From NCBI RefSeq assembly GCF_002980555.1, contig NZ_PVBT01000005.1, forward strand, positions 347,991-411,990: a DNA stretch of 64,000 nt, read 5' to 3'. The DNA is from Phyllobacterium myrsinacearum (lineage in GTDB: Bacteria > Pseudomonadota > Alphaproteobacteria > Rhizobiales > Rhizobiaceae). Under the pieces are notes generated by a model. It was not told the origin of the DNA. It was given only the letters and a program-made list of their open reading frames with translations, and ran no database searches. Positions 1 through 64,000 of the stretch are shown in pieces. Numbering within the stretch: position 1 is the stretch's first letter; each line of letters begins with the position of its first letter. Made by a program: the position numbers and the translations under genes.

Positions 1-1779
1 ATTGAAAGCGACGCTGTCTATGTCAGGCTCAATTTAGCCTCGGTCGAACAGGGCCTTCTCGATATCGATCTGATGGAGTTTCTCAGCTGCGCCGCACGGG
101 GAGGAGCCGAACCCGCTCTCAGGATCTGCGAACTTTATCGGGGCGACCTTCTGATACAAAATGAACCCGACAACTCTGACTTCGACGAATGGCTGGATAT
201 CAAGCGCGTCAAAATTCGCGATGATGCGATCGTTGCCCTGCGATCGGCTCTTGATCAGCCTCATTTCAATATTGACGAGAGACGGCAATGCGCGCGCAAG
301 CTGATCGACATCGACCCCTATCAGGAGGTCGGCTATCGCATGCTCATGCAAACGGCATCCCAGCTCGGGATGATCACGATGGTCGAACGAACGTTCCGGG
401 AATGCGCGAAGAAACTGCGCGATGACCTGGATATCGATCCAGAGGCTGAAACAATCGAGCTATACCAGCATCTGCACACCAAAAGATCGCTCAACTTGCC
501 GCAACCCGTCATTCATTCACCGGTGCTGGGGTCCTTGTCTCTCAACGATGCTGACCATCACCGGTCCTACTTTCTTCAGCCGGCAAATTCGCTCGAACTG
601 TCAAGACAGCCCATCCTGCCAAAGATTATTGTATTGTACCTGCCGCAAACCCTCGCAGACCCCATGGAGCAGTTGGCAGCCTCCCTGGTTGACGATATCA
701 CGATAGGATTGTGCCGCCTGCGTACGCTGTCCGTGGTCGCTCCCTATACATCCATCCGGGTTGTGACGGAATCGAGCATCAACGGCTTCTCCGACCTTCA
801 CGAACAATTGGGCGTGGATTTTGTCTTCGACAGCAGACTGATGCGCGGCGATGGCTTTTGCTTCCTCTCGGTAAAACTCATCAATACGCGCACGCGGGAG
901 ATCGTCTGGGCGGAAAAACAGAAATTTGATTATACGCTGCCTGAACAGCAGTACCGCCACCTGTCCATGCGCATCGTCCTGTCCATCGTCACCACCATCG
1001 AACGGGAGGAGCTGGACCGCTACAACCGGCTGATCCAGAATCCCGATGCCTATTACTGGTACCTTGTCGGCAAGCGTGAAATCGACAGCCTTGATCTGAC
1101 GAAAGTCCGTACCGCGCGGGATGCTTTCAAGAATGCCCTGATCGCAGCGCCGGATTTCGTGCCCGCCTTGAGCGGTGTCGCGCGAACCATGCAGCGCGAA
1201 TGGCTTGTTCTTGCACGCAATGACAAGGATATCCTGCTTGAAGGCGAACAAATCGCCAAGAAGGCCGCGCCCAACGACCCGGATGACGAACGGCCTTTGC
1301 GCGAGCTGGGCACCATCAATATGTATCTTGGCAAGTATGATGAAAGCCTGGAATATTTTGATCAAAGTGAGACGCTCAACCCGCAACATGCCGACCTGCT
1401 TGCCGACTACGCCGACGCCTTGACCCATTCCGGCGAGCTCGAACTGGCTCTCAGCAAAATCCAGCACGCAATTGCGCTGAACCCCCTGGCGCCCGACTAT
1501 TACTACTGGGTGGGCGCTGGCACCTTCCATTATCTCGATCGCTATGCCGAGGCCATCGCGTTTCTTCAGAAGATGAAAAATCCGCGAGCGGCCGCCCGCT
1601 TGATGGCAGCATGCTGGGCACGATTGGGTGAACATGAACAGGCCGCGGAATACAGAAATTATGCTCTGGAAGATAACCCGTCTTTTCGAATTGACGAATG
1701 GGTAAAATCGATGAGCCTCAGAATGCCTGCCCACCGTAGGATGTATGAAGAATCTCTACGCGAAGCGGGATTCCAGTGA
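1..1779 (+). CDS. BTAD/TPR transcriptional regulator (5' end outside window)
   Basis: The reading frame is open from base 1, so the true start and probably an N-terminal DNA-binding winged helix lie upstream. The first ~165 visible residues fit a bacterial transcriptional activation domain (BTAD), with an 'LYRGDLL' segment and helical pairs ending 'DDLDIDPEAET'. A central ~130-residue part resembles the TolB/adenylate-cyclase-associated domain found in such regulators ('LPQTLADPMEQLAASLVDDI'). The C-terminal ~220 residues are TPR-like helices (e.g. 'ALIAAPDFVPALSGVAR', 'LNPQHADLLADYADAL'). Such proteins act as cytoplasmic transcription regulators. It ends 33 bp before the first small protein of the YcaO/TfuA cluster and runs the same way, so I infer it is the cluster's regulator. 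The class is fairly sure; the target is inferred. Confidence 0.8.
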   Translation: MESDAVYVRLNLASVEQGLLDIDLMEFLSCAARGGAEPALRICELYRGDLLIQNEPDNSDFDEWLDIKRVKIRDDAIVALRSALDQPHFNIDERRQCARKLIDIDPYQEVGYRMLMQTASQLGMITMVERTFRECAKKLRDDLDIDPEAETIELYQHLHTKRSLNLPQPVIHSPVLGSLSLNDADHHRSYFLQPANSLELSRQPILPKIIVLYLPQTLADPMEQLAASLVDDITIGLCRLRTLSVVAPYTSIRVVTESSINGFSDLHEQLGVDFVFDSRLMRGDGFCFLSVKLINTRTREIVWAEKQKFDYTLPEQQYRHLSMRIVLSIVTTIEREELDRYNRLIQNPDAYYWYLVGKREIDSLDLTKVRTARDAFKNALIAAPDFVPALSGVARTMQREWLVLARNDKDILLEGEQIAKKAAPNDPDDERPLRELGTINMYLGKYDESLEYFDQSETLNPQHADLLADYADALTHSGELELALSKIQHAIALNPLAPDYYYWVGAGTFHYLDRYAEAIAFLQKMKNPRAAARLMAACWARLGEHEQAAEYRNYALEDNPSFRIDEWVKSMSLRMPAHRRMYEESLREAGFQ

Positions 1780-1812
1780 CGCAACGTCCAATACAAACAG
1801 GGGAAAACATGC

Positions 1813-2049
1813 ATGGAAAAGTATTTCATCATCGGGGAAGCCGGGACTGATGAACTTTGGCTTGTCAACACGGCGGAAAATCGCGTTGAAAAATTGAACA
1901 GCGCTGCCGCTGGATCCGTTATCGAAACCATCAATACAGCGCGAAAGAACGGAATTACACTCATCAAGGGAGTAAGTATCGCGATTGTTACAAACAGCAG
2001 GACGGGGGCTGATGTAAAAATGTCAATTACCGATCCAACAGTTAAATAA
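1813..2049 (+). CDS. Small protein A, candidate RiPP precursor (78 aa)
   Basis: I do not recognise a named family. The start is an ATG preceded by an AGGGGAAA ribosome site about 8 bases upstream. The first ~28 residues (K-Y/F-I-I-x-E-x-x-T-D-x-L-W-L-V-N, then V-E-x-L) are almost repeated in the next small gene at 2158, while the C-terminal halves differ. A conserved N-terminus with a variable C-terminus is what a leader/core precursor peptide looks like, and a YcaO and a TfuA gene follow directly. The product has no cysteine, so thiazole formation is excluded, but Ser, Thr and Gly residues are present near the C-terminus. A role as modification substrate is inferred. It could instead be a small accessory or immunity protein. 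Confidence 0.65.
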   Translation: MEKYFIIGEAGTDELWLVNTAENRVEKLNSAAAGSVIETINTARKNGITLIKGVSIAIVTNSRTGADVKMSITDPTVK

Positions 2050-2157
2050 AATAGAAATGTCGTTGGATAAGAAATCTCATCGATAATATTCAATTGATAT
2101 AGAAACGAATCAAAGTACCGTTGCCATGTGGTTCTCCTTCATGGAAAGGTTACTCGC

Positions 2158-2385
2158 ATGGCAAAGTTTTACATCATCGATGAGCCAGAGACCGACACGC
2201 TCTGGCTGGTAAACCTGGAAGAAAAAACCGTTGAGAGTCTTGATCGGAGTATGATTGAATGCTCCGGATCGGCTGGGTATGACTTCATAAAGACTATCAG
2301 TAATCGATCAGAAAATATAATGATTACTGAAGGTTACCGGAATGGCCCAGCGGAAAGACTCTCGTCCGCGAGCCCCTTGCAATAG
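2158..2385 (+). CDS. Small protein B, paralogue of protein A, candidate RiPP precursor (75 aa)
   Basis: The N-terminus (MAKFYIIDEPETDTLWLVN) parallels that of protein A, which fixes the start at the ATG at 2158. That ATG has GGAAAGG nine bases upstream. A GTG at 2128 in the same frame would add ten residues that protein A lacks. The C-terminal ~45 residues diverge fully from protein A and contain one cysteine, several Ser residues and two Gly. The 108-bp gap before it is clearly AT-rich compared with its surroundings. It lies 70 bp upstream of the YcaO gene. I infer a second precursor for the same modifying enzymes; no core or cleavage site can be assigned by eye. Confidence 0.65.
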   Translation: MAKFYIIDEPETDTLWLVNLEEKTVESLDRSMIECSGSAGYDFIKTISNRSENIMITEGYRNGPAERLSSASPLQ

Positions 2386-2455
2386 GCTGCGCTATTCCAG
2401 GGGATCATCGCATTTATCGATATAGGCACGATGATAACGGTTCGCTGGAGTAACA

Positions 2456-3712
2456 ATGCAGCAATTGGCCGAAACTTCCATACTGAACAGGCTGGCGGCG
2501 GATGAAGTCAATCTTTGTTCCGCCGCCCGTCTGGAGCAACGGTCGTCGACACGACTGATCGACGCGGATCTGACGGTGCAAAAACTGCGTCCGCACTTTC
2601 CCCATCTCGGCATCGTCCGGCTGGCCGAGGTAACCGGGCTGGACCGGATAGGAATCCCGGTGTGGATGGCTGTCCGCCCCAACAGCAAGACTCTGGCCGT
2701 GAGCCAGGGCAAGGGGATCACCACAGCCCATGCGCGCGCGTCCGCTGTCATGGAAGCGGCTGAGATCGCCATAGCCGAAAACATTCCCCTCGCATCGGTC
2801 CGCGCCAGCCGGCAGGACTTGCTGCAGGCCGGCAGGACCGTCTTTGACGGGCGGATGCTGGTTATGAAGGGCGCCGACGAACCAGCACCCGAGCTCATCG
2901 ATGAATGGCTTGAGGGCTATGACCTTCTGCGGAACAGAACGGTATTCGTACCCAGAGAACTCGTATCGCTCGACTTCACATCAGCGCGAAAAGCGCGGCA
3001 TTACTGCCAGTCGACCGATGGCCTTGCCTCGGGCAACTGCCTGCTTGAAGCTGTTATTCACGGCCTGTGCGAGCGCGTGGAACGCGACGCGACCGAACTA
3101 TGGCGGTTCAAGCGCGACAGTGCCGTCCATGCCCAGTGCGTCGACCCGGCGGTGTTCCCGGACGCCGGTATCCGCTGGCTGGCAGACAGGATCAGTGGGG
3201 CGGGTTTCCTGCTGCGCCTTTTCGATATTCGTTCCGATATCGGCCTTCCGGTATTCATGGCAACCATCAACCCGGTTTCGCGGAAAGGCACCTATCTGCA
3301 TTTCGACCTTTCTGCCGGGTATGGGTGCCACCTGTCGCCGCGCGTGGCCGCCATGCGGGCGATCACCGAGGCGGCCCAGACGCGTATCACCAATATTTCC
3401 GGCGCCAGAGATGATTTTGATCCCTCGGAATATGCGCAGCGCCTTGCTCCTGATCTCGGTGTCTACATAAGGGCAGAGCCGAGGGCCCATTGGCACTTTG
3501 ACGAACCGGAACCGTCAGAACCTGCGCGCCTCGATGCCTATCTCGACCCGTTGCGCAACCGCGGTATTGGCAGTGCGGTCGTTGTTCCCCTGGGCGGTGA
3601 AGCCTATGGAATGTCCGTTTGCCGCGTCCTGATCAACGAGCTGGAAAGCCCAGCCGGCATACGCAAACACCGCTTTGGCGGAAGGGCGCTGAACGCGATG
3701 TTGCTGCAATGA
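2456..3712 (+). CDS. YcaO-family ATP-dependent peptide-backbone modifying enzyme
   Basis: YcaO proteins use ATP to activate a backbone amide for attack by a Ser/Thr/Cys side chain (azolines) or by a sulfur donor (thioamides). The 418-residue protein shows two hallmark segments. The first is 'SQGKGITTAHARASAVMEAA' near residues 82-101. The second is the 'GLASG...LEAVIHGLCERVERDA' region near 185-210, with the Glu-rich nucleotide/Mg-binding pattern. The C-terminus ends in ALNAMLLQ and lacks the PxPxP tail usual in azoline cyclodehydratases. A GGAG site lies just before the ATG. Its stop overlaps the tfuA start (ATGA), so the two are probably translationally coupled. With a TfuA partner, thioamidation is the likelier chemistry, but that is inference. 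Confidence 0.93.
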   Translation: MQQLAETSILNRLAADEVNLCSAARLEQRSSTRLIDADLTVQKLRPHFPHLGIVRLAEVTGLDRIGIPVWMAVRPNSKTLAVSQGKGITTAHARASAVMEAAEIAIAENIPLASVRASRQDLLQAGRTVFDGRMLVMKGADEPAPELIDEWLEGYDLLRNRTVFVPRELVSLDFTSARKARHYCQSTDGLASGNCLLEAVIHGLCERVERDATELWRFKRDSAVHAQCVDPAVFPDAGIRWLADRISGAGFLLRLFDIRSDIGLPVFMATINPVSRKGTYLHFDLSAGYGCHLSPRVAAMRAITEAAQTRITNISGARDDFDPSEYAQRLAPDLGVYIRAEPRAHWHFDEPEPSEPARLDAYLDPLRNRGIGSAVVVPLGGEAYGMSVCRVLINELESPAGIRKHRFGGRALNAMLLQ

Positions 3713-4455
3713 AGATTCTGTTTGCAGGCCCAAGTCTTTCCAGAACCGAATTCGTGCCCGTGCGCACAAATGAAGATCGCCTGCTGCCCGATCGTTCTCT
3801 GACGTGCCGGGGGCCGGCGAAATGCGGGGATATCACCCGCGCGGTGGATGAAGGCTACAGCATGATCGGACTTGTCGACGGCCGTTTCGAGGATGTGGCC
3901 GCGGTCTGGCACAAGGAAATACTATACGCGCTTTCGCAGGGCGTCACCGTTCTCGGCGCGGCAAGCATGGGTGCGCTGCGTGCGGCGGAATGCCATCCAT
4001 TCGGCATGATCGGCATTGGGGAGGTTTTTGCGCGCTACGCGTTCGGCGGATTGGAGGACGATGCCGCGGTGGCACAGGTGCATGCACCGGCCGAGTTTGG
4101 CTATACTGCCTTCACAGAAGCCATGGTCACCGTTGATGCGACGCTGGATGCGGCGCTGCATGTATCGGCAATCACGCCCGGCGAACATGTCTTGATCCGC
4201 GACAGAGCCAATGCAGTGTTCTTCAAGGACAGGAGCTGGGCACGCATATTCGAGGCCCTGGCTCCCGATATCATTGACGCCGCCGGACGGCTCAAGCCTT
4301 TCATTCGCAACGTCAAAAGACAGGATGCGGAGGCCCTGTTGAACGTGTTGCTTGAAGGCAAAAACCCTGCCGAAGCCGGGGGATTGACGGCAGATTCCAC
4401 CAGCTGGCTCTTCAACGAAACGACGCAGTGGCGAAAACTGCGGGCTCAGCACTGA
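3709..4455 (+). CDS. tfuA: TfuA-like protein, YcaO partner (248 aa)
   Basis: The start is the ATG overlapping the ycaO stop; a longer in-frame ATG at 3619 lies inside ycaO and is unlikely. TfuA-core features are clear: 'KILFAGPSL' at the N-terminus, 'IGLVDGRFEDVAAVWHKEIL' near residue 50, and 'GAASMGALRAAE' near residue 84. TfuA is named from trifolitoxin production in Rhizobium. A TfuA works with YcaO in thioamidation of methyl-coenzyme M reductase, where it helps supply sulfur. Here the pair follows two precursor-like small proteins and a regulator. There is no McrA in bacteria of this kind, so the substrate should be a peptide made in the same operon. Confidence 0.93.
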   Translation: MKILFAGPSLSRTEFVPVRTNEDRLLPDRSLTCRGPAKCGDITRAVDEGYSMIGLVDGRFEDVAAVWHKEILYALSQGVTVLGAASMGALRAAECHPFGMIGIGEVFARYAFGGLEDDAAVAQVHAPAEFGYTAFTEAMVTVDATLDAALHVSAITPGEHVLIRDRANAVFFKDRSWARIFEALAPDIIDAAGRLKPFIRNVKRQDAEALLNVLLEGKNPAEAGGLTADSTSWLFNETTQWRKLRAQH

Positions 4456-4491
4456 ACGGATCCGCCGGGGTTTCAAAAAGGACTATCCTTG

Positions 4492-4517
4492 GAAGATGTA
4501 AGCGACAGTACATCTTC
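4492..4517. other. Perfect 9-bp inverted repeat with 8-nt loop
   Basis: The arms GAAGATGTA (4492-4500) and TACATCTTC (4509-4517) flank AGCGACAG. It lies 37 bp after the tfuA stop. No T-run follows on either strand, so it is not a textbook terminator. It may be an RNA stem-loop ending the tfuA transcript or a protein-binding site before the Hint gene. The rest of the 246-bp gap shows nothing else I can name. Confidence 0.5.
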
Positions 4518-4701
4518 GATGTATGATCCCTCCTCCAAAAGGATGCGGCCTTCGCTCTGGGTTGGCTTTTTTCAGCGCCCAGTAGGCCGATTTCAGCATC
4601 GGACAACCGCCAAAATCCAAAGCGTTTCCCGCCATGCCTTCCTATAGGATGGTCATCGGAATATTTGGATTGAAAGTTGCACTGTAACCACGGAGGGGAC
4701 T

Positions 4702-5568
4702 ATGTCACCAACTACAGAGCGGCACCGGCCACTCAGCCGCGCGCGACGACACTTTCTCGGCGTGGCGCTTTCCACGAGCGTCAAGGTCGCGGCAATCACA
4801 GGCTTGGCCACGGCCATGTCTTCCTTCCCCGCGCGGGCCATGGGAAGGAAATGGTGGAGACATGGCGGCGAGCCCGGCCATACCCCCGGCGGCGACAATC
4901 AAAACTGCTTTCTCCGGGGCACCTCGATCAGGACCCCGGCAGGTGAGGTTCATATTGAAGATCTTCGGATCGGCGATGATGTGGAAACCATGAACGGCAA
5001 AGCTGCCGCCGTGAGATGGATTGGACGCCAGGTTTACAAAAGGAACAGCCCGTCCTGGGCGGCCAGCGTCATGCCAATCCGTATTTCACGCCACGCTTTC
5101 GATCAGCAAACGCCCCACGCGGATCTCTACCTCTCGCCCAATCATGCACTGTATGTCGATGGCGTTCTGATCCGCGCGAAGGATCTGGTGAACGGCCTGT
5201 CCATTGCTCCGTCGCTTCCCCCTGACCGGGAGATCATCGAATATTTCCACATTGTGCTTGATACCCATGACGTGATCTTCGCCGAGGGTGCTCCTGCTGA
5301 AACATTCCTGCTTCGCGACAGTAACCACGAGAGCTTTACCAACTTTTCCGAATATGCACGCCTTTACCCCGCAGGCCTCGGCACACCCATGGTGCCCTTC
5401 GCGCCGATCATTGGTTATGAAGGCGGCCGCGAGAACCTGATGGCTCTTCTGCGCCTCGGCCTGCCCCGCTTCATCGGCTTGCGTGATCCGGTTCAGGACG
5501 CCCGCGACAGATTTGCCTTGCGTGCCCGGGAAACCGCAGGCACCGACCGGATGCACGCCATGGTGTAA
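4702..5568 (+). CDS. Tat-exported Hint-domain protein
   Basis: The 288-residue product starts with a twin-arginine signal: a basic n-region with 'ARRHFLGVAL', a hydrophobic stretch, and a likely cut after 'SFPARA'. A Hint (hedgehog/intein, Hint_2-like) domain begins near residue 70 at 'NCFLRGTSI', where the Cys is the expected first catalytic residue. It continues through 'RIGDDVETMNGK' and 'LSPNHALYVDGVLIRAKDL'. Hint domains self-cleave or transfer acyl groups, but the stand-alone bacterial forms have no settled role. A strong GGAGGGG site lies before the ATG. It follows tfuA in the same direction after 246 bp, so membership of the peptide cluster is possible but not shown. Confidence 0.85.
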   Translation: MSPTTERHRPLSRARRHFLGVALSTSVKVAAITGLATAMSSFPARAMGRKWWRHGGEPGHTPGGDNQNCFLRGTSIRTPAGEVHIEDLRIGDDVETMNGKAAAVRWIGRQVYKRNSPSWAASVMPIRISRHAFDQQTPHADLYLSPNHALYVDGVLIRAKDLVNGLSIAPSLPPDREIIEYFHIVLDTHDVIFAEGAPAETFLLRDSNHESFTNFSEYARLYPAGLGTPMVPFAPIIGYEGGRENLMALLRLGLPRFIGLRDPVQDARDRFALRARETAGTDRMHAMV

Positions 5569-5614
5569 CGAGAAGCGCCGCGGCAAGGAATAGGTAACCG
5601 CTTGAATGCGACAA

Positions 5615-5642
5615 GCAGGCGTTCCCCTCCGGGAACACCTGC
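5615..5642. terminator. Hairpin between convergent genes
   Basis: GCAGGCGTTCCC and GGGAACACCTGC pair around a CTCC loop with one C-A mismatch. It lies 47 bp after the Hint gene stop and 50 bp from the stop of the convergent GMC gene, a normal place for a bidirectional terminator. There is no strong T-run. Confidence 0.5.
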
Positions 5643-5691
5643 TTCGACATGTTCAGCAAGAGCGCTTACCTGGCTCAAGTCCGGCTAGTCC

Positions 5692-7341
5692 TCACACGGC
5701 TTCAGCGCGTTCTCCGCCCGTTCGGAAGCCTCCGATGCCTTCATGAAAGCCATGCAGCGCCTTGATATGATCGGCAAGCCGCAATGCCAGCGCGACAATT
5801 GTCAATGTCGGCATATCGTTGCCACAGGTCGGAAACACCGAACTGCCGGCGACGTGCAGGTTGTGGATGCCGTGCACCGTACAGTCCTGGTCGACGACGC
5901 CCCTATGCGGGTCGACATGCATCCGGGTGGTTCCCATATGATGATTGCATCCGATGATCGAAAGCTCAGGCTCTGCAGCCGGCCGCTCGAGATCGACATG
6001 TCCGACGCCGGATGCCTCAAACTCATCCTTAATCAGTCCCAGCATCCGTGAGTGGGTGTGCTTTTCCAGATCGCCGACACGCCAATCAAGTGCTGCCCGG
6101 TTGAGGCCCAATCTGTCCCGCTGCGCCGACAGCGTAACCCTGCTCTCCCTGTTGGGAACGGGTTCGATGACACTCTCGATCTGGAAATAATCCGACTTCG
6201 CGGCGAGCCGCAGCTTCCGGTAGAGCAGGGATGCCATGAGGTTGGGACTGCCAAGCGCAACGGTGGCAAATGTTCTCAATTTGAAGTCGCGATAATGCCG
6301 CCACCGGATGGCATTGTATATCTCGTGGAAACGCTCGGTCAGCGTGCTGTCCTCGCCCGCCCGGCATGCCCGGAAATAGGTGCGGCACTGCACCAGGTGT
6401 TCGTCCCGCTGAACCTGTTCCGTCAAGCCGAGATGCGCGCTTGCGCTGGTACCATCCACGGCAAGCTTGGGATTGTGATAGGTGTAGCGGGCATCGTAAA
6501 AGCGAAACGCGGCGGCATTGACCGCAGGTATCATCTGGCCAAGGCGAATACGCGGGTGCTCCATGAAATAGCGGCCGACCACATCGTGCTGGTTGCCAAG
6601 CCCTCGCTGATCACACCGGTTGGACAGCAGGAGAAGACGGGCGTTTTCGATCCCGCCCGCGGCTAGAATGACTCTTTGGGCCCGCACGAACATCATCTTT
6701 TGCCCATATGTCGCCACGTGCACGCCGGTTACAGTTGATGGATCTTCATGCGTCGCGATCTCGGTTGCATTGGCATTCAGCAGCACTTTCGTCGTTTGCG
6801 CGGTGCGTAGAAACGCCTCATAGTCGCGGCCAAACCGCGTTGGCGGGCTAAACTTGCTCACCATCGTCTCAAGCGAGGCATCATTCAGCTCCAGCAGTAT
6901 GGAGCGGTCGCCCACGAGATGTTCGTGCCAGAACTGCGGTTCGAAACCGTGATTATTGACTTGGACCAGGTCGCTTGCACGGGCATAGAACCGCTGCATC
7001 TCCGTCAGATCGAACGGCCATCCACTGTTGGGCACCCAGTGCCGCGGTTCAAAATCAATGCCGATGAACGGTCGTATCCACCCGCCCCAGCAATTGGAAC
7101 TGCCGCCGAATTGCCGGGTTCTCGTCGCCTGAAGGTCGTAGGGGATGCCAAGGTTTTCGCCCTGGTAGAGGGATTGTGACGCGGCATTGAAGTTCAGTCC
7201 ACCGCCTTCAAGAACGATCGTTTCAATGCCCCGTTTCTGGAATTCGAGCGCAAGCGTGATCCCTGCGACGCCGCCGCCAACGATGCATATCGCGGCATCC
7301 AGAACTGAACCCGCTGGAAGTTCTCTGGCGTCAACAAACAT
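5692..7341 (-). CDS. GMC-family FAD-dependent oxidoreductase
   Basis: A soluble ~549-residue flavoprotein of the glucose-methanol-choline family, which oxidises alcohols. The N-terminal FAD-binding Rossmann motif 'CIVGGGVAGITLALEF' lies around residue 18. The C-terminal substrate/FAD domain has 'GCNHHMGTTRMHVDP', carrying the active-site His, then 'LHVAGSSVFPTCGNDMPTLT'. I chose the ATG at 7341. A TTG at 7377 would add 12 residues and neither has a strong ribosome site. No Tat or Sec signal is visible. It converges on the Hint gene and is separated from the PfkB operon by 279 bp, so it is probably its own unit. The substrate is unknown. Confidence 0.9.
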   Translation of the reverse strand: MFVDARELPAGSVLDAAICIVGGGVAGITLALEFQKRGIETIVLEGGGLNFNAASQSLYQGENLGIPYDLQATRTRQFGGSSNCWGGWIRPFIGIDFEPRHWVPNSGWPFDLTEMQRFYARASDLVQVNNHGFEPQFWHEHLVGDRSILLELNDASLETMVSKFSPPTRFGRDYEAFLRTAQTTKVLLNANATEIATHEDPSTVTGVHVATYGQKMMFVRAQRVILAAGGIENARLLLLSNRCDQRGLGNQHDVVGRYFMEHPRIRLGQMIPAVNAAAFRFYDARYTYHNPKLAVDGTSASAHLGLTEQVQRDEHLVQCRTYFRACRAGEDSTLTERFHEIYNAIRWRHYRDFKLRTFATVALGSPNLMASLLYRKLRLAAKSDYFQIESVIEPVPNRESRVTLSAQRDRLGLNRAALDWRVGDLEKHTHSRMLGLIKDEFEASGVGHVDLERPAAEPELSIIGCNHHMGTTRMHVDPHRGVVDQDCTVHGIHNLHVAGSSVFPTCGNDMPTLTIVALALRLADHIKALHGFHEGIGGFRTGGERAEAV

Positions 7342-7453
7342 GGCGTGAAAGCCCGGATTGAGCAAAGCTGAAAACAATATTGAGCGATATGGCGTGTTCC
7401 ATTGCCGATCGACCTCAAGCCAGAACGAGCAAGACCAGTGTTATGCTCACAGA

Positions 7454-7479
7454 GACAATCCGCCGGTTGGCGGCTTGTC
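7454..7479. terminator. GC-rich hairpin in the 7342-7620 gap
   Basis: GACAA-T-CCGCC and GGCGG-C-TTGTC pair around GGTT with one mismatch. It lies downstream of the leftward pfkB operon and upstream of the GMC gene, so it may end the operon transcript. There is no T-run. A longer-range repeat, AGTAGCCC at 7556-7563 and GGGCTACT at 7588-7595, lies just after the pfkB stop. No gene is seen in the gap. Confidence 0.4.
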
Positions 7480-7620
7480 TGTCCCCATCGGATATTTGAG
7501 GGCGATTATAGGGCCGGATGGCCTCCAGGCGGAATATGCTGCGACGGCTAGGACGAGTAGCCCTTTTGCTTAGAGCCCTCCTCATTCGGGCTACTGGTTG
7601 CACAACCGATTGGGTACAGT

Positions 7621-8526
7621 TCAAAGCTGGGCAGCTTGCCCGAGCGCCGTGGCGCCGCCGGCAGCCTGAACAGCCAGACTTCCCAGAGCAACACCGGCAT
7701 TGAGGCAGGATTGCGGGTCCAGCCCGTCGAGCCAGGCATTGATGAACCCGGCATCGCATGCGTCGCCTGCGCCAGTTGTATCAACGACGGCAACACTTGG
7801 AGCAACGCTGTAGAAATAACGGCCATCCACCATCAGATGGGCACCGCGCGCACCGGATTTGACGACAACGACGGGAAAGTTTTCGGCAAGCTTGCGCAGG
7901 CTTTCAACCGGATCGGACAGGCCGGTGATCGCCGTCGCCTCTTCCTCGTTCGGCAGGAAGATATCCACACCCGCGCAGTTTCCGATAAAGGCGGGATCAA
8001 AAATCAGGGTTTCATCCCAGCTGGGATCGAGGGAAACCGTCAAGCCGTGCGCCTTCGCATTCCGTACCAGATCAGGGATCTCAACGAGAGTGGCATATTC
8101 GGCGATATGAAGATGTGTTGCCTTCTCCCAGGCGAGCGCCGGCAGCAATGTCGCCGGTTGCGCTGACCCGGCCCGGCGTGAGAGAAAGGCCCGCTCTTCA
8201 CTGTGATTGATTGCAACCGAAACCTGCGGGCCGGCATCGGGCGCCTGCTCAAGAAAGCGCAGATCGATGCCGCTGGCCCCGAGTTGATCCAGCAGCCCCA
8301 TGGACAGGGAGTCGGTACCAAGCCGGGCAAGAAGCGCCGTGTTCCTGCCCGTATGGGCCAGATAGGCCGCGACGATGAACGCGCCGCCGCCGCCGGTGAT
8401 GGCCATATTGCTGGCAAAGACTTCACGCCCGAGCACCGGCATTGACTCAAGCCCGGTAAAAATCAGGTCACAGTAAATCCTGCCGATACTCAGAACGGCA
8501 TTCTTTTCGGCTGAATTGGATTTCAT
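7621..8526 (-). CDS. PfkB-family carbohydrate kinase
   Basis: A cytoplasmic 301-residue ribokinase-like sugar kinase. The N-terminal sugar-binding GG motif appears as 'MAITGGGGAFIVAAYLA' near residue 42. The C-terminal signature with the catalytic Asp is 'VDTTGAGDACDAGFINAW' near residue 250, with Cys where Phe is common. Length is normal for the family. It is the last gene of the leftward sugar-ABC operon and overlaps the upstream ATPase by 4 bp, so it should phosphorylate a sugar released from the imported compound. The exact sugar cannot be read from sequence. Confidence 0.92.
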   Translation of the reverse strand: MKSNSAEKNAVLSIGRIYCDLIFTGLESMPVLGREVFASNMAITGGGGAFIVAAYLAHTGRNTALLARLGTDSLSMGLLDQLGASGIDLRFLEQAPDAGPQVSVAINHSEERAFLSRRAGSAQPATLLPALAWEKATHLHIAEYATLVEIPDLVRNAKAHGLTVSLDPSWDETLIFDPAFIGNCAGVDIFLPNEEEATAITGLSDPVESLRKLAENFPVVVVKSGARGAHLMVDGRYFYSVAPSVAVVDTTGAGDACDAGFINAWLDGLDPQSCLNAGVALGSLAVQAAGGATALGQAAQL

Positions 8527-9557
8527 AAACGGCCCAGCGACTTCTCGGTTTTTGCATCGAAGAGATAGAGTGCCGTTGGTGCGGCATAGGCAGTGACGGT
8601 GCTTCCCGTCGCCGGGATCAGTTTGCCCGGCGCTGTTGCAATGACCGATTGTCCGGCAACGTCGAAGTGCACCAGCGTTTCGGATCCCAGCGGCTCGACC
8701 GCCGACACGACGCCCTCCAGTTTGAAGTTACCCGGCGCTGCCTCGCCGATCACCAGGTCGTGCGGGCGAATACCGATCAGCATGGTGCCACCGGCTTCCA
8801 CGGCAACGCCCGTATCGGTGCGGCGACCGGGAATGAGGTTCATTGACGGACTGCCGATGAACCGCGCGGTGAACACATCCAGCGGGTTTTCGTAGATCTC
8901 CATCGGCGTTCCTGTCTGCAGGATATGACCGTCGCGCATCACGACGATCCGGTCGGCCATGGTCATGGCTTCCACCTGATCGTGGGTAACATAGACGATG
9001 GTCGTACCCAGCCGCTGATGCAGACGCTTGACCTCGATGCGCATCTGCGCCCGCAATTGCGCGTCAAGATTGGACAGAGGCTCGTCGAACAAGAAGGCAG
9101 AGGGATTGCGCACCATTGCACGGCCGATGGCGACGCGCTGGCGCTGGCCGCCGGACAATGCCGAGGGACGCCGTTCGAGCAAGGCGGTCAGCCCAAGCAT
9201 TTCGGCAGTCTCATCAATGCGCTTGTCCTTGTCTTCCCTCGACATTTTGGAGGTATAAAGACCGAAGCCAATATTCTGCCGGACGGTCAGGTGCGGATAA
9301 ATGGCATAGTTCTGGAACACCATGGCAATGTTGCGTTGCTTGGGTTCACGTTCGTTGACCACATCGCCGCCAATACGCAGCGTGCCTCCGGAAATATCCT
9401 CGAGACCCGCAATCATGCGCAGCGTCGTTGATTTGCCGCAGCCGGACGGACCGACAAAGACAACGAATTCGCCGTCGGCGATTTCAAGGTCGATGCCGTG
9501 GACCACATTGGTCTTGCCATAGCGCTTGACCAGGCCCTGAAGTTCAATTGTCGCCAT
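8523..9557 (-). CDS. Carbohydrate ABC transporter ATP-binding protein (UgpC/MalK type)
   Basis: This 344-residue protein is the cytoplasmic ATPase of the carbohydrate importer. Walker A 'GPSGCGKST' is near residue 37, signature 'LSGGQRQR' near 134, Walker B 'FLFDEP' near 155 and the His loop 'VTHDQVEA' near 188. A C-terminal TOBE-like regulatory domain runs from ~235 to the end. Its start overlaps the lyase stop by one base and its end overlaps the kinase start by 4 bp, so the order is one tight operon with the permeases and binding protein at 11-14 kb. Confidence 0.95.
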   Translation of the reverse strand: MATIELQGLVKRYGKTNVVHGIDLEIADGEFVVFVGPSGCGKSTTLRMIAGLEDISGGTLRIGGDVVNEREPKQRNIAMVFQNYAIYPHLTVRQNIGFGLYTSKMSREDKDKRIDETAEMLGLTALLERRPSALSGGQRQRVAIGRAMVRNPSAFLFDEPLSNLDAQLRAQMRIEVKRLHQRLGTTIVYVTHDQVEAMTMADRIVVMRDGHILQTGTPMEIYENPLDVFTARFIGSPSMNLIPGRRTDTGVAVEAGGTMLIGIRPHDLVIGEAAPGNFKLEGVVSAVEPLGSETLVHFDVAGQSVIATAPGKLIPATGSTVTAYAAPTALYLFDAKTEKSLGRL

Positions 9558-11071
9558 CAGGCAGCTCCTACCAATGCTTTGAAATTACGGTCAAGTTCAT
9601 GGGCCGCCCGGCTCTCGCTGGTGGAATGATCGGCAGCCAATTGCGCGAAGACCGAAGCCCGGTCGCGATAGGATGACAGTGCCGCGGCCATGGGCTCCGC
9701 GGCGGGGCCGCCGAACCGGCTGCGCACACGGACAAAATAGTCGGGCGATACGATTTCGGCGAATTGATCGCGATCAACCGACGGTGTGCGCCCGGTCGCA
9801 TGTTCGAAAGCCGCCAGAAACGGCTCGAAGCCGCCGGTGGGCAGATCGCCCTGTTTGGCAACGACTGCCCTGGCAACCGTAGCGGCGATTTCATGGGCTT
9901 CCCGGAACGACAGGCCTTCGCGGCGCACCAGTGAATCGGCAAGTTCGGTGATGGTGATGCAGGAGCGGCGGATATTGCCGGCGACACGTTCGGAATCGAT
10001 ACGGATTGCCGATACGAACGAAGCCATGAGATCGAGAACGCGCGCCGCGGAAACAAAGGCCTCATAGCCCATCGACTGGGTTTCGCCCTCGCTGTCATTC
10101 ATGTCGGTGAATGGAGTATTGTGCATGACGTCAAGCACGGTGCGCGCCCGGCCGAATGTTTGGCTTGCCAGCAGCCGCATATGCTCGATGGGCACAGGAT
10201 TGCGCTTCTGCGGCATGATCGACGAAATTTGCACCAGCGCATTCGGGACATAGACCTGCCCCACTTCAAAGCTCGTCCAGAACTGGAAATCCTGGATCAA
10301 CCGGCCGAGATGCAGAAACATCAATTCGATGGCACTGTAGGTGGAGGTAATATAGTCGACCGCGGCGATGCAGCTGTAGGAGTTGCGCAGCGGAGCGGAA
10401 AATCCGAGAAGCTCTGCCACGCGGGCGCGATCGATCGCAAATCCGGAGGTAGTGATGGCCGCGGCACCCATGGGGCTGAGATCGACGATCTGCCGCGCTT
10501 CTTCGAAGCGGTTCATGTCGCGTATCAACACTTCGATGACGGCAGACAAGTAGTGGCCGAAGGTGGTCGGCTGTGCCGGCTGGCCATGCGTGTAGGCAAC
10601 GATCAAGGTTGCTTTCTCGCGCTCGGCCGCATCGATCAGAGTATCAAGCAGGTGGCGCGCCTTGCCCATCAGCGCATCGATGCGTGCCTTCAGTCCAAGC
10701 TTGAAAAGCGTATGATCAATATCATTGCGCGAACGGGCCGTGTGGAGGCGTCCTGCGATATCGGCACCAACCCGTTGTTTCAGTTCCTTCTCGATCAGGA
10801 AGAAGAAGTCTTCCACCTCTCCCGTATAGATGAGCGAGGCCGGATCGATGTCGCGGTCAATGGCTTCGAGCGCGACCGCGATTTTGGCCGCCTGCGTGCG
10901 GTCGACGATGCCTGTTTCCACCAGCATCACCAGATGGGCGCGATCGATGCGGCGGAAGCCATCGACATGATGCGACTTGGCACCGTCAAACAGAGGCCGC
11001 AGCACCGCTTCCTTGTAGACCGGATCGGGAAAGAGGCTTTTGTCGGAGAGACGCGGATCATTCAACGTCAT
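9557..11071 (-). CDS. Argininosuccinate lyase-like enzyme (fumarase/aspartase superfamily)
   Basis: The 504-residue product has the superfamily signature 'SSIMPQKRNPVPIEH' near residue 282, carrying the catalytic Ser loop. It also has 'RLHTARSRNDI' and 'THGQPAQPTTFGHYL', as in argininosuccinate lyase. The family cleaves C-N bonds of N-succinyl adducts by beta-elimination, releasing fumarate. The start is the ATG at 11071, with an AAAGGAT site; the open frame upstream of it is inside the permease gene. It lies between permease and ATPase genes of a sugar importer, not with arginine genes, so it likely acts on part of the imported compound rather than being biosynthetic ArgH. Related side activities (EDDS lyase type) are known. 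Confidence 0.88.
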   Translation of the reverse strand: MTLNDPRLSDKSLFPDPVYKEAVLRPLFDGAKSHHVDGFRRIDRAHLVMLVETGIVDRTQAAKIAVALEAIDRDIDPASLIYTGEVEDFFFLIEKELKQRVGADIAGRLHTARSRNDIDHTLFKLGLKARIDALMGKARHLLDTLIDAAEREKATLIVAYTHGQPAQPTTFGHYLSAVIEVLIRDMNRFEEARQIVDLSPMGAAAITTSGFAIDRARVAELLGFSAPLRNSYSCIAAVDYITSTYSAIELMFLHLGRLIQDFQFWTSFEVGQVYVPNALVQISSIMPQKRNPVPIEHMRLLASQTFGRARTVLDVMHNTPFTDMNDSEGETQSMGYEAFVSAARVLDLMASFVSAIRIDSERVAGNIRRSCITITELADSLVRREGLSFREAHEIAATVARAVVAKQGDLPTGGFEPFLAAFEHATGRTPSVDRDQFAEIVSPDYFVRVRSRFGGPAAEPMAAALSSYRDRASVFAQLAADHSTSESRAAHELDRNFKALVGAA

Positions 11072-11076
11072 AGCGA

Positions 11077-11931
11077 TTATCCTTTCAGTCCGGCCAGCAT
11101 CACGCCGCGCACGATATAGCGCTGCAGCACCAGAAAAACGATGAGCGTCGGCAGCGTGGCGATGGCTGCGCCAGTCATGATCAATTCCCACTGGATCGAC
11201 TGTTCGACGGCAAAGCTCGAGAGGCCGACGGGAAGCGTGTAGAGTTCCTTGCTCGTGGTCACGATCAACGGCCAGAAGAAGGCCGTCCAATTGCCAAGGA
11301 AGGTGAAAATGGCAAGGGCGGACAGCGCCGGCGTAACCAGCGGCATTGCCACTTTCCACCAGATCTGGAACTCGTTCAGACCATCGATCCGCGCAGCTTC
11401 CAGAAAGTCGTTGGGGATGGTGTCAAAGAACTGCTTCATCAGGAAGGTCCCGAACGCTGTCATCATGCCCGGGAACATGATGCCCCAATAGCTATCCAGC
11501 CAGCCCAATTGGCTCGACATGAGGTACCACGGGATAACCAGCATCTCTGTCGGTATCATCAGGGTTGACAGGATGGCGAGGAAGATCAGATAGCGGCCAC
11601 GGAATTCGAACTTTGCCAGCGTGTAGCCAACAAGGCTGTCGAAGAAAACATTGGAAAGCGTCACTGTGACAGCGACAAGGCTGGAATTGAGAAACCAGCG
11701 CATGAAGCGGCCGTCGAGCAGCACTTTGGCATAGTTTTCCAATGTCGGCGCTGCAGGAATAACACGCAGATCGTAGACCTGGCCTGCCGTCTTCAGCGAG
11801 GTGGAGAACATGAAGAGCAGTGGCGTAATCATGATCAGGCCGCCGATCAGAAGGAGTGTCCAGACGAGGATCTGGGCGGGTCTTATGTTGGCGCGGTACA
11901 ATCCTGCCGGCTTCGGGAGAGCAGTGGTCAT
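11077..11931 (-). CDS. Carbohydrate ABC transporter permease (MalG type)
   Basis: An inner-membrane permease of 284 residues with about six hydrophobic segments, the first near residues 22-45. The EAA loop 'EAARIDGLNEFQIWWKVAMP' near residue 190 contacts the ATPase. It lies one base after the MalF-type permease gene and ends 5 bp before the lyase start, so it is cotranscribed. Confidence 0.95.
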   Translation of the reverse strand: MTTALPKPAGLYRANIRPAQILVWTLLLIGGLIMITPLLFMFSTSLKTAGQVYDLRVIPAAPTLENYAKVLLDGRFMRWFLNSSLVAVTVTLSNVFFDSLVGYTLAKFEFRGRYLIFLAILSTLMIPTEMLVIPWYLMSSQLGWLDSYWGIMFPGMMTAFGTFLMKQFFDTIPNDFLEAARIDGLNEFQIWWKVAMPLVTPALSALAIFTFLGNWTAFFWPLIVTTSKELYTLPVGLSSFAVEQSIQWELIMTGAAIATLPTLIVFLVLQRYIVRGVMLAGLKG

Positions 11932-11932
11932 A

Positions 11933-12877
11933 TCATTTATCCCTCAAGACGCGCAGTTGCAGCAATGACACCACCAGCAGGATGGAAAACAGCACAACTG
12001 TCTGCGCTGCCGCATACCCCATCTGGTAGGATGAAAAGGCGGTCTGGAAGATCATCAGCACCAGAGGCTTCGTCGAGCCCAGGGGGCCGCCAGGGTCATT
12101 GGTGGTCATGTTGTAGACCTGATCAAAAATCCGCAGGAAGCCAATGGAGGAAAAAACCACCAGAAAAACGGTCGTTGGCTTGAGCAGCGGCAAGGTGATG
12201 CGGCGCAGAATGGCCCACTCGCCGAGGCCGTCGATGCGGGCAGCCTCATAATAGGTACCTGGAATGGCGCGCAGACCGGCCATGAAAATGATGATCTGGA
12301 AGCCAAGACCGGCCCAAATCGACGTCACCATGATCGACGGCAACGCCTGATTGACCGACCGGATGAAGGGCTGCTGCGGCAAGCCGAAAAGCCCGAGGAC
12401 ATCATTGATGACACCGATCGGCGCCGGCTGATAAAACCATCGCCATACCCAGGCCATAGCGGCGGCCGTGGTCAGAAATGGCAGGAAATACAGTGCCCGG
12501 ATGAAGGCGTGCATGAAGCGCACGCGATCGAGATAGTAAGCAATGGTGAACGCCAGCAACAGGCTGATCGGGGTGCCGATCAGCAGATAGGTGAAGGTAT
12601 TGCGGAAGACTTTCCAGAACTGCGGATCGCTGAACAACCGCTCGTAATTGCCCAGACCGATGAACACCGGCGGACGCATCAGATCCCAATCCGTCAGCGA
12701 CAGCCAGAAGGCTTGCAGCGTCGGATAGAAACGGATGACGCTGTAGAACACGATAGGCAGGGCAAGAAACGACCAGACCCAGATCAGCCGCTTGGTTTTC
12801 ATGGATAGCCGGTCCCACACGGGCCCGGTGGGGCGGCTTGCGGCCGCCCCTTCCGTATTGACAGGTGTGGAAACCAT
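11933..12877 (-). CDS. Carbohydrate ABC transporter permease (MalF type)
   Basis: An inner-membrane permease of 314 residues. A ~30-residue cytoplasmic tail precedes the first membrane segment, and the EAA loop 'EAARIDGLGEWAILRRITLP' lies near residue 215. It pairs with the MalG-type permease immediately downstream. Its start is 12 bp after the binding-protein stop. Confidence 0.95.
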   Translation of the reverse strand: MVSTPVNTEGAAASRPTGPVWDRLSMKTKRLIWVWSFLALPIVFYSVIRFYPTLQAFWLSLTDWDLMRPPVFIGLGNYERLFSDPQFWKVFRNTFTYLLIGTPISLLLAFTIAYYLDRVRFMHAFIRALYFLPFLTTAAAMAWVWRWFYQPAPIGVINDVLGLFGLPQQPFIRSVNQALPSIMVTSIWAGLGFQIIIFMAGLRAIPGTYYEAARIDGLGEWAILRRITLPLLKPTTVFLVVFSSIGFLRIFDQVYNMTTNDPGGPLGSTKPLVLMIFQTAFSSYQMGYAAAQTVVLFSILLVVSLLQLRVLRDK

Positions 12878-12889
12878 TGGACGATGCCC

Positions 12890-14137
12890 TTACTTCTTGG
12901 CGGAATCGATGATTGCCTGTTCGGCCGTTGCCGCCTGGGCAATCGAGTCTTCCGCTGACTGTCCTTCCAGAAGAACGCGGTTGGCCATGTCCATGGCCGT
13001 CTGGCGCTGCGCAGCCTCATCGACGAATTGCGTGGTATGCGCATATTCAAGTCCCTTGAGGAACGGGCCGAAAATCGGATCGGCCAGATTGGCGTCCGTC
13101 AGGGCGGCGGAACGGCGGGCGGGCAGCTCGCCCACAGTCTTCAGCCAGATGTCCATGGCTTCCGGCGAGGAGATATAGGCCAGGAACTTCTTCGACGCTT
13201 CGAGCTTTTCCCCGCTGACGCGCGCGCCAATACCATTGGCGAAATAGCTCGCGTAATTGGACCGCAGGCCTGCCGCATTGGCGGGCAGTTCAGTGACGCC
13301 CCACTCGAAGGTATTGATCGTCTTGAAGGAGCCGAGACGGAAAGTCCCGTCGATGGTCATGGCCGCCATACCTGCGCGAAACGCTGCCTGGCCTTCATCC
13401 ATGAAACCGACCTGGCCGATCTTCTTCTCCGTCTGCAGGCTGGTGTAGAACTTCAGGGCCTTGATGCCGGCCTCACTGTTATAAGTCACTTTTGTATTGT
13501 CGGCCGAATAGGGTTCGCCGCCATACTGCCGGATAAGAACCTCACGCCACCACTGGTGATCCTGCCCCGTCATATCCAGCGTTGTACCGGCAACGACAAG
13601 GTTTCCGGCGGCATCGCGCTTGGTTGTCGCAACGCCGGCCGCAACGAAATCGTCCAGTGTCTTCGGCGGATTTTCAATCCCCGCCTCTTTCAGCAGCTTC
13701 TTGTTGTAGAACAGCGCCAGCGAGCGGACAGCTGTCGGCAGGCCATAATAATCGTTGCCCCGCTTCATGGCCGTCACGATGGGAAAGAAATCGCTTTCGA
13801 TCTTGTCGTGCGGGAACATGTCGGTCGGGAGCGGCTGCAGCAGCTTGCCCGCAACGAACTTGTCAAGCCATCCGTAGAACAGCTGCATGACATCCGGACC
13901 CTTGCCGCCCATATTGGCTGCAACAATGCGTGTCTGATAGTCCGCATAGGGGAAAGTCGTCTGCTTGACGGTGATACCGGGATTGGCCTTTTCGAAATTG
14001 GCAATCAGCTGATCCATTGCCTTGACGCGGGTATCGTACACATACTGCCAATATTCGATTTCGACCGCCTGCGCCGTTCCGGCAGCAAAAGTGGCAAATC
14101 CGGCAAGCAGGCCGGCCAATAGAATTCCTTTACGCAT
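12890..14137 (-). CDS. Carbohydrate ABC transporter substrate-binding protein (family 1)
   Basis: The 415-residue periplasmic protein starts with a Sec signal (MRKGILLAGLLAGFATFAAG, cut after 'AQA'). A family-1 fold follows, including 'VEIEYWQYVYDTRVKAMDQL' and 'AFRAGMAAMTIDGTFRLGSF'. An AGGAGG site lies right before the ATG, the strongest in the operon, as expected for a binding protein made in excess. It is the first gene of the leftward operon, divergent from the ROK regulator. Confidence 0.95.
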   Translation of the reverse strand: MRKGILLAGLLAGFATFAAGTAQAVEIEYWQYVYDTRVKAMDQLIANFEKANPGITVKQTTFPYADYQTRIVAANMGGKGPDVMQLFYGWLDKFVAGKLLQPLPTDMFPHDKIESDFFPIVTAMKRGNDYYGLPTAVRSLALFYNKKLLKEAGIENPPKTLDDFVAAGVATTKRDAAGNLVVAGTTLDMTGQDHQWWREVLIRQYGGEPYSADNTKVTYNSEAGIKALKFYTSLQTEKKIGQVGFMDEGQAAFRAGMAAMTIDGTFRLGSFKTINTFEWGVTELPANAAGLRSNYASYFANGIGARVSGEKLEASKKFLAYISSPEAMDIWLKTVGELPARRSAALTDANLADPIFGPFLKGLEYAHTTQFVDEAAQRQTAMDMANRVLLEGQSAEDSIAQAATAEQAIIDSAKK

Positions 14138-14409
14138 ATAACCTCCTGTGCCCTGCCATATCCATCATCGGATGCAGAGCTTCCCTGTTCCCCAGGCACC
14201 GGCGCTGCAGTCCGCATCGACGATCCCCATGACCTCATCCCACCGCACGGCAATGTTTTTGCTGCAGCAACCCCGAACGTTGTCGTGGCTTACATATAAG
14301 CTTCACCGTCAGCGATGATTTGTCAATAACATACTTTACTTGAATTATTGTATTGCGTCAGAACGCCTCTTGGAGGTATCGATGAAAGACTGGAATTGAG
14401 GTTCGAGAC
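14138..14409. promoter_or_regulatory. Divergent promoter region, sugar ABC operon / ROK gene
   Basis: The 272-bp gap separates two divergent units, so it must hold both promoters. The stretch 14300-14356 is strikingly AT-rich. On the minus strand a TTGACA (14322-14327) could be a -35, but no good -10 lies 16-18 bp from it. ROK proteins of this type usually bind here; I could not define a clean operator. Confidence 0.4.
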
Positions 14410-15633
14410 ATGGCCCGACAGACGAGCGGTACGCATCAGATTGCCATCGGTAAAAATCCCGAGCGCAGCCGGCATCACAACCGGCGTGTTGTCCTGGATG
14501 TGGTACGCATTCACGGCTCGCTGGGACGCATGCACATCGCCAAACTGACACAGCTGACCGCCCAGGCGGTGGCCAATATCGTCGACGAGCTGGTCAGCGA
14601 TAATTTGCTGATGGAGGTCGGGCGCCTCCGGTCCGGCCGCGGCCAGCCGCCCATTCAGTTCGCCGTCAATCCCGACGGGGCCATTACCATCGGCATCGAG
14701 ATTGCCGCGGATCACATGGTGATCGTTGTTTTGGACCTTGCGGGGCAGGTGCGTTCCAGAGAAATCGTTCCCGTCAAGAACACCACGCCCGAGCACTTTG
14801 TTCCGCGTTTTGTCGGCGAGGTCGACCGGATTCGCACGCTCTTCAAGGCGAAGCTCCTGGGCATCGGCGTGGTCATGCCGGGACCCTTTGAGATCGATGG
14901 CATGACGTCCGTTGGTCCGACCACCCTTCCCGGCTGGGGTACGATCGACGCTGCAGAGATGCTGTCCGAGGCCAGCGGCGAACTGGTCATCGTCGAGAAC
15001 GACGCGACTGCCGCCGTGGTCGGCGAGCGGCTGTTCGGTGCCGGGCAGACGATTTCCGATTTCTGCATGATCTATTTCGGTGCCGGTATCGGCCTTGGCG
15101 TCATTCACGAGGGAACGCCGTTTCGCGGCGCTTTCGGCAATGCCGGTGAAATCGGACATATCGTGGTTGCCCCGCGCGGAAAACAATGCCCATGCGGCCA
15201 GAGCGGCTGCCTTGAACTCTATGCCTCGCTGCATGCCCTGAAGGAAAAACTGCGCGAAGCCGGCATCGCCGCGAGCGAGTTTTCCGACCTTGAGACCCTT
15301 CACGCCGGAAACCATCCCGTTCTGAGAGCGTGGATCGGTGAGGCCGCAGATTATCTGAGCCCGATGGTTTCGATGCTGGAAAATATTCTGGATCCGGAAA
15401 CCGTAATGCTGGGCGGAGCCATGCCGGATGCTATCATCGATGACATCATTTCCGCCATGCACAACCTGCCTGTATCCGTCGCGAGCCGCCGTGTACGCTC
15501 CCTGCCGCGTGTCCAGCGCGGCCAGACGGGTCAATTGACCGCCGCACTCGGCGCCGCAGCACTGCCGCTGTTCGAGGTCGTCACCCCCAAACTTGATACA
15601 TCACCCACAGACATAGCCCATAACACGTTATAA
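14410..15633 (+). CDS. ROK-family transcriptional regulator
   Basis: A 407-residue repressor-type ROK protein. An N-terminal winged helix covers ~20-85 ('RVVLDVVRIHGSLGRMHIAK', 'NIVDELVSDNLL'). A sugar-kinase-like domain follows, with the zinc motif 'CPCGQSGCLELYAS' near residue 260. It is divergent from the sugar ABC operon and 16 bp upstream of the PIG-L gene, so it probably controls both in response to the imported sugar or its phosphate. GAGGTTCGAGAC precedes the ATG. Confidence 0.93.
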   Translation: MARQTSGTHQIAIGKNPERSRHHNRRVVLDVVRIHGSLGRMHIAKLTQLTAQAVANIVDELVSDNLLMEVGRLRSGRGQPPIQFAVNPDGAITIGIEIAADHMVIVVLDLAGQVRSREIVPVKNTTPEHFVPRFVGEVDRIRTLFKAKLLGIGVVMPGPFEIDGMTSVGPTTLPGWGTIDAAEMLSEASGELVIVENDATAAVVGERLFGAGQTISDFCMIYFGAGIGLGVIHEGTPFRGAFGNAGEIGHIVVAPRGKQCPCGQSGCLELYASLHALKEKLREAGIAASEFSDLETLHAGNHPVLRAWIGEAADYLSPMVSMLENILDPETVMLGGAMPDAIIDDIISAMHNLPVSVASRRVRSLPRVQRGQTGQLTAALGAAALPLFEVVTPKLDTSPTDIAHNTL

Positions 15634-15649
15634 GCGGCAGGAGGATACC

Positions 15650-18049
15650 GTGCTGACGTCCCATGAGCGGATCGAACGACAAAAATCCCGGCCAGCCCTG
15701 GCCCGGCTGCACCATGCATTGTCCCGGTTGACATCGACGGCAACTGTCATGAACACCGGCGCGCATCCGGATGACGAGCAGAACGGTCTCTTGGCCATGT
15801 TCCGCTTTGGCCTCGGAATGCGGGTTGTGATCGCCTGCTCGACCCGTGGCGAAGGCGGACAGAATGCGCTCGGGCCGGAACGGTTGGGGGCACTTGGCGT
15901 GCTGCGATCGCGGGAATTGGAAGAGGCAGCCCGGCAGATCGATGCCGATGTCCATTGGCTCGGACACGGACCAGAGGATCCGGTGCATGATTTCGGCTTT
16001 TCCAAGGATGGCGACGCGACATTTGCCCGGTGGGACGAGAAGCGCATCATCGAGCGGCTGGTACGCGCCTATCGGCAGGAGCGGCCTGATATCGTCATTC
16101 CGACATTTCTGGATGTTCCCGGACAGCATGGCCATCACCGTGCCATGACCCGCGCCGCTGAAGCTGCCCTTGCGCTTGCCGCGGATGCGGGTGCTTATCC
16201 CGAACATTGTGCCGAGGGCCTGACACCATGGCGCGTGGCCAAATATTACCTTCCCGCCTGGCCGGGCGGCGGCGACACCTATGATGACGAGATCCCTCCG
16301 CCGGATGCAACCATTGCCATCGATGCTTCAGGCACGGAACCGGCAACGGGCGCCGCTTACGATCATATCGGCGAATGGTCACGCGCCTATCATGCCTCCC
16401 AGGGCATGGGTGTCTGGCGCGATACGCCGCGGCTGTCCTGGCCGCTGCATCTGCGGCATGGCCCCAGGGGAAGCCAATCCGAGCATTCCATTCTTGAAGA
16501 CATCCCGGCAACACTCGCAGATCTTGCCGGCGCCGCAGGCCATTCCGCAGGCAGCGTGCTGCTGGCTGCCCATGACGCGATCAGCAACGCCATCCAGGCC
16601 TTTCCAGAGCGCGACCGTATCACCATGTTGCTCCTGGATGCTGCCGGTTATATCGACAGTATCGAAGCGCTGGCCTCGCCAGACTTCATGGCATGGCACG
16701 GACATCGGCTGGATCGCAAGCGCCGGGAAATTGACGCGGCATTGCTTGAAACGGCGGGGATAGACGTGCGTGCGGTTACAGAACCGCAGCACCTTTCCCC
16801 CGGAAGCACCGGCCGCATTACGGTGCATATGGACAATCCGTCAATCCCGCTCCCGGACGGCATATCGATCACGCTGCCGTCTGACGTAACTGTTGTCCGA
16901 TCGCAGGATGCCGCAAGGTCCCGCTCTTTCGACATCAAAGCGGCTGCAACGGCTGCGCTGACCAATCCATATGGACACACATGGTCCAGCCTTGGTGGAA
17001 ACGGCGCGGCTTTCGCCAATGTTACCGCCAGAATTGGCAACCGGCAGGTTCAAGGCACGTTCGATCTTGAAGAGCCATTGAGCATCGTGCCCAAGCATTC
17101 CCTGACGCTCCTGCCCGAGGCTATCATCGCCAGACGCGGCGATGCGATGCGCAGCTGGCCGATCCGGGCCGATGGGATGGATCCCGCAGTTGCATTGCGC
17201 TTTGATGCGCCGCCCGGCTGGACAGTCAGGCCGCAGGACGGCCAATGGCTGCTGTCCGCCCCTGAGATGCTGCCCGCCGGGCTCACCCAGATCACGCCGG
17301 AAATATCCGGACATCCGGCCATGCGCAGCACACCCATTTCCTACCCGCATACCGGGCGCTGCGTCTTCATCGCCCCGGAACGGCTACGGGTGCTCGCACT
17401 GGACTTGAAGCTGCCGGAAGGTGCCAAGATCGCTTACGCCGGCGGCGGCGCCGACAGGGTCGCCCTGTGGCTTCAGCGCATGGGACTGGATGTCACGGAA
17501 CTTGATGCGGAGGCTCTTGGCGGCGACCTCTCGCGCTTTACCACCATTGTCGTGGGCATTTTCACGTTCGGCCTGCGAAAAGACCTGAGCGCAGCGACGG
17601 AACGCCTGCATGGCTTCGTTGAAAATGGCGGCCACCTCGTCACGTTGTATCATCGTCCCGGCGACGGCTGGATTCCCAGCGTCACGCCGCCGCGCTATCT
17701 GAAAATCGGATCACCGTCACTGCGCTGGCGCGTGACCGATCCCCATGCCCGGGTAACCATATTGTTGCCCCGGCACCCCTTGCTGACGGGTCCCAATATC
17801 ATCGGGCCAGCCGATTGGGACGGATGGGACAAGGAACGCGGGCTTTATTTCGCATCGGATTTTGACGATGCCTATGAGCCGCTTTTATCCATGCATGACG
17901 CCAATGAACAGCCACTAAACGGCGGGCTGATTTCGGCCCGCATCGGCAAGGGCAGGCACACCCACACCGGCCTTGTCCTGCATCATCAGCTCGACAGACT
18001 GGTGCCGGGCGCGTTCAGACTGATGGCCAATCTCGTCCAGCCGGCCTGA
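15650..18049 (+). CDS. Large PIG-L (LmbE-type) deacetylase with C-terminal amidotransferase-like domain
   Basis: The 799-residue protein has a PIG-L zinc deacetylase domain in its first ~260 residues: 'MNTGAHPDDEQNGLL' near residue 35 (the AHPDDE metal motif) and 'GQHGHHRAM' near 160. PIG-L enzymes remove acetyl groups from N-acetylglucosaminyl compounds. A middle beta-rich region follows, then a C-terminal part near 590-680 resembling class-I glutamine-amidotransferase/ThuA folds ('VGIFTFGLRKDL', 'ENGGHLVTLYHRPGDGW'). The start is GTG, chosen because GGCAGGAGGATACC lies directly before it. No signal peptide is seen, so it should act in the cytoplasm. It is 16 bp after the ROK stop, so the two form an operon. 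The substrate is inferred to be an N-acyl amino-sugar conjugate. Confidence 0.88.
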   Translation: MLTSHERIERQKSRPALARLHHALSRLTSTATVMNTGAHPDDEQNGLLAMFRFGLGMRVVIACSTRGEGGQNALGPERLGALGVLRSRELEEAARQIDADVHWLGHGPEDPVHDFGFSKDGDATFARWDEKRIIERLVRAYRQERPDIVIPTFLDVPGQHGHHRAMTRAAEAALALAADAGAYPEHCAEGLTPWRVAKYYLPAWPGGGDTYDDEIPPPDATIAIDASGTEPATGAAYDHIGEWSRAYHASQGMGVWRDTPRLSWPLHLRHGPRGSQSEHSILEDIPATLADLAGAAGHSAGSVLLAAHDAISNAIQAFPERDRITMLLLDAAGYIDSIEALASPDFMAWHGHRLDRKRREIDAALLETAGIDVRAVTEPQHLSPGSTGRITVHMDNPSIPLPDGISITLPSDVTVVRSQDAARSRSFDIKAAATAALTNPYGHTWSSLGGNGAAFANVTARIGNRQVQGTFDLEEPLSIVPKHSLTLLPEAIIARRGDAMRSWPIRADGMDPAVALRFDAPPGWTVRPQDGQWLLSAPEMLPAGLTQITPEISGHPAMRSTPISYPHTGRCVFIAPERLRVLALDLKLPEGAKIAYAGGGADRVALWLQRMGLDVTELDAEALGGDLSRFTTIVVGIFTFGLRKDLSAATERLHGFVENGGHLVTLYHRPGDGWIPSVTPPRYLKIGSPSLRWRVTDPHARVTILLPRHPLLTGPNIIGPADWDGWDKERGLYFASDFDDAYEPLLSMHDANEQPLNGGLISARIGKGRHTHTGLVLHHQLDRLVPGAFRLMANLVQPA

Positions 18050-18100
18050 AATCCCAGGCCGGCGGTTTGTTCAGCGCGATTCTGCGTTCAGCCGCTCGAT

Positions 18101-19525
18101 TCAACCCTTCGACATATCCAGCGGCGGCTCGACGCCAGCCTTGAGCGGGCTGACATAGGGCGTACGGGCCGTCTGCTGGGCGAGCGCATGTTTGGAATCC
18201 TCAAGCAGAACCGGGTTGGTGAGAACCGCCAGGCCGAGTGCCGCCATGGCCTTGCCCGCATGCACCATGGCTTTGTGCGCAGCCGGTGCCTTGCCCTGTG
18301 CAACCACCTGCCATGTATGGAAAGGCGTGCCGATAGCGACCGTCGGCGCATGCACCTGCACCGTCGGAACGACCCAGCTGACATCCGCAATATCGGTGGA
18401 GCCGATGAAAGGTCTGCGCACTGTATCAAAGGGCACAAGAAACTCCGCCAGCGGCGCATCGGTAACCGGCATGCCGATCGCCTGATAGACGGACGCTATT
18501 TCCTGCTCTGACAGCGTTTCACGAATCTGCCGGGCAAAATTGCGATCATTGTCATCAAAAGCCGGGGCGCCAAGTTCTTCCATCGCACGGTACAGCGCCT
18601 GCTCGAGCGGCTTGTTGCCCAGCGTATTGGAGACGGCACTGATGATCTTCATGTCAACGCGCGTCTCGGTCATCATCGCCGCACCCTGCGCAATCTTGTG
18701 GACCCGCTCCACCAGATCGAGCATGCCGGGCAAATCCATGGCGCGAATGGAGTAACGCACCCGCGCATGGGCCTGCACCACATTGGGCGCGATTCCGCCC
18801 GTATCGAGTATGGCGGAATGCACCCGCGCATCGGACGGCATATGCTCGCGCATGTAGTTGACGCCGACACTCATCAGTTCCAGCGCATCCAGGGCACTGC
18901 GCCCAAGATGCGGAGAGGCCGCCGCATGGGCCGCCCGTCCGGTGAAAACAAAGTCAGCACGGGTGTTGGCCAATGACAGGGCAGGCGCGACTTCCCAGAA
19001 ACTGTAGGGATGCCAGGAGATTGCAACATCCACATCATCGAAGGCCCCGGCCCGCACCATGAAGGCCTTCGCCGCTCCACCCTCTTCGGCCGGGCAGCCA
19101 TAATAGCGCACGCGTCCGGCGATGCCCTTCTCGGCCAGAAAGTTCTTCAGCCCCACTGCCGCCAGCAGGGCGCCCGCACCCAGAAGATTGTGGCCGCAGC
19201 CATGTCCATTGCCGCCAGCTTCAACAGCGCTGTATTGCGTCATCCCGGCTTCCTGAGACAGGCCCGGCAAGGCATCATATTCCCCGAGGAAGGCAATGAC
19301 CGGTCCACCCTCTCCGGCCTCACCGACAACGGATGTGGGAATGTCCGCCACACCTTCCGTGATGCGGAAACCGTGATGCAGCAGTTCCGCCTTGTGTTCG
19401 GCAACCGACCGAACTTCCGTGTAGCACACTTCCGGCATGGCCCAGACGCGGTCACTCATTTCAATGAGCCGCTGCTTCTCGTCCTCAACCTTTTGCCACA
19501 ACCCCTGACGGTCATTCATGCTCAT
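18101..19525 (-). CDS. M20 amidohydrolase, AbgB-like
   Basis: A 474-residue cytoplasmic zinc peptidase/amidohydrolase close to subunit B of p-aminobenzoyl-glutamate hydrolase. Metal motifs are 'GNGHGCGHNLLG' near residue 105 and 'GCPAEEGGAAKAFM' near 142. A dimerisation insert follows ('FTGRAAHAAASPHLGRSALD'). It is the last gene of the leftward dipeptide-type ABC operon, 19 bp after the hydrolase gene, so it probably cleaves the imported N-acyl or N-aroyl amino acid. No AbgA partner is present. Confidence 0.9.
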   Translation of the reverse strand: MSMNDRQGLWQKVEDEKQRLIEMSDRVWAMPEVCYTEVRSVAEHKAELLHHGFRITEGVADIPTSVVGEAGEGGPVIAFLGEYDALPGLSQEAGMTQYSAVEAGGNGHGCGHNLLGAGALLAAVGLKNFLAEKGIAGRVRYYGCPAEEGGAAKAFMVRAGAFDDVDVAISWHPYSFWEVAPALSLANTRADFVFTGRAAHAAASPHLGRSALDALELMSVGVNYMREHMPSDARVHSAILDTGGIAPNVVQAHARVRYSIRAMDLPGMLDLVERVHKIAQGAAMMTETRVDMKIISAVSNTLGNKPLEQALYRAMEELGAPAFDDNDRNFARQIRETLSEQEIASVYQAIGMPVTDAPLAEFLVPFDTVRRPFIGSTDIADVSWVVPTVQVHAPTVAIGTPFHTWQVVAQGKAPAAHKAMVHAGKAMAALGLAVLTNPVLLEDSKHALAQQTARTPYVSPLKAGVEPPLDMSKG

Positions 19526-19544
19526 CTGCCTATTCCTTTATCTC

Positions 19545-20417
19545 TCAGAGTTGTGCCGCATCATCGAAGACCAGCGCGGAAGCCGGTGGAACGGTGCCTT
19601 CAAACCAGAATGCCGCAGCGGCACGCGACATGGCGGCGCCGTCATGGCCTACCCCTTCCACCCTGATTAACCTCCAGTTGAATTCCATCCCAAGGCGCTT
19701 CGCCTCGCGCTCGGCAAACCCGTAGACGAAGTGCGCGCGTGCATAACGTGAACGCCCCTGTGCAAGCGCTTCCGGCTGGGAGGGCAGGTTCGGATCATCC
19801 TCGGCTATGTCCTGATCGCCGGCGAAAATATGCATCGGATAGGCAAGCCAGCGCGCAAGCTCGTTCTCGGACAGCCCGATTCCGCCCATCCCCTCGGGAA
19901 ATTGCCGTTGCAGGTCCGGCAAGGTGTACCAGCCGGGATTGGCAGCAATGACCGCGGAAAAGACACTGGGATCCTGTGTCGCCAGCAGCCGATGTGCAAA
20001 CTGGCCGCCGGCGGAATGCCCGAACAGCCTGGCCCGTGCCTGGCGTGTTACACCACTGGCCTGAAGCGCGGCAAAGATGCGGGCCGGAACACCGTAGAGC
20101 CATTCCTCTCGCTTGCGCGCCTCGCCGCTTGCTTCCATGACAAGGCCGTTATTGTAACTTTCGGCCTCTGGAAACTGCGCATCGGAAAATGTCGGCGCAA
20201 CAATCAGCAGCCGGTGTTTTTCGGCGGCGGGTATCCAGAAATCCCGATACTCGTCGCCATTGCGCAGCATGCCGTGCTGAACAATGACCACGGGATCGTC
20301 AGGACCATGGGCTTGCGGCCGGTAGAAGTGAACCGTCAGCGGCCGGTCAGGATGAAACCTGTCAATGAGGGGTATCGCACTGCTTCCGGTCGTGGGGATG
20401 AGAGGGACGGACGTCAT
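19545..20417 (-). CDS. Alpha/beta hydrolase
   Basis: A 290-residue hydrolase with the nucleophile elbow 'GHSAGGQFAHRLL' near residue 133 and an N-terminal oxyanion region 'VVIVQHGMLRNGDEYRDFW'. A C-terminal His in 'GVGHDGAAMSRAAA' near 260 completes a likely triad. No signal peptide is seen. The start overlaps the DppF-type ATPase stop (ATGA), so it belongs to the peptide-ABC operon and probably opens an ester or amide of the imported substrate. Confidence 0.88.
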   Translation of the reverse strand: MTSVPLIPTTGSSAIPLIDRFHPDRPLTVHFYRPQAHGPDDPVVIVQHGMLRNGDEYRDFWIPAAEKHRLLIVAPTFSDAQFPEAESYNNGLVMEASGEARKREEWLYGVPARIFAALQASGVTRQARARLFGHSAGGQFAHRLLATQDPSVFSAVIAANPGWYTLPDLQRQFPEGMGGIGLSENELARWLAYPMHIFAGDQDIAEDDPNLPSQPEALAQGRSRYARAHFVYGFAEREAKRLGMEFNWRLIRVEGVGHDGAAMSRAAAAFWFEGTVPPASALVFDDAAQL

Positions 20418-21418
20418 GATATCTCCGAGTTATGCAAATGGCAGGCCGCACTCTGCCCTGAAGCGACGTCCTTGAGTTCGGGGCGGCGTTCACGGCATAC
20501 CGGCATCGCCTGGCCGCAGCGCGGATGAAACGGACAGCCGGTTGGCGGGTCGAGCGGCGATGGCAAGTCCCCCTTGAGCGGCTCAAAACTGCGTTTGCGC
20601 CGGCTGATGGATGGGCTGGCATGGATCAGCGAGGCACTGTAGGGATGTGCCGGCTTGCTGAAGATGGCCGCGGCGGAGCCAATCTCGACGATGCGTCCGA
20701 GATACATGATCGCTATGCGGTCGCTGATGTGCCGGACGATACCCAAATCATGGCTGACAAACAGATAGGTCAGCCCGTAACGCTCGCGCAAATCCATGAA
20801 CAGATTGATGACCTGCGCCTGGATGGACACATCAAGCGCGGAAACCGGTTCGTCGCAGACCAGAAAATCAGGCTTCACCGCGAGCGCGCGGGCAATACCG
20901 ATGCGCTGGCGCTGTCCGCCGGAAAACTGGTGCGGATAGCGGTCCCGGTAGGCCAGATCAAGGCCGACTTCCTCCAGTGCCTGATTGACGGCACCGGCAA
21001 TTTCGTTCCTGGGCATCAGCCGGTGCACTTTAAGGGCCTCCCCAACGATCTGGCTGACACGCATGCGCGGATCAAGAGAGGCATAGGGATCCTGGAAGAT
21101 CATCTGCACCTTGAGCAGGAAATTCAGCCGCTCCTTGCCCTTGAGTTTGCCGACCGGCTGCCGGTCATAGATCACCTCACCGGCACTTGGCTGGTGAATG
21201 CCCGTCGCCATGCGCGACAAGGTGGATTTGCCGCAACCCGATTCTCCGACGAGGCCCAGAACTTCGCCGCGCTGGATGCTCAGGTCGACCCCGTCAACGG
21301 CACGCAGAACACGTGGCGGCGCAGCCTGGCCGGCGAGGGCCAGAATACGTTCGGCCATGGAGGATTTGGCATGGAAGTGTTTCTTGACACCCCGCATTTC
21401 AAAGAAGGGTTCGGTCAC
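20414..21418 (-). CDS. Dipeptide/oligopeptide ABC transporter ATPase (DppF/OppF type)
   Basis: A 334-residue ATPase with Walker A 'GESGCGKST', signature '[17 protein letters not shown]', Walker B 'FLVCDEP' and '[10 protein letters not shown]'. The C-terminal oligopeptide-type extension carries '[15 protein letters not shown]', a Cys-rich segment typical of the group. It overlaps both neighbours by 4 bp. Confidence 0.95.
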
Positions 21419-22419
21419 GGCCTGGCCTCCTGAACTGGCGCCGGACCGGCGGCTTGCGGCACGGGGTTATGGCAGCGCAAACTCCGGCCATCGATCATCT
21501 GCTGGACCGGATAGCTTTGGGAACAGACCGGCTGCACCCGTTCACAGCGCGGCCGGAACGGGCAGCCGCTCGGGCGGTCATCAATCCGCGGTGCATTGCC
21601 GTCAATCTGATGCAAACGCTCGCCTGGCCTGACCATACCGGTGGATGAATTCAGCAAACCAAGCGTATAGGGATGCAAGGGCCGGTCGAGTACGTCATCA
21701 ACCGTGCCGGTTTCCACAATCTGGCCCGCATACATCACGGCCACGCGGTCGGCGAGTTCAGCCACCACCGCCAGATCATGGGTGATCCAGAGCACGGCCG
21801 TACCGGTTTCACGCGCCAATTTCTGTACCTCATAGAGAATCTGGCTCTGAATAGTCACGTCGAGGGCCGTTGTCGGCTCATCGGCAATGATCAGGTCCGG
21901 ATTGTTGAGAAGCGCTATGGCAATGGCCACGCGCTGGCGCATCCCGCCGGAAAATTCGTGCGGATATTGTTTCAGCCGCACGTCCGGCGAGGAAATCCCG
22001 ACGCGCCCGAGGGCTGCCACCGCTTCCCTCGCGGCCTGTGCCTGACCGCAGGCGCGATGTTCAAGGATCGCCTCGCACATCTGCTCGCCAATGGTCAGCA
22101 CAGGATTGAGTGTTGACAACGGGTCCTGAAAGATCATGGCGATGCGGTCACCGCGCAAATTGCGCAGGCGCTCGTCGGACGCCCCGCGCAGATTCTCGCC
22201 ATTGAACAGCACGTCGCCCGCGACGATTTCACCGGGCGGATCGATCAGCTGCACCAGCGAGAAGCCGGTAACGGATTTGCCCGAACCGGATTCACCGACG
22301 AGGCACAAGACTTCGCCGCGCTCAACCGTCAGGTCAATGCCGTCCACTGCGGCCCACGCACCGCCAAGCAGATGAAAAACGGTTTTGAGGCCGCGTACTT
22401 CCAATAAAGATGCCATCAC
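21415..22419 (-). CDS. Dipeptide/oligopeptide ABC transporter ATPase (DppD/OppD type)
   Basis: A 334-residue ATPase with Walker A 'GESGSGKSVTGFS', signature 'EFSGGMRQRVAIAIAL', Walker B 'LIIADEPTTALD' and the C-terminal 'GCPFRPRCERVQPVC' motif of oligopeptide ATPases. It is the second ATPase of the heterodimer with the DppF-type protein. Its stop and start overlap the neighbouring genes by 4 bp. Confidence 0.95.
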   Translation of the reverse strand: MMASLLEVRGLKTVFHLLGGAWAAVDGIDLTVERGEVLCLVGESGSGKSVTGFSLVQLIDPPGEIVAGDVLFNGENLRGASDERLRNLRGDRIAMIFQDPLSTLNPVLTIGEQMCEAILEHRACGQAQAAREAVAALGRVGISSPDVRLKQYPHEFSGGMRQRVAIAIALLNNPDLIIADEPTTALDVTIQSQILYEVQKLARETGTAVLWITHDLAVVAELADRVAVMYAGQIVETGTVDDVLDRPLHPYTLGLLNSSTGMVRPGERLHQIDGNAPRIDDRPSGCPFRPRCERVQPVCSQSYPVQQMIDGRSLRCHNPVPQAAGPAPVQEARP

Positions 22420-23315
22420 CCACCCTTCACATTAAAGCTGCGGCGCAGGCGGTCGCCGACAAAGTTGAGTGACATGATCAGCAGCACGAGAGCGAGGCCG
22501 GGGAAGACGGCAATCCAGTATTCGCCGGAAAGCAGATAATCGAACCCGTTGGCAATCAGCAATCCGAGCGAGGGCTGGGTTACGGGAACGCCTACCCCGA
22601 GAAATGACAGCGTGGCTTCCAGCGTGATCGCGCTGGCAATATTGATGGTGGAAACCACGAGGACTGCGCCAATCGAATTGGGCAGCAGATGCGCAAGCAT
22701 GATGTAGGGTGTCGGCAGCCCGAAATTGACCGCCGCCTCAATATACTCCTTGCGGCGCTCCACCAGTGCCGATGCCCGCATCAGGCGCGCATATTGCGCC
22801 CATTGCACCAGTATGATGGCGAAAATCACCTTGTCGACGCCGCGCCCCACCGATGCCAGCAGGACGAGGGCGACAAGAATGGACGGAAAGCCCAGCATGA
22901 AATCGACGATGCGCATGATCAGCGCGTCCACCATCCCGCCCAGCTGGGCGGCAAGCAGGCCCGCCGCAACCCCGATCGTCAACGCGCCCAGCGTTGAAAG
23001 CAGGCCAACCAGGAGGCTGGTGCGCAGCCCATACAGGATGGCGCTGACCATATCGCGGCCTTGCGCATCGGTTCCCAGCCAGTAGACCGAACCGCTCATG
23101 CTCGCGGCCCCGGGCGCCAGCCGGTTATCCATGACGCTGAGCGTGGCAAGATCATAAGGGTTTTGCGGGGCAATCAGCGGGGCAAAAACTGCAAGCAGAA
23201 CGAGACAGGCCAGCAATATGCCGGCACCGCGTGTCGTCGGCCTTTTACGGATACCGCGCAAGACTTTCCGGCGCAACGGCGTCGCCGTATCGTCCGGAAT
23301 GATCGGCTTGTTCAT
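22416..23315 (-). CDS. Dipeptide-type ABC transporter permease (DppC type)
   Basis: A 299-residue inner-membrane permease with an N-terminal hydrophobic segment near 32-50 and the family motif 'WLGTDAQGRDMVSAILYGLR' near 80. The EAA-type loop 'YIEAAVNFGLPTPYIMLAHL' lies near 190. It overlaps both flanking genes by 4 bp in the leftward operon. Confidence 0.95.
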   Translation of the reverse strand: MNKPIIPDDTATPLRRKVLRGIRKRPTTRGAGILLACLVLLAVFAPLIAPQNPYDLATLSVMDNRLAPGAASMSGSVYWLGTDAQGRDMVSAILYGLRTSLLVGLLSTLGALTIGVAAGLLAAQLGGMVDALIMRIVDFMLGFPSILVALVLLASVGRGVDKVIFAIILVQWAQYARLMRASALVERRKEYIEAAVNFGLPTPYIMLAHLLPNSIGAVLVVSTINIASAITLEATLSFLGVGVPVTQPSLGLLIANGFDYLLSGEYWIAVFPGLALVLLIMSLNFVGDRLRRSFNVKGG

Positions 23316-24289
23316 ACCATATCTCCGGATAGTTTTACGCGCGGATCAAGAACCGCATAAAGCACGTCGACAATGAAATTGACGGCCACGAACAAAAGCG
23401 TTGCCAGCATCACATAGGCAACAACGACAGGGCGATCCAGCTGATAGATGCTGTCGATCAGCAATTTACCCATGCCCGGCCAGGAGAAGACTGTTTCCGT
23501 GATCGTGGAAAAAGCCACAAGGCTGCCAAACTCGATACCGACCACAGTCACAACAGGGATGAGGATGTTGCGCAGCACATGCCGGCCAACAATACGCCGG
23601 CGCCTCACCCCCTTTGCCCGGGCAAATTTCACATAATCCTGTGTCATAGCTTCCGTCGTGCCGGCAGCCACCAGACGGATCATCAGCGCCATGTTCGGTA
23701 TGGCGAGATTGAGCGAAGGCAGGATCAGATGCCGTAAACCATCCGTGGTAAACAGGCTGGTCTGAATGCCGAGAAATGCAACCGTTTCGCCCCTTCCGGC
23801 GGTTGGCAGCCAGCCGAGCGCCACGCTGAACAACAGAACCAGCATCATCCCCTTCCAGAAACTGGGCAGGGAAAAGCCGATCACCGTGCCCGTCATGATC
23901 GCCCGTGACGGGCGGCTGTCGGGGTTGAGCCCGGCCAGCAGACCCAGCGGAATACCGATCACGGCGGCTCCCGTCATCGACAGGAGCACCAGTTCGAACG
24001 TAGCGGGCAACCGGGCCAAGATCAGGGAAACGACCGGCACGCCGTGCACGAAGGAGGTGCCGAGATCGCCTTTCAGGGCATTGACCAGAAAGGTGAAATA
24101 TTGCTGCCACACCGGCAGATCCAGTCCGAGCCGCTTGATCAGCGCCAGCCTTTCGGCGGCGCTGACCTGCGGTGGAACCAGCAGTTCAACAGGATCACCA
24201 ATGCCATAGACGGCAAAGAACACAGCGACGGATACCGCAACAAGAACCAGTGCACTCTGGATCAGCCGCTGAAGAATATAAGCTGTCAT
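23312..24289 (-). CDS. Dipeptide-type ABC transporter permease (DppB type)
   Basis: A 325-residue inner-membrane permease. It starts with the typical first helix 'ILQRLIQSALVLVAVSVAVF' and has 'GDLGTSFVHGVPVVSLILAR' near 95. The EAA-type loop lies around 'FARAKGVRRRRIVGRHVLRN' near 220. It is 33 bp after the binding-protein stop. Confidence 0.95.
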   Translation of the reverse strand: MTAYILQRLIQSALVLVAVSVAVFFAVYGIGDPVELLVPPQVSAAERLALIKRLGLDLPVWQQYFTFLVNALKGDLGTSFVHGVPVVSLILARLPATFELVLLSMTGAAVIGIPLGLLAGLNPDSRPSRAIMTGTVIGFSLPSFWKGMMLVLLFSVALGWLPTAGRGETVAFLGIQTSLFTTDGLRHLILPSLNLAIPNMALMIRLVAAGTTEAMTQDYVKFARAKGVRRRRIVGRHVLRNILIPVVTVVGIEFGSLVAFSTITETVFSWPGMGKLLIDSIYQLDRPVVVAYVMLATLLFVAVNFIVDVLYAVLDPRVKLSGDMV

Positions 24290-24322
24290 GGCATATCACT
24301 CAGATTTCTGTCCCGTGCCGGC

Positions 24323-25933
24323 TTATTTCACCGGCTTGACGGACATCGCCAAAGTGAACTGGTCTGAACGGCCTGTGTAGGTGAGGTTGGCCTTGTGTGC
24401 CCACACGGCGCTTTCGAAATGCAGCGGGATGAACGCGAAATCCTTCATCATTTCGGTCTGAGCCTGCTGCAGCAGGGATGAACGCTTGGCATCGTCCAGC
24501 GTCGAAATCGCCTCCAGGATCAGCTTGTCAAATGCGGGGTTGGAATAACCGCCGTAGTTGGAACCGCCAACCGTGCCCTCCTTGTTGGGCGTTGCCGGCC
24601 ACTGACGCAGGAAGGACGAGGCCTCACCGCTGGTCGATCCCCAGCCACCGAGCGCCACACTCAACTCCTTCTTCGAACGGCGCGGGAAATAGATGGCGCG
24701 GGTCATGGCGTCAACGTCAGCCTTGATGCCGACCTGCGTCAAATATTGCGCCACGGCCTGCGTGATTTGACTGTCATTGATGTAGCGGTCATTGGTGGTG
24801 GAAAGCGTCAGCTGAAAGCCGTTTGCATAGCCTGCTTCGGCGAGAAGTTTCTTGGCTTCGGCCGGGTCATAACGCAGCTCCGGCGGATTGGGCAGCGTGC
24901 CGAACATGCCGGTCGGCAGGAACTGGTAGGCGGGTTCAGCCGCACCGTCCATCAGGCGCGCGACGATTGCCTTGCGGTCGATGGCGAGCGACATCGCCTG
25001 GCGCACACGCACATCCTGCAGCGGGTTCTTGCCGTCGGCAGCCTTGACAAAGGGGCTTTGCGCGCGACCGACATCAAGCTGGTAGTAGATCACCCGCGTC
25101 GTCGGCGTAATCACATAACCGAAGCGCTTGTCATCCTTGATACGGGCGAGATCGCGGGCAGCCGGATTTTCAATCACGTCATAGTCGCCGGCGAGAAGAC
25201 CGGCCAGACGCGGTGCCGCATTGGGGACCGGCAGAAAACGGACGCTTTCCCACGGTTCGGCATCGCCCCAGTATTTGTCATTGCGGTCGAGATCGATGGC
25301 GGAGCCCCTTGTATAGCTCTTCAGCTTGTACGGGCCGGTTCCGATGGCGAGCTTGCCGTCATTGAAATCCCCGACCACCGGCCAGGTACCGGTAACGCCG
25401 CAATTCTTGCCAATATCGAAACTGAGCTTGTCGTGCTTGACGATGGAAGAGCTCAAAATACCGACGGTGCCGAGGAATGTCGGCAGCAGCGGTTCAGGCG
25501 CCTTTGTGGCGATGACCACCGTATGCGCATCCGGCGTTGTGACGGACTCGAAATTGCCGGTAATGTCGGCGAATGAACCGGCAATCGCGGTTTCGTTCTT
25601 CAGTGTACGGCAGAACGTAAAGACCACGTCATCGGCCGTGAAGGGCGATCCGTCCGAGAATGTGACACCCTCACGCAGCTTGAACGTCCAGGTGTTCTTT
25701 CCATCATTTTCCCACGAGGTCGCGAGTGCCGGATGCAGCTTCTGCTTTTCATCCTGCCGCGTCAGCCCTTCAAAGATGTGGGCAGTGAGCGCATTATTCG
25801 GCGTAAGATCGTGATAATGCGGGTCGATTGCGGTCGGCTCGGAGCCGAGAGCAATGCGTAAAGGCTGTGCATGGGCAGAGCCGGCGAAAAGACATGTTGT
25901 CAGTAGGCATGCCAATAGTGTCTGTTTATGCAT
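24323..25933 (-). CDS. Dipeptide-type ABC transporter substrate-binding protein (family 5)
   Basis: The periplasmic protein (536 aa) has a Sec signal (MHKQTLLACLLTTCLFAGSA, cut after 'AHA'). Family-5 features follow: 'ALGSEPTAIDPHYHDLTPNN', 'WTFKLREGVTFSDGSPFTAD', and 'RVRQAMSLAIDRKAIVARLM'. I chose the ATG at 25933, with a GGAG site 7 bases upstream. The longer open frame to 26074 runs into the divergent regulator's promoter. It is the first gene of the leftward operon. Confidence 0.94.
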   Translation of the reverse strand: MHKQTLLACLLTTCLFAGSAHAQPLRIALGSEPTAIDPHYHDLTPNNALTAHIFEGLTRQDEKQKLHPALATSWENDGKNTWTFKLREGVTFSDGSPFTADDVVFTFCRTLKNETAIAGSFADITGNFESVTTPDAHTVVIATKAPEPLLPTFLGTVGILSSSIVKHDKLSFDIGKNCGVTGTWPVVGDFNDGKLAIGTGPYKLKSYTRGSAIDLDRNDKYWGDAEPWESVRFLPVPNAAPRLAGLLAGDYDVIENPAARDLARIKDDKRFGYVITPTTRVIYYQLDVGRAQSPFVKAADGKNPLQDVRVRQAMSLAIDRKAIVARLMDGAAEPAYQFLPTGMFGTLPNPPELRYDPAEAKKLLAEAGYANGFQLTLSTTNDRYINDSQITQAVAQYLTQVGIKADVDAMTRAIYFPRRSKKELSVALGGWGSTSGEASSFLRQWPATPNKEGTVGGSNYGGYSNPAFDKLILEAISTLDDAKRSSLLQQAQTEMMKDFAFIPLHFESAVWAHKANLTYTGRSDQFTLAMSVKPVK

Positions 25934-25974
25934 AAAGTTCTCCGTTCCCCAACGTCTCGTCATTTTTGACATGT

Positions 25975-25990
25975 TTATTTTCAAAAATAA
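25975..25990. promoter_or_regulatory. Candidate RpiR operator in the divergent promoter
   Basis: TTATTTT and AAAATAA form a perfect 7-bp inverted repeat around CA, midway between the binding-protein gene and the RpiR gene. A second AT-rich near-palindrome with core GAAAATTTT lies at 25998-26006. A TTGACA at 25966-25971 could be a -35 for the regulator, but the spacing to a -10 is poor. Confidence 0.45.
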
Positions 25991-26030
25991 CGTATATGAA
26001 AATTTTATGCCGTCAACACCGGAAACGCGT

Positions 26031-26894
26031 ATGTCAAAAACGTTGAACCCAAAATCAGATTTCTCCAACCGCATGTCTGCCGCTTACCCTTCCCTGAGCA
26101 AATCGCACCGCAGGATTGCCGACTTCGTGCTGGCAAGGCCGCTTGATGTTGTCGCGATGTCCATCGAAGGCCTGGCGCAGTCGAGCGGAAGCTCCACGGC
26201 AACCATCACCCGCTTCGTCCGCGCGGCCGGCTACAGCGGCTATGCCGAGTTCCGCGAAAAAATCGTTTCGGATTTTCAGTTCGTGCCGGAAGAAATCCTT
26301 GCCGTTAACGATACGGACAAGGACACAGGCCGCAGAAACCTGTCATTGCACAGCCTGCTGGCGGACAATGCGGACAACATCAGGGACACAATAGCCAATA
26401 TTGACAATGCCACCTCTTCCGGGTTCATCGCAGCGCTGATCAACGCAAAGCGGATCATCATTCTGGGCACCGGTGCAAGCCACTACGCGGCAACGTTTCT
26501 GGAAGAAGGCCTGGCGCTGTACACGGAAAAAAGCGTCTCCAACATTCTGTCGAGAGGAGCCTCTGAATATTCCAACAATTTCGTGCGATCCGTGGACGAA
26601 GGCGACGTCGTCATTGCCATCTCCATGCCGCGCTATTCAAACAATACGGTGCAGCTGTCGAAAGCGGCCAAAGAGAAAGGCGCTTTGATTCTGGCAATCA
26701 CCGACAGCCCGACTTCGCCCCTGGTTCCCATCGCCGACATCATTCTGTTTGCACCCGCCCGCAACCGTCTCTTGCCGAATTCACCCGCAGCGATTTTCGC
26801 GCTCGCGGACGCCATTGTCACCACCGTTGCGGCCCGCCGTCCGGATATTGTCGCCTCGACAATCGGCGTCCCGCCCGAAGACCTGTTCCTGTGA
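26031..26894 (+). CDS. RpiR/MurR-family transcriptional regulator
   Basis: A 287-residue protein with an N-terminal RpiR helix-turn-helix ('LSKSHRRIADFVLARPLDVV', 'GSSTATITRFVRAAGYSGYA') and a C-terminal SIS sugar-phosphate-binding domain ('RIIILGTGASHYAATFLEEG', 'SMPRYSNNTVQLSKAAKEKG'). I chose the ATG at 26031, with GGAAACGCGT before it; 26007 is an alternative. It is divergent from the dipeptide-type ABC operon and probably controls it. Confidence 0.92.
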   Translation: MSKTLNPKSDFSNRMSAAYPSLSKSHRRIADFVLARPLDVVAMSIEGLAQSSGSSTATITRFVRAAGYSGYAEFREKIVSDFQFVPEEILAVNDTDKDTGRRNLSLHSLLADNADNIRDTIANIDNATSSGFIAALINAKRIIILGTGASHYAATFLEEGLALYTEKSVSNILSRGASEYSNNFVRSVDEGDVVIAISMPRYSNNTVQLSKAAKEKGALILAITDSPTSPLVPIADIILFAPARNRLLPNSPAAIFALADAIVTTVAARRPDIVASTIGVPPEDLFL

Positions 26895-26897
26895 TCC

Positions 26898-27701
26898 CTA
26901 CTTCTCGGCAGCTGCGGCAAAATCCGCGCGGAAGGCCGCAAGATCAGCAATACTGACATCCGACACCGCCCAGAATGTCAGACCGCCACTGGACCATTCG
27001 GCAAAATTATAGCCTTCGCGTGTCCTGCTTGCCGCGGCAACGGGAGATGCAGGCCAGACGAAAACATTGATGACGTGACCGTGCCGGCGGTACACCAGAA
27101 CCGCGACCACCCTGCCATTGATATAGTCCACGCGGCCGCCGACGAGGGGAAAACCTTGTGCCGAAAGGTCGATGACCGGCGGAGAATAATCGATCTTGCC
27201 ATTGAACCAGGGCTTGACCGTATGCTGGTCGGAAGTCTGCACGTCGGTCAGGTGGTCAACGAGCAGGGACCGCACATGGCTGGCAAGAATCTGATCCTGG
27301 AGCACGCCTGTCTGAGGCGGCACCGACAATACAAGGAAAACACTTGCGGCCAATGCTGCGAGTGACGGAATAAAGCTCCAGCGCCTGATGAAATCGGCGG
27401 CTCTCCACCATGTGCCGAGGCGATGTGCCGATGCGGAAGAGCCTGATGGCGCTCCGTCAACCTCATGTGAAAGCGCTGTCACGATCCGCTCGCGAACACG
27501 CTCGGGCATCTGCCACCGGACACCGTCCTGACCGATGATATCTTTCAGTTCCCTGTATTTTTCCAGCTCCGCCGTACAACTCGCACAGGTGGCAAGGTGG
27601 TCTTCGAATTGCAGCGCATGCATTGGATCGAGCTCACCATCGATGAAGCCGTGCAGCATGACAGCCCAGTCAGAGCATTTTTCCGGCCTGGTCTCGCTCA
27701 T
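26898..27701 (-). CDS. Anti-sigma factor, ZAS type, one membrane segment
   Basis: The 267-residue protein has the zinc-type anti-sigma motif H-x3-C-x2-C in 'EDHLATCASCTAELEKY' near residues 28-40. A single membrane segment ('FIPSLAALAASVFLVLSV') lies near residues 108-125, and a periplasmic domain follows. Such proteins hold an ECF sigma factor at the membrane until a signal frees it. Its start overlaps the sigma gene stop (ATGA), the usual coupled layout. Confidence 0.9.
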   Translation of the reverse strand: MSETRPEKCSDWAVMLHGFIDGELDPMHALQFEDHLATCASCTAELEKYRELKDIIGQDGVRWQMPERVRERIVTALSHEVDGAPSGSSASAHRLGTWWRAADFIRRWSFIPSLAALAASVFLVLSVPPQTGVLQDQILASHVRSLLVDHLTDVQTSDQHTVKPWFNGKIDYSPPVIDLSAQGFPLVGGRVDYINGRVVAVLVYRRHGHVINVFVWPASPVAAASRTREGYNFAEWSSGGLTFWAVSDVSIADLAAFRADFAAAAEK

Positions 27702-28471
27702 GATGCTGCCGCCTCGCCGCTGGCTTCACCGTGCCAGATCTTGCCGAATTCCTGCCGGGCACGGGCGAGCCGTGACATCACGGTTCCAATCGGCAGTTCC
27801 GTGATGTCAGCGATCTGCCGGTACGACAGCTGTTCGAGTTCGCGCAACACCAATATTTCACGCAAGGCATCGGGGAGCGAATATATGACCATGCGAACAT
27901 GCTCGGATTCCGTCTTGCGGATCAAAGCGGTCTCGGGCGTATCTTCTTCAGAGGCGATGTCCGCGCCGATAGGGGGCGTCGCCCCGTCATTGTTGTCCGT
28001 CAGAGGCATTTCAAAACGAGCCTTGCGGCGGTTTTCCTGCAGCCAGACGTGGTAGCAATTCCTGACAATGGCAAAGACCCAGGATCGCGTGTCACCGCCG
28101 CGATACCCGTCAAAGCTGCGATAGGCGCGCAGGAAAGCGTCCTGGACAATATCCTGCGCGGCATCCCCGTCCCGGCTCAGAAAACGGGCAAAATTGTAAG
28201 CGGCGTCCAGATGCGGAATGATCAGCCGGTTAAACCGTGCTGCAGCATCGGCCGCAGCGCGCACCTTTTCCGGAGCGAGACCCGGACCTGCCAATCCTGC
28301 CATGTGCACAATGAGATCCGGCAATCCACCGCCTTGTCCGCCAAGGGCGCGACGCGACAGCACATTTGCCAGAAATGCACGCATACCCGCCACCCGCGAC
28401 CGCCAGGCAAGCGCTGCATGGGTGGAATCTGGAACAAGCATGGATATGGTTGCAGGGGGCGTTTCTGTCAT
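27698..28471 (-). CDS. ECF-type RNA polymerase sigma factor with N-terminal extension
   Basis: Region 2 is clear ('FLSRDGDAAQDIVQDAFLRA', then 'GGDTRSWVFAIVRNCYHVWL'). Region 4 follows ('LPDALREILVLRELEQLSYR', 'LPIGTVMSRLARARQEF'). About 70 residues precede region 2, longer than most ECF factors. I chose the ATG at 28471 because a GTG at 28495 would leave almost no 5' leader after the predicted promoter; an internal Met at 28303 is also possible. The protein directs transcription of a stress-type regulon, likely including itself and the genes at 28.8-30.7 kb. Confidence 0.88.
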   Translation of the reverse strand: MTETPPATISMLVPDSTHAALAWRSRVAGMRAFLANVLSRRALGGQGGGLPDLIVHMAGLAGPGLAPEKVRAAADAAARFNRLIIPHLDAAYNFARFLSRDGDAAQDIVQDAFLRAYRSFDGYRGGDTRSWVFAIVRNCYHVWLQENRRKARFEMPLTDNNDGATPPIGADIASEEDTPETALIRKTESEHVRMVIYSLPDALREILVLRELEQLSYRQIADITELPIGTVMSRLARARQEFGKIWHGEASGEAAAS

Positions 28472-28510
28472 GATGTTCCCAAGCGGCACGGTCACCGCAC
28501 ATGAATCCTC

Positions 28511-28538
28511 TTCGAAATTCCAAAAGCCGTTTGTTACC
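28511..28538 (-). promoter_or_regulatory. Candidate ECF-type promoter of the sigma/anti-sigma operon
   Basis: On the minus strand GGTAACA (-35-like) is followed ~17 bp later by CGAA inside TTCGAA (-10-like). This resembles GTAAC/CGAA promoters known for alphaproteobacterial ECF factors such as Caulobacter SigF, with the spacing off by about one base. It lies ~40 bp before the chosen sigma start and would allow self-regulation. Weak evidence by eye. Confidence 0.35.
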
Positions 28539-28612
28539 TAGATCGACCGGAACGCCGGATTATTCCCGAAACCCGCAAATTATTTCGCTGCTGGCGCAGA
28601 ATGCTCATCTTA

Positions 28613-28627
28613 CACCGTTTTACGGTG
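28613..28627. other. Perfect 6-bp inverted repeat in the 28472-28797 gap
   Basis: CACCGT and ACGGTG flank TTT. It lies in the middle of the ~326-bp divergent region between the sigma factor and the metallo-beta-lactamase-fold gene. It could be an operator or a small hairpin. Apart from this and the candidate promoter I see no other feature in the gap. Confidence 0.4.
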
Positions 28628-28797
28628 CCTTGCGCAGCTCTTGCTCGTCAGAATTACCGCAGTATTTTCAATGCCTTGCATAAAAACCCGCGGCCAATGC
28701 GAATAAACGCCTGCTGATCTCAATCTATTTCATCAGCGGAGGCAGTTCGAACCATGTTCTCCGTTTGGCTAGAGCTTTCCATTGAAGGAGAATTCCA

Positions 28798-29772
28798 ATG
28801 TTCGACATCACACGTCGCGCCGTTCTCGGATCCGCGGCCGCTGCGGCGGCCTTCGGGCTTTCCAGGCAACTCGAATTTATCCCGCCGGCATGGGCTGAAA
28901 CACCAGTCGAACCGTCCGTGGGCTTCTACAAATACAAGGTCGGATCGGTCGAGATCACCGCCGTCTATGACGGCATCTGGCGCAAACCCCATGACCCGGC
29001 ATTCATCAAAAATGCTTCTGTCGATGAGACCAAGCAGGCCCTGGCAAAGGCGGGCCTTACCACTGAATTCATGCCAATTCCGCTGACTGTCGTCGTGCTC
29101 AAAATCGGTGACCGGCTGGTGATGATGGACGCAGGCTCCGGCGTTGGCCAGTGGCAGGCGAATGCTACCCATCTGCCGGCGAACATGCAGGCGGCCGGAA
29201 TAGATCATACAAAGATCGACACCGTCATCATCTCCCATTTCCACCCCGATCATGTGTGGGGGCTGATGGAAAAGGAGACGAATGCCCCGGTGTTTCCGAA
29301 TGCCGAACTGGTCGTGAACGAGACCGAATACAACTGGTGGACCGAACCGGGACGCGTTGACAAGCTGGCGGAAGGCCGCAAACCGGCCGGCAAGCGCATT
29401 GCCCAGGTTTTCCCGACATGGAAGAACTGGCATCTGGTCAAGGATGGCGCGGAAGTCGCCCCCGGCATACATCTGATCGCGGCCCCCGGGCATACACCCG
29501 GACACTCCACTTTCCTTGTCGCCTCCGGCAACGAGCAATTGCTTGTCTCGGCTGACACGATGTACGTGCCTGCCCTGCTTGCACCCCACCCGGAATGGCA
29601 AGGCAGCTACGATCAGGATGGCCCGACCGCCATCACCACCCGCCGCAAGCTCATCGATCGTGTGATCGCCGACAAAATACGGATCTGCGGTTCACATTTT
29701 CCATTCCCCGGCTCGGGCACCTTCGTCAAGGACGGCAATGCCTATGGCTTCACGGCCACCGTTCAAGCTTAG
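28798..29772 (+). CDS. Tat-exported MBL-fold metallohydrolase
   Basis: The 324-residue protein begins with a twin-arginine signal ('TRRAVLGSAAAAAAFG', likely cut after 'AWA'). A metallo-beta-lactamase fold follows. The HxHxDH zinc motif is 'ISHFHPDHVWGLM' near residue 145, and a second-site His is in 'APGHTPGHSTFLV' near 230. Its reaction in the periplasm is not deducible; relatives include lactonases and quinoprotein-associated hydrolases. A GAAGGAG site precedes the ATG. It is 21 bp upstream of the TPR gene and divergent from the ECF sigma gene. Confidence 0.92.
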   Translation: MFDITRRAVLGSAAAAAAFGLSRQLEFIPPAWAETPVEPSVGFYKYKVGSVEITAVYDGIWRKPHDPAFIKNASVDETKQALAKAGLTTEFMPIPLTVVVLKIGDRLVMMDAGSGVGQWQANATHLPANMQAAGIDHTKIDTVIISHFHPDHVWGLMEKETNAPVFPNAELVVNETEYNWWTEPGRVDKLAEGRKPAGKRIAQVFPTWKNWHLVKDGAEVAPGIHLIAAPGHTPGHSTFLVASGNEQLLVSADTMYVPALLAPHPEWQGSYDQDGPTAITTRRKLIDRVIADKIRICGSHFPFPGSGTFVKDGNAYGFTATVQA

Positions 29773-29793
29773 AAACACAGAGGAGACAGGATC

Positions 29794-30258
29794 ATGATCA
29801 AGAATGCATTCATCGGCTTTGTAAGCCTTGTCACTGCCGCAACCCTTATGCCAGGCACTGTAGTCGCCCCTGCCTACGCCGTGGACAACATGGAGACGGC
29901 GGGTGCTCCGGATCTGACATCGGCGCGCGCAAAGATCGCAGCAAAAAATTATGCCGGCGCTTTGGAGGAGCTGCGAGGGCTGGCCGAAGACAGTCCACAG
30001 GCCGACGTCTACAACCTTCTCGGCTACACACTGCGCAAGACCGGTGATTTCGAGACATCTCTGACCTATTATACCAAGGCCCTGGAGCTCCAGCCCGATC
30101 ACAAGGCCGCCCGCGAATATCTCGGTGAACTCTACGTTGAGACCGGGAAAATGGACAAGGCAAACGAGCAGGTGGCGTCGCTGACACGGCTTTGTCCCAA
30201 TGGCTGCGAAGAGCTTGAAGACCTGCAAAAATTCATTGCCTCAAACGGTACCAAATAA
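29794..30258 (+). CDS. Exported TPR protein (154 aa)
   Basis: A Sec signal (first ~28 residues, with 'TLMPGTVVAPAYA') precedes two to three TPR units: 'ARAKIAAKNYAGALEELRGL', 'ADVYNLLGYTLRKTGDFETS' and 'LQPDHKAAREYLGELYVETG'. Two Cys lie in 'LCPNGCEELEDL' near the end and may form a disulfide or bind metal. It is cotranscribed with the MBL-fold gene, and a strong terminator follows, so the two form a short operon. It probably serves as a periplasmic scaffold for its neighbour. Confidence 0.88.
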   Translation: MIKNAFIGFVSLVTAATLMPGTVVAPAYAVDNMETAGAPDLTSARAKIAAKNYAGALEELRGLAEDSPQADVYNLLGYTLRKTGDFETSLTYYTKALELQPDHKAAREYLGELYVETGKMDKANEQVASLTRLCPNGCEELEDLQKFIASNGTK

Positions 30259-30261
30259 CGC

Positions 30262-30293
30262 AAAGGCGGGCGGCCGGGCGCCGCCCGCCTTTT
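30262..30293 (+). terminator. Strong intrinsic terminator
   Basis: AAAGGCGGGCGGC and GCCGCCCGCCTTTT pair perfectly around CGGGC, giving a 13-bp GC-rich stem ending in a short T-run. It directly follows the TPR gene stop, so the DoxX gene may depend on read-through or its own start. Confidence 0.88.
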
Positions 30294-30319
30294 CCGCCAG
30301 TCCAAAGGGAGAAAACGTC

Positions 30320-30739
30320 GTGAACATGATGGCAAAAGGCACGCATCTCGCCGATGTTTTGATGCTGTTCAGCCGGCTGTTGCTGGCCTGGATATTCCTG
30401 CACGAGGGTTTCACGCTGGCCGCAAATCTGGACGGAACAATTGCCGTCATGGCAAAGCTCGGTGTGAATGCACCGCTTGCCCTGGCGACCATCGCCCTTC
30501 AGATCGGTGCTGGCCTATCCATCGCTTTTGGCTTTTACGCCCGTCTCGGCGCTTTGGCACTGGGGATATTCTGCCTGCTGACGGCGCTGCTGTTCCACAC
30601 CAATTTCGCCAGCCAGAACGAGCTGCTGCATTTCGAAAAGGACCTTGCCATTGCGGGTGGCATGTTTGCCCTGGTCGTTGGCGGCGCCGGGAAGCTGTCC
30701 GTTGATAATTTGTTGCGGCCGCAGCCGCTACAGAGCTGA
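30320..30739 (+). CDS. DoxX-family membrane protein
   Basis: The 139-residue inner-membrane protein has about four hydrophobic helices, including 'LLLAWIFLHEGFTLAAN', 'LATIALQIGAGLSIAFGFYA' and 'ALGIFCLLTALLFHTNF'. This is the DoxX/DoxD-like layout. The start is taken as the GTG at 30320 because AAAGGGAG lies 8 bases before it; ATG codons at 30326 and 30329 are alternatives. It follows the terminator at 30.26 kb. DoxX proteins are linked to redox stress, which fits the nearby ECF sigma system. Confidence 0.85.
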   Translation: MNMMAKGTHLADVLMLFSRLLLAWIFLHEGFTLAANLDGTIAVMAKLGVNAPLALATIALQIGAGLSIAFGFYARLGALALGIFCLLTALLFHTNFASQNELLHFEKDLAIAGGMFALVVGGAGKLSVDNLLRPQPLQS

Positions 30740-30772
30740 CTGTGTCCGGGCCCCCGCCTAGACGACTGCGGC

Positions 30773-32332
30773 TCAGCGGCGGCTGAAAGATGCAATGGTT
30801 TTCAGTGCGCCGTCGAGCGCAGTTCCCTTCTCGTCCTTGAGTGCCGCCTCGCGCAGACGCCTGATCCAATCAGCAGCATCGGCACGCCCCCTCAAATCAT
30901 CAAGGCTTGAGAGCACACGATCAAATTTCGACTGCCCGCGTACATGCGTATCGCTGTACCCCTTGATCAACCGGCGGCAATGGATGATTTCAACACCAAG
31001 TGCGTAATCATCCCCCGCGCGGTCGAGCGCAAGCTTATACCAGCGTTGGAGATGATCCATTTCTACGTGATGGCGCAGAAGCGAGCGGCGCCAGCGGCGC
31101 AGGCCGCCAACGCACCAGAGCATGGCGAAGCCCGACATGCTGTCCGTCCGGATATGCCGGCCGCGATTGATGCGCCGGTCCACCCAGGCAAAGAGTTTTG
31201 GCCGCTTTTCGATGTAGCGACCGAGAGAGAGCGGCAGCGTGCCGCAGAATTCTTCCGCACGCGGATGAAAATACTCGGTCAGCTGCAGTACTGCCGCGTC
31301 ATTGATGCCGACTTCGGCGCGAACGCGTCCATCCCGTTTGGACCGCGTTTTCAGATCAGCCACCCGGATCATGTCGTCATAGCACATGGCATTGGCAAGA
31401 TGCTTTGCAGCGGCAATCGACAATGCGCAGGTTTCCGCCGCAAGGTCCGCCTTGACGGCCATATCCAGACGGTCGAGATATTCAGCCCCATAGGCAAGGT
31501 CCTGATAATCCGTGACTTTGCGCAATCCGCGCAGCGCCATATCCTGAACGGGCATCGGATAAGCCGCGATACGCACATTGAGCTGTTGCCACTGCGCGAG
31601 AAGCCGGGCGGGTCCCTTTGCCTGTTTCCCTGTGGGCCGCGCTTCTGACGCCGCTGCCGGCTCGGCCTGGCCTGCCTTGCTGGTTTGGTCATAGGCCGCT
31701 GCAAACGCCCGCAAGCTGGCAGCTGCCCCCCGGCCCGAACCACTGAGGATGCTCGCATAGCTCTCGCGGTCAAATGGCAACGCACCCGATGCGGCCAGTG
31801 CGCCGAACAGGCTTGCCGAGATCATTGATCCCGCCTCAAGCGCGACTTTTTCCAGATCAAGACAAACGAGATGCCGCGCCGCATTCTTCATCGTTGCCAT
31901 CACCTGATCTGACGGCGCCCGCCCGTCGCCGGGCTCGATCTTCTCCGAAACCGCAGCGATGCGGTGGGAAGATGCAATCAGTGTCGTGCGGTTTGGCGTG
32001 ACGAACCCCCGCATGACGGCGCGTCCCGCCTCCATCAGCTCCGCCGCGATCAGGATGTCCACATCCCCTTGAGCCGGCGCCAGGGCAAAGACTGGCATGC
32101 GGCCGGTATCCCGGCACATCTCGACATAGTAAATGGTCGCGCCAGTGCGCTGCGCGACACCTGCCACCGATGTGGATTGCGCCCGGTAGCCATTGTGTTC
32201 GGCAACGGCAGTGATCCAGTCGGCCAGCACACCGCCGCCCTGGCCGCCAACCGCCAATATGGCAAGTTTTATGATCGCGCCGGTGTCCTCCGCGAGGGTG
32301 CCGGCGAGCGATGAACCAATCATGTCACGCAT
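30773..32332 (-). CDS. iorB: Indolepyruvate oxidoreductase subunit beta (IorB type)
   Basis: The N-terminal ~200 residues form the gamma-type domain of 2-oxoacid oxidoreductases: 'LAILAVGGQGGGVLADWITA' near residue 22 and 'SVAGVAQRTGATIYYVEM' near 55. The remaining ~300 residues are the extra domain seen in the long alphaproteobacterial IorB. The enzyme oxidatively decarboxylates arylpyruvates (indolepyruvate, phenylpyruvate) to aryl-acyl-CoA with ferredoxin. Its start overlaps the iorA stop by 8 bp, with GGAG 7 bases before the ATG. It is the last gene of the run starting at 39.5 kb. Confidence 0.9.
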   Translation of the reverse strand: MRDMIGSSLAGTLAEDTGAIIKLAILAVGGQGGGVLADWITAVAEHNGYRAQSTSVAGVAQRTGATIYYVEMCRDTGRMPVFALAPAQGDVDILIAAELMEAGRAVMRGFVTPNRTTLIASSHRIAAVSEKIEPGDGRAPSDQVMATMKNAARHLVCLDLEKVALEAGSMISASLFGALAASGALPFDRESYASILSGSGRGAAASLRAFAAAYDQTSKAGQAEPAAASEARPTGKQAKGPARLLAQWQQLNVRIAAYPMPVQDMALRGLRKVTDYQDLAYGAEYLDRLDMAVKADLAAETCALSIAAAKHLANAMCYDDMIRVADLKTRSKRDGRVRAEVGINDAAVLQLTEYFHPRAEEFCGTLPLSLGRYIEKRPKLFAWVDRRINRGRHIRTDSMSGFAMLWCVGGLRRWRRSLLRHHVEMDHLQRWYKLALDRAGDDYALGVEIIHCRRLIKGYSDTHVRGQSKFDRVLSSLDDLRGRADAADWIRRLREAALKDEKGTALDGALKTIASFSRR

Positions 32333-34478
32333 CCAAAAACTCCAGCCGCCGCTTTTCGCGCCTGTTTTGCAGCGCTCTGATCATCTTCCGGCGCAGCCTG
32401 TCGGCGAACTGCCGCCATGGACCTGGATTGTGAACCACGTCAGCCCTGTAGAACGATGGGCACAGCACGGCGGCATCCGCCACCTCCCCGCAATTGCCGC
32501 AACCAACGCAGCTTTGGTCAATATGGGCCACCGGATCATCCCTGAGCGGATCATCCAGTGTTTTTACCGACAGTGACGGGCAACCGGACAGCCGCATACA
32601 GGCATGGTCACCGGTGCAGATATCTTCATCGATGCCGAATTTCGGTTTGACGACGGTCTGACCCGCTTTGATCGCCGTGTCTATCAGAGGTTTTTCCCGG
32701 CGTTGCCGGTTCAGCATGCACTCGGACGATGCAATGATAACCTTCGGGCCGGTGTCAGGCGTGGACAGAGCTTCGCGCAAGGTATTGCGCATCCCGTTGA
32801 CATCATAGGTGTTTTCAATGTGACGAACCCATTTGACACCCATGCCTTTTACGGCCTCGGCGATCGGATGCTTCGTTGATTTCGACCGGTTGCTGGCACG
32901 CGACGAGAGAATGTCCTGACCGCCGGTCGCTGCAGAATAGTAATTGTCGACGATAACAATGACGCCGTCATTGCGGTTGAAGACAGCGTTGCCAATGGAC
33001 GAGGTCAGACCATTGTGCCAGAACCCGCCATCACCGACAAACGAGATCGAACGGCGCCTGGCGTCCGGAGAATTGAAGGCCGAAGCCGAAGCCGGGCCCA
33101 ATCCGTAGCCCATCGTCGTTGCCCCAAGCTCGAATGGCGGCATGATCGAAAACAAGTGACAGCCGATGTCCGATGCGATGTGGTGCGGCCCAAGTTCCTG
33201 CTCGATCAGTTTGGTTGCGGCGAAGATGGGCCGTTCCGGACAGCCGGTGCAAAAGCCGGGCGGCCGGCCCGGCACGATAGCGGCCAGGTCGGACATGTCC
33301 TGGGAAATATCCGTGGTGTTGGGTGCCCGTATGTGAGCGGGCAGCAGCTGCGATGCACGCTCGCGCAGAAACGCGCCGATGCCATCGAGCATCACCTGGC
33401 CGGTATATTCTCCGGCCATCGGCATGACTTCCTTGCCGATGACCCGTGTCGTGTGACAGGCCTTGTGCAGCATGGACGCGAATGCCTGCTCGATATAGTT
33501 CGGCTGACCTTCTTCAATGACCAGAACCGCATCCTTGCCGTCGCAGAAATTCAGGAATTCATCTTCAACCAGGGGATAAACGGCATTCAGCACATAAAGC
33601 GGCACGCGGGTCTCGCCATAGAGATCGGCAAGACCAAGGCGCTGCAAAGCACGGACAACACCGTTGTACATGCCGCCCTGCAGCACGATTCCGACCCGCG
33701 CGATATCCGGACCAAAGACCTCATTGATCTTGCGCGAACGGATAAATTCCACGGCCGCCGGCCAGCGCTTCTCCACCTTCTCCTTCTCATGCAAAAAGGA
33801 AGCCGGCGGAAGAACAATGCGCTTGGTATCCCGCCGCGGCGCATCCAGCGCATTCGCCACGGTCATCCGGGGGCGTTGATTGTCCTTGGCAGTGAATTGC
33901 CCGTGGACATGGCAGCAGCGAATGCGCACCTGCAACATGACCGGCGTATTGGAGGCTTCGGAAAGCTCGAAACCATCCTCCACCGACTTTACGATCGATG
34001 GAAGATTGGGGCGCGGATCCAGCAGCCAGACCTGGCTTTTCATCGCGAAAGCATGGCTGCGTTCCTGCATGATCGAGGACCCCTCGCCATAATCTTCGCC
34101 GACGATGATCAGTGCACCGCCCGTCACGCCACCCGACGCCAGATTAGCAAGGGCGTCGGAGGCCACATTGGTACCGACAGTGGATTTGAAGGTTGCTGCG
34201 CCCCGAATGGGATAATGCACCGAGGCCGCAAGCATTGCCGTCGCCGTGGCTTCGGACGCACTTGCCTCGAAATGCACCCCCAGCTCACCCAGGATATCCT
34301 GCGCATCGGCAAGAACGTCCATCAGGTGACTGATCGGGGCTCCCTGATAACCGCCGACATAACCGACACCACATTGGAGCAATGCCTTGGTGATCGCAAG
34401 AATGCCCTCACCGGAGAACTCTTCGCCCGCGCCGAGCCGAAGTTTCTCCACTTCTTTTGCAAAGGACCGTTCAGCCAT
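32325..34478 (-). CDS. iorA: Indolepyruvate:ferredoxin oxidoreductase subunit alpha
   Basis: A 717-residue TPP enzyme. The N-terminal pyrimidine-binding domain holds 'FEASASEATATAMLAASVHY' near residue 71. The TPP motif 'GDGGFWHNGLTSSIGNAVFN' lies near 478. C-terminal iron-sulfur clusters sit in 'CTGDHACMRLSGCPS' and 'CVGCGNCGEVADAAVLCPSF' near 615-665. It forms the catalytic complex with IorB. It lies 45 bp after the cyclase gene. Confidence 0.93.
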   Translation of the reverse strand: MAERSFAKEVEKLRLGAGEEFSGEGILAITKALLQCGVGYVGGYQGAPISHLMDVLADAQDILGELGVHFEASASEATATAMLAASVHYPIRGAATFKSTVGTNVASDALANLASGGVTGGALIIVGEDYGEGSSIMQERSHAFAMKSQVWLLDPRPNLPSIVKSVEDGFELSEASNTPVMLQVRIRCCHVHGQFTAKDNQRPRMTVANALDAPRRDTKRIVLPPASFLHEKEKVEKRWPAAVEFIRSRKINEVFGPDIARVGIVLQGGMYNGVVRALQRLGLADLYGETRVPLYVLNAVYPLVEDEFLNFCDGKDAVLVIEEGQPNYIEQAFASMLHKACHTTRVIGKEVMPMAGEYTGQVMLDGIGAFLRERASQLLPAHIRAPNTTDISQDMSDLAAIVPGRPPGFCTGCPERPIFAATKLIEQELGPHHIASDIGCHLFSIMPPFELGATTMGYGLGPASASAFNSPDARRRSISFVGDGGFWHNGLTSSIGNAVFNRNDGVIVIVDNYYSAATGGQDILSSRASNRSKSTKHPIAEAVKGMGVKWVRHIENTYDVNGMRNTLREALSTPDTGPKVIIASSECMLNRQRREKPLIDTAIKAGQTVVKPKFGIDEDICTGDHACMRLSGCPSLSVKTLDDPLRDDPVAHIDQSCVGCGNCGEVADAAVLCPSFYRADVVHNPGPWRQFADRLRRKMIRALQNRREKRRLEFLDA

Positions 34479-34523
34479 CGGAAGTTCTCCTGTATCAGAT
34501 TGCCAGTCCGCGCGCCGCCATTT

Positions 34524-35315
34524 CTACGCCTTGGGTATGAGCGCCAGCACGCGGGTCGGGCTGCCGGTGCCATTCTTGATCTTCAGCGGCGCTGCGATGA
34601 GGATCGCGCCCTTTGCCGGCAAACGGTCCAGATTGCATAGGCTGGCAAGGCCATAGCGGTTGGCCTGATGCATCAGGCTGTGCGCCGGAAACGGCGGGGT
34701 CATGCCGCCGGCCTGCCCCGCATCGGTGCCAATGGTCTCGCTGCCCCAGCCGATTGCGCCGGTCGCAATGATGTACTGGATGGCTTCGGCAGTTGGTCCC
34801 GGCGTATGCGGACCCGTCTCGTTGGCATTGAGGAAATCAACCTCCGAGGCATTGCGCTTGTACCAGTCCGTGCGCATCACGACCCACTCGCCGGGGCGGA
34901 TGGCGCCGTGCTTTTCCTCCCATGCCTTCACATGATCGGCGGTCAGAAGGAAATCGTGATTTTCAGCCGCTTCCCTTGAACAGTCGATGACATTGACGGG
35001 CGCGACAAAATTTTTGACCGCGATGGTATCGGTCGACCCGTCGGCGTAATCCTTACCGGTGATCCAATGCCGCGGCGCATCAAAATGCGTGCCGGAATGC
35101 TCGCCGAGTTTCAGCCAGTTCCACGCCCACCACGGACCATTCTTGTCATAGGCCGATATCTCGTGAATCTCGATCTTTGGCGTGTCCACGGCAAGTTCCG
35201 GCGGCAATTTGATCAGGGGCGTTTGCGGACTGAGTTCCGCTGCGAGGTCGACGACCTCCACACCGCCGGACAGCAGCAGGTCAGCCAATTGGCCAAGCAA
35301 TTCGTTGGTTTTCAT
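34524..35315 (-). CDS. Cyclase-family / kynurenine formamidase-like hydrolase
   Basis: The 263-residue protein has the metal-binding signature 'HSGTHFDAPRHW' near residue 75 and later 'GSETIGTDAGQAGG' near 195. The family includes N-formylkynurenine formamidase (KynB) and isatin hydrolase, which open amide or lactam bonds. Its place between two class-V PLP enzymes and iorAB supports a role in aromatic amino-acid breakdown, though KynB itself is usually shorter (~210 aa). No signal peptide. Confidence 0.88.
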   Translation of the reverse strand: MKTNELLGQLADLLLSGGVEVVDLAAELSPQTPLIKLPPELAVDTPKIEIHEISAYDKNGPWWAWNWLKLGEHSGTHFDAPRHWITGKDYADGSTDTIAVKNFVAPVNVIDCSREAAENHDFLLTADHVKAWEEKHGAIRPGEWVVMRTDWYKRNASEVDFLNANETGPHTPGPTAEAIQYIIATGAIGWGSETIGTDAGQAGGMTPPFPAHSLMHQANRYGLASLCNLDRLPAKGAILIAAPLKIKNGTGSPTRVLALIPKA

Positions 35316-35370
35316 TGAAATGTTCCTCTCGTTTTCCGCGCTCTTTCAGTCGCTGTTCCCGCTGTCGATG

Positions 35371-36666
35371 CTACCGCGCAATGGCAGTCTTTGCACCTTG
35401 TGATTGCGCTCCATGACGCTCGATCAGGATGTGGAGCGCCTTCTCGAACCGGTGAATTTCCTCCATCGTATTGTAGTGAACGAGGGAGAGCCTAACTGCG
35501 CCGCTGTCCATGCTCAGATTCAGCCGCTTCATCAGGCGCGGTGCATACATATGGCCGTCGCGGATGCCGATCATCATGCCGGACATTTCTTCGGTGACGA
35601 GCTTCGGCGACAGATCGCCAATATTGAAACAGAAGGTCGGAACCCGCTGATCGATACGCGCCATGTCGTCAATGCCGTAAATGGTTGCGCCGCAATCCTT
35701 GAGTACGCGCAACATCTCGGCCGCGAGCTGAAGTTCATAGGCGCGGATTTTGTTCATGCCGGCCACGATGTTGTCACGGCGCTGCCTGTTGTTGGATGGA
35801 GCGAAATTGCGGCCGATGGATTCGAGATACCGGACCGCGGCATCCATTCCCGAAACATTCTCGTAGATGAATGTTCCAGCCTCGATCTTGTAGGGCGGCA
35901 CATCGGGAATGAAATCCTCGCGAAACGTCGGCAAGCGCTTCAGTGTTTCGAAGCGTCCCCAGAGAAAGCCCATATGCGGGGAAAAATTCTTGTAGCCGGA
36001 ACAGACGAGGTAATCACAATCCCACGCCTGGACGTCGATCAACCCATGCGGCCCGTAATGCACGCAATCGAGGAACACTTCCGCGCCTGCCGCATGCGCA
36101 ACTCTGGCAACCGACGCGACATCGACGATCGACCCGATCGAATGGGCGGTAACGGTGCAGGCCACGAGCCGGGTGCGACTGGTCACCAGTGGCACAAGGT
36201 CGTCAACATGCAGGTTTCCATCTTCGCGCATGCGCCACCAGACGAATTTTGCCCCGGCGGACTCCAGCGCCAGCCAGGTAGCGATGTTGGCATCGTGATC
36301 CATGTCGGTGACGATGATTTCATCGCGTTCACCCAGCATCTGGCCGATGCCGAGGCTGACCAGACGAATGAAGGACGTCGCATTCATCCCGAAACAGACT
36401 TCCTGCGGGTCGCGCGCATTAATCAGCAGCGCCACACTTTCCCGCGCGTCGGCAACGGCCTTGTCGACCTGCACGCTGCGCCCATAACGGCCGCCTCGTT
36501 GAACATTGAAGTCGACCAGATGCGATTGAACGGCATCAAGCACGCTTTGCGGGATCTGAGCCCCGGCCGCGTTGTCGAAGAAAATGAATTCACCGGCCTT
36601 CTGCAAGGCGGGAAACATCGATCGCACAGTGCTGACCGGAAACTCAATTTCGTTGGTATGGGGCAT
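35371..36666 (-). CDS. Class-V PLP enzyme, cysteine-desulfurase-like (VC1184 type)
   Basis: A 431-residue fold-type I PLP enzyme. The Schiff-base Lys lies in '[16 protein letters not shown]' near residue 225, '[18 protein letters not shown]' near 29, and '[14 protein letters not shown]' near 120. It resembles the cysteine-desulfurase-like subfamily; I see no obvious catalytic Cys loop, so true desulfurase activity is doubtful. It sits between the permease and cyclase genes, so a lyase or aminotransferase step in the same catabolic route is more likely. Confidence 0.88.
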
Positions 36667-36726
36667 GACGGATTCCCTTGATGTTCGGCGGCTGTGCCGA
36701 TGTGTCGAGTTGTTGATGCCGCTTGC

Positions 36727-37401
36727 TTATCGCGAGCGCTGCTGCTTGCTGCGTTCCTCAAGGTGACTGACCAGCCGCACGAGCGGCCAAAGGAATGCAA
36801 GATAGATGATGGCTGCTCCGACCAGAGGTGTCGGATTGGCCATGAGGGCCTGGGCATCGGTCGCCTGCTTCAGAAGGTCCGGCATGGCAACGACGGAAGC
36901 GAGCGACGTATCCTTGTAGATCGACACGCAATTGCTGGTGAGCGGCGGAATGACGATCTTGATTGCCTGCGGAAGTATGACCTTGTGCATGGTGACCCAG
37001 AAAGGCAGACCGAGCGCAGATGCCGCTTCGAACTGCCCGCGCGGGATGTTCTCGATGCCAGCACGGCACACTTCGGCGGTGAAAGCCGCCAGCACCATGG
37101 ACAAGGCAATCGTGGCGGATGTGAACGATGTGAAGCGGATGCCCGCTAGAGGCAGCGCGTAATAGATCAGGATGAGAATGACCAATATGGGCAGGGCGCG
37201 GAAAATATCGATATAGAAGACCGTCGCATATTTCAGCGAGCGTGGCCCATAAAGCCGCATCAGGCACAAGACAAGGCCGCCTGCGCAGCCGAAGACAATG
37301 GCCGCGCATCCCAGAAAGATGGTGTTACCGAGCCCGCGCAACAGGATCGGGAATGACTCAACCAGTATTTCCCAGTTGAAGAAGGTATTGATCAGTTCCA
37401 T
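36727..37401 (-). CDS. Polar amino-acid ABC transporter permease (His/Glu/Gln family)
   Basis: The start is the ATG at 37401, giving 224 residues; the upstream open frame overlaps the binding-protein gene and is not protein-like. Family features are 'GLGNTIFLGCAAIVFGCAGG' near residue 20 and the EAA-type loop 'GQFEAASALGLPFWVTMHKV' near 120, with 'IYKDTSLASVV' near 165. It forms an inner-membrane channel with the binding protein just upstream. No matching ATPase gene is found in this window. Confidence 0.92.
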   Translation of the reverse strand: MELINTFFNWEILVESFPILLRGLGNTIFLGCAAIVFGCAGGLVLCLMRLYGPRSLKYATVFYIDIFRALPILVILILIYYALPLAGIRFTSFTSATIALSMVLAAFTAEVCRAGIENIPRGQFEAASALGLPFWVTMHKVILPQAIKIVIPPLTSNCVSIYKDTSLASVVAMPDLLKQATDAQALMANPTPLVGAAIIYLAFLWPLVRLVSHLEERSKQQRSR

Positions 37402-37484
37402 CGGGTTACCTGCGCCTTGAAGAGGCCTCTGGTCAGCACGCGGTTGTGCTGGCCGGCGCAATGCCGGCCAGAGAATGCCAATCG

Positions 37485-38276
37485 CTATTGAGCCTTTGGA
37501 ACAGGCAATACGGTCAGGGTGCTGGTGCCCGGCTCCGGCGCGGTGCCGAACCATTTCGTATGAATTCCAGCCATCGTGCCATCGGTTTTCATCGCGGAAA
37601 TCGTCTCGTTGACCTTCTCGATCAGCGGGCTCGTTTTCTTTGCCATCATCGCAAAACGCTCGCCGGTGGGAATGCGCACCAGTATCTGCAATCCCGGCAT
37701 TTTTGTCATGGCATATTGAAAGCCGGCAAGTTCGCCTGCACCCCCGTCAATCCGCCCATTCTGTACCTCCATAAGGAGGTCTTGCTGCGTGTTGTAACTC
37801 TTGACTTCGGTGATCCCGAGTTTCTGGGAATTGGCCTTTGCCCAGGCATCCCCGGTCGATCCGGCCACCACGCCAATGGTCTTTCCCTTCAGCCCATCGA
37901 GTGACTTGAGCGCCGAGCCGGATTTCCCGACCACAGTGCCATCGCTGTCATAATAGGGCTGCGTGAAAGACTGATTCTTCAGCCGCTCATTCGTGATCGA
38001 AATCGAGGAAATAGCAAAATCGATGCGGCCGGAATTCGTCGCCGCAAACAGCGCCTGAAATCCCATATCCTGGATATCGGCGGTCAGGTTGAGGCGTTTG
38101 GCGACCTCGCGCACCACATCGATTTCATATCCTTCGAAATCGCCGGATGCTGTCTTGTATTCCCATGGCGGGTTTGCCGGATAGGCTCCGACAACGATTG
38201 ATTCAGCGCTCGCCGAGGCGGCCGCAAAAAAACTTGCTGCAACAAGGATTCCCATTAGACGTGAACGGTTCAGCAT
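37485..38276 (-). CDS. Polar amino-acid ABC transporter substrate-binding protein (family 3)
   Basis: The 263-residue periplasmic protein has a Sec signal (cut near 'ASASA', residue 24). Typical family-3 motifs follow: 'GAYPANPPWEYKTASGDFEG', 'GYEIDVVREVAKRLNL' and 'ISSISITNERLKNQSFTQPY'. It is upstream of the single permease and downstream of the kynureninase-like gene, so the ligand is expected to be an amino acid or aromatic derivative fed to the enzymes of this run. Confidence 0.93.
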   Translation of the reverse strand: MLNRSRLMGILVAASFFAAASASAESIVVGAYPANPPWEYKTASGDFEGYEIDVVREVAKRLNLTADIQDMGFQALFAATNSGRIDFAISSISITNERLKNQSFTQPYYDSDGTVVGKSGSALKSLDGLKGKTIGVVAGSTGDAWAKANSQKLGITEVKSYNTQQDLLMEVQNGRIDGGAGELAGFQYAMTKMPGLQILVRIPTGERFAMMAKKTSPLIEKVNETISAMKTDGTMAGIHTKWFGTAPEPGTSTLTVLPVPKAQ

Positions 38277-38371
38277 TTTGTTTCCCTCTGTTTTTACCGT
38301 TTCAGTTGTCTTCTCTCAGGCTCATGCCCTCATCTTCATTCGGGCGTCATGGTCTCCATCGGGTGTTCATG

Positions 38372-39490
38372 TCATTGGATCATCCGCTTGAGCGAATGGC
38401 ACAGCTCATCAACGTTGCTGCGGCTCGTCGCAAATCCGGGGGAAAGACGCAGGGTCGATCCGCGTGCATCACAATACAGGCTTTGCTCGCGCAAGACCGA
38501 AACAAGACGGGCCGCATCAATAGTCTCCGGCAATGAAAGCATGACGCTCCCGCCTCGCCTGCCCTGATCCAGAGGTGAGCCGAGGGACCAGCCGTTTTCC
38601 AATGACTGTTCTACAATAAGGCTGGTCAGGGCAGCATTCTGGGCGGCGATGGCATCGACGCCCGTGCCGATTGCCCATTCAAGGCCCGGCAGGGATGCTA
38701 CAGACGCCAATATGGCTGGCGTCCCATGATCAAAGCGGCGGGCATCCGATGCGTAGGAAAAGCGGTTCAGGTCCCAGGAGAAAGGGTTTTCCTGACTGAA
38801 CCAGCCGCGAAGTTCCGGCTCGCAATCGGCAAGCAGCTCCGGCCTTACCTGTAGAATACCGGCACCTGAGGTTCCGCAAAGCCATTTGAGCGAGGTGGAG
38901 ACGACAAAATCCACATTGTTTGCCGTGAGCGAGAAGGGTGCGACGCCGACGCCCTGCGTGATATCGGCACCGACAATCGTGCCCATGCGGCGTCCGTGCT
39001 GTGCCAGCCGCCCGATATCGCAACGATGTGAGGCAGTGGAGGTAACGAATGTCAGCAGCGCGACGCCGACGTCGTCCTGCCAGCGCGCAAGCATATCGTC
39101 ATCGCGAACCCATTTTTCCCCCGGCCGCAGCGGCACGGTATCGAGGACAAAACCAAAACGGCCGGCAATCTTCGCCAGCATGAAATGCAGACTCGGAAAG
39201 CAGTCTTCGGCAATGAGGAAACGGCGCCCGGAAAGTGCGGTTTTGGGAAGACCGCCAATCAGGCTGTACAGGGCGGCCGTCACGTTCTCAGCCGTTGTCA
39301 GCGAGCCTGCCGGTGCGCCGATCAGTCCGGCCCATGCATCCATGAACCGCTGCCGCGCGGCAAGTGCCGCAGGCCACTGCCCGTCATTTTCCGCACACCA
39401 TACCTGTGAAAATGCCGTCAGCGCGGTGCTCACGGCGGCTGCCTTGCCAGGAAAGGTACCGATCGAATGGTAGAGAAAATAGCCTGACAT
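38372..39490 (-). CDS. Class-V PLP enzyme, kynureninase-like
   Basis: A 372-residue fold-type I PLP enzyme. The likely Schiff-base Lys is in 'STSLKWLCGTSGAGILQVRP' near residue 204, a pattern like the kynureninase 'YK-L-G-G' loop. 'VGADITQGVGVAPFSL' near 177 holds the conserved Asp. It is the first gene of the leftward run and starts 16 bp from the 24-bp palindrome. Kynureninase activity is a reasonable guess given the formamidase-like gene, but the protein is shorter than typical KynU (~410 aa). Confidence 0.85.
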   Translation of the reverse strand: MSGYFLYHSIGTFPGKAAAVSTALTAFSQVWCAENDGQWPAALAARQRFMDAWAGLIGAPAGSLTTAENVTAALYSLIGGLPKTALSGRRFLIAEDCFPSLHFMLAKIAGRFGFVLDTVPLRPGEKWVRDDDMLARWQDDVGVALLTFVTSTASHRCDIGRLAQHGRRMGTIVGADITQGVGVAPFSLTANNVDFVVSTSLKWLCGTSGAGILQVRPELLADCEPELRGWFSQENPFSWDLNRFSYASDARRFDHGTPAILASVASLPGLEWAIGTGVDAIAAQNAALTSLIVEQSLENGWSLGSPLDQGRRGGSVMLSLPETIDAARLVSVLREQSLYCDARGSTLRLSPGFATSRSNVDELCHSLKRMIQ

Positions 39491-39505
39491 GCCCGCCTCT
39501 TGTCA

Positions 39506-39529
39506 ATTTGTGATCATTTGATCACAAAT
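39506..39529. promoter_or_regulatory. Perfect 24-bp palindromic operator, likely GntR site
   Basis: Arms ATTTGTGATCA and TGATCACAAAT are separated by TT. It lies in the divergent region between the kynureninase-like gene and the GntR/FCD regulator. FCD-type GntR proteins bind short palindromes of this shape. It covers the predicted -10 of the leftward operon, so repression by the neighbouring regulator is expected. Confidence 0.75.
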
Positions 39530-39544
39530 CTAAAAAACCGTCAA
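39516..39544 (-). promoter_or_regulatory. Predicted sigma-70 promoter of the leftward 39.5-30.8 kb run
   Basis: On the minus strand, TTGACG (39539-39544) and TCAAAT (39516-39521) are 17 bp apart. The -10 lies in the centre of the palindrome. The expected start point leaves a ~18-base leader with AAGAGG before the ATG at 39490. Confidence 0.55.
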
Positions 39545-39802
39545 TTGCCCCTCACCTGCATCTTGCAAAAACGGTTCTGCGCATTCAGCTTGCGGGAAAG
39601 ATGCCGGGCGGATGTGCTGCGGCCTTGAGCGCCTCAAAGAAATTCGGCTCTCTTGGACCATGGCGCCTCGTGACAGCTTTGCTTGATTGTAATCGTTACC
39701 TGTTTCAGGCTATCAGCCATAGAGTGAACAGCCCGGCGGATTTGTTCCCGAATGCAGGGGAACGCACACCGGCGCAGCGAAGAAGGAAATGTCCAGGTGG
39801 AA

Positions 39803-40477
39803 ATGAGTTTTGGGCCGGTTTCTTCACGCACCACCATTCAGGACGGCGTTTATCAGCAATTGCGCCAGGCCTTGATGAATGGACAGTTCGACCCTGCTCA
39901 AAGCCTGACCATCGCCGGATTGGCCGAGACATTCGGCACCAGCAACATGCCGGTGCGTGAGGCGCTTCGCCGCCTTGCCGCAGAAAATGCGCTGGAGATT
40001 GCCGCGAACGGCTCAGCACGGGTTCCCATCGTTACCGTGGCAAGGCTGGACGATCTTTGCCGTGCGCGCATTGCCGTGGAAGCTTTGGCAACGGAACTTG
40101 GAGCCCCGCTTTTAACGGAAGCGGATCTCGAGATTCTCGAAAAGATCGTTGCGGAGCAGCGGGCAATCGGCCGCCAGGAAAATATCTACACGCTCATCGG
40201 TAAGAACCAGCAATTTCATTTCACCATATACCGGGCTTCCGGGTCCGACGTCCTCAATCAGCTCATTGAGACATTATGGCTGCGTTTCGGACCTTACATG
40301 CGCATGCTCTCGACCCATGTGGCACCCTTGATCCGCGCGGGCGAGTCGGAACCATCCGGACGCCACGCCACCATTGTCGAGGCCCTGCGGCAGAAGGACT
40401 TCGCCCGCGCCAGGGACGAAGTCATTGCCGATATTCGCGCGACGCAGGATGTCTTGCGCGCTCTTTGCCCGAAATAG
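39803..40477 (+). CDS. GntR-family regulator with FCD domain
   Basis: The protein (224 aa from the ATG at 39803; a GTG at 39797 has a better-spaced AAGGAAA site) has a GntR winged helix near residues 12-75 ('DGVYQQLRQALMNGQFDPAQ', 'SNMPVREALRRLAAENAL'). A helical FCD ligand domain follows ('ARIAVEALATELGAPLLT', 'QQFHFTIYRASGSDVLNQLI', 'RHATIVEALRQKDFARARDE'). It is divergent from the kynureninase-like/iorAB run and is its likely repressor through the 24-bp palindrome. The 312-bp gap upstream holds that operator and no other recognisable feature. Confidence 0.92.
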   Translation: MSFGPVSSRTTIQDGVYQQLRQALMNGQFDPAQSLTIAGLAETFGTSNMPVREALRRLAAENALEIAANGSARVPIVTVARLDDLCRARIAVEALATELGAPLLTEADLEILEKIVAEQRAIGRQENIYTLIGKNQQFHFTIYRASGSDVLNQLIETLWLRFGPYMRMLSTHVAPLIRAGESEPSGRHATIVEALRQKDFARARDEVIADIRATQDVLRALCPK

Positions 40478-40487
40478 CAGGCAGCGT

Positions 40488-41606
40488 TCACAGACGCTGA
40501 TACCGCGCAAGCAGATCCACCAGCGTCTTGGCATTGATCGCATCGACCCGGACCCGGTCATATGACGTGCCCCCGAGGCTTTCCGCCGCCAGCATCGCAT
40601 TGACGACAGCCTCTTCAACGCAATCGACAACAGCCGAATAAATTGGGTCAAACTGTTCGTCATTGATGATCTCGAGCGGCAGGTGTGTGCCGGACTTGTG
40701 ACGCATCGGCTGTTTGTTGGCCGTTGAGAAGGCGAGGAAAATATCGCCTGAATTGTTGCCGCCCGGCGTGCCGTTACGGCCAATTCCGATGGTGCAGCGG
40801 CGTGCAATGCGTTTAAGCTGGTGCGGTGCCAGCGGCAGATCGGTTGCCACGACGACAATGATCGATCCGCGCTCCCTGAGCTGGCTGGCTGGCGTGCCGT
40901 CACGCAGATGTTGTCCAACCGGAACGCCGCAGATCGTCAGCCAGTCACGCTGGCCGTGATTGGCCTGCACCAGCACGCCCAGCGTGTATTCTGTTTCACC
41001 AATTTCCACGACGCGGGAGGACGTTCCAGTTCCGCCCTTGAAGCCATAGGTGATCATTCCGGTGCCCCCGCCGCTGTTACCCTCGGCAACGGGACCGGCA
41101 GCCGCAGAATTCAACGCGGAAAATACGTTCTCTGCCGTCACATGCTGGCCATTGATGTCATTGAGCAAGCCATCATAGGTTTCCGCAACGACCGGCATCA
41201 CCCACAACAGGTCTCTGGCATTATAGGTATCGGGATAACGTTCAAGCATCCACTTGATCGCGGCATGATGGGCAATCCCAACACTGTGCGTGTTCGTCAG
41301 CAGGACCGGCCCTAGAAAATAGCCGCCATCCTCGATCCAATGCGACCCGGTCATCTCGCCATTTCCGTTGTACCGGTGGATACCGGCATACACGATCGGA
41401 GGCTCGGCATCCTCGGCATGCGGTATGATTGCCGTCACGCCCGTGCGTACCGGCAGCTGGCGGCCTGCCCGTGGCGCATTCTCGATGATCGTCTCGAACC
41501 CCACCTTTACGCCCCTGACATCGGTGATCGCATTGAATGGCCCGGTTCTTCCCTTGAAAGGCAATCCCAGCTCACGAGCGCGCGGAGTTTTATTGTCGTT
41601 TGTCAT
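40488..41606 (-). CDS. P1-family (S58) peptidase, DmpA-like
   Basis: A 372-residue member of the DmpA/BapA beta-aminopeptidase group, Ntn-like enzymes that self-cleave to expose a nucleophilic residue. Landmarks are 'ITDVRGVKVGFETI' at the N-terminus, 'EGNSGGGTGMITYGFKGGTG' near 190 and the following 'TSSRVVEIG', where the nucleophilic Ser is expected. No signal peptide. It is the last gene of the leftward polyamine-type ABC operon, 16 bp after the PotC-type permease, so the importer probably brings in small N-terminally blocked or beta-linked peptides or amides. Confidence 0.9.
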   Translation of the reverse strand: MTNDNKTPRARELGLPFKGRTGPFNAITDVRGVKVGFETIIENAPRAGRQLPVRTGVTAIIPHAEDAEPPIVYAGIHRYNGNGEMTGSHWIEDGGYFLGPVLLTNTHSVGIAHHAAIKWMLERYPDTYNARDLLWVMPVVAETYDGLLNDINGQHVTAENVFSALNSAAAGPVAEGNSGGGTGMITYGFKGGTGTSSRVVEIGETEYTLGVLVQANHGQRDWLTICGVPVGQHLRDGTPASQLRERGSIIVVVATDLPLAPHQLKRIARRCTIGIGRNGTPGGNNSGDIFLAFSTANKQPMRHKSGTHLPLEIINDEQFDPIYSAVVDCVEEAVVNAMLAAESLGGTSYDRVRVDAINAKTLVDLLARYQRL

Positions 41607-41622
41607 GATTGTGTCTCGTCGT

Positions 41623-42456
41623 TCAGGATTTTTGGCGGGACCGGAAATAGAGGCCCAAAGAGGCGATGATGACAGAGAACATCAGCATCATCACCGCAAT
41701 GGCATTGATTTCCGGCTTTATTCCACGGCGCATCATGGAAAAGATGAACATCGGCAGTGTCGTAACGTCGACGCCGGCGATGAAATAGGTAATGACCAGA
41801 TCATCCATCGAAATGATGAATGCCAGGAGTGCCCCGCCGATGATCCCCGGCATCAGTTGAGGCATGACCACGCGCCTGAACGTCATCCACTCATTGGCTC
41901 CAAGATCGGCCGAGGCGTGTTCGAGCGTGCGGTCCATGCCGGCAAGACGCGCCGAAACCACAATGAACACATACGAAATCAGAAACGTGCACTGGCCGAT
42001 GATGATGGTTCCGATGCCAAGGTGAATTCCGGCCGAAACAAAGAAGATGAGCAGCGCAATTCCAAGCACGATATCCGGCATAAGCATGGGCAAGAACAGG
42101 AGAACGCGATAGAGCCTCTTGCCGAAGAAATGGAAACGGTGCACCGCCAATGCGGCGGCTGTGCCGAAAAGCGTGGCGACCGCCGTCGTTGAAAGCGCGA
42201 TCAGCAAACTGTTGCGCACCGCCTGAAGCAGTTGATCCGTCGATTCCAGATAGAGTGCGTTCTCCGAAATCGTCGTCTTGAAGCCGAGAACCTGAGCGTA
42301 CCACTCCGTGGTAAAGCCGGACCACGTCATCATGTTCACGGGATTGGCGTTGAAGGAGTAAACCATGATCAGAAACAGTGGCAGGTAAACAAAGACAAAG
42401 AACAGCACGGTGTAGAATGCGAGGATGCTGCGTCCGATCGATCTGATGAGTTTCAT
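41623..42456 (-). CDS. Polyamine-type ABC transporter permease (PotC type)
   Basis: A 277-residue inner-membrane permease with a first helix 'ILAFYTVLFFVFVYLPLFLI' and the EAA loop in 'HASADLGANEWMTFRRVVMP' near 160. 'SMDDLVITYFIAGVDVTTLP' near 200 is typical of PotC-like proteins. It lies 9 bp after the PotB-type permease. Confidence 0.94.
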   Translation of the reverse strand: MKLIRSIGRSILAFYTVLFFVFVYLPLFLIMVYSFNANPVNMMTWSGFTTEWYAQVLGFKTTISENALYLESTDQLLQAVRNSLLIALSTTAVATLFGTAAALAVHRFHFFGKRLYRVLLFLPMLMPDIVLGIALLIFFVSAGIHLGIGTIIIGQCTFLISYVFIVVSARLAGMDRTLEHASADLGANEWMTFRRVVMPQLMPGIIGGALLAFIISMDDLVITYFIAGVDVTTLPMFIFSMMRRGIKPEINAIAVMMLMFSVIIASLGLYFRSRQKS

Positions 42457-42465
42457 GATTATCTC

Positions 42466-43365
42466 CTACCGGCCGGGTGCAGGGATTTGGCTGCCGCGGC
42501 TTTCCTGCCGGACATAGAAGAACAGGAGGACAAGCATGACACTCATCACAAGCATGGCCAGCGCGGACCCGAACGGCCAGTTTCGGGCGGACAGAAACTG
42601 CTGTTCGATGAGGTTGCCGAGCATCTGAACCTTCGCGCCGCCCAGAACCGCCGGGACGACAAAGTTCCCAAGCGCCGGGATGAACACGATGATCGAGCCG
42701 CCGACGATACCGGGCAGCGTGAGCGGCAGGATGATCCGCAGGAAGGTTCGGACCGGACCCGCTCCCAGATCCTGCGATGCGCGGACGAGCGACCAATCAA
42801 GTTTTTCGACACTTGCATAGACGGGCATGAACATGAACGGAATGAAGATATAGACCATGCCGACAATGATCGCGCCGTCGGTATAGATCATCTCGAGCGG
42901 CCGATTGATAAGACCTGTTTTCAGCAGAAGCTCATTGATGAGACCAGTTTGCCGCAGGAGCAGAACCCACACAAAAAGCCGAACGATCAGACTTGTGAAG
43001 AATGGCAGCGTGATGAGGAACAGGCTAATATTCTTCCAGCGCTCGGACAACCGGCTTATCTGGAACGCGGCGGGATAACACACCAGAAGCGTAACGATGA
43101 CCGTCAGGGCTGCAATTCTGATCGACCGGAGAAAGATCGCGATATAGATCGGATCGTATTCCTCAAAAGCCGGATCAGCGAACCCGAGAATGCGCCCGAA
43201 ATTGTCAGGGTAGAAGTGCCATTCGACGCCGCCATAAAGACCCGGCGCCAGAAAACTCGTCACCATCATGATGAAGAGCGGCCCAAGGAAGAAAATGGCA
43301 AGGAACAGGCTCAAGGGGCCCAGCAATGTCCCGAGTTGAAGGCGGTCGCGCGTCTGGAGATTCAT
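42466..43365 (-). CDS. Polyamine-type ABC transporter permease (PotB type)
   Basis: A 299-residue inner-membrane permease with a first helix near residues 15-38 and an EAA loop in 'RASQDLGAGPVRTFLRIILP' near 194. It is followed by 'LPGIVGGSIIVFIPALGNFV', a PotB-like segment. Its start overlaps the ATPase stop by 4 bp. Confidence 0.94.
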   Translation of the reverse strand: MNLQTRDRLQLGTLLGPLSLFLAIFFLGPLFIMMVTSFLAPGLYGGVEWHFYPDNFGRILGFADPAFEEYDPIYIAIFLRSIRIAALTVIVTLLVCYPAAFQISRLSERWKNISLFLITLPFFTSLIVRLFVWVLLLRQTGLINELLLKTGLINRPLEMIYTDGAIIVGMVYIFIPFMFMPVYASVEKLDWSLVRASQDLGAGPVRTFLRIILPLTLPGIVGGSIIVFIPALGNFVVPAVLGGAKVQMLGNLIEQQFLSARNWPFGSALAMLVMSVMLVLLFFYVRQESRGSQIPAPGR

Positions 43366-44471
43366 GCGGAAGCCCCTCCTTTGGCATTGCCGGGCATGAG
43401 ATGGACGGCAGCGGGATCATAGGTCAGCACGGCCTTGCGCTCCTGTTCCACCGCTGCAATCCTTGCCGTATAGGCGGCCGGGATGATCGCCGACAATTTG
43501 CGGCCCCGCGCGGTGCGCCCCAACAATTCGAATGACGATCCGACGAACACGATCTGTTCGACCTCGATTTCGATGGAAGGATCCGGCGTACCGGCTGCGG
43601 AAAGCGAGAGCTGTTCGGGACGGATCAGGGCGGTCACGGGATTGCCGCCGTGGAACGCCTCGACACCATGCAGGCAATGAATGACATCGCCTTCTCCCGT
43701 CACCACGGACTGCCCGCTGACGGTTCCCTCAAAGAGATTGCTTGCCCCTATGAAGCTGGCAACAAAGGCATTGGCTGGCTTGTCATAAATCTTGCGCGGT
43801 GTATCGAGCTGCTGGATCGTGCCGCCCTGCAGAACCGCAATGCGATCCGACATGGTCAAGGCCTCCTCCTGGTCATGCGTGACGAAAATGAATGAAATAC
43901 CCAGTTCATGCTGGAGCGTCTTCAATTCGATCTGCATGGCTTGGCGCAGGTTGCGGTCAAGCGCCGACAGGGGTTCGTCAAGCAACAGCAATTTTGGCCG
44001 GGCAACGATGGCACGCGCCAGGGCAACCCGCTGCTGCTGGCCGCCCGAGAGCTGGCGCGGACGCTGGCTTCCCAGATCTTCAAGGCCGACCATGCGCAGA
44101 GCCGCATCGACGCGCTGCTTGCGTTCGCCCTTGGGAACGCGGGCAACCTCCAGCGCATAACCGGTATTCTCACCCACGGTCATGTGCGGAAACAGGGCGT
44201 AATTCTGAAAAACCGTGTTGACTGGCCGCCGATGCGGCGGCGTATCGACCACGTTCTCCCCGTCGATCATGAGGCGCCCCGTATCCAGCGCGACGAATCC
44301 ATTGATCGCCTGAAGCAATGTCGTCTTGCCACAACCCGATGGTCCCAGCAGCGTCAGAAATTCGTTGCGCCGAACGTCAAGATCGATCCCGTTCAAGGCA
44401 TTGATCGTCCGGCCTCCCGGAAGCGAAAATGACTTTCGCGCATTCTCCATTCGAACAATGGAATCCTGCAT
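43362..44471 (-). CDS. Polyamine-type ABC transporter ATPase (PotA type)
   Basis: The 369-residue ATPase has Walker A '[12 protein letters not shown]', signature '[17 protein letters not shown]', Walker B '[12 protein letters not shown]' and the His loop 'VTHDQEEAL'. A TOBE domain lies at the C-terminus (~285-360). GGGGAAC precedes the ATG. It is the first gene of the leftward operon and is divergent from its periplasmic binding protein, an unusual but workable split. Confidence 0.95.
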
Positions 44472-44507
44472 CTTGTGTTCCCCTTTGGCATGTTACTTAA
44501 ATAACTC

Positions 44508-44535
44508 TTGCGCCTTTCTGATATAGAGATATCAT
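44508..44535 (+). promoter_or_regulatory. Predicted promoter and palindrome, polyamine-type binding protein
   Basis: TTGCGC (44508-44513) and TATCAT (44530-44535) are 16 bp apart. The spacer and -10 contain a perfect inverted repeat, TGATAT and ATATCA around AGAG (44519-44534). A near-palindrome with outer arms GTTA and TAAC lies at 44492-44505. These are candidate operators for a regulator controlling both divergent units, perhaps the RpiR protein encoded at 45.8 kb. Confidence 0.5.
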
Positions 44536-44630
44536 TTAGCACGTGAAGTCAACGGCTCGTCAGAAGCCGGCACGAGACACGCAAGGGAACCAAGAACAGG
44601 CACAAGGTGCCGAATGAGGAGAACGGAAAG

Positions 44631-45707
44631 ATGACCCAAAAAAGTTACGCATCCGCGCTCGGCACAGTGCGCCGGCATGCATTCATTGCCGTGATGACCG
44701 GCACCATGCTGGCCAGCTGGAGCGCGGGCGTTCACGCAGCCGATCAGTTGAACATCTATAATTGGGGTGAATACATCAACCCCGAAGTCCTGAAGAAATT
44801 CGAGGACGAAACCAAGATAAAGGTCAATCTCGCCACATACTCGTCGAACGAGGAAATGCTTGCCAAGATTCAGGGCGGCGCGACGGGATACGACATCGTG
44901 TTTCCCTCGGTGCACATGCAGGACATCATGGCCAAGCTCGATCTTCTGCAAAAGACCGATATCAATCAGTATGAAGGCTTCAAGAATATCGATCCGTCGT
45001 TCCTGCGCACCAAGAGCGACACAAAGGGCGAATACTGCCTGCCCTATGCCTGGGGTTCGGTCGGAATCATGTACAATCGCAAGATTCTCGGCAAGGACAT
45101 CACCGGATGGCATGATTTGCTGGCGACGGTGAAAGAGAAGAAACTGAAGTTCACGCTGCTTGACGATATGCGCGAAGTGCTTGCGGTTGGCCTCATCCTC
45201 AATGGCAACACTATCAATTCCACCGATCCCAAGCAGTTGCAGCAGTCGGCCGATACGATCATAGCGATGAAACCGCAGGTCGCAGCATTCACCTATGACT
45301 CACGGCCGTTGGTGCAGTCGGGCGATGTTGCGGCGGCGCATTTTTTCGTCGGCTCAATGGTTGACGTGTTCGGCAATCAAAAAGATCTGGGCTATGTTAT
45401 CCCGGAAGAAGGAGCCACCATGTATCAGGAAGACATGTGCGTGCTCAAAAGCGCGCCAAACAAGGACAATGCGGTCAAGTTCATGCAGTTCTACACCCGG
45501 CCGGAGGTTGCGGCCCTGAATGTCTCCCAACAGACCAATGGCACGCCCAATGTCCCGGCCCGGGCATTGACACCGGACAGGATCAAGAACAGCACGGAAA
45601 TCAACCCGACGGCAGAGACGATGAAGCGGCTGCAGATATTTGAAGATCTCGGCGCAAACCTGCGTCAGGTCGACCGGGTCTGGACCCGGGTCAAAACTGC
45701 GCAGTAA
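44631..45707 (+). CDS. Polyamine-type ABC transporter substrate-binding protein (PotD type)
   Basis: A periplasmic protein (358 aa). The start is the ATG at 44631, with GAGGAG 9 bases upstream; 44607 is less likely. The signal peptide has a positively charged n-region and a cut after 'AGVHA'. The mature part begins 'DQLNIYNWGEYINPEVLKKF', the typical PotD N-terminus. Also present are 'YCLPYAWGSVGIMYNRKIL' and 'VIPEEGATMYQEDMCVLKSA'. Polyamine or a similar cationic or peptide-like ligand is inferred. Confidence 0.94.
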   Translation: MTQKSYASALGTVRRHAFIAVMTGTMLASWSAGVHAADQLNIYNWGEYINPEVLKKFEDETKIKVNLATYSSNEEMLAKIQGGATGYDIVFPSVHMQDIMAKLDLLQKTDINQYEGFKNIDPSFLRTKSDTKGEYCLPYAWGSVGIMYNRKILGKDITGWHDLLATVKEKKLKFTLLDDMREVLAVGLILNGNTINSTDPKQLQQSADTIIAMKPQVAAFTYDSRPLVQSGDVAAAHFFVGSMVDVFGNQKDLGYVIPEEGATMYQEDMCVLKSAPNKDNAVKFMQFYTRPEVAALNVSQQTNGTPNVPARALTPDRIKNSTEINPTAETMKRLQIFEDLGANLRQVDRVWTRVKTAQ

Positions 45708-45769
45708 ATAGACCTATCCGGCCAGCAGACCAACCTGGCCGGAACCCGGCCAAGATGGAGGAGCCGCCC

Positions 45770-46624
45770 ATGAGCAAGCTCATACTGGAACGCGTCAGGC
45801 ACCAAGAGATGCGGCAATCCAATTCCGACAAGCTGATTTCGAGCTATCTCGAACGCAACATCAATGAATTGCCGTTTGAAACCGCACGGTCAATTGCCGG
45901 CAGGGTCGGTGTCAGCCCCATGACCGTGGGCCGTTATCTGCGGCGCCTGGGTTTTGAAGGCCTTGACCAGCTGAAGGATGAACTCAGGCGCGGGAACAGC
46001 AATCCCGCATGGCAGGTCAAGGGACCTCTCGAAGGCCTGCAGGCAGATATTCGCGATGGCGAATTGCTGGCCGGCCTTATCAAACAGCAGATCGACAATC
46101 TTGGCCATATCTACGAACTGACAACGAAGGCCGAATGGCGGCAGGCTGTGACGACGCTGATCGAGGCCCAGGAGGTCTATGTGGCGGCTTTTCAGAATGT
46201 ACGCGGCATCGCCCAGTATTTCGCCGCCCAGCTTTCCTATGCGCGGCCGCGGGTGGAATTCATCGATGGTCTCAACGGCACCTATGCCGAACTGCTCGAC
46301 GGTTCCGTGGAGAACCGGTGCCTGTTTCTTTATGATGTGCGCCGGTTCGCGGCAAAGGCACGTCCCTTGGCCATCGAGGCCCGCAAATCCGGCGTCAAGG
46401 TCATTCTGTTGACCGATGAGTTCTGTCCGTGGGCGGAAGACGTGGCTGATGTCGCCCTCATCCTCCCCGGCGCTCACGGGCCACTATGGGATGGCGCGGC
46501 AACCATCACCGCCGTTCTGGACCTGATGGTAAGCAATATCATCGTTCTCCTCGGCGAACAGGTGAATGAACGCGTGGCCAATCTGACGAGGCTGCAGAAT
46601 TGCTTCGGCGACTTCGAGGCGTGA
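45770..46624 (+). CDS. RpiR/MurR-family transcriptional regulator
   Basis: A protein of 284 residues from the ATG at 45770, which has GGAGGAG 6 bases before it; an ATG at 45755 would include that site. The N-terminal helix-turn-helix includes 'ETARSIAGRVGVSPMTVGRY' and 'LRRLGFEGLDQLKDELRRG'. The C-terminal part is SIS-like ('EVYVAAFQNVRGIAQYFAAQ', 'RCLFLYDVRRFAAKARPLAI'). It lies 62 bp after the binding-protein gene in the same direction and probably regulates the divergent ABC/peptidase system. Confidence 0.9.
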   Translation: MSKLILERVRHQEMRQSNSDKLISSYLERNINELPFETARSIAGRVGVSPMTVGRYLRRLGFEGLDQLKDELRRGNSNPAWQVKGPLEGLQADIRDGELLAGLIKQQIDNLGHIYELTTKAEWRQAVTTLIEAQEVYVAAFQNVRGIAQYFAAQLSYARPRVEFIDGLNGTYAELLDGSVENRCLFLYDVRRFAAKARPLAIEARKSGVKVILLTDEFCPWAEDVADVALILPGAHGPLWDGAATITAVLDLMVSNIIVLLGEQVNERVANLTRLQNCFGDFEA

Positions 46625-46701
46625 TGCTGACCCGGTTCGATGATGCCGCCCGGCAAACCTAAAGTTGTATCGAGGCTGTTTTCAGATCGGCGTATTTGTC
46701 G

Positions 46702-46733
46702 AGCGCACGCAGCCGGTCTCCGGCTGGCGCGCT
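46702..46733. terminator. Hairpin between convergent genes
   Basis: AGCGC and GCGCT, then CAGCCGG and CCGGCTG, pair around TCT with a small bulge. The hairpin lies between the rightward RpiR gene and the leftward exopolysaccharide operon. There is no clear T-run. Confidence 0.5.
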
Positions 46734-46749
46734 GCTCCTGGAAAAGCAG

Positions 46750-47628
46750 CTAAGGTCTGTTCATGAGACGCGCCAGCTTGAGAACCTCATCCTTTCCCAG
46801 ATAATGCGGCCCGTCGAAAAGATAGATGTCGTACCCTTGCATGGCCGCGATTTGCGGCAGCAGTTCTTCCGCCGTCGCCGCCCGAAATTTCCCGCCAGAC
46901 AATGGCCGGAAAGCTTCCACAATCACTTTGACCCGGTCACGGCCCAGGGTCTTTTCAAGCACATCCGCATATTTCCGCGCTGTCGCCGGGCTGCGCGCTT
47001 CCACCCCGACACCATCCTGAAGGAAAACCCCGACGTCGCGGGGAAGCCAGCTTTCCAGCCAGTTTGCCAGTGGCCGGGCTCCAATATTGGCGCTGTCATA
47101 AACACTGATCCAGAGCGGACGCGGCAGCAGTGCCAGCGCCGCTTTCATTGTTTCCGGGGCCTCTTTCCACGTGGGGTCCACCTCCACGGGGAAATAATAT
47201 CCCCCGATGCTGAGGGGCAGGGAAGTCTTCGCCAATGCGGCGGATTCCCTTGCCAATGGCAGGGCATTCTCCCGCGCCCGCTTCTCATCGAAATAACCAG
47301 CCAACCCCAGGATGACATGTTTTGCCCAGGGTTCGCGGGAAATCCGCAGCCAATCGGGTTGTTTCATTCCGGCTTGGCCCTTGCCGGCAAAGCTGACATC
47401 ATCCACCCTGCTCCACTGGATGAGCAGATGATCGGCACCCAGTTCCTGCCAGTTTCCGGCAATATCGACAGTGGCATTGTCGACCTGCCAGACGATGCCT
47501 GAAACGGAAAGGCCGCCACGCCACCATCGCTCTGCAAGCATGTTCCCTCCGGAAAGCCAGACAATCAGTCCGAGCATGGCAGCGATGAGCAGCCAGATGG
47601 CCGTGCGGATGAGATAGCCGGGCATCAA
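46750..47628 (-). CDS. YbcH-like envelope protein of the NfrAB locus
   Basis: The 292-residue protein has an N-terminal hydrophobic segment (residues ~8-27, an uncleaved anchor or signal) and a periplasmic domain. Segments such as 'DHLLIQWSRVDDVSFAGKGQ' and 'KVIVEAFRPLSGGKF' suggest a (beta/alpha) fold like glycoside-hydrolase relatives. In E. coli an uncharacterised gene of similar size (ybcH) follows nfrA. Position, size and ATGA overlap with nfrA match that, but I assign it by context, not by a clear motif. A trimming or export role for the glycan is inference. Confidence 0.75.
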   Translation of the reverse strand: MMPGYLIRTAIWLLIAAMLGLIVWLSGGNMLAERWWRGGLSVSGIVWQVDNATVDIAGNWQELGADHLLIQWSRVDDVSFAGKGQAGMKQPDWLRISREPWAKHVILGLAGYFDEKRARENALPLARESAALAKTSLPLSIGGYYFPVEVDPTWKEAPETMKAALALLPRPLWISVYDSANIGARPLANWLESWLPRDVGVFLQDGVGVEARSPATARKYADVLEKTLGRDRVKVIVEAFRPLSGGKFRAATAEELLPQIAAMQGYDIYLFDGPHYLGKDEVLKLARLMNRP

Positions 47629-49970
47629 TAAGCCACGCTCAATCCGGCAAAGACCCCTCCAGCCCGGTCATCGCCCGCCACCCTGACCCGATATTGCACG
47701 GTGAGGTCGACATAGGACATCGGCGCCCGGTATTTGTCTTCACGAAACCAGTAACGCGCATTGAGACCCGGGCCGGCACCCAGCGCGAATTCATTGGCAA
47801 GATCGCTGTCGAAATTTGCCGCGACCGCCACGAAGGGGGTCAGCACCAGATGATCGTCGATCGAATCCATGCGGAAACTGCGGCCGAGCCGGGCCTCGCC
47901 ATTGGCGATATTCTGGCCTGACTCTACATAGCGGCCGGCCTCCGCGTAATATTGCCCGGTCCACCAGGCAGGCACATCCACCCGCAAATCCGTACCGAAA
48001 CCGTCCGAAAGCGCCGCGCGCAGGAGCGTGTCGTTGCGGCTGTACTTGCCGATCTTGAACAGCTTGCTTGCTTCCAGCACGAAGTTGTAGCGGCTGAACG
48101 GCTTCCAGCGCGCGCCGACGCTGCCCTGCGTGGTGGAAAAACCAGTGGGGCCGTTCAGTGAATCCGTCAGCGTCGTGAACTGCCGGGCGAAAAACTCGAA
48201 AGTTGCCCCATCCCGGTAGCCGATAACCGGGGGCCGCCAATACACTTCCGAACCCAGCTGCAGAATGCGGCCGCTGTTGCTCAATGGCTGGAATGTGCCA
48301 TTGGATACACCGCTGCTGCCATAGCTCAGCGTCGAATAGGCCCCGAATTCCCGGGTGAGATCAGCCGTTTCGCGCCGCAATCCGAACAGCGCCTGCGGCT
48401 CGAGATTGAATTCCCCCTGCTCCTGCGCATCGATGGCCTGGTGCAGCAGGGAAACCGCTTCTTCATTGCTGTAGACACGGCGGGCGGCATAGGCCGCATC
48501 AATGAGCTGGGAACCATGCAGCTCTCCTTTGCGCTTCGCCAGTTGAAAGGCCTCATGGGCCGTCGCGTCGTCACCCGCCTGCGTGGCAAGATAACCAAGA
48601 CTGACGGTGTTGAGCGTTGCGAACTGTCCCGCAGCCCTTGATGCCGCAAACAGTCCGGCTGCTTCCCTCTTCTTGTTTTCAGCATTGAGCAAGCCAATCC
48701 TGGCGGCAGCCACTTCATCGCGCTCCGGCGGTGTTGCTGCCATCTGCTGCGCCCGCGCCAGGGCAGCTTCTGCGCCCGCGAAATCCTTCATGAGCTGCAA
48801 CGCGCGGCCGCGCCGGATCCAGACGGCATATTCTGCAGAAGCGCCAAACGGCTGCAATGCGGCAAAGGCCGCTTCCGGATGGGAGGACGCCAGCGCTGCA
48901 TCGGCAAGGGCGAGGCGCAGGAACCGCTTGCTGTCTTTGCTGCCTGGAAGCTGCAAGGCCGCGCTGAAGTCATCAAAAGCGCCCTTTTGGTCACCCAGCC
49001 CCGCCTTCAGGACACCGCGTTGCCGCAGCAGATCGGACGTGCGCCCGAAACGGCTTATGGCTCGGCCGGTTTCGACAAGTGCGTCGGATTGCCTCCTGTT
49101 CTGTACCAATGTCTGAATGAGCAGGAGACGGAAATTGCGATTGTCCGGCGCCCGCCTGACCGCTTCGCGCGCGAAGCCGAGCGCTTCGCCATAGCGCTGC
49201 CTGCGGATTGCCGCATAGGCGGCATTGGCCGCCCGATCCGCGGGGGACTGTACCGATGCCTGTGCCGCGGATGTGTCGAGCGCGCGCTGACGGATCGCCA
49301 GTTTCTGTGCCGCAAGCGCATTGGCAAGCAGCGTGTGATAGGCCGCATTGGACGGATCAAGGTCAACGGCCTCCCGGGCCTTGCTGACGGCCGTGTCATA
49401 GTCGCGGCGATCATAGGCGCGATAGGCGGCATCGGCAGCCTGGTACGCCGGCGTCGCTTGCGACGGCGCGCCGCTTCCCTGCGCCGGAGATGCGTTTACC
49501 GGCGGCTCGGACGGCTTTTTGTCCGTAACCGCCAAATTCTTCAGCGCCGCGCGGGATGCGGGAGACAAGAGAGGGTCGTCTGCCGCCTGCAGCGCTTCCC
49601 TTCGCGCATCCTCACTCTGCCCGGCTGCCGCCAGGGCCTGCACCAGCAGCGTGCGCAAGCGCCCCACATCGGGCCGTTGGCGGATGGCCTCGCGAACCCG
49701 TGCAGCGGCAACGCCATAATCGTGGCGGGCAAAGGCATCGTAAGCTTCTTTGGCAATCTCATAGGCAGGACCGGTCAACGGCAGTTCGTCTTCGGTGCTG
49801 CCCGCTTGCGGTGCACTGTTCCCAACGCCTTCGCCCGCAGTCTGCGCACGTGCCGGCAGGGTTGCAGCCGTGCCTTGGAGGAGCGCCAGCAGTAAAGCCA
49901 GACCACAGGAATGGAGCCTCGTTCTGTGCTGATTCCCGGAGAGACCGAAGGCGGCTGCAGTCCTTCCCAT
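47625..49970 (-). CDS. nfrA: NfrA-like outer-membrane protein with TPR domain
   Basis: The start is the ATG at 49970, one base overlapping the nfrB stop and preceded by GGAGG; an upstream in-frame Met lies inside nfrB. It encodes 781 residues. A Sec signal is followed by many TPR units ('AYEIAKEAYDAFARHDYGVA', 'AYRAYDRRDYDTAVSKAREA', 'AYAAIRRQRYGEALGFAREA'). A C-terminal ~220-residue beta-barrel ends in the aromatic 'GVFAGLSVAY', as in outer-membrane porins. In E. coli NfrA is the outer-membrane part of the N4-receptor glycan export system. TPR plus barrel is also the plan of BcsC/PgaA. Confidence 0.85.
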   Translation of the reverse strand: MGRTAAAFGLSGNQHRTRLHSCGLALLLALLQGTAATLPARAQTAGEGVGNSAPQAGSTEDELPLTGPAYEIAKEAYDAFARHDYGVAAARVREAIRQRPDVGRLRTLLVQALAAAGQSEDARREALQAADDPLLSPASRAALKNLAVTDKKPSEPPVNASPAQGSGAPSQATPAYQAADAAYRAYDRRDYDTAVSKAREAVDLDPSNAAYHTLLANALAAQKLAIRQRALDTSAAQASVQSPADRAANAAYAAIRRQRYGEALGFAREAVRRAPDNRNFRLLLIQTLVQNRRQSDALVETGRAISRFGRTSDLLRQRGVLKAGLGDQKGAFDDFSAALQLPGSKDSKRFLRLALADAALASSHPEAAFAALQPFGASAEYAVWIRRGRALQLMKDFAGAEAALARAQQMAATPPERDEVAAARIGLLNAENKKREAAGLFAASRAAGQFATLNTVSLGYLATQAGDDATAHEAFQLAKRKGELHGSQLIDAAYAARRVYSNEEAVSLLHQAIDAQEQGEFNLEPQALFGLRRETADLTREFGAYSTLSYGSSGVSNGTFQPLSNSGRILQLGSEVYWRPPVIGYRDGATFEFFARQFTTLTDSLNGPTGFSTTQGSVGARWKPFSRYNFVLEASKLFKIGKYSRNDTLLRAALSDGFGTDLRVDVPAWWTGQYYAEAGRYVESGQNIANGEARLGRSFRMDSIDDHLVLTPFVAVAANFDSDLANEFALGAGPGLNARYWFREDKYRAPMSYVDLTVQYRVRVAGDDRAGGVFAGLSVAY

Positions 49971-52120
49971 CAGCGCTTTTCCTCCACCGGTCCCGCATGC
50001 CCTCGCGCTGCGCGCTGCTGTTGTTCCCTCAACGCCCATTGCAGCGCATCTTCCGAAATGATGTTCTGTGTCACGAGGTAGCTGCCCACCAATCCATCCC
50101 GTTCCGGCGAATATTTCATCATCGCCTGTTCAAAAGCCGGCCGCGAAACATCCCCACGTTCAACCAGCAAATCGCCAAGGAGCGGAACATTGGCATCGAA
50201 ATGCCGGGCCCCCGACGCTCCGCCCCTGCTCTTCTCGGTGAGAAGACGCAAACCAGCCGTCACATCCCTGTCGCGCACGATGAACTGCTGCGGCACGTAA
50301 CCCAAGGCCGCGCGGACCTGCTCCTGCGCAATGTCCTGCAACGGGGACGCCATTGCGAGGCGAATCGTGCCTTCATCACCGTCCGGCAATGCGAGAATGC
50401 GCCAACGGATGCTCAATTCAAGCGGAAGCTGGTGCTTTGCCGCAAGAATTTCTTCTTCACTGATCGAGGTCAGGTCCAGTCCGGCGTGAAAGGCAATCGC
50501 CTCGGCCAGAATATCTTCGGTAAGCCATCCCTCCTCGACCAGAATGCGGCCGAAGGGAGCATGCCGCTCGCTTTGCTTGTCGAGCGCCGCCTGAAGATGT
50601 TTTTCATCGATCGCCTGCCAGGACACCAACAGTTCACCCAGCTTGCGGCGTTCCGAAACCAGACCGTCGCTCGAGGGAAAGTCATGCATCGTCTTGTCCC
50701 AGACGAGACGTGTGCCCATGATAAGGTGCGACAGATACTGTTTCCACGCGCGCGACATCGCCATGAAGTTCACGAAATTGCCGACAACCATGCGCGGGAT
50801 CGACAGGAGCCCATGTTCCCAGCCAAAGGTGCGGGCGGTGAAATAGAACCGCTGTATGATGCGCAAGGTCAGCGCAATGGCATTCAGGCCCAGGAGAATG
50901 CCAATCCAGCTATTGGTGGCCATCAGCGGCGGATAGCTCTCCGCCAAAAAACCCGTCATGTAGGCGAATTGGAACAAAAGATATTGTGCGACAAGTACAT
51001 AGGCGAAAATTGCCACGAATGCGGTCACAGCTCCCTTGCGGTCGCGCAGGAGAAAATAGCGGTCGGCAAGCGAGCCGTGCCAGCCGAAATAGGCCCACCC
51101 CTGAAAGCAGATACCCAGCGACCAGCGCGCTTTCTGGCGATAGGATGTGCGGAACGTATTGGGGAAATACTCGCGCACGCATAACGGCATCCGCACGACA
51201 CTTTCCCTCGCCTTGCCATAGCCGAACCAGGTCGCGCTCTTGACGCGATACTCGACCGGGAATCGTGCCAGAATGGAATGCATACCATGCGCGGCCAGCC
51301 GCACGCCGATATCGTAGTCTTCCGTCAGCGTTTGTGTATTGAAGGGCTGATTGTCCGTCTCGGCGGACAGTGTGAGAAGCGCGCGCCGGGAAAAACATGT
51401 GCCGACACCAGCCGACGGCACCGTCTTGGCCAGACTTTCCCGCACCACGAGATCCTTGCCGTGCCACTCGGCGAATTCGTCCATATAGACACCTGCGACA
51501 AGTTCGTACCAGTTCCGCTCCAGCGATGCGACGGGTATCTGGATCAGGTCCTTGCGGGGCAGGAGGTAGTTGAAGAACTGCAATTCCAGCGGATGCAGCA
51601 CATCTTCACTGTCATGCAGCACCACACCGGCATAGCTGATGTGCTGTTTCGCCTCCTGGGCGAAAATCGCCTGCACCACCCAGTTCAGGCAGTCGGCCTT
51701 GCAGGTCGGTCCGTTATGGGGCACCTCCACGCGCACGAGATGCTTGTACCGGCGGCGCATGCGCTCGACTTCGGTGATGGTGGCAGAGTCATTGCAATAG
51801 GTCCCGACAAAAATGGTGTAGGCCCTGTAGTCGAGCACTTTCACCATGTTCTCCAGCATGGAGGCGATCACGTCATATTCCAGCCAGGCCGGTATCATGA
51901 TCGCGATGTGCTGCTCCGGCTTGAGACGCAGCTGTTCGGGCAGCAATGGCTTGTAGTGCCGTTTCGCCGACAGGCCCCGCCGGATTTCGCGGAACCAGTA
52001 CCATCCGTCGATGAAGAGGTCATCGATGCTGGAAAGAAGAATAATGACGGCAAATACAATTACGGAATATTCCAGCCACCGGTAATAGTCTGCCATCAGA
52101 TAGGGCCAGTAGAGCGACAT
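49970..52120 (-). CDS. nfrB: NfrB-like glycosyltransferase with C-terminal MshEN-type domain
   Basis: The 716-residue inner-membrane protein starts with a transmembrane segment near residues 15-35. A GT2 domain follows: 'VVLHDSEDVLHPLE' (acidic nucleotide-sugar site), 'TLTEDYDIGVRLAAHG' and the processive motif QKARW in 'QKARWSLGICFQG'. More membrane helices span ~340-450. From ~490 an MshEN-like module begins ('RKLGELL', then 'LQAALDKQ', then 'FGRILVEEGW'), with a second partial copy near 647 ('LLGDLLVERGDVS'). MshEN modules bind c-di-GMP, and E. coli NfrB is c-di-GMP dependent. It should polymerise the glycan from the WecB product. Confidence 0.9.
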   Translation of the reverse strand: MSLYWPYLMADYYRWLEYSVIVFAVIILLSSIDDLFIDGWYWFREIRRGLSAKRHYKPLLPEQLRLKPEQHIAIMIPAWLEYDVIASMLENMVKVLDYRAYTIFVGTYCNDSATITEVERMRRRYKHLVRVEVPHNGPTCKADCLNWVVQAIFAQEAKQHISYAGVVLHDSEDVLHPLELQFFNYLLPRKDLIQIPVASLERNWYELVAGVYMDEFAEWHGKDLVVRESLAKTVPSAGVGTCFSRRALLTLSAETDNQPFNTQTLTEDYDIGVRLAAHGMHSILARFPVEYRVKSATWFGYGKARESVVRMPLCVREYFPNTFRTSYRQKARWSLGICFQGWAYFGWHGSLADRYFLLRDRKGAVTAFVAIFAYVLVAQYLLFQFAYMTGFLAESYPPLMATNSWIGILLGLNAIALTLRIIQRFYFTARTFGWEHGLLSIPRMVVGNFVNFMAMSRAWKQYLSHLIMGTRLVWDKTMHDFPSSDGLVSERRKLGELLVSWQAIDEKHLQAALDKQSERHAPFGRILVEEGWLTEDILAEAIAFHAGLDLTSISEEEILAAKHQLPLELSIRWRILALPDGDEGTIRLAMASPLQDIAQEQVRAALGYVPQQFIVRDRDVTAGLRLLTEKSRGGASGARHFDANVPLLGDLLVERGDVSRPAFEQAMMKYSPERDGLVGSYLVTQNIISEDALQWALREQQQRAARGHAGPVEEKR

Positions 52121-52134
52121 TCGGCGGGTGTGCC

Positions 52135-54360
52135 TTATGCCTGATCGCTACCCGCGCGCTTCCTTGCACGCTGTGCAAGAAGGAGCAGGAGGAGGAACGC
52201 CGCAATAATGATGACGGTAATCAGCCAGGAAAGATTGTGTGCCCAGAAATCGGGATCAAGGAGCTTGCTCCAGGTGAAGGGCTCATTGCTTGCCCCCTGA
52301 CTGCCATCTTCGTTCAAATAGAGCGGAACACCGCTGCTGCTGGTCGAAGCCAGGATTCCCTCCTGCCCCAGAACGGCGATATCCCCGCGGGCAAAGCGAA
52401 ACGGGGCGTCGAATTGCGGCCCCTGGCCGATGGTCCGGTAGCTGATACCGGGCTGTTTCATGTCCGTGACGGCCTGCAACACCGCGATGCGGTCAAGACC
52501 CGATACGTCGTAGAAAATATTGCCCTTCTTGTCCGCGATGGAGACCCGGTCTCCGGCCACCTTCACCGCCTCGGCAGCGCCGGCCACGGCGACGTCGAAG
52601 GCGAGAAACGGCTTTTGCGGCGTCAGGGATGCATTGGTGGCGCTGGCGCTGAAATCGGCACGCGCCGGCGATACTCCAGCCGCATCAGCCACATGGATTA
52701 CAGCCGGCAGGGTTCTTGTCGCTATTGCCTGCCAGGCCTGCGGAACCATGACGACGGAATCGCCCGAGAGCTGGCTGACCATTCCGGAGAAGTCCTGGGC
52801 TGCCGGGGCGGATTTGAGCCATATCCGGCTGCCGGGCAGGACAGCGGCCGGAAAAGCCTGCGGCACTTCGCGGCAATTGTCGCTTGCCGGCTGGCGCTGG
52901 AACTGCACCCGCACGGTGTTGCGGGGCAAGAGGGTGTAGGATGGCACGGCCACGGAAATGCGTTCGGGTTTACCGTCGGCGGCGAGGCGCTTGGCGCCGA
53001 GGAGATAGTCATTGATGAATACGGAAGCCACCGGCGACGTGGCCGTTGCACCGGGTGCGGCGGCCACTTCGATATCCATGGTCGATGGTACCTTGCCGGC
53101 AAAAAGCCCTGCCCCCATGTCGAACGTCGTCGTCCAGTCACCGCGGGCGACAACATCGAGATTGCCCGCCGCCTGATCGATCGCACCGAGCGCGACACTG
53201 TCCGCGCCAATTTCGGGCTTGCCGACCGTATTGAGAACCAGGCGGCTTGCAAGAGCGGTGCGCCTCCACAGGGAATCGAAGAGGTTCGAAGCGGCGGCAG
53301 CGGCATCGGGGGCGACCGCAATGACCGGGCGGCCCGCCATTGTACGGATCTCTACAGCCTTGGGCCCGGCCGGTTGCAGCAGCGTATCATTGCGGGTCGA
53401 AAGCGCATCGAGCACTCCCGCGGCCGCGGGATCAGCCTTGGCCAATTCACCGGCCACCGCGTCAAGCGCCGCCTTGAGCCCGGCGGCCAGCGCCGGATCG
53501 GCCACGGCAATATGGGCCCGCACTTGCGGTGCATTGAGAAGCAAAAGCGCTCCGACTTCCGCGTCGCTTGAAAGGGTGATTTTTCCGCCTTTGGCGAGCG
53601 CCGCAAACGCCGGAACGGCGGCAAGCGGCGCCGGAATGTCCAATCCCGTTACATCGACTTCACTGCCCGGCTTCGGCAGGGCCACGATTTCAACGGCCTT
53701 ACCCGCCCGTTCCAACGCCACGCCCAGACGCCAGGCAGCATCATAGCTGGCGTTTTCAAGCGTATCGGCGGCGATCAGCAGCAGCACCTTGCGCGGCAAG
53801 GCCGACCAGGCTCCGGCAATATCCTTCACGCCGGAAGGGTCGTAGCCATAGTCGAAATAGGAATCCGGCGATATCTGCAGCACATTGCCGATGGATCGTT
53901 CATCATCGCACAGGAAGCGTCCGGTGACGGACGACCATGCCAGTCCAAGCCGTACAAAGCCGGACGGACGCGGTGCGCCATCCACGCCGATGCGGATATT
54001 GGCATCGCCCGCGTCATCGGCCGGCGATCGCGCGGCAACAACATTGCCGTCGAGCGCCAGCGTATAGGTTGTTCGTCCGCCATCCGCACGCAGATAATGG
54101 CCGTTGATCACGAGACTTGGTTCGGCAAGGCTCACATTGGCAGGAACGGGAAGGTAGATTTCGCGCCGAGCATCGGTGGAACCGAGCACGACAGGCTGGG
54201 TCAGACCAAGATCTTTCAGGCTGATTCTTTCGCGGATCGTTGCGGCTCCGGCGAGCGACTTGACGGCATCGCCAATCTCGCCGGCATTGGCGCAACTGGC
54301 CGCAGCGCAGATAAGTGGTGACGACAGAATGATGCGGCGAAGACGAACCAAACAAACCAT
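52135..54360 (-). CDS. BcsB-like periplasmic polysaccharide-synthesis protein
   Basis: The 741-residue protein has a signal peptide (first ~26 residues, cut near 'CANA') and a C-terminal membrane anchor ('LSWLITVIIIAAFLLLLLLA') followed by basic residues. The body fits the BcsB family of carbohydrate-binding jelly-roll domains ('RISLKDLGLTQPVVLGSTDA', 'FVRLGLAWSSVTGRFLCDDE'). BcsB normally guides cellulose from the synthase. Here no BcsA is present; the partner should be the NfrB-type enzyme 15 bp downstream. E. coli nfrAB has no BcsB gene beside it, as far as I recall, so this is a variant layout. Confidence 0.85.
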   Translation of the reverse strand: MVCLVRLRRIILSSPLICAAASCANAGEIGDAVKSLAGAATIRERISLKDLGLTQPVVLGSTDARREIYLPVPANVSLAEPSLVINGHYLRADGGRTTYTLALDGNVVAARSPADDAGDANIRIGVDGAPRPSGFVRLGLAWSSVTGRFLCDDERSIGNVLQISPDSYFDYGYDPSGVKDIAGAWSALPRKVLLLIAADTLENASYDAAWRLGVALERAGKAVEIVALPKPGSEVDVTGLDIPAPLAAVPAFAALAKGGKITLSSDAEVGALLLLNAPQVRAHIAVADPALAAGLKAALDAVAGELAKADPAAAGVLDALSTRNDTLLQPAGPKAVEIRTMAGRPVIAVAPDAAAAASNLFDSLWRRTALASRLVLNTVGKPEIGADSVALGAIDQAAGNLDVVARGDWTTTFDMGAGLFAGKVPSTMDIEVAAAPGATATSPVASVFINDYLLGAKRLAADGKPERISVAVPSYTLLPRNTVRVQFQRQPASDNCREVPQAFPAAVLPGSRIWLKSAPAAQDFSGMVSQLSGDSVVMVPQAWQAIATRTLPAVIHVADAAGVSPARADFSASATNASLTPQKPFLAFDVAVAGAAEAVKVAGDRVSIADKKGNIFYDVSGLDRIAVLQAVTDMKQPGISYRTIGQGPQFDAPFRFARGDIAVLGQEGILASTSSSGVPLYLNEDGSQGASNEPFTWSKLLDPDFWAHNLSWLITVIIIAAFLLLLLLAQRARKRAGSDQA

Positions 54361-54399
54361 GATGAACCTGCTTAATTTGAACGTGCCAAACCGAATTCG

Positions 54400-55533
54400 T
54401 CATGCAGCGAATGGAACAACCGCCTTGCCTGCCAAGGCCGCGGCGATCCGCTTCGATGCCATGCCGTCGCCATAGGGATTGAGAATATGGGTAAAGCCGG
54501 AATAGTAGCCGGTATCATCCAGAAGGCGTTCCACCTCTCCCTTGATACGCACGACATCCGTGCCCACAAGCCGGACGCCCCCAGCCGCCACAGCTTCCGG
54601 CCTTTCCGTGACGTCGCGCATGACCAGAACCGGCTTGCCCAATGAGGGAGCTTCTTCCTGCACGCCGCCGGAATCCGTCAGAACGATGTCGGCCTTGTTC
54701 ATGAGATAGATGAATGACAAATATTCCTGCGGCTCGATCAAATGAATATTGTGCTGGCCGGATAGAAGCTCATGAACGGGGCCGCTTACGTTGGGATTGA
54801 GGTGAACCGGATAAACGATCTGCAGATCGCTGCGGCGCGCAAGTTCCGCCAGCGCCTTGCAGATGTTCAAAAAACCATCGCCAAAGCTCTCGCGGCGATG
54901 GCCGGTGACGAGAAGTATGCGGCGCGGGCCGTCCAGGAAGGAAAACTCCGCATCGAGCCGTGTTCTGATTTTCAGATCGCTCCGGATACGGCCTGCCGTT
55001 TCCACCAATGCGTCGATGACCGTGTTACCGGTGACCAGGATTTCGCCGCTCAACCGTTCCGCCTCCAAATTGTCGGCGCTTGTCGCCGTCGGAGCGAAGA
55101 GCTTTGCGGCGGCCACATCGATAACGCGGCGGTTGAACTCTTCCGGCCACGGCTTGGCAAGATCATAAGTGCGCAACCCCGCTTCCACATGGCCGATCTT
55201 GATATTGCGGTGAAAGGCGGCAAGGCTCGCGGCCATTGCCGTGGTGGTATCGCCATGCACGAGAACGTAGTCAGGCTGTACCTGTTCGAAAATGGCATCA
55301 AGTCCGGAGATGACTTTGCCGGCGAGACCATTCAACGTCTGATTGGGTGACATGACGGAAAGATCATAGTCCGGTGTGATGTCAAAGAGGCTGAGAACCT
55401 GATCCAGCATCGTGCGGTGCTGACCGGTAACACAGGTTATGGAGTCAATATCTTCTTCAGCGGCAAGAGTTTTGACAACCGGTGCCATCTTGATCGCCTC
55501 GGGTCGGGTTCCGAACACCGATAAGACTCTCAT
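54400..55533 (-). CDS. wecB: UDP-N-acetylglucosamine 2-epimerase
   Basis: A 377-residue cytoplasmic enzyme that interconverts UDP-GlcNAc and UDP-ManNAc. The N-terminus 'VLSVFGTRPEAIKMAPVV' is diagnostic. 'HGDTTTAMAASLAAFH' near 95, 'HVEAGLRTYDLAKPWPEEFN' near 117 and 'LTDSGGVQEEAPSLGKPVLV' near 290 complete the family pattern. It is the first gene of the leftward run, 39 bp before the BcsB-like gene. In the N4-receptor pathway WecB supplies UDP-ManNAc, so a ManNAc-containing glycan is a fair inference. Confidence 0.94.
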   Translation of the reverse strand: MRVLSVFGTRPEAIKMAPVVKTLAAEEDIDSITCVTGQHRTMLDQVLSLFDITPDYDLSVMSPNQTLNGLAGKVISGLDAIFEQVQPDYVLVHGDTTTAMAASLAAFHRNIKIGHVEAGLRTYDLAKPWPEEFNRRVIDVAAAKLFAPTATSADNLEAERLSGEILVTGNTVIDALVETAGRIRSDLKIRTRLDAEFSFLDGPRRILLVTGHRRESFGDGFLNICKALAELARRSDLQIVYPVHLNPNVSGPVHELLSGQHNIHLIEPQEYLSFIYLMNKADIVLTDSGGVQEEAPSLGKPVLVMRDVTERPEAVAAGGVRLVGTDVVRIKGEVERLLDDTGYYSGFTHILNPYGDGMASKRIAAALAGKAVVPFAA

Positions 55534-55695
55534 GGATCAATCAACCTTTGTGTAGATTCGCTTGGTCCGTCCTTAGACATACCTTAATCTGATCAATCTA
55601 CCAAGAGGCAGTGCATATGGAGGCCTGCCGGCGGCGAACGGCGTATCATGCACATTGCTGGCTGAAAGCACTCATCCGATCCAGCGCGGCCGGCA

Positions 55696-56556
55696 TCACT
55701 TGAGTTTGAAACCGAGAGATTTGACCACTTCCCTGAGCTTGTGCCGGTTCTTCAAGGCTTCCTTTGTGGCAATGCGCCGGCTCATTTGCTCGGTCCAGTC
55801 GATCTCCGGCATGCGCTGCTTTCGTTGAAAGCCACGCAGCACATCATTGTAGCCGCTGAAATCCGGCCCGTCGTCACCGGAGCCATATTGCTCACTGTGC
55901 AGAACAGCAGCCTGCGGCAGGCGGGGTTTGACGCCGGTCACATCGCTCGGATCCGGATAGCCCACCGTAAGTCCGAAAACCGGAAACACTTCGTCGGGCA
56001 GCGCCAGTTCCCGTGCCACGAAGCCCGGATCGTTCCGTATGGCGCCGATATAGCAGGTTCCAAGCCCCAGCGACTCCAGGACGGTGACGGCGTTCTGCGC
56101 GGCAAGAGCCGCATCGATGACACCAAGGAGAAAGCTCTCCAGATAGTCGAGGCCGTGCGATGTGGATTGTTGGCCACCGGCAATTCCGCGCAACCGCGAC
56201 AGGTCCGCCAGCCAGATGAGCAGCAGCGGTGCCTGCTCGATCTGTCGCTGACTGCCGGCGATCGCATTGATCCTGGCTTTGCGCTGTTCGTCGGCCACGG
56301 CAACAACACTCCAGGCCTGGAGATTTGAGGAGCTGGGCGCCGATTGCGCGGCGGCTATCGCAAGCTCCAATGTCGCTGCTTCCACGGGCACAGGCAGGTA
56401 GGAACGCACGCTGCGGTGTGACAGGATCGTATCGATCGTATCCGTCCATGGGGTACCGGCAAGCTGAGGCTGTTCCGCGCCGTACCGGCGCTGAAGCAGC
56501 GAGCCAAGTGCGGCGTCATCGTGTGGTTCGCTGCGATGAAGGGCCTGTCGAGACAT
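55696..56556 (-). CDS. Nitroreductase-family flavoprotein
   Basis: The 286-residue protein (ATG at 56556 with AGGAT; a TTG at 56580 is in frame) has FMN-binding features 'ILSHRSVRSYLPVPVE' and 'IAAAQSAPSSSNLQAWSVV' near residues 45-75, and 'VTVLESLGLGTCYIGAIRN' near 155. It fits NfsA/FRP-like NAD(P)H-dependent reductases. It is the last gene of the leftward sulfonate-type operon, directly after the permease, so it may supply reduced FMN to the monooxygenase, in place of an SsuE-type reductase. Confidence 0.9.
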   Translation of the reverse strand: MSRQALHRSEPHDDAALGSLLQRRYGAEQPQLAGTPWTDTIDTILSHRSVRSYLPVPVEAATLELAIAAAQSAPSSSNLQAWSVVAVADEQRKARINAIAGSQRQIEQAPLLLIWLADLSRLRGIAGGQQSTSHGLDYLESFLLGVIDAALAAQNAVTVLESLGLGTCYIGAIRNDPGFVARELALPDEVFPVFGLTVGYPDPSDVTGVKPRLPQAAVLHSEQYGSGDDGPDFSGYNDVLRGFQRKQRMPEIDWTEQMSRRIATKEALKNRHKLREVVKSLGFKLK

Positions 56557-56583
56557 GGGACTATCCTGTTGTAGAGCCAAAAT

Positions 56584-57372
56584 TCAATGCGCCGTGACGC
56601 GCCAGCGCAGGAGATAGGCTTCACCGGCAGCAGCAAGCCGGTTGAGGAGAAAGCCGACAAGGCCGAGGATGATGACGCCAACCATGACCAGAGCCATATC
56701 AAACCGCTCGCGTCCAGCAATAATCAATCCGCCGATGCCGGGGCCAACGGCAAGAAAATACTCGGCACCAACGGTTGCCAGCCAGGAATAGATCAGGCCG
56801 AGATGAACGCCAGTGGCGATCGACGGCATGGCGGCGGGCAGGAAGATGCGGGTGACACGCTGCACCGGCGTAAATTTCAACGCACGGCCAACCTCGATCA
56901 GATCGCCCGGCACATTGCGCATTCCCTCATAGGTATTCAGAACAACCGGAATGAAGGCGGCAATGGCAACAAATACAATCTTGGCTTGTTCGCCGAACCC
57001 GAACCAGATGGAAATCAGCGGTATCCAGGCCAGAAGGGATATTTGCTTGAACCCGTTGAACGAGGGGGTGGCAAGCGCATCGGCCCATCGCGACAACGCC
57101 AAAAGGGTGGCGAACACAACCCCGATGGCCGAACCGATGACGAACCCGGCGATGTTGCGAAACAGGCTGGCGGCAAGCTCACCGAACAGGTTGTTATCGA
57201 CAAGTTCCCGCTTTGCCGTGAGGAAAACATCTTCCAGAGAGGGAAGAAAACGCGCATCGACCAAACCGCTGCGGCTTGCCGCCTCCCAGAAGATCAGCAG
57301 CAGCACAGGCAAGGTCAATCCGCGCCTGATCTTCACGGCATTCTGCGTGCGCAAGGCAGCCAGCACGCTCAT
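56584..57372 (-). CDS. Sulfonate/nitrate-type ABC transporter permease (SsuC type)
   Basis: A 262-residue inner-membrane permease with about six helices and the EAA-type loop 'LIEVGRALKFTPVQRVTRIF' near 155. It starts inside the stop of the second SsuC-type gene (4-bp overlap). The two permeases may form a heterodimer. Confidence 0.93.
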   Translation of the reverse strand: MSVLAALRTQNAVKIRRGLTLPVLLLIFWEAASRSGLVDARFLPSLEDVFLTAKRELVDNNLFGELAASLFRNIAGFVIGSAIGVVFATLLALSRWADALATPSFNGFKQISLLAWIPLISIWFGFGEQAKIVFVAIAAFIPVVLNTYEGMRNVPGDLIEVGRALKFTPVQRVTRIFLPAAMPSIATGVHLGLIYSWLATVGAEYFLAVGPGIGGLIIAGRERFDMALVMVGVIILGLVGFLLNRLAAAGEAYLLRWRVTAH

Positions 57373-58214
57373 GCCTCGCCTCTCTTCCAGCGCTGCAGAT
57401 AGCTTTCGGCGAGATCAAATCCCTTGTCCATCACAAAGCCGACGATACCGATGACAATCATCGCCACGATCACCACATCGAGCCAGAACATCTGGCGTCC
57501 CCACACCAAAAGGTAGCCAAGCCCTTCCGACGATGCGAGCAGTTCCACGCCGACAAGCGCGGTCCACGAATGCGTCAGACCATAGCGCACGCCGGTAAAG
57601 ATCGAGTGCGCAGCACCCGGCAGAACGATCAGGCGCAACGTCTGCAGGCGGCTGAACCGCAAGGCACGGCCGACTTCGACATAGTTTGCGGGAACCGAAC
57701 GAATGCCGGCCGCGGTATTCAGTGTCATCGGCACCAACGCACCCTTGGCAATGACGATGATCTTCAAGGCCTCGCCGATACCGAAAATCAGCATCAACAG
57801 CGGAATCCAGCCCAGGGTCGGGATCTGCGCAAAAGCCAGAAAGAGCGGCCGCACATAGTCATCGACGGTACGGGACAGCCCCATGGCCATGCCCAGGGAT
57901 AATCCGGCCATCGCCCCGAACAGAAATCCGTAGACGACACGCCGCAGACTCATGCCCGCATGGTAGGCAATTTCGCCGGAGACAATCATTTCCACGGCGG
58001 TGGTATAGACATAGGCGGGCGATGGCAGGATCTGCTCGGGCAGCCAGCCGCGGCTTGACGCCAGCCACCAGTACAAAACCAGCATCACCGGCAGGATCAG
58101 GCCGATGGCGGCACGCCGCGCGCCGCGCCGGTTTGCCAACCCTTTCCATCCAACCGTCTTGTTGCTGCCGACAGCGCCAGTTGCGCTGCTGGCCATATTG
58201 GTAAAGCTGCTCAT
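57369..58214 (-). CDS. Sulfonate/nitrate-type ABC transporter permease (SsuC type)
   Basis: A permease of 281 residues (ATG at 58214 with GGGTGG upstream; a GTG at 58229 is also possible). A basic N-terminal stretch precedes the first helix near 35-55. The EAA-type loop is 'YVEVGRALRFSRLQTLRLIV' near 175. It lies 31 bp after the binding-protein stop and pairs with the downstream permease. Confidence 0.92.
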   Translation of the reverse strand: MSSFTNMASSATGAVGSNKTVGWKGLANRRGARRAAIGLILPVMLVLYWWLASSRGWLPEQILPSPAYVYTTAVEMIVSGEIAYHAGMSLRRVVYGFLFGAMAGLSLGMAMGLSRTVDDYVRPLFLAFAQIPTLGWIPLLMLIFGIGEALKIIVIAKGALVPMTLNTAAGIRSVPANYVEVGRALRFSRLQTLRLIVLPGAAHSIFTGVRYGLTHSWTALVGVELLASSEGLGYLLVWGRQMFWLDVVIVAMIVIGIVGFVMDKGFDLAESYLQRWKRGEA

Positions 58215-58245
58215 GCTACGGTCTGCCACCCAATGCTATGCCTGT

Positions 58246-59319
58246 TCAGGAACCGGCTGGCTTGCCGTCGGCACCATAGGCCTGCCAGAAATTCTGCAGC
58301 CCGAGTTTTTCAAGCGAGGCTTTCAGATATTTCGGCTCGAACCATCCATCCGTGCTCACCTCGCGGCGGATCAGCCCGAACGCCTTCGCCTTGACGCCCT
58401 GCTCCTGATATTGCGAGACGAGGAGACCGTCGATCAGCGGCGAATTGCGATAAGCGAGCGTATCGTTGCTGAAATAGTCTTCGAGAATGGGAACCGGTGT
58501 CCCCGATTTGTGCCAGAGCTCGAACAGCGCGGCACGGTTCGGCTCGTCGGATGACCATTGCGCTGCCTTGACGAACGCATCGACAACGCGCTGCGTGATC
58601 TCCGGGTGCTTTTCAATGAAATCCTGCCGCGCAATGATACCGGCATTGCGCCCATAGCGCGGATCCTGCCCCTTGGTCGTATAGATGACCTTGGCATTGC
58701 CCTTGGCCGCAAGATTGATCAGCTGCGTATCGCCGAACGCGGCGTCGATATCCTGACTGGTCAGCGCAGCGACTGTACCGGCGCTGTCGAGATTGATGAC
58801 CTGGATATCCTTTTCCGACAGGCCATTGGCCTCCAGTATCTTGATCGCCGAGAGATGGCCGTTGGTGCCGCGCTGATAGGCAACTTTCTTGCCTTTCAAA
58901 TCCGCAACCGACTTGATATCCGCGTCCTTGGCCACGGCGAGGTAAAGCGGCTTGCGCGCCCCGCTGGCCAGGAGAAATCTGGTCTTCAGACCGTTCGCCC
59001 GGCCGATCAGCGCCGGAAGATCGCCCTGATAGGCGAAGTCAAGCTGATCATTGCTGAACCCCTCATTGACGGCGGGTCCGGCCCCCTTGAAGAAGAACCA
59101 TTCGATCTTGATGTTGGGATCGTTGGCGAATTCCTTTTCAAGATATTCGCCAGCCCGCGCCGTTGCAGCCGATGTGCCCTCGGCGAAGGGCCGGTTGTCG
59201 ACGCCGATGGCCGCGTAGCCGACATGGATCGTCAAAGGCTCGGCCGCACGTGCGGGCGCCGCCAGAAGGGAAACGGTGAAGACGGCAAGAGCCGTCCGCC
59301 GCAAAATCGTTGAGAACAT
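58246..59319 (-). CDS. Sulfonate-type ABC transporter substrate-binding protein (SsuA type)
   Basis: The start is the ATG at 59319; further upstream the frame runs into the ATPase gene. The periplasmic protein (357 aa) has a Sec signal cut after 'APARA'. Landmarks are 'LTIHVGYAAIGVDNRPFAEG', 'VADLKGKKVAYQRGTNGHL' (an SsuA-like segment) and 'DIDAAFGDTQLINLAAKGNA'. It sits between the ATPase and the permeases in one leftward operon. The ligand is probably an organosulfur or related anion, inferred from the monooxygenase gene. Confidence 0.92.
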   Translation of the reverse strand: MFSTILRRTALAVFTVSLLAAPARAAEPLTIHVGYAAIGVDNRPFAEGTSAATARAGEYLEKEFANDPNIKIEWFFFKGAGPAVNEGFSNDQLDFAYQGDLPALIGRANGLKTRFLLASGARKPLYLAVAKDADIKSVADLKGKKVAYQRGTNGHLSAIKILEANGLSEKDIQVINLDSAGTVAALTSQDIDAAFGDTQLINLAAKGNAKVIYTTKGQDPRYGRNAGIIARQDFIEKHPEITQRVVDAFVKAAQWSSDEPNRAALFELWHKSGTPVPILEDYFSNDTLAYRNSPLIDGLLVSQYQEQGVKAKAFGLIRREVSTDGWFEPKYLKASLEKLGLQNFWQAYGADGKPAGS

Positions 59320-59323
59320 CAAT

Positions 59324-60205
59324 TCATATCTCCGTTGTGGAAAAAGCCGGCCGTGCTGGTTTGGTGCGATGCGCGGCATGAATGGGGTTGGCGGACGCGG
59401 CGGGTCGCCTTGCGGCAGACGGCCGGGTGACCGGCTTCGGCGCTTCGCCGGTCGTGCCGTTGAGAATATCGAGCACCCCGTTGCGGATGGCGGCGAGCTC
59501 AGGGGATGTACGCTCGCGCGGATGCGGTAAATCCACCGGTACAATCTGCCGGATCCTGCCCGGGCGCGGCGACATGATCACCACCCGGTCTCCCAGATAG
59601 ACGGCCTCATCGACATCATGGGTCACCAGCACCATGGTGATCTTTTCCGCGGCCCAGATCTGCTGCAGCTCGCCTTGCAGCCTTGCCTTGGTAATGGCAT
59701 CCAGCGCTCCGAAGGGTTCATCCAGGAACAGCACATCCGGCCGGTTGACGAGACCGCGGGCAATCCCGGCACGTTGTGCCATGCCGCCAGACAGTTGATG
59801 CGGATAGGCTTTTTCAAAACCCGACAGGCCCACAAGCGCGATCTGCTCGCTCACCAGCTCGCGCTTTTCCGCCTTGGAAAAAGCCGCATTCTCCAGCCCG
59901 AGTGAAACATTGCGCTCGACGGTCAGCCACGGGAAAAGCCTCGGCTCCTGAAAAACGATCCCCCGGTCAAGGCTGGGGCCGTCAACGCGCCGTCCTCCAT
60001 GCTCGATCACGCCGTCATGTTCGACATCAAGGCCTGCACCGAGGCGCAGCAGGGTGGACTTGCCGCAGCCGCTCGCCCCGACAATGGTTACGAACTCACC
60101 CGCCTTGATATCAAGACTGACATCGTCAAGCGCGGTGAGCGCCGTGCCATTGACGTTGAATCGCCGGGTGACATTGCGGATTTTCAGATGAGCAGGGCTG
60201 GTCAT
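59324..60205 (-). CDS. Sulfonate/nitrate-type ABC transporter ATPase (SsuB type)
   Basis: The start is the ATG at 60205, with GAGGTGG upstream; the longer frame overlaps the monooxygenase gene. It encodes 293 residues: Walker A '[17 protein letters not shown]', signature 'LSGGMAQRAGIARGLV', Walker B 'VLFLDEPFGALD' and 'VTHDVDEAVYLGDRVV'. A basic, Pro/Ala-rich tail of ~35 residues follows the ATPase fold. Confidence 0.94.
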   Translation of the reverse strand: MTSPAHLKIRNVTRRFNVNGTALTALDDVSLDIKAGEFVTIVGASGCGKSTLLRLGAGLDVEHDGVIEHGGRRVDGPSLDRGIVFQEPRLFPWLTVERNVSLGLENAAFSKAEKRELVSEQIALVGLSGFEKAYPHQLSGGMAQRAGIARGLVNRPDVLFLDEPFGALDAITKARLQGELQQIWAAEKITMVLVTHDVDEAVYLGDRVVIMSPRPGRIRQIVPVDLPHPRERTSPELAAIRNGVLDILNGTTGEAPKPVTRPSAARRPAASANPIHAAHRTKPARPAFSTTEI

Positions 60206-60233
60206 GACGCCACCTCTTTCGCTGTCAATCGTT

Positions 60234-61589
60234 TCATTCGGCGGCAACGGCCGCATGCGCCGGATGCAGCGGCTCGCGCAGTCCGAGATGACTGCGCAAG
60301 GTGCGGCCAGCATAGTCCGTGCGGAACAGGCCGCGGCGGCGCAACTCCGGAACGATGTGTTCGACAAAGTCCGTAAGGCCGGCCGGCAGATGCGGCGGCA
60401 TGACGTTGAAGCCGTCGGCAGCGCCGGTGATGAACCACTCTTCCATCTGGTCGACGATCTGTTCGGGTGTTCCGACAATCTGCCAATGACCGCGCGCGCC
60501 TGCCACGCGCAGATACAACTGGCGGATGGTCAGGTTTTCCCGGCGGGCCAGATCAACCAGCAGCTTCTGCCTGCTCTTGCTGCCATTGGTTTCCGTGACC
60601 TCTGGAATGGGTCCGTCCAGCGGATATGCCGACAGATCGACATCGCCCGCCATTCCGTTCAGCAGCGATAGTCCCACCGCGGGATGAATGAGTTCCTGGA
60701 TCTGTTCGAATTTTTCCCGTGCTTCAGACTCAGTCTTGCCGATGACCGGGAAAATACCCGGCATGATCTTCAGAGCGTCAGGCGAACGGCCAAAACGGGC
60801 AAGCCTGCCCTTGACGTCGCTGTAGAAGGCGCGCGCATCCTCGATCGTCTGGTGAGCCGTGAATATGACTTCAGCCGTGCGGGCGGCAAGATCCTTGCCC
60901 GGTTCCGACGAACCCGCCTGCACGATGACCGGATGACCCTGCGGCGCGCGCGCGACGTTGAGCGGCCCGCGAACCTTGAAGTGCTTGCCGCGGTGATTGA
61001 GCAGATGCTGCTTGGCTGGATCGTAGTAGATGCCGCTATCCTTATCGCGCAGGAATGCGTCCTCTTCCCAGGTATCCCAGAGCCCGCGCACGACATCGGC
61101 AAATTCCTCGGCGCGCTCATAGCGCTCGGCATGGGCAACATGATGGTCACGGTTGAAATTCTGCGCTTCATCTTCGCTCGCCGAGGTCACAAGATTCCAG
61201 CCGGCACGGCCTGCGCTGATATGATCAAGCGAAGCAAACTTCCGGGCAATGTGATAGGGTTCGTTATAGGTGGTGGAAGCCGTCGCGACGAAGCCGACCC
61301 GCTCGGTCAGCGCAGCGAGCGCCGAGAGAAGCGTCAACGGTTCGAACTGCGCGACGTAACGGATAGCTGTGCGGCTGAGCGCTTCGGTGTCCGTCCCGCG
61401 CGTACCGACACCATCGGCCATGAAGATCAGGTCGAACTTGGCTGCTTCCGCGATCCGCGCCAGCTCCGCATAATGTGCGAAGTTCGACCCGGCATCGGCC
61501 TGTGCCTGCGGGTGCCGCCAGGCGGCGATATGGTGCCCTGTCGGATAGAGAAAGGCCCCCAAACTCAATTGGTCTGTCCGTCTGGTCAT
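60234..61589 (-). CDS. FMN-dependent monooxygenase, NtaA/SnaA/DszA type (LLM class)
   Basis: A 451-residue luciferase-like enzyme of the group that includes nitrilotriacetate monooxygenase and dibenzothiophene-sulfone monooxygenase (DszA). Key segments are 'LARIAEAAKFDLIFMADGV' near residue 43, 'RKFASLDHISAGRAGWNLVT' near 114, 'HAERYERAEEFADVVRGLW' near 150 and 'HPVIVQAGSSEPGKDLAARTA' near 220. It uses reduced FMN from a separate reductase. It is the first gene of the operon that also carries SsuABC-type genes, which suggests C-S bond cleavage of an imported organosulfur compound. Confidence 0.92.
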   Translation of the reverse strand: MTRRTDQLSLGAFLYPTGHHIAAWRHPQAQADAGSNFAHYAELARIAEAAKFDLIFMADGVGTRGTDTEALSRTAIRYVAQFEPLTLLSALAALTERVGFVATASTTYNEPYHIARKFASLDHISAGRAGWNLVTSASEDEAQNFNRDHHVAHAERYERAEEFADVVRGLWDTWEEDAFLRDKDSGIYYDPAKQHLLNHRGKHFKVRGPLNVARAPQGHPVIVQAGSSEPGKDLAARTAEVIFTAHQTIEDARAFYSDVKGRLARFGRSPDALKIMPGIFPVIGKTESEAREKFEQIQELIHPAVGLSLLNGMAGDVDLSAYPLDGPIPEVTETNGSKSRQKLLVDLARRENLTIRQLYLRVAGARGHWQIVGTPEQIVDQMEEWFITGAADGFNVMPPHLPAGLTDFVEHIVPELRRRGLFRTDYAGRTLRSHLGLREPLHPAHAAVAAE

Positions 61590-61732
61590 GGATGCTCCAG
61601 GATCAAGAATGAAGCTGGAAGCCTAACCGCCGCGTTTTAATCTCGACAGAAATGGTATTCTTTAAATCAGGAGGTTTCGGGTTTATTGTGCCGATGCGGT
61701 AAAAACCCCAGAGAAATTCCAGCCGGTATCGT

Positions 61733-62152
61733 TCAGTCGGCAACCGCCTTCATGGCGCGCTCGCCGGCAAGTTGGGGTGCACTGCCGGTTGCACGCTGGT
61801 CGAATGATCGCCGCGCCTGTTCAACCTCGTGTTCATGCTCCAGCGCCCAGGTGCATAAAGCTCCAAATGGTTCCTTCAGCGTGTGGCCGAGCGGCGTGAC
61901 ACTGTATTCGACGGCAACCGGAGAGATGGGAATGACACGCCGCAATACCATTCCATTTCGTTCCAATCGCCGCAGAGCTTCGGCGAGTGCCTTCTGTGTG
62001 ATGCCGTCGATGCGGCGCTTTATTTCGTTGAAACGCAGGGGATTGCCACAGAGCAACGACAGAATGAGCACAGACCATTTGTCCGCGATCTGATCGAGCA
62101 GAAGGCGGCTGGAACCGTGAACCGTGCACACCGTGTTTCGATTCTCGGTCAT
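61733..62152 (-). CDS. HxlR-family transcriptional regulator
   Basis: A 139-residue winged-helix regulator with 'DQIADKWSVLILSLLCGNPL' near residue 20, 'RFNEIKRRIDGITQKALAEA' and 'RRLERNGMVLRRVI'. A Cys at residue 9 matches the redox or electrophile-sensing Cys of many HxlR proteins. It is divergent from the Old Yellow Enzyme gene, the classic pairing for quinone or electrophile response. It may also affect the monooxygenase operon 143 bp downstream. Confidence 0.93.
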   Translation of the reverse strand: MTENRNTVCTVHGSSRLLLDQIADKWSVLILSLLCGNPLRFNEIKRRIDGITQKALAEALRRLERNGMVLRRVIPISPVAVEYSVTPLGHTLKEPFGALCTWALEHEHEVEQARRSFDQRATGSAPQLAGERAMKAVAD

Positions 62153-62252
62153 GGTGGTTTCCTCCTGTATACCTGATCTACATTAAGTGCCTTATTGACA
62201 CTAGGTTTACAATATATACCTCAGTACTTCAACACAACCGGAGTACCTATCA
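62153..62252. promoter_or_regulatory. Divergent HxlR / Old Yellow Enzyme promoter region
   Basis: A TTGACA lies at 62193-62198. The motif TACCT occurs three times in direct orientation (around 62171, 62216 and 62243), the first two as TATACCT. These repeats are candidate HxlR sites; no perfect palindrome was seen. Confidence 0.4.
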
Positions 62253-63374
62253 ATGTCTGCACCGCACGTGGCTGCTCTCTTCAAGCCATTCAAGATCAAA
62301 TCACTGGAACTTCAGAACCGCATCGTCATGGCGCCGATGACGCGCACATTTTCCCCCGGCGGCGTCCCCGGCGACAATGTGGCCGCCTATTATCGCCGCC
62401 GTGCTGAAGGCGAAGTGGGACTGATCCTGTCGGAGGGAACGGTGATTGACCGCCCCGCCTCCAAAAACCACCCGGATATTCCGTTCTTTCATGGCAAAGC
62501 GGCCTTGGAGGGATGGGCGCACGTCATCGAAGAAGTGCATGCTGCGGGCGGCAAAATGGGACCGCAGATCTGGCACACCGGATCAACGTCTCATCCGACG
62601 ACGGACTGGCGTCCGCCATCACCGGTTGAAAGCCCCTCCGGTCTTGTCGGTCCCGGTGAACCGCGCGGCAATGCCATGACGGACGAAGACATTGCCGATA
62701 CCATCGCTGCGTTCGCGCGGGCAGCCGCCGACGCCAAACGGCTGGGTTTTGATGTGGTCGAAATCCATGGGGCGCACGGCTATCTCATAGACCAGTTCTT
62801 CTGGGCAGGAAGCAATAAGCGAACGGATCATTTTGGCGGAGCGACGCTCAAGGAAAGGGCACGATTTGCGGCCGAGGTCGTCAAGGCTGTCCGCAATGCT
62901 GTTGGCCCTGATTTCCCTGTTCTCCTGCGCGTCAGCCAATGGAAGCAGCAGGATTACAGCTACCGGCTGGCGGAAACACCGGGCGAGATGGCCGATTGGC
63001 TCGTGCCCCTTGCCGAGGCAGGCGTGGACATCTTTCACGCTTCGCAGCGGCGGTTCTGGGAGCCCGAGTTTCCGCAAATCGACGGCGACGAGGGCCTGAA
63101 CTTTGCAGGCTGGGCAAAGAAACTGACGGGCGCAGCCACCATCAGTGTGGGATCCGTGGGATTATCAGGTGAATTCCTGGCTGCTTTCGGCGGTGAAAGC
63201 TCCCAGCCCGAGAGCCTGGACAAACTGGTGCGCCGTCTGGAACGCGAAGAGTTTGACCTGATCGCCGTGGGCCGCGCCCTTTTGAACGATCCCTTGTGGA
63301 TCAGAAAAGTTCGCGATGGCGACACGCAGAACCTGAAAAGCTTTAGCCCCGCCGCAATGCTGGAACTGGCATAA
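62253..63374 (+). CDS. Old Yellow Enzyme-family NADH:flavin oxidoreductase
   Basis: A 373-residue FMN ene-reductase. 'LFKPFKIKSLELQNRIVMAP' at the N-terminus, 'VVEIHGAHGYLIDQFFW' near 168, 'NKRTDHFGGATLKERARF' near 190 and 'DLIAVGRALLNDPLW' near 335 are family hallmarks. It reduces activated C=C bonds or nitro groups of electrophiles. It is divergent from and probably repressed by the HxlR protein. It is monocistronic, ending at the hairpin at 63.4 kb. Confidence 0.94.
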   Translation: MSAPHVAALFKPFKIKSLELQNRIVMAPMTRTFSPGGVPGDNVAAYYRRRAEGEVGLILSEGTVIDRPASKNHPDIPFFHGKAALEGWAHVIEEVHAAGGKMGPQIWHTGSTSHPTTDWRPPSPVESPSGLVGPGEPRGNAMTDEDIADTIAAFARAAADAKRLGFDVVEIHGAHGYLIDQFFWAGSNKRTDHFGGATLKERARFAAEVVKAVRNAVGPDFPVLLRVSQWKQQDYSYRLAETPGEMADWLVPLAEAGVDIFHASQRRFWEPEFPQIDGDEGLNFAGWAKKLTGAATISVGSVGLSGEFLAAFGGESSQPESLDKLVRRLEREEFDLIAVGRALLNDPLWIRKVRDGDTQNLKSFSPAAMLELA

Positions 63375-63394
63375 GCCACCAGCCACACCAATCA

Positions 63395-63428
63395 TCAAAG
63401 CCATGACGCAAACGCATCATGGCTTTGA
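63395..63428 (+). terminator. Perfect 12-bp stem-loop after the OYE gene
   Basis: TCAAAGCCATGA and TCATGGCTTTGA flank the 10-base loop CGCAAACGCA, 20 bp after the stop. The position fits a terminator, though no T-run follows. Confidence 0.65.
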
Positions 63429-64000
63429 CAGCCGGTTGAGATCGAGGGCCTCGCTCAGGCACATGACGACACTGTGAAAGTGTCTGGCGCCCCAACGTGT
63501 CTGGTTTCCCTCACTGTGAATGTTTTCACTTATCCACTCGGTTCTTGGGTGAGCGGAGACCTCAACGAACTCTAGTCTGTCGAGACTATTCCATTGTTTT
63601 TGTTATGAACTTCGTCTTATTACGCAATTAGATCAGCCTTAGCTTCTTCATTGCTGACTTGGATTGTGGTGAGAGGCTCGTGGATAAGTCTGGAACTATC
63701 CAGGTTTACGTTCCCGTCCGGCCTGACTGGGTCTGCGGCCGTCCATCTACCGATTTATCACAGTATTTGTAGTTCTGCTCGGCTGTACAGCATTGGTTTT
63801 GAAGGTTTTCCGGTGTCCCCTGCCCTCTCCGCTTTAACTCTTCCACCCTCTCCCCATCCCCGTTTCACCCATCATCGGCATATATAACTGTTCGTTTTCT
63901 TGTGACTTGCGAGTTTGTACATGGCGGGTTTTCCGGCGGTGTCACCGCTGTTTGCCGGCCAAGCGGCGCGGTTTGGCCCATGCGATCACGCCCCTGCAAC
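63429..64000. other. Non-coding stretch with short direct repeats
   Basis: No supportable gene is seen in these 572 bases. Composition turns T- and pyrimidine-rich compared with the operons to its left. GTGTCTGG occurs at 63480 and 63497, and CACTGTGAA at 63470 and 63512. A 78-codon open frame at 63651-63887 has no ribosome site or protein-like pattern. It may be a degraded mobile-element edge, but nothing proves that. Confidence 0.5.

Follow-up and report, generated by a model that had tools for sequence, protein, structure and literature searches.

A row of five genes in Phyllobacterium myrsinacearum, encoding a BTAD/TPR transcriptional regulator, two small paralogous proteins, a YcaO enzyme and a TfuA protein, probably directs biosynthesis of the thioamidated-RiPP type, its peptide being made as thiovarsolin is, with TfuA supplying the sulfur. 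The small proteins, SP1 and SP2, are very probably the substrates of YcaO and TfuA. All five genes lie on the forward strand at the start of the window, the stretch of 64,000 nucleotides analysed here. The regulator, REG (1..1779), matches BTAD (PF03704, E = 2.4e-10) plus TPR; its coding sequence begins 246 bases upstream of the window and encodes 674 amino acids in all (L003:17745-19769). It is followed by SP1 (1813..2049, 78 amino acids), SP2 (2158..2385, 75 amino acids), YcaO (2456..3712, 418 amino acids; PF02624, E = 6.4e-60) and TfuA (3709..4455, 248 amino acids; PF07812, E = 2.6e-39). A first-pass annotation had proposed this row, and its genes, order and strand all agree with our analysis, as does the proposed overlap of the two enzyme genes, in which the TfuA start (ATG at 3709) and the YcaO stop (3710–3712) share the letters ATGA. 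For SP2 the most likely start is ATG 2158 rather than the GTG 2128 of the ORF-finder list: GGAAAGG precedes it, and relatives conserve the same start region. YcaO and TfuA each occur once in the whole genome. The order REG–SP1–SP2–YcaO–TfuA recurs in 18 of the 20 same-genus genomes searched; REG was found in exactly the 18 that have TfuA, with G012 and G013 lacking both.

SP1 and SP2 are paralogues (38% identity, E = 1e-11 in a single pairwise comparison) within a family of leader-plus-tail proteins found in rhizobia and relatives. No Pfam or NCBIfam model describes this family among the 30 members scanned; single matches, each in one of the 30, were taken as chance, as were matches of an SP1-alignment profile to designed proteins in the PDB. 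An HMM built from 50 non-Phyllobacterium precursors only, after four duplicate or spurious ORFs (L097_6505, L069_6395, L070_6674 and L072_6666) had been left out, recovered 16 of 16 SP1 and 9 of 16 SP2 proteins in the window and 15 Phyllobacterium loci, missing the other seven SP2 proteins at HMMER's inclusion line. It matched the window SP1 with E = 2.3e-11 and SP2 with E = 1.2e-4 (2517 ORFs), and no further ORF of the 2517 rose above that line. Of the 80 named YcaO loci, 62 (63 when the window is added) had yielded a precursor by regular-expression picking and 76 did so in the HMM search; in 74 of the 80 a family member starts at most 1.3 kb upstream of YcaO, both HMM counts coming from a model trained on the same set.

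The tails of this family look like RiPP cores. A 5-mer occurs at least three times in 22 of 94 precursor ORFs (22 of 76 loci) versus 5 of 5,676 length-matched, non-overlapping other ORFs. The repeated units, for example RSDPSERAYSFDG, SGGFMDA and FSGKLEA, reach up to eight tandem copies, and at one locus (L069) the array is visible in the DNA as 39 bases repeated 7.4 times at 91%. Across the 19 SP2 copies of the genus, window included, we counted 89 regex units, 1–8 per protein, in tandem in 14 copies and with the first unit at residue 55–61 in all 19. Tandem cores are plain only in the relatives: the window SP2 has a leader of about 60 residues followed by a single core unit, RNGPAERLSSAS (2338..2373). 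SP1 has a KGV-type leader and a short tail with the putative core NSRTGADVKMSITDPTVK (1993..2046), the boundary being drawn from alignment of the listed tails and from a low-confidence structure model (mean pLDDT 67, pTM 0.43). That model places strands at residues 4–8, 15–19 and 24–28 and a helix at 30–45, and is poorly ordered beyond residue 45. The SP1 and SP2 tails have only a weak motif in common, which makes it less certain that both are substrates.

Both small ORFs are real genes, because few of the codon changes that separate them from their nearest relative, L044, alter the amino acid: 9 of 30 for SP1 (dN/dS 0.097) and 1 of 21 for SP2 (dN/dS 0.0096). The enzymes gave 0.091 (YcaO) and 0.137 (TfuA) in the same comparison. 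SP2 is thus under very strong purifying selection, with a dN/dS of about 0.01.

The precursor family travels with the enzymes. TfuA was present in 78 of 78 precursor-bearing genomes versus 123 of the 394 genomes sampled overall, and at 75 of 91 precursor places a listed TfuA follows on the same strand within 3.5 kb. Of the 16 places without a listed TfuA close downstream we fetched nine, and seven of these proved to be REG plus precursor with no YcaO or TfuA in 8–10 kb. The earlier suggestion that the small proteins are precursor-like and linked to YcaO/TfuA is therefore supported by the family and its co-occurrence. The finding that was to count against it, homologues common without these enzymes, was mostly not seen, with the seven REG–precursor pairs as the exception. 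In several Sinorhizobium loci TfuA does not adjoin YcaO. L197 and L198, where an SP2-like ORF outlasts a YcaO remnant, show that a complete cluster can decay to an orphan precursor.

The enzymes themselves point to thioamidation. The cluster has a YcaO-domain enzyme with an adjoining TfuA, the two marks of a YcaO–TfuA thioamidated RiPP, together with a linked precursor gene of leader and variable core. YcaO scores above the TIGR00702 cut-off and has the MJ1094 YcaO (6pe3, E = 1.9e-27) as its best solved relative; TfuA matches the TfuA-domain protein 6xp8 (E = 2.1e-26). The serine of ASMGALRA and two lysines are invariant in 71 of 71 TfuAs, and a catalytic Ser–Lys pair has been described for TfuA (PMC13185837). 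The best models for the two window enzymes are those of methanogen McrA-glycine thioamidation (TIGR03266, 193.7 bits; NF033432, 153.7 bits), although both scores fall under the equivalog cut-offs of 365 and 235.2, respectively. The substrate of that system is missing, not just from the cluster, as the first-pass annotation had said, but from the genome: PF02249 gave no match in this one genome, and two methanogen controls were positive. It is very improbable that YcaO instead makes azolines, yielding a linear azol(in)e peptide. The core unit is Ser-rich and a SagD-type model does match YcaO, at 112.8 bits against a cut-off of 219.25. Nevertheless, TfuA is present, the best models, also below cut-off, are those of thioamidation YcaO and TfuA, Cys is nearly absent from the tails, and no ThiF or nitroreductase family, and hence no E1-like partner or flavin dehydrogenase of the kind expected for azol(in)e peptides, appeared in the seven proteins scanned at 1–7377. 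Trifolitoxin (tfx) is rhizobial and shares the gene name tfuA. It is listed as azol(in)e-modified, and that description sets it apart.

In the thioamidation pathway that we favour, the N-terminal leader of the precursor (about 50–60 residues) would be recognised, TfuA would free sulfide from a ThiS-type thiocarboxylate carrier, and YcaO would use ATP and that sulfide to replace a backbone oxygen of the C-terminal tail by sulfur. The leader would then be removed by general peptidases, multi-unit tails giving several similar peptides on cleavage, and the neighbouring BTAD/TPR protein would control the cluster. Among recurrent flanking families in 80 loci (ORFs of at least 120 amino acids) there was no fixed exporter or protease. 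The largest family (32 loci) includes an HTH_3 protein upstream of REG, the one member identified, and the next (20 loci) holds seemingly assorted ABC ATPases in scattered places and on both strands. The Hint_2 (4702–5568), GMC (5692–7377), kinase and ABC genes beside the window cluster were rejected as members because, weak ABC matches aside, L044 is the only one of 26 loci to share them. The want of a protease gene at a fixed place would suit SP1 and SP2 being thioamidated but left uncut, acting whole like McrA or uL16 with the repeats as several modified sites, and so would a leader predicted to form three strands and a helix. We consider this unlikely, as short, disordered tails with a highly variable number of units (1–8) fit released peptides better and thiovarsolin is released without a cluster protease (PMC6511847).

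The thiovarsolins of Streptomyces varsoviensis (var cluster; VarA, VarY, VarT) are, in their published account, similar in several respects: a leader with a varying number of tandem cores (1–5), YcaO with TfuA, no dedicated cluster protease and short linear products (PMC6511847). They differ in being actinobacterial, in needing or carrying heme-oxygenase-like, ATP-grasp, amidinotransferase and MFS genes, in a core, APR, that is unrelated by eye, and in that the account reports no pairing of a BTAD/TPR regulator with the precursor.

That pairing is the most constant part of the cluster. In the 60 loci measured, 17–258 bases (median 29.5) separate the REG stop from the start of the precursor that follows it, and in 59 of them the gap is at most 200 bases. 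Such closeness, the seven pairs without enzymes and the SP2-like ORFs of L197 and L198 would fit SP1 and SP2 acting with the regulator as its partners, or having a regulatory role of their own, rather than being enzyme substrates. We judge this quite unlikely given the tandem tails and the presence of TfuA in every precursor-bearing genome, and the L197 and L198 orphans are explicable by cluster decay. Tail divergence also tracks YcaO slightly better than REG: in a mirror-tree analysis of the 63 of 80 loci that had all genes and a precursor (17 being dropped), the partial value was 0.385 with YcaO given REG and 0.20 with REG given YcaO, the N-terminal REG distances being unreliable since tblastn pieces often lacked that end. 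The analysis does not favour a regulator–tail link. A defence system was considered and rejected: all that PADLOC reported was a weak TPR hit in REG.

A TPR regulator adjoining a propeptide-type gene is the arrangement of the RRNPP quorum-sensing pairs of Bacillota, as they are described in PMC10075063; here a BTAD-type regulator in Alphaproteobacteria is paired with what is presumably an enzyme-modified peptide. A rather doubtful extension of the thioamidation pathway is that its product is a thioamide peptide signal, bound by the TPR domain of its own paired BTAD/TPR regulator. The thioamide would harden the peptide against proteases, tandem cores would raise the dose, like multi-copy pheromone precursors, and orphan REG–precursor pairs would depend on YcaO/TfuA encoded at another place in the genome. 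We keep this proposal in view because of the seven pairs without enzymes nearby.

The first-pass annotation had expected a product and a pathway unlike those of the classes described so far. In that form the expectation is not supported: the thiovarsolins are similar, and predicted YcaO–TfuA clusters already form a recognised class, more than 500 of them in Rhizobium (PMC8120280). The enzyme class itself is thus already mined in that genus. According to that 2021 study, known YcaO–TfuA RiPPs come from Actinobacteria and most predicted clusters from Proteobacteria, with substrates unknown. The TfuA-related BGCs that Malit et al. predicted computationally in Rhizobium and other Pseudomonadota also have adjoining YcaO and TfuA; the main text is silent on Phyllobacterium, repeats and a TPR/BTAD regulator, and overlap with the precursor families in its supplements is possible (PMC8120280). 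Supplements aside, we found no description in the literature of this precursor family, its twin arrangement or the tight regulator–precursor pairing. A leader family with tandem cores provides named precursors and exact peptides to seek, with Phyllobacterium, Rhizobium, Sinorhizobium, Ensifer and Shinella as candidate genera, and further members can be sought with a simple HMM. Should the peptides act as signals, plant-associated bacteria would have a system of communication by modified peptides, and RRNPP-like pheromone pairs would extend to Gram-negative rhizobia.

The window opens with a same-direction row of five genes on the plus strand (1–4455): a BTAD/TPR regulator (REG, 1–1779, its 5′ end lying 246 bases upstream of the window), two small proteins read as precursors with a leader and a tail holding the putative core (SP1, 1813–2049; SP2, 2158–2385), YcaO (2456–3712) and TfuA (3709–4455). 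Spacings along the row are 33, 108 and 70 bases, and YcaO and TfuA overlap at an ATGA. By sequence comparison SP1 and SP2 are paralogues, both under purifying selection relative to the nearest relative (L044), with stronger selection on SP2, whose 21 changed codons include a single amino-acid replacement. The five-gene order was present in 18 of 20 same-genus genomes, and neither TfuA nor REG occurs in two of the 20 (G012 and G013). Across congeners, YcaO was better conserved (identity to the window 0.70–0.89) than SP1 (0.39–0.88) or the SP2 leader (0.40–0.98). Upstream of REG, Phyllobacterium carries a LuxR-type regulator (16087–17025 in L003, which contains the window cluster with full-length REG) and sugar-polymer genes. 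A Hint_2-domain protein (PF13403, E = 1.5e-42) with a twin-arginine-signal-like N terminus is encoded at 4702–5568 of the window; of 26 loci, L044 alone retains it beside the cluster.

We retained as loci the best 80 of 224 relatives from a YcaO-alignment scan, found in Phyllobacterium, Rhizobium, Sinorhizobium/Ensifer, Shinella, Hoeflea, Neorhizobium, Aureimonas and others. In these best 80, a short ORF between REG and YcaO follows the pattern M-x-K-VVVIG...LWLADL-x-AGTV...KGVDFAVA and ends in a short tail. An HMM trained without Phyllobacterium matched 16/16 SP1 and 9/16 SP2, with no further ORF above the inclusion line among 2517 ORFs. The full HMM, trained on these same loci, found a member in 76 of the 80, in two cases (L093 and L124) outside the slot preceding YcaO; L088, L110, L111 and L132 had none, and the first three also lacked REG and TfuA matches. 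No model in Pfam or NCBIfam covers the family. One member matches 58 PLSDB plasmid records, and in the two inspected the precursor is annotated 'hypothetical protein'. Matches occurred in 27 of 347 genomes of an order sample (six being own or same-family genomes, and several matches weak) and in 2 of 337 of a class sample (one being the own genome, the other a weak partial match); judged from these sequence matches in the genomes sampled, the family therefore appears restricted to Hyphomicrobiales. In four loci (L097, L114, L133 and L135) the precursors are long, and the KGV-like leader half seems repeated along with the tail.

The precursor keeps company with TfuA. Among 394 family genomes, 78 contained the precursor and at least 123 contained TfuA, which was present in all 78 precursor genomes; of the 91 places with a precursor, no fewer than 75 have TfuA within 3.5 kb downstream, at a median of 1,371 bases. 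Nine of the 16 places without a listed TfuA in that range were fetched: L155 has REG, precursor and YcaO with no TfuA in 8 kb, L154 has TfuA near the precursor on the opposite strand, and L147–L153 hold REG and precursor alone, with at least 3 kb clear on either side. Such orphan pairs can arise by loss, as indicated by degenerate second cluster copies in two congeners (L197 in G010 and L198 in G014), in which YcaO remnants lie beside REG, intact in L197 and in two pieces in L198, and an SP2-like ORF with about four tandem core repeats (units). TfuA is absent from the fetched stretch of Sinorhizobium and Rhizobium loci with REG, precursor and YcaO (L106, L108, L122, L137, L138, L155 and L162). 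On S. meliloti pSymB, precursor and YcaO overlap by 4 bases and REG is annotated as adenylate cyclase. A second, different YcaO–TfuA locus (L034, G007:C6; L056, G020:C86) is preceded by a 1025-aa cyclase/ATPase-like regulator, and a motif search there found no precursor of the SP1/SP2 family.

Some of the tails carry units in tandem. SP2 of 19 congeners, window included, has 1–8 units each (consensus R-S-[DN]-P-S-[DE]-R-A-[HFY]-S), with a single unit in five, among them the window; units are more similar within a gene (0.72) than between genes (0.61), and the DNA array of L069 has a period of 39 bases, 7.4 copies and 91% matches. Units differ in other genera: SGGFMDA-like in Shinella (three copies), FSGKLEA in L113 (four), GRMDEG-like in L095, RSDAASHHYFPNRG in L074 (eight) and RSDAASHIFYG in L075 (six). 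A 5-mer occurred at least three times in 22 of 94 precursor ORFs, compared with 5 of 5,676 control ORFs (other ORFs of 60–250 aa, none overlapping a precursor ORF). At L058 (G051:C202, reversed), from a different family within the order, YcaO and a partial TfuA have upstream of them a small ORF containing PTQVCGKISPKAVT repeats.

Biosynthesis clusters are commonly controlled by BTAD regulators, and tail divergence tracks YcaO slightly more than REG (partial 0.385 versus 0.20), which argues against an alternative reading in which the product may be a peptide signal with REG as its TPR receptor. Consistent with that RRNPP-like arrangement, REG and precursor lie within 200 bases of each other in 59 of 60 loci measured, the pair persists where YcaO and TfuA are missing, and the surroundings of the loci contain no exporter, protease or resistance gene that recurs in a constant position; PMC10075063 describes RRNPP systems as neighbouring genes for a TPR receptor and a propeptide. 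In 32 non-Phyllobacterium loci, a recurrent family upstream of REG includes an HTH_3 (Cro/C1-type) protein (for example, L128:4212–4880).

For a thioamidated product, passages of PMC13185837 describe hydrolysis of ThiS-COSH by TfuA through a Ser–Lys pair and conversion of sulfide to thioamide by YcaO through a phosphorylated intermediate. The window TfuA retains the Ser that 71 of 71 relatives share and that is also present in 6xp8, and the closest solved structure to the window YcaO is MJ1094. A low-confidence model predicts a leader of three strands and a helix, with a tail lacking regular structure. The leader would guide thioamidation of the tail, and general peptidases would then trim the modified precursor, as passages of PMC6511847 likewise suggest for thiovarsolins. 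Our search of the open-licence literature, supplements of PMC8120280 aside, found no description of the SP1/SP2 family; the class, a YcaO–TfuA RiPP, is thus already known, and the variant seen here is probably new.
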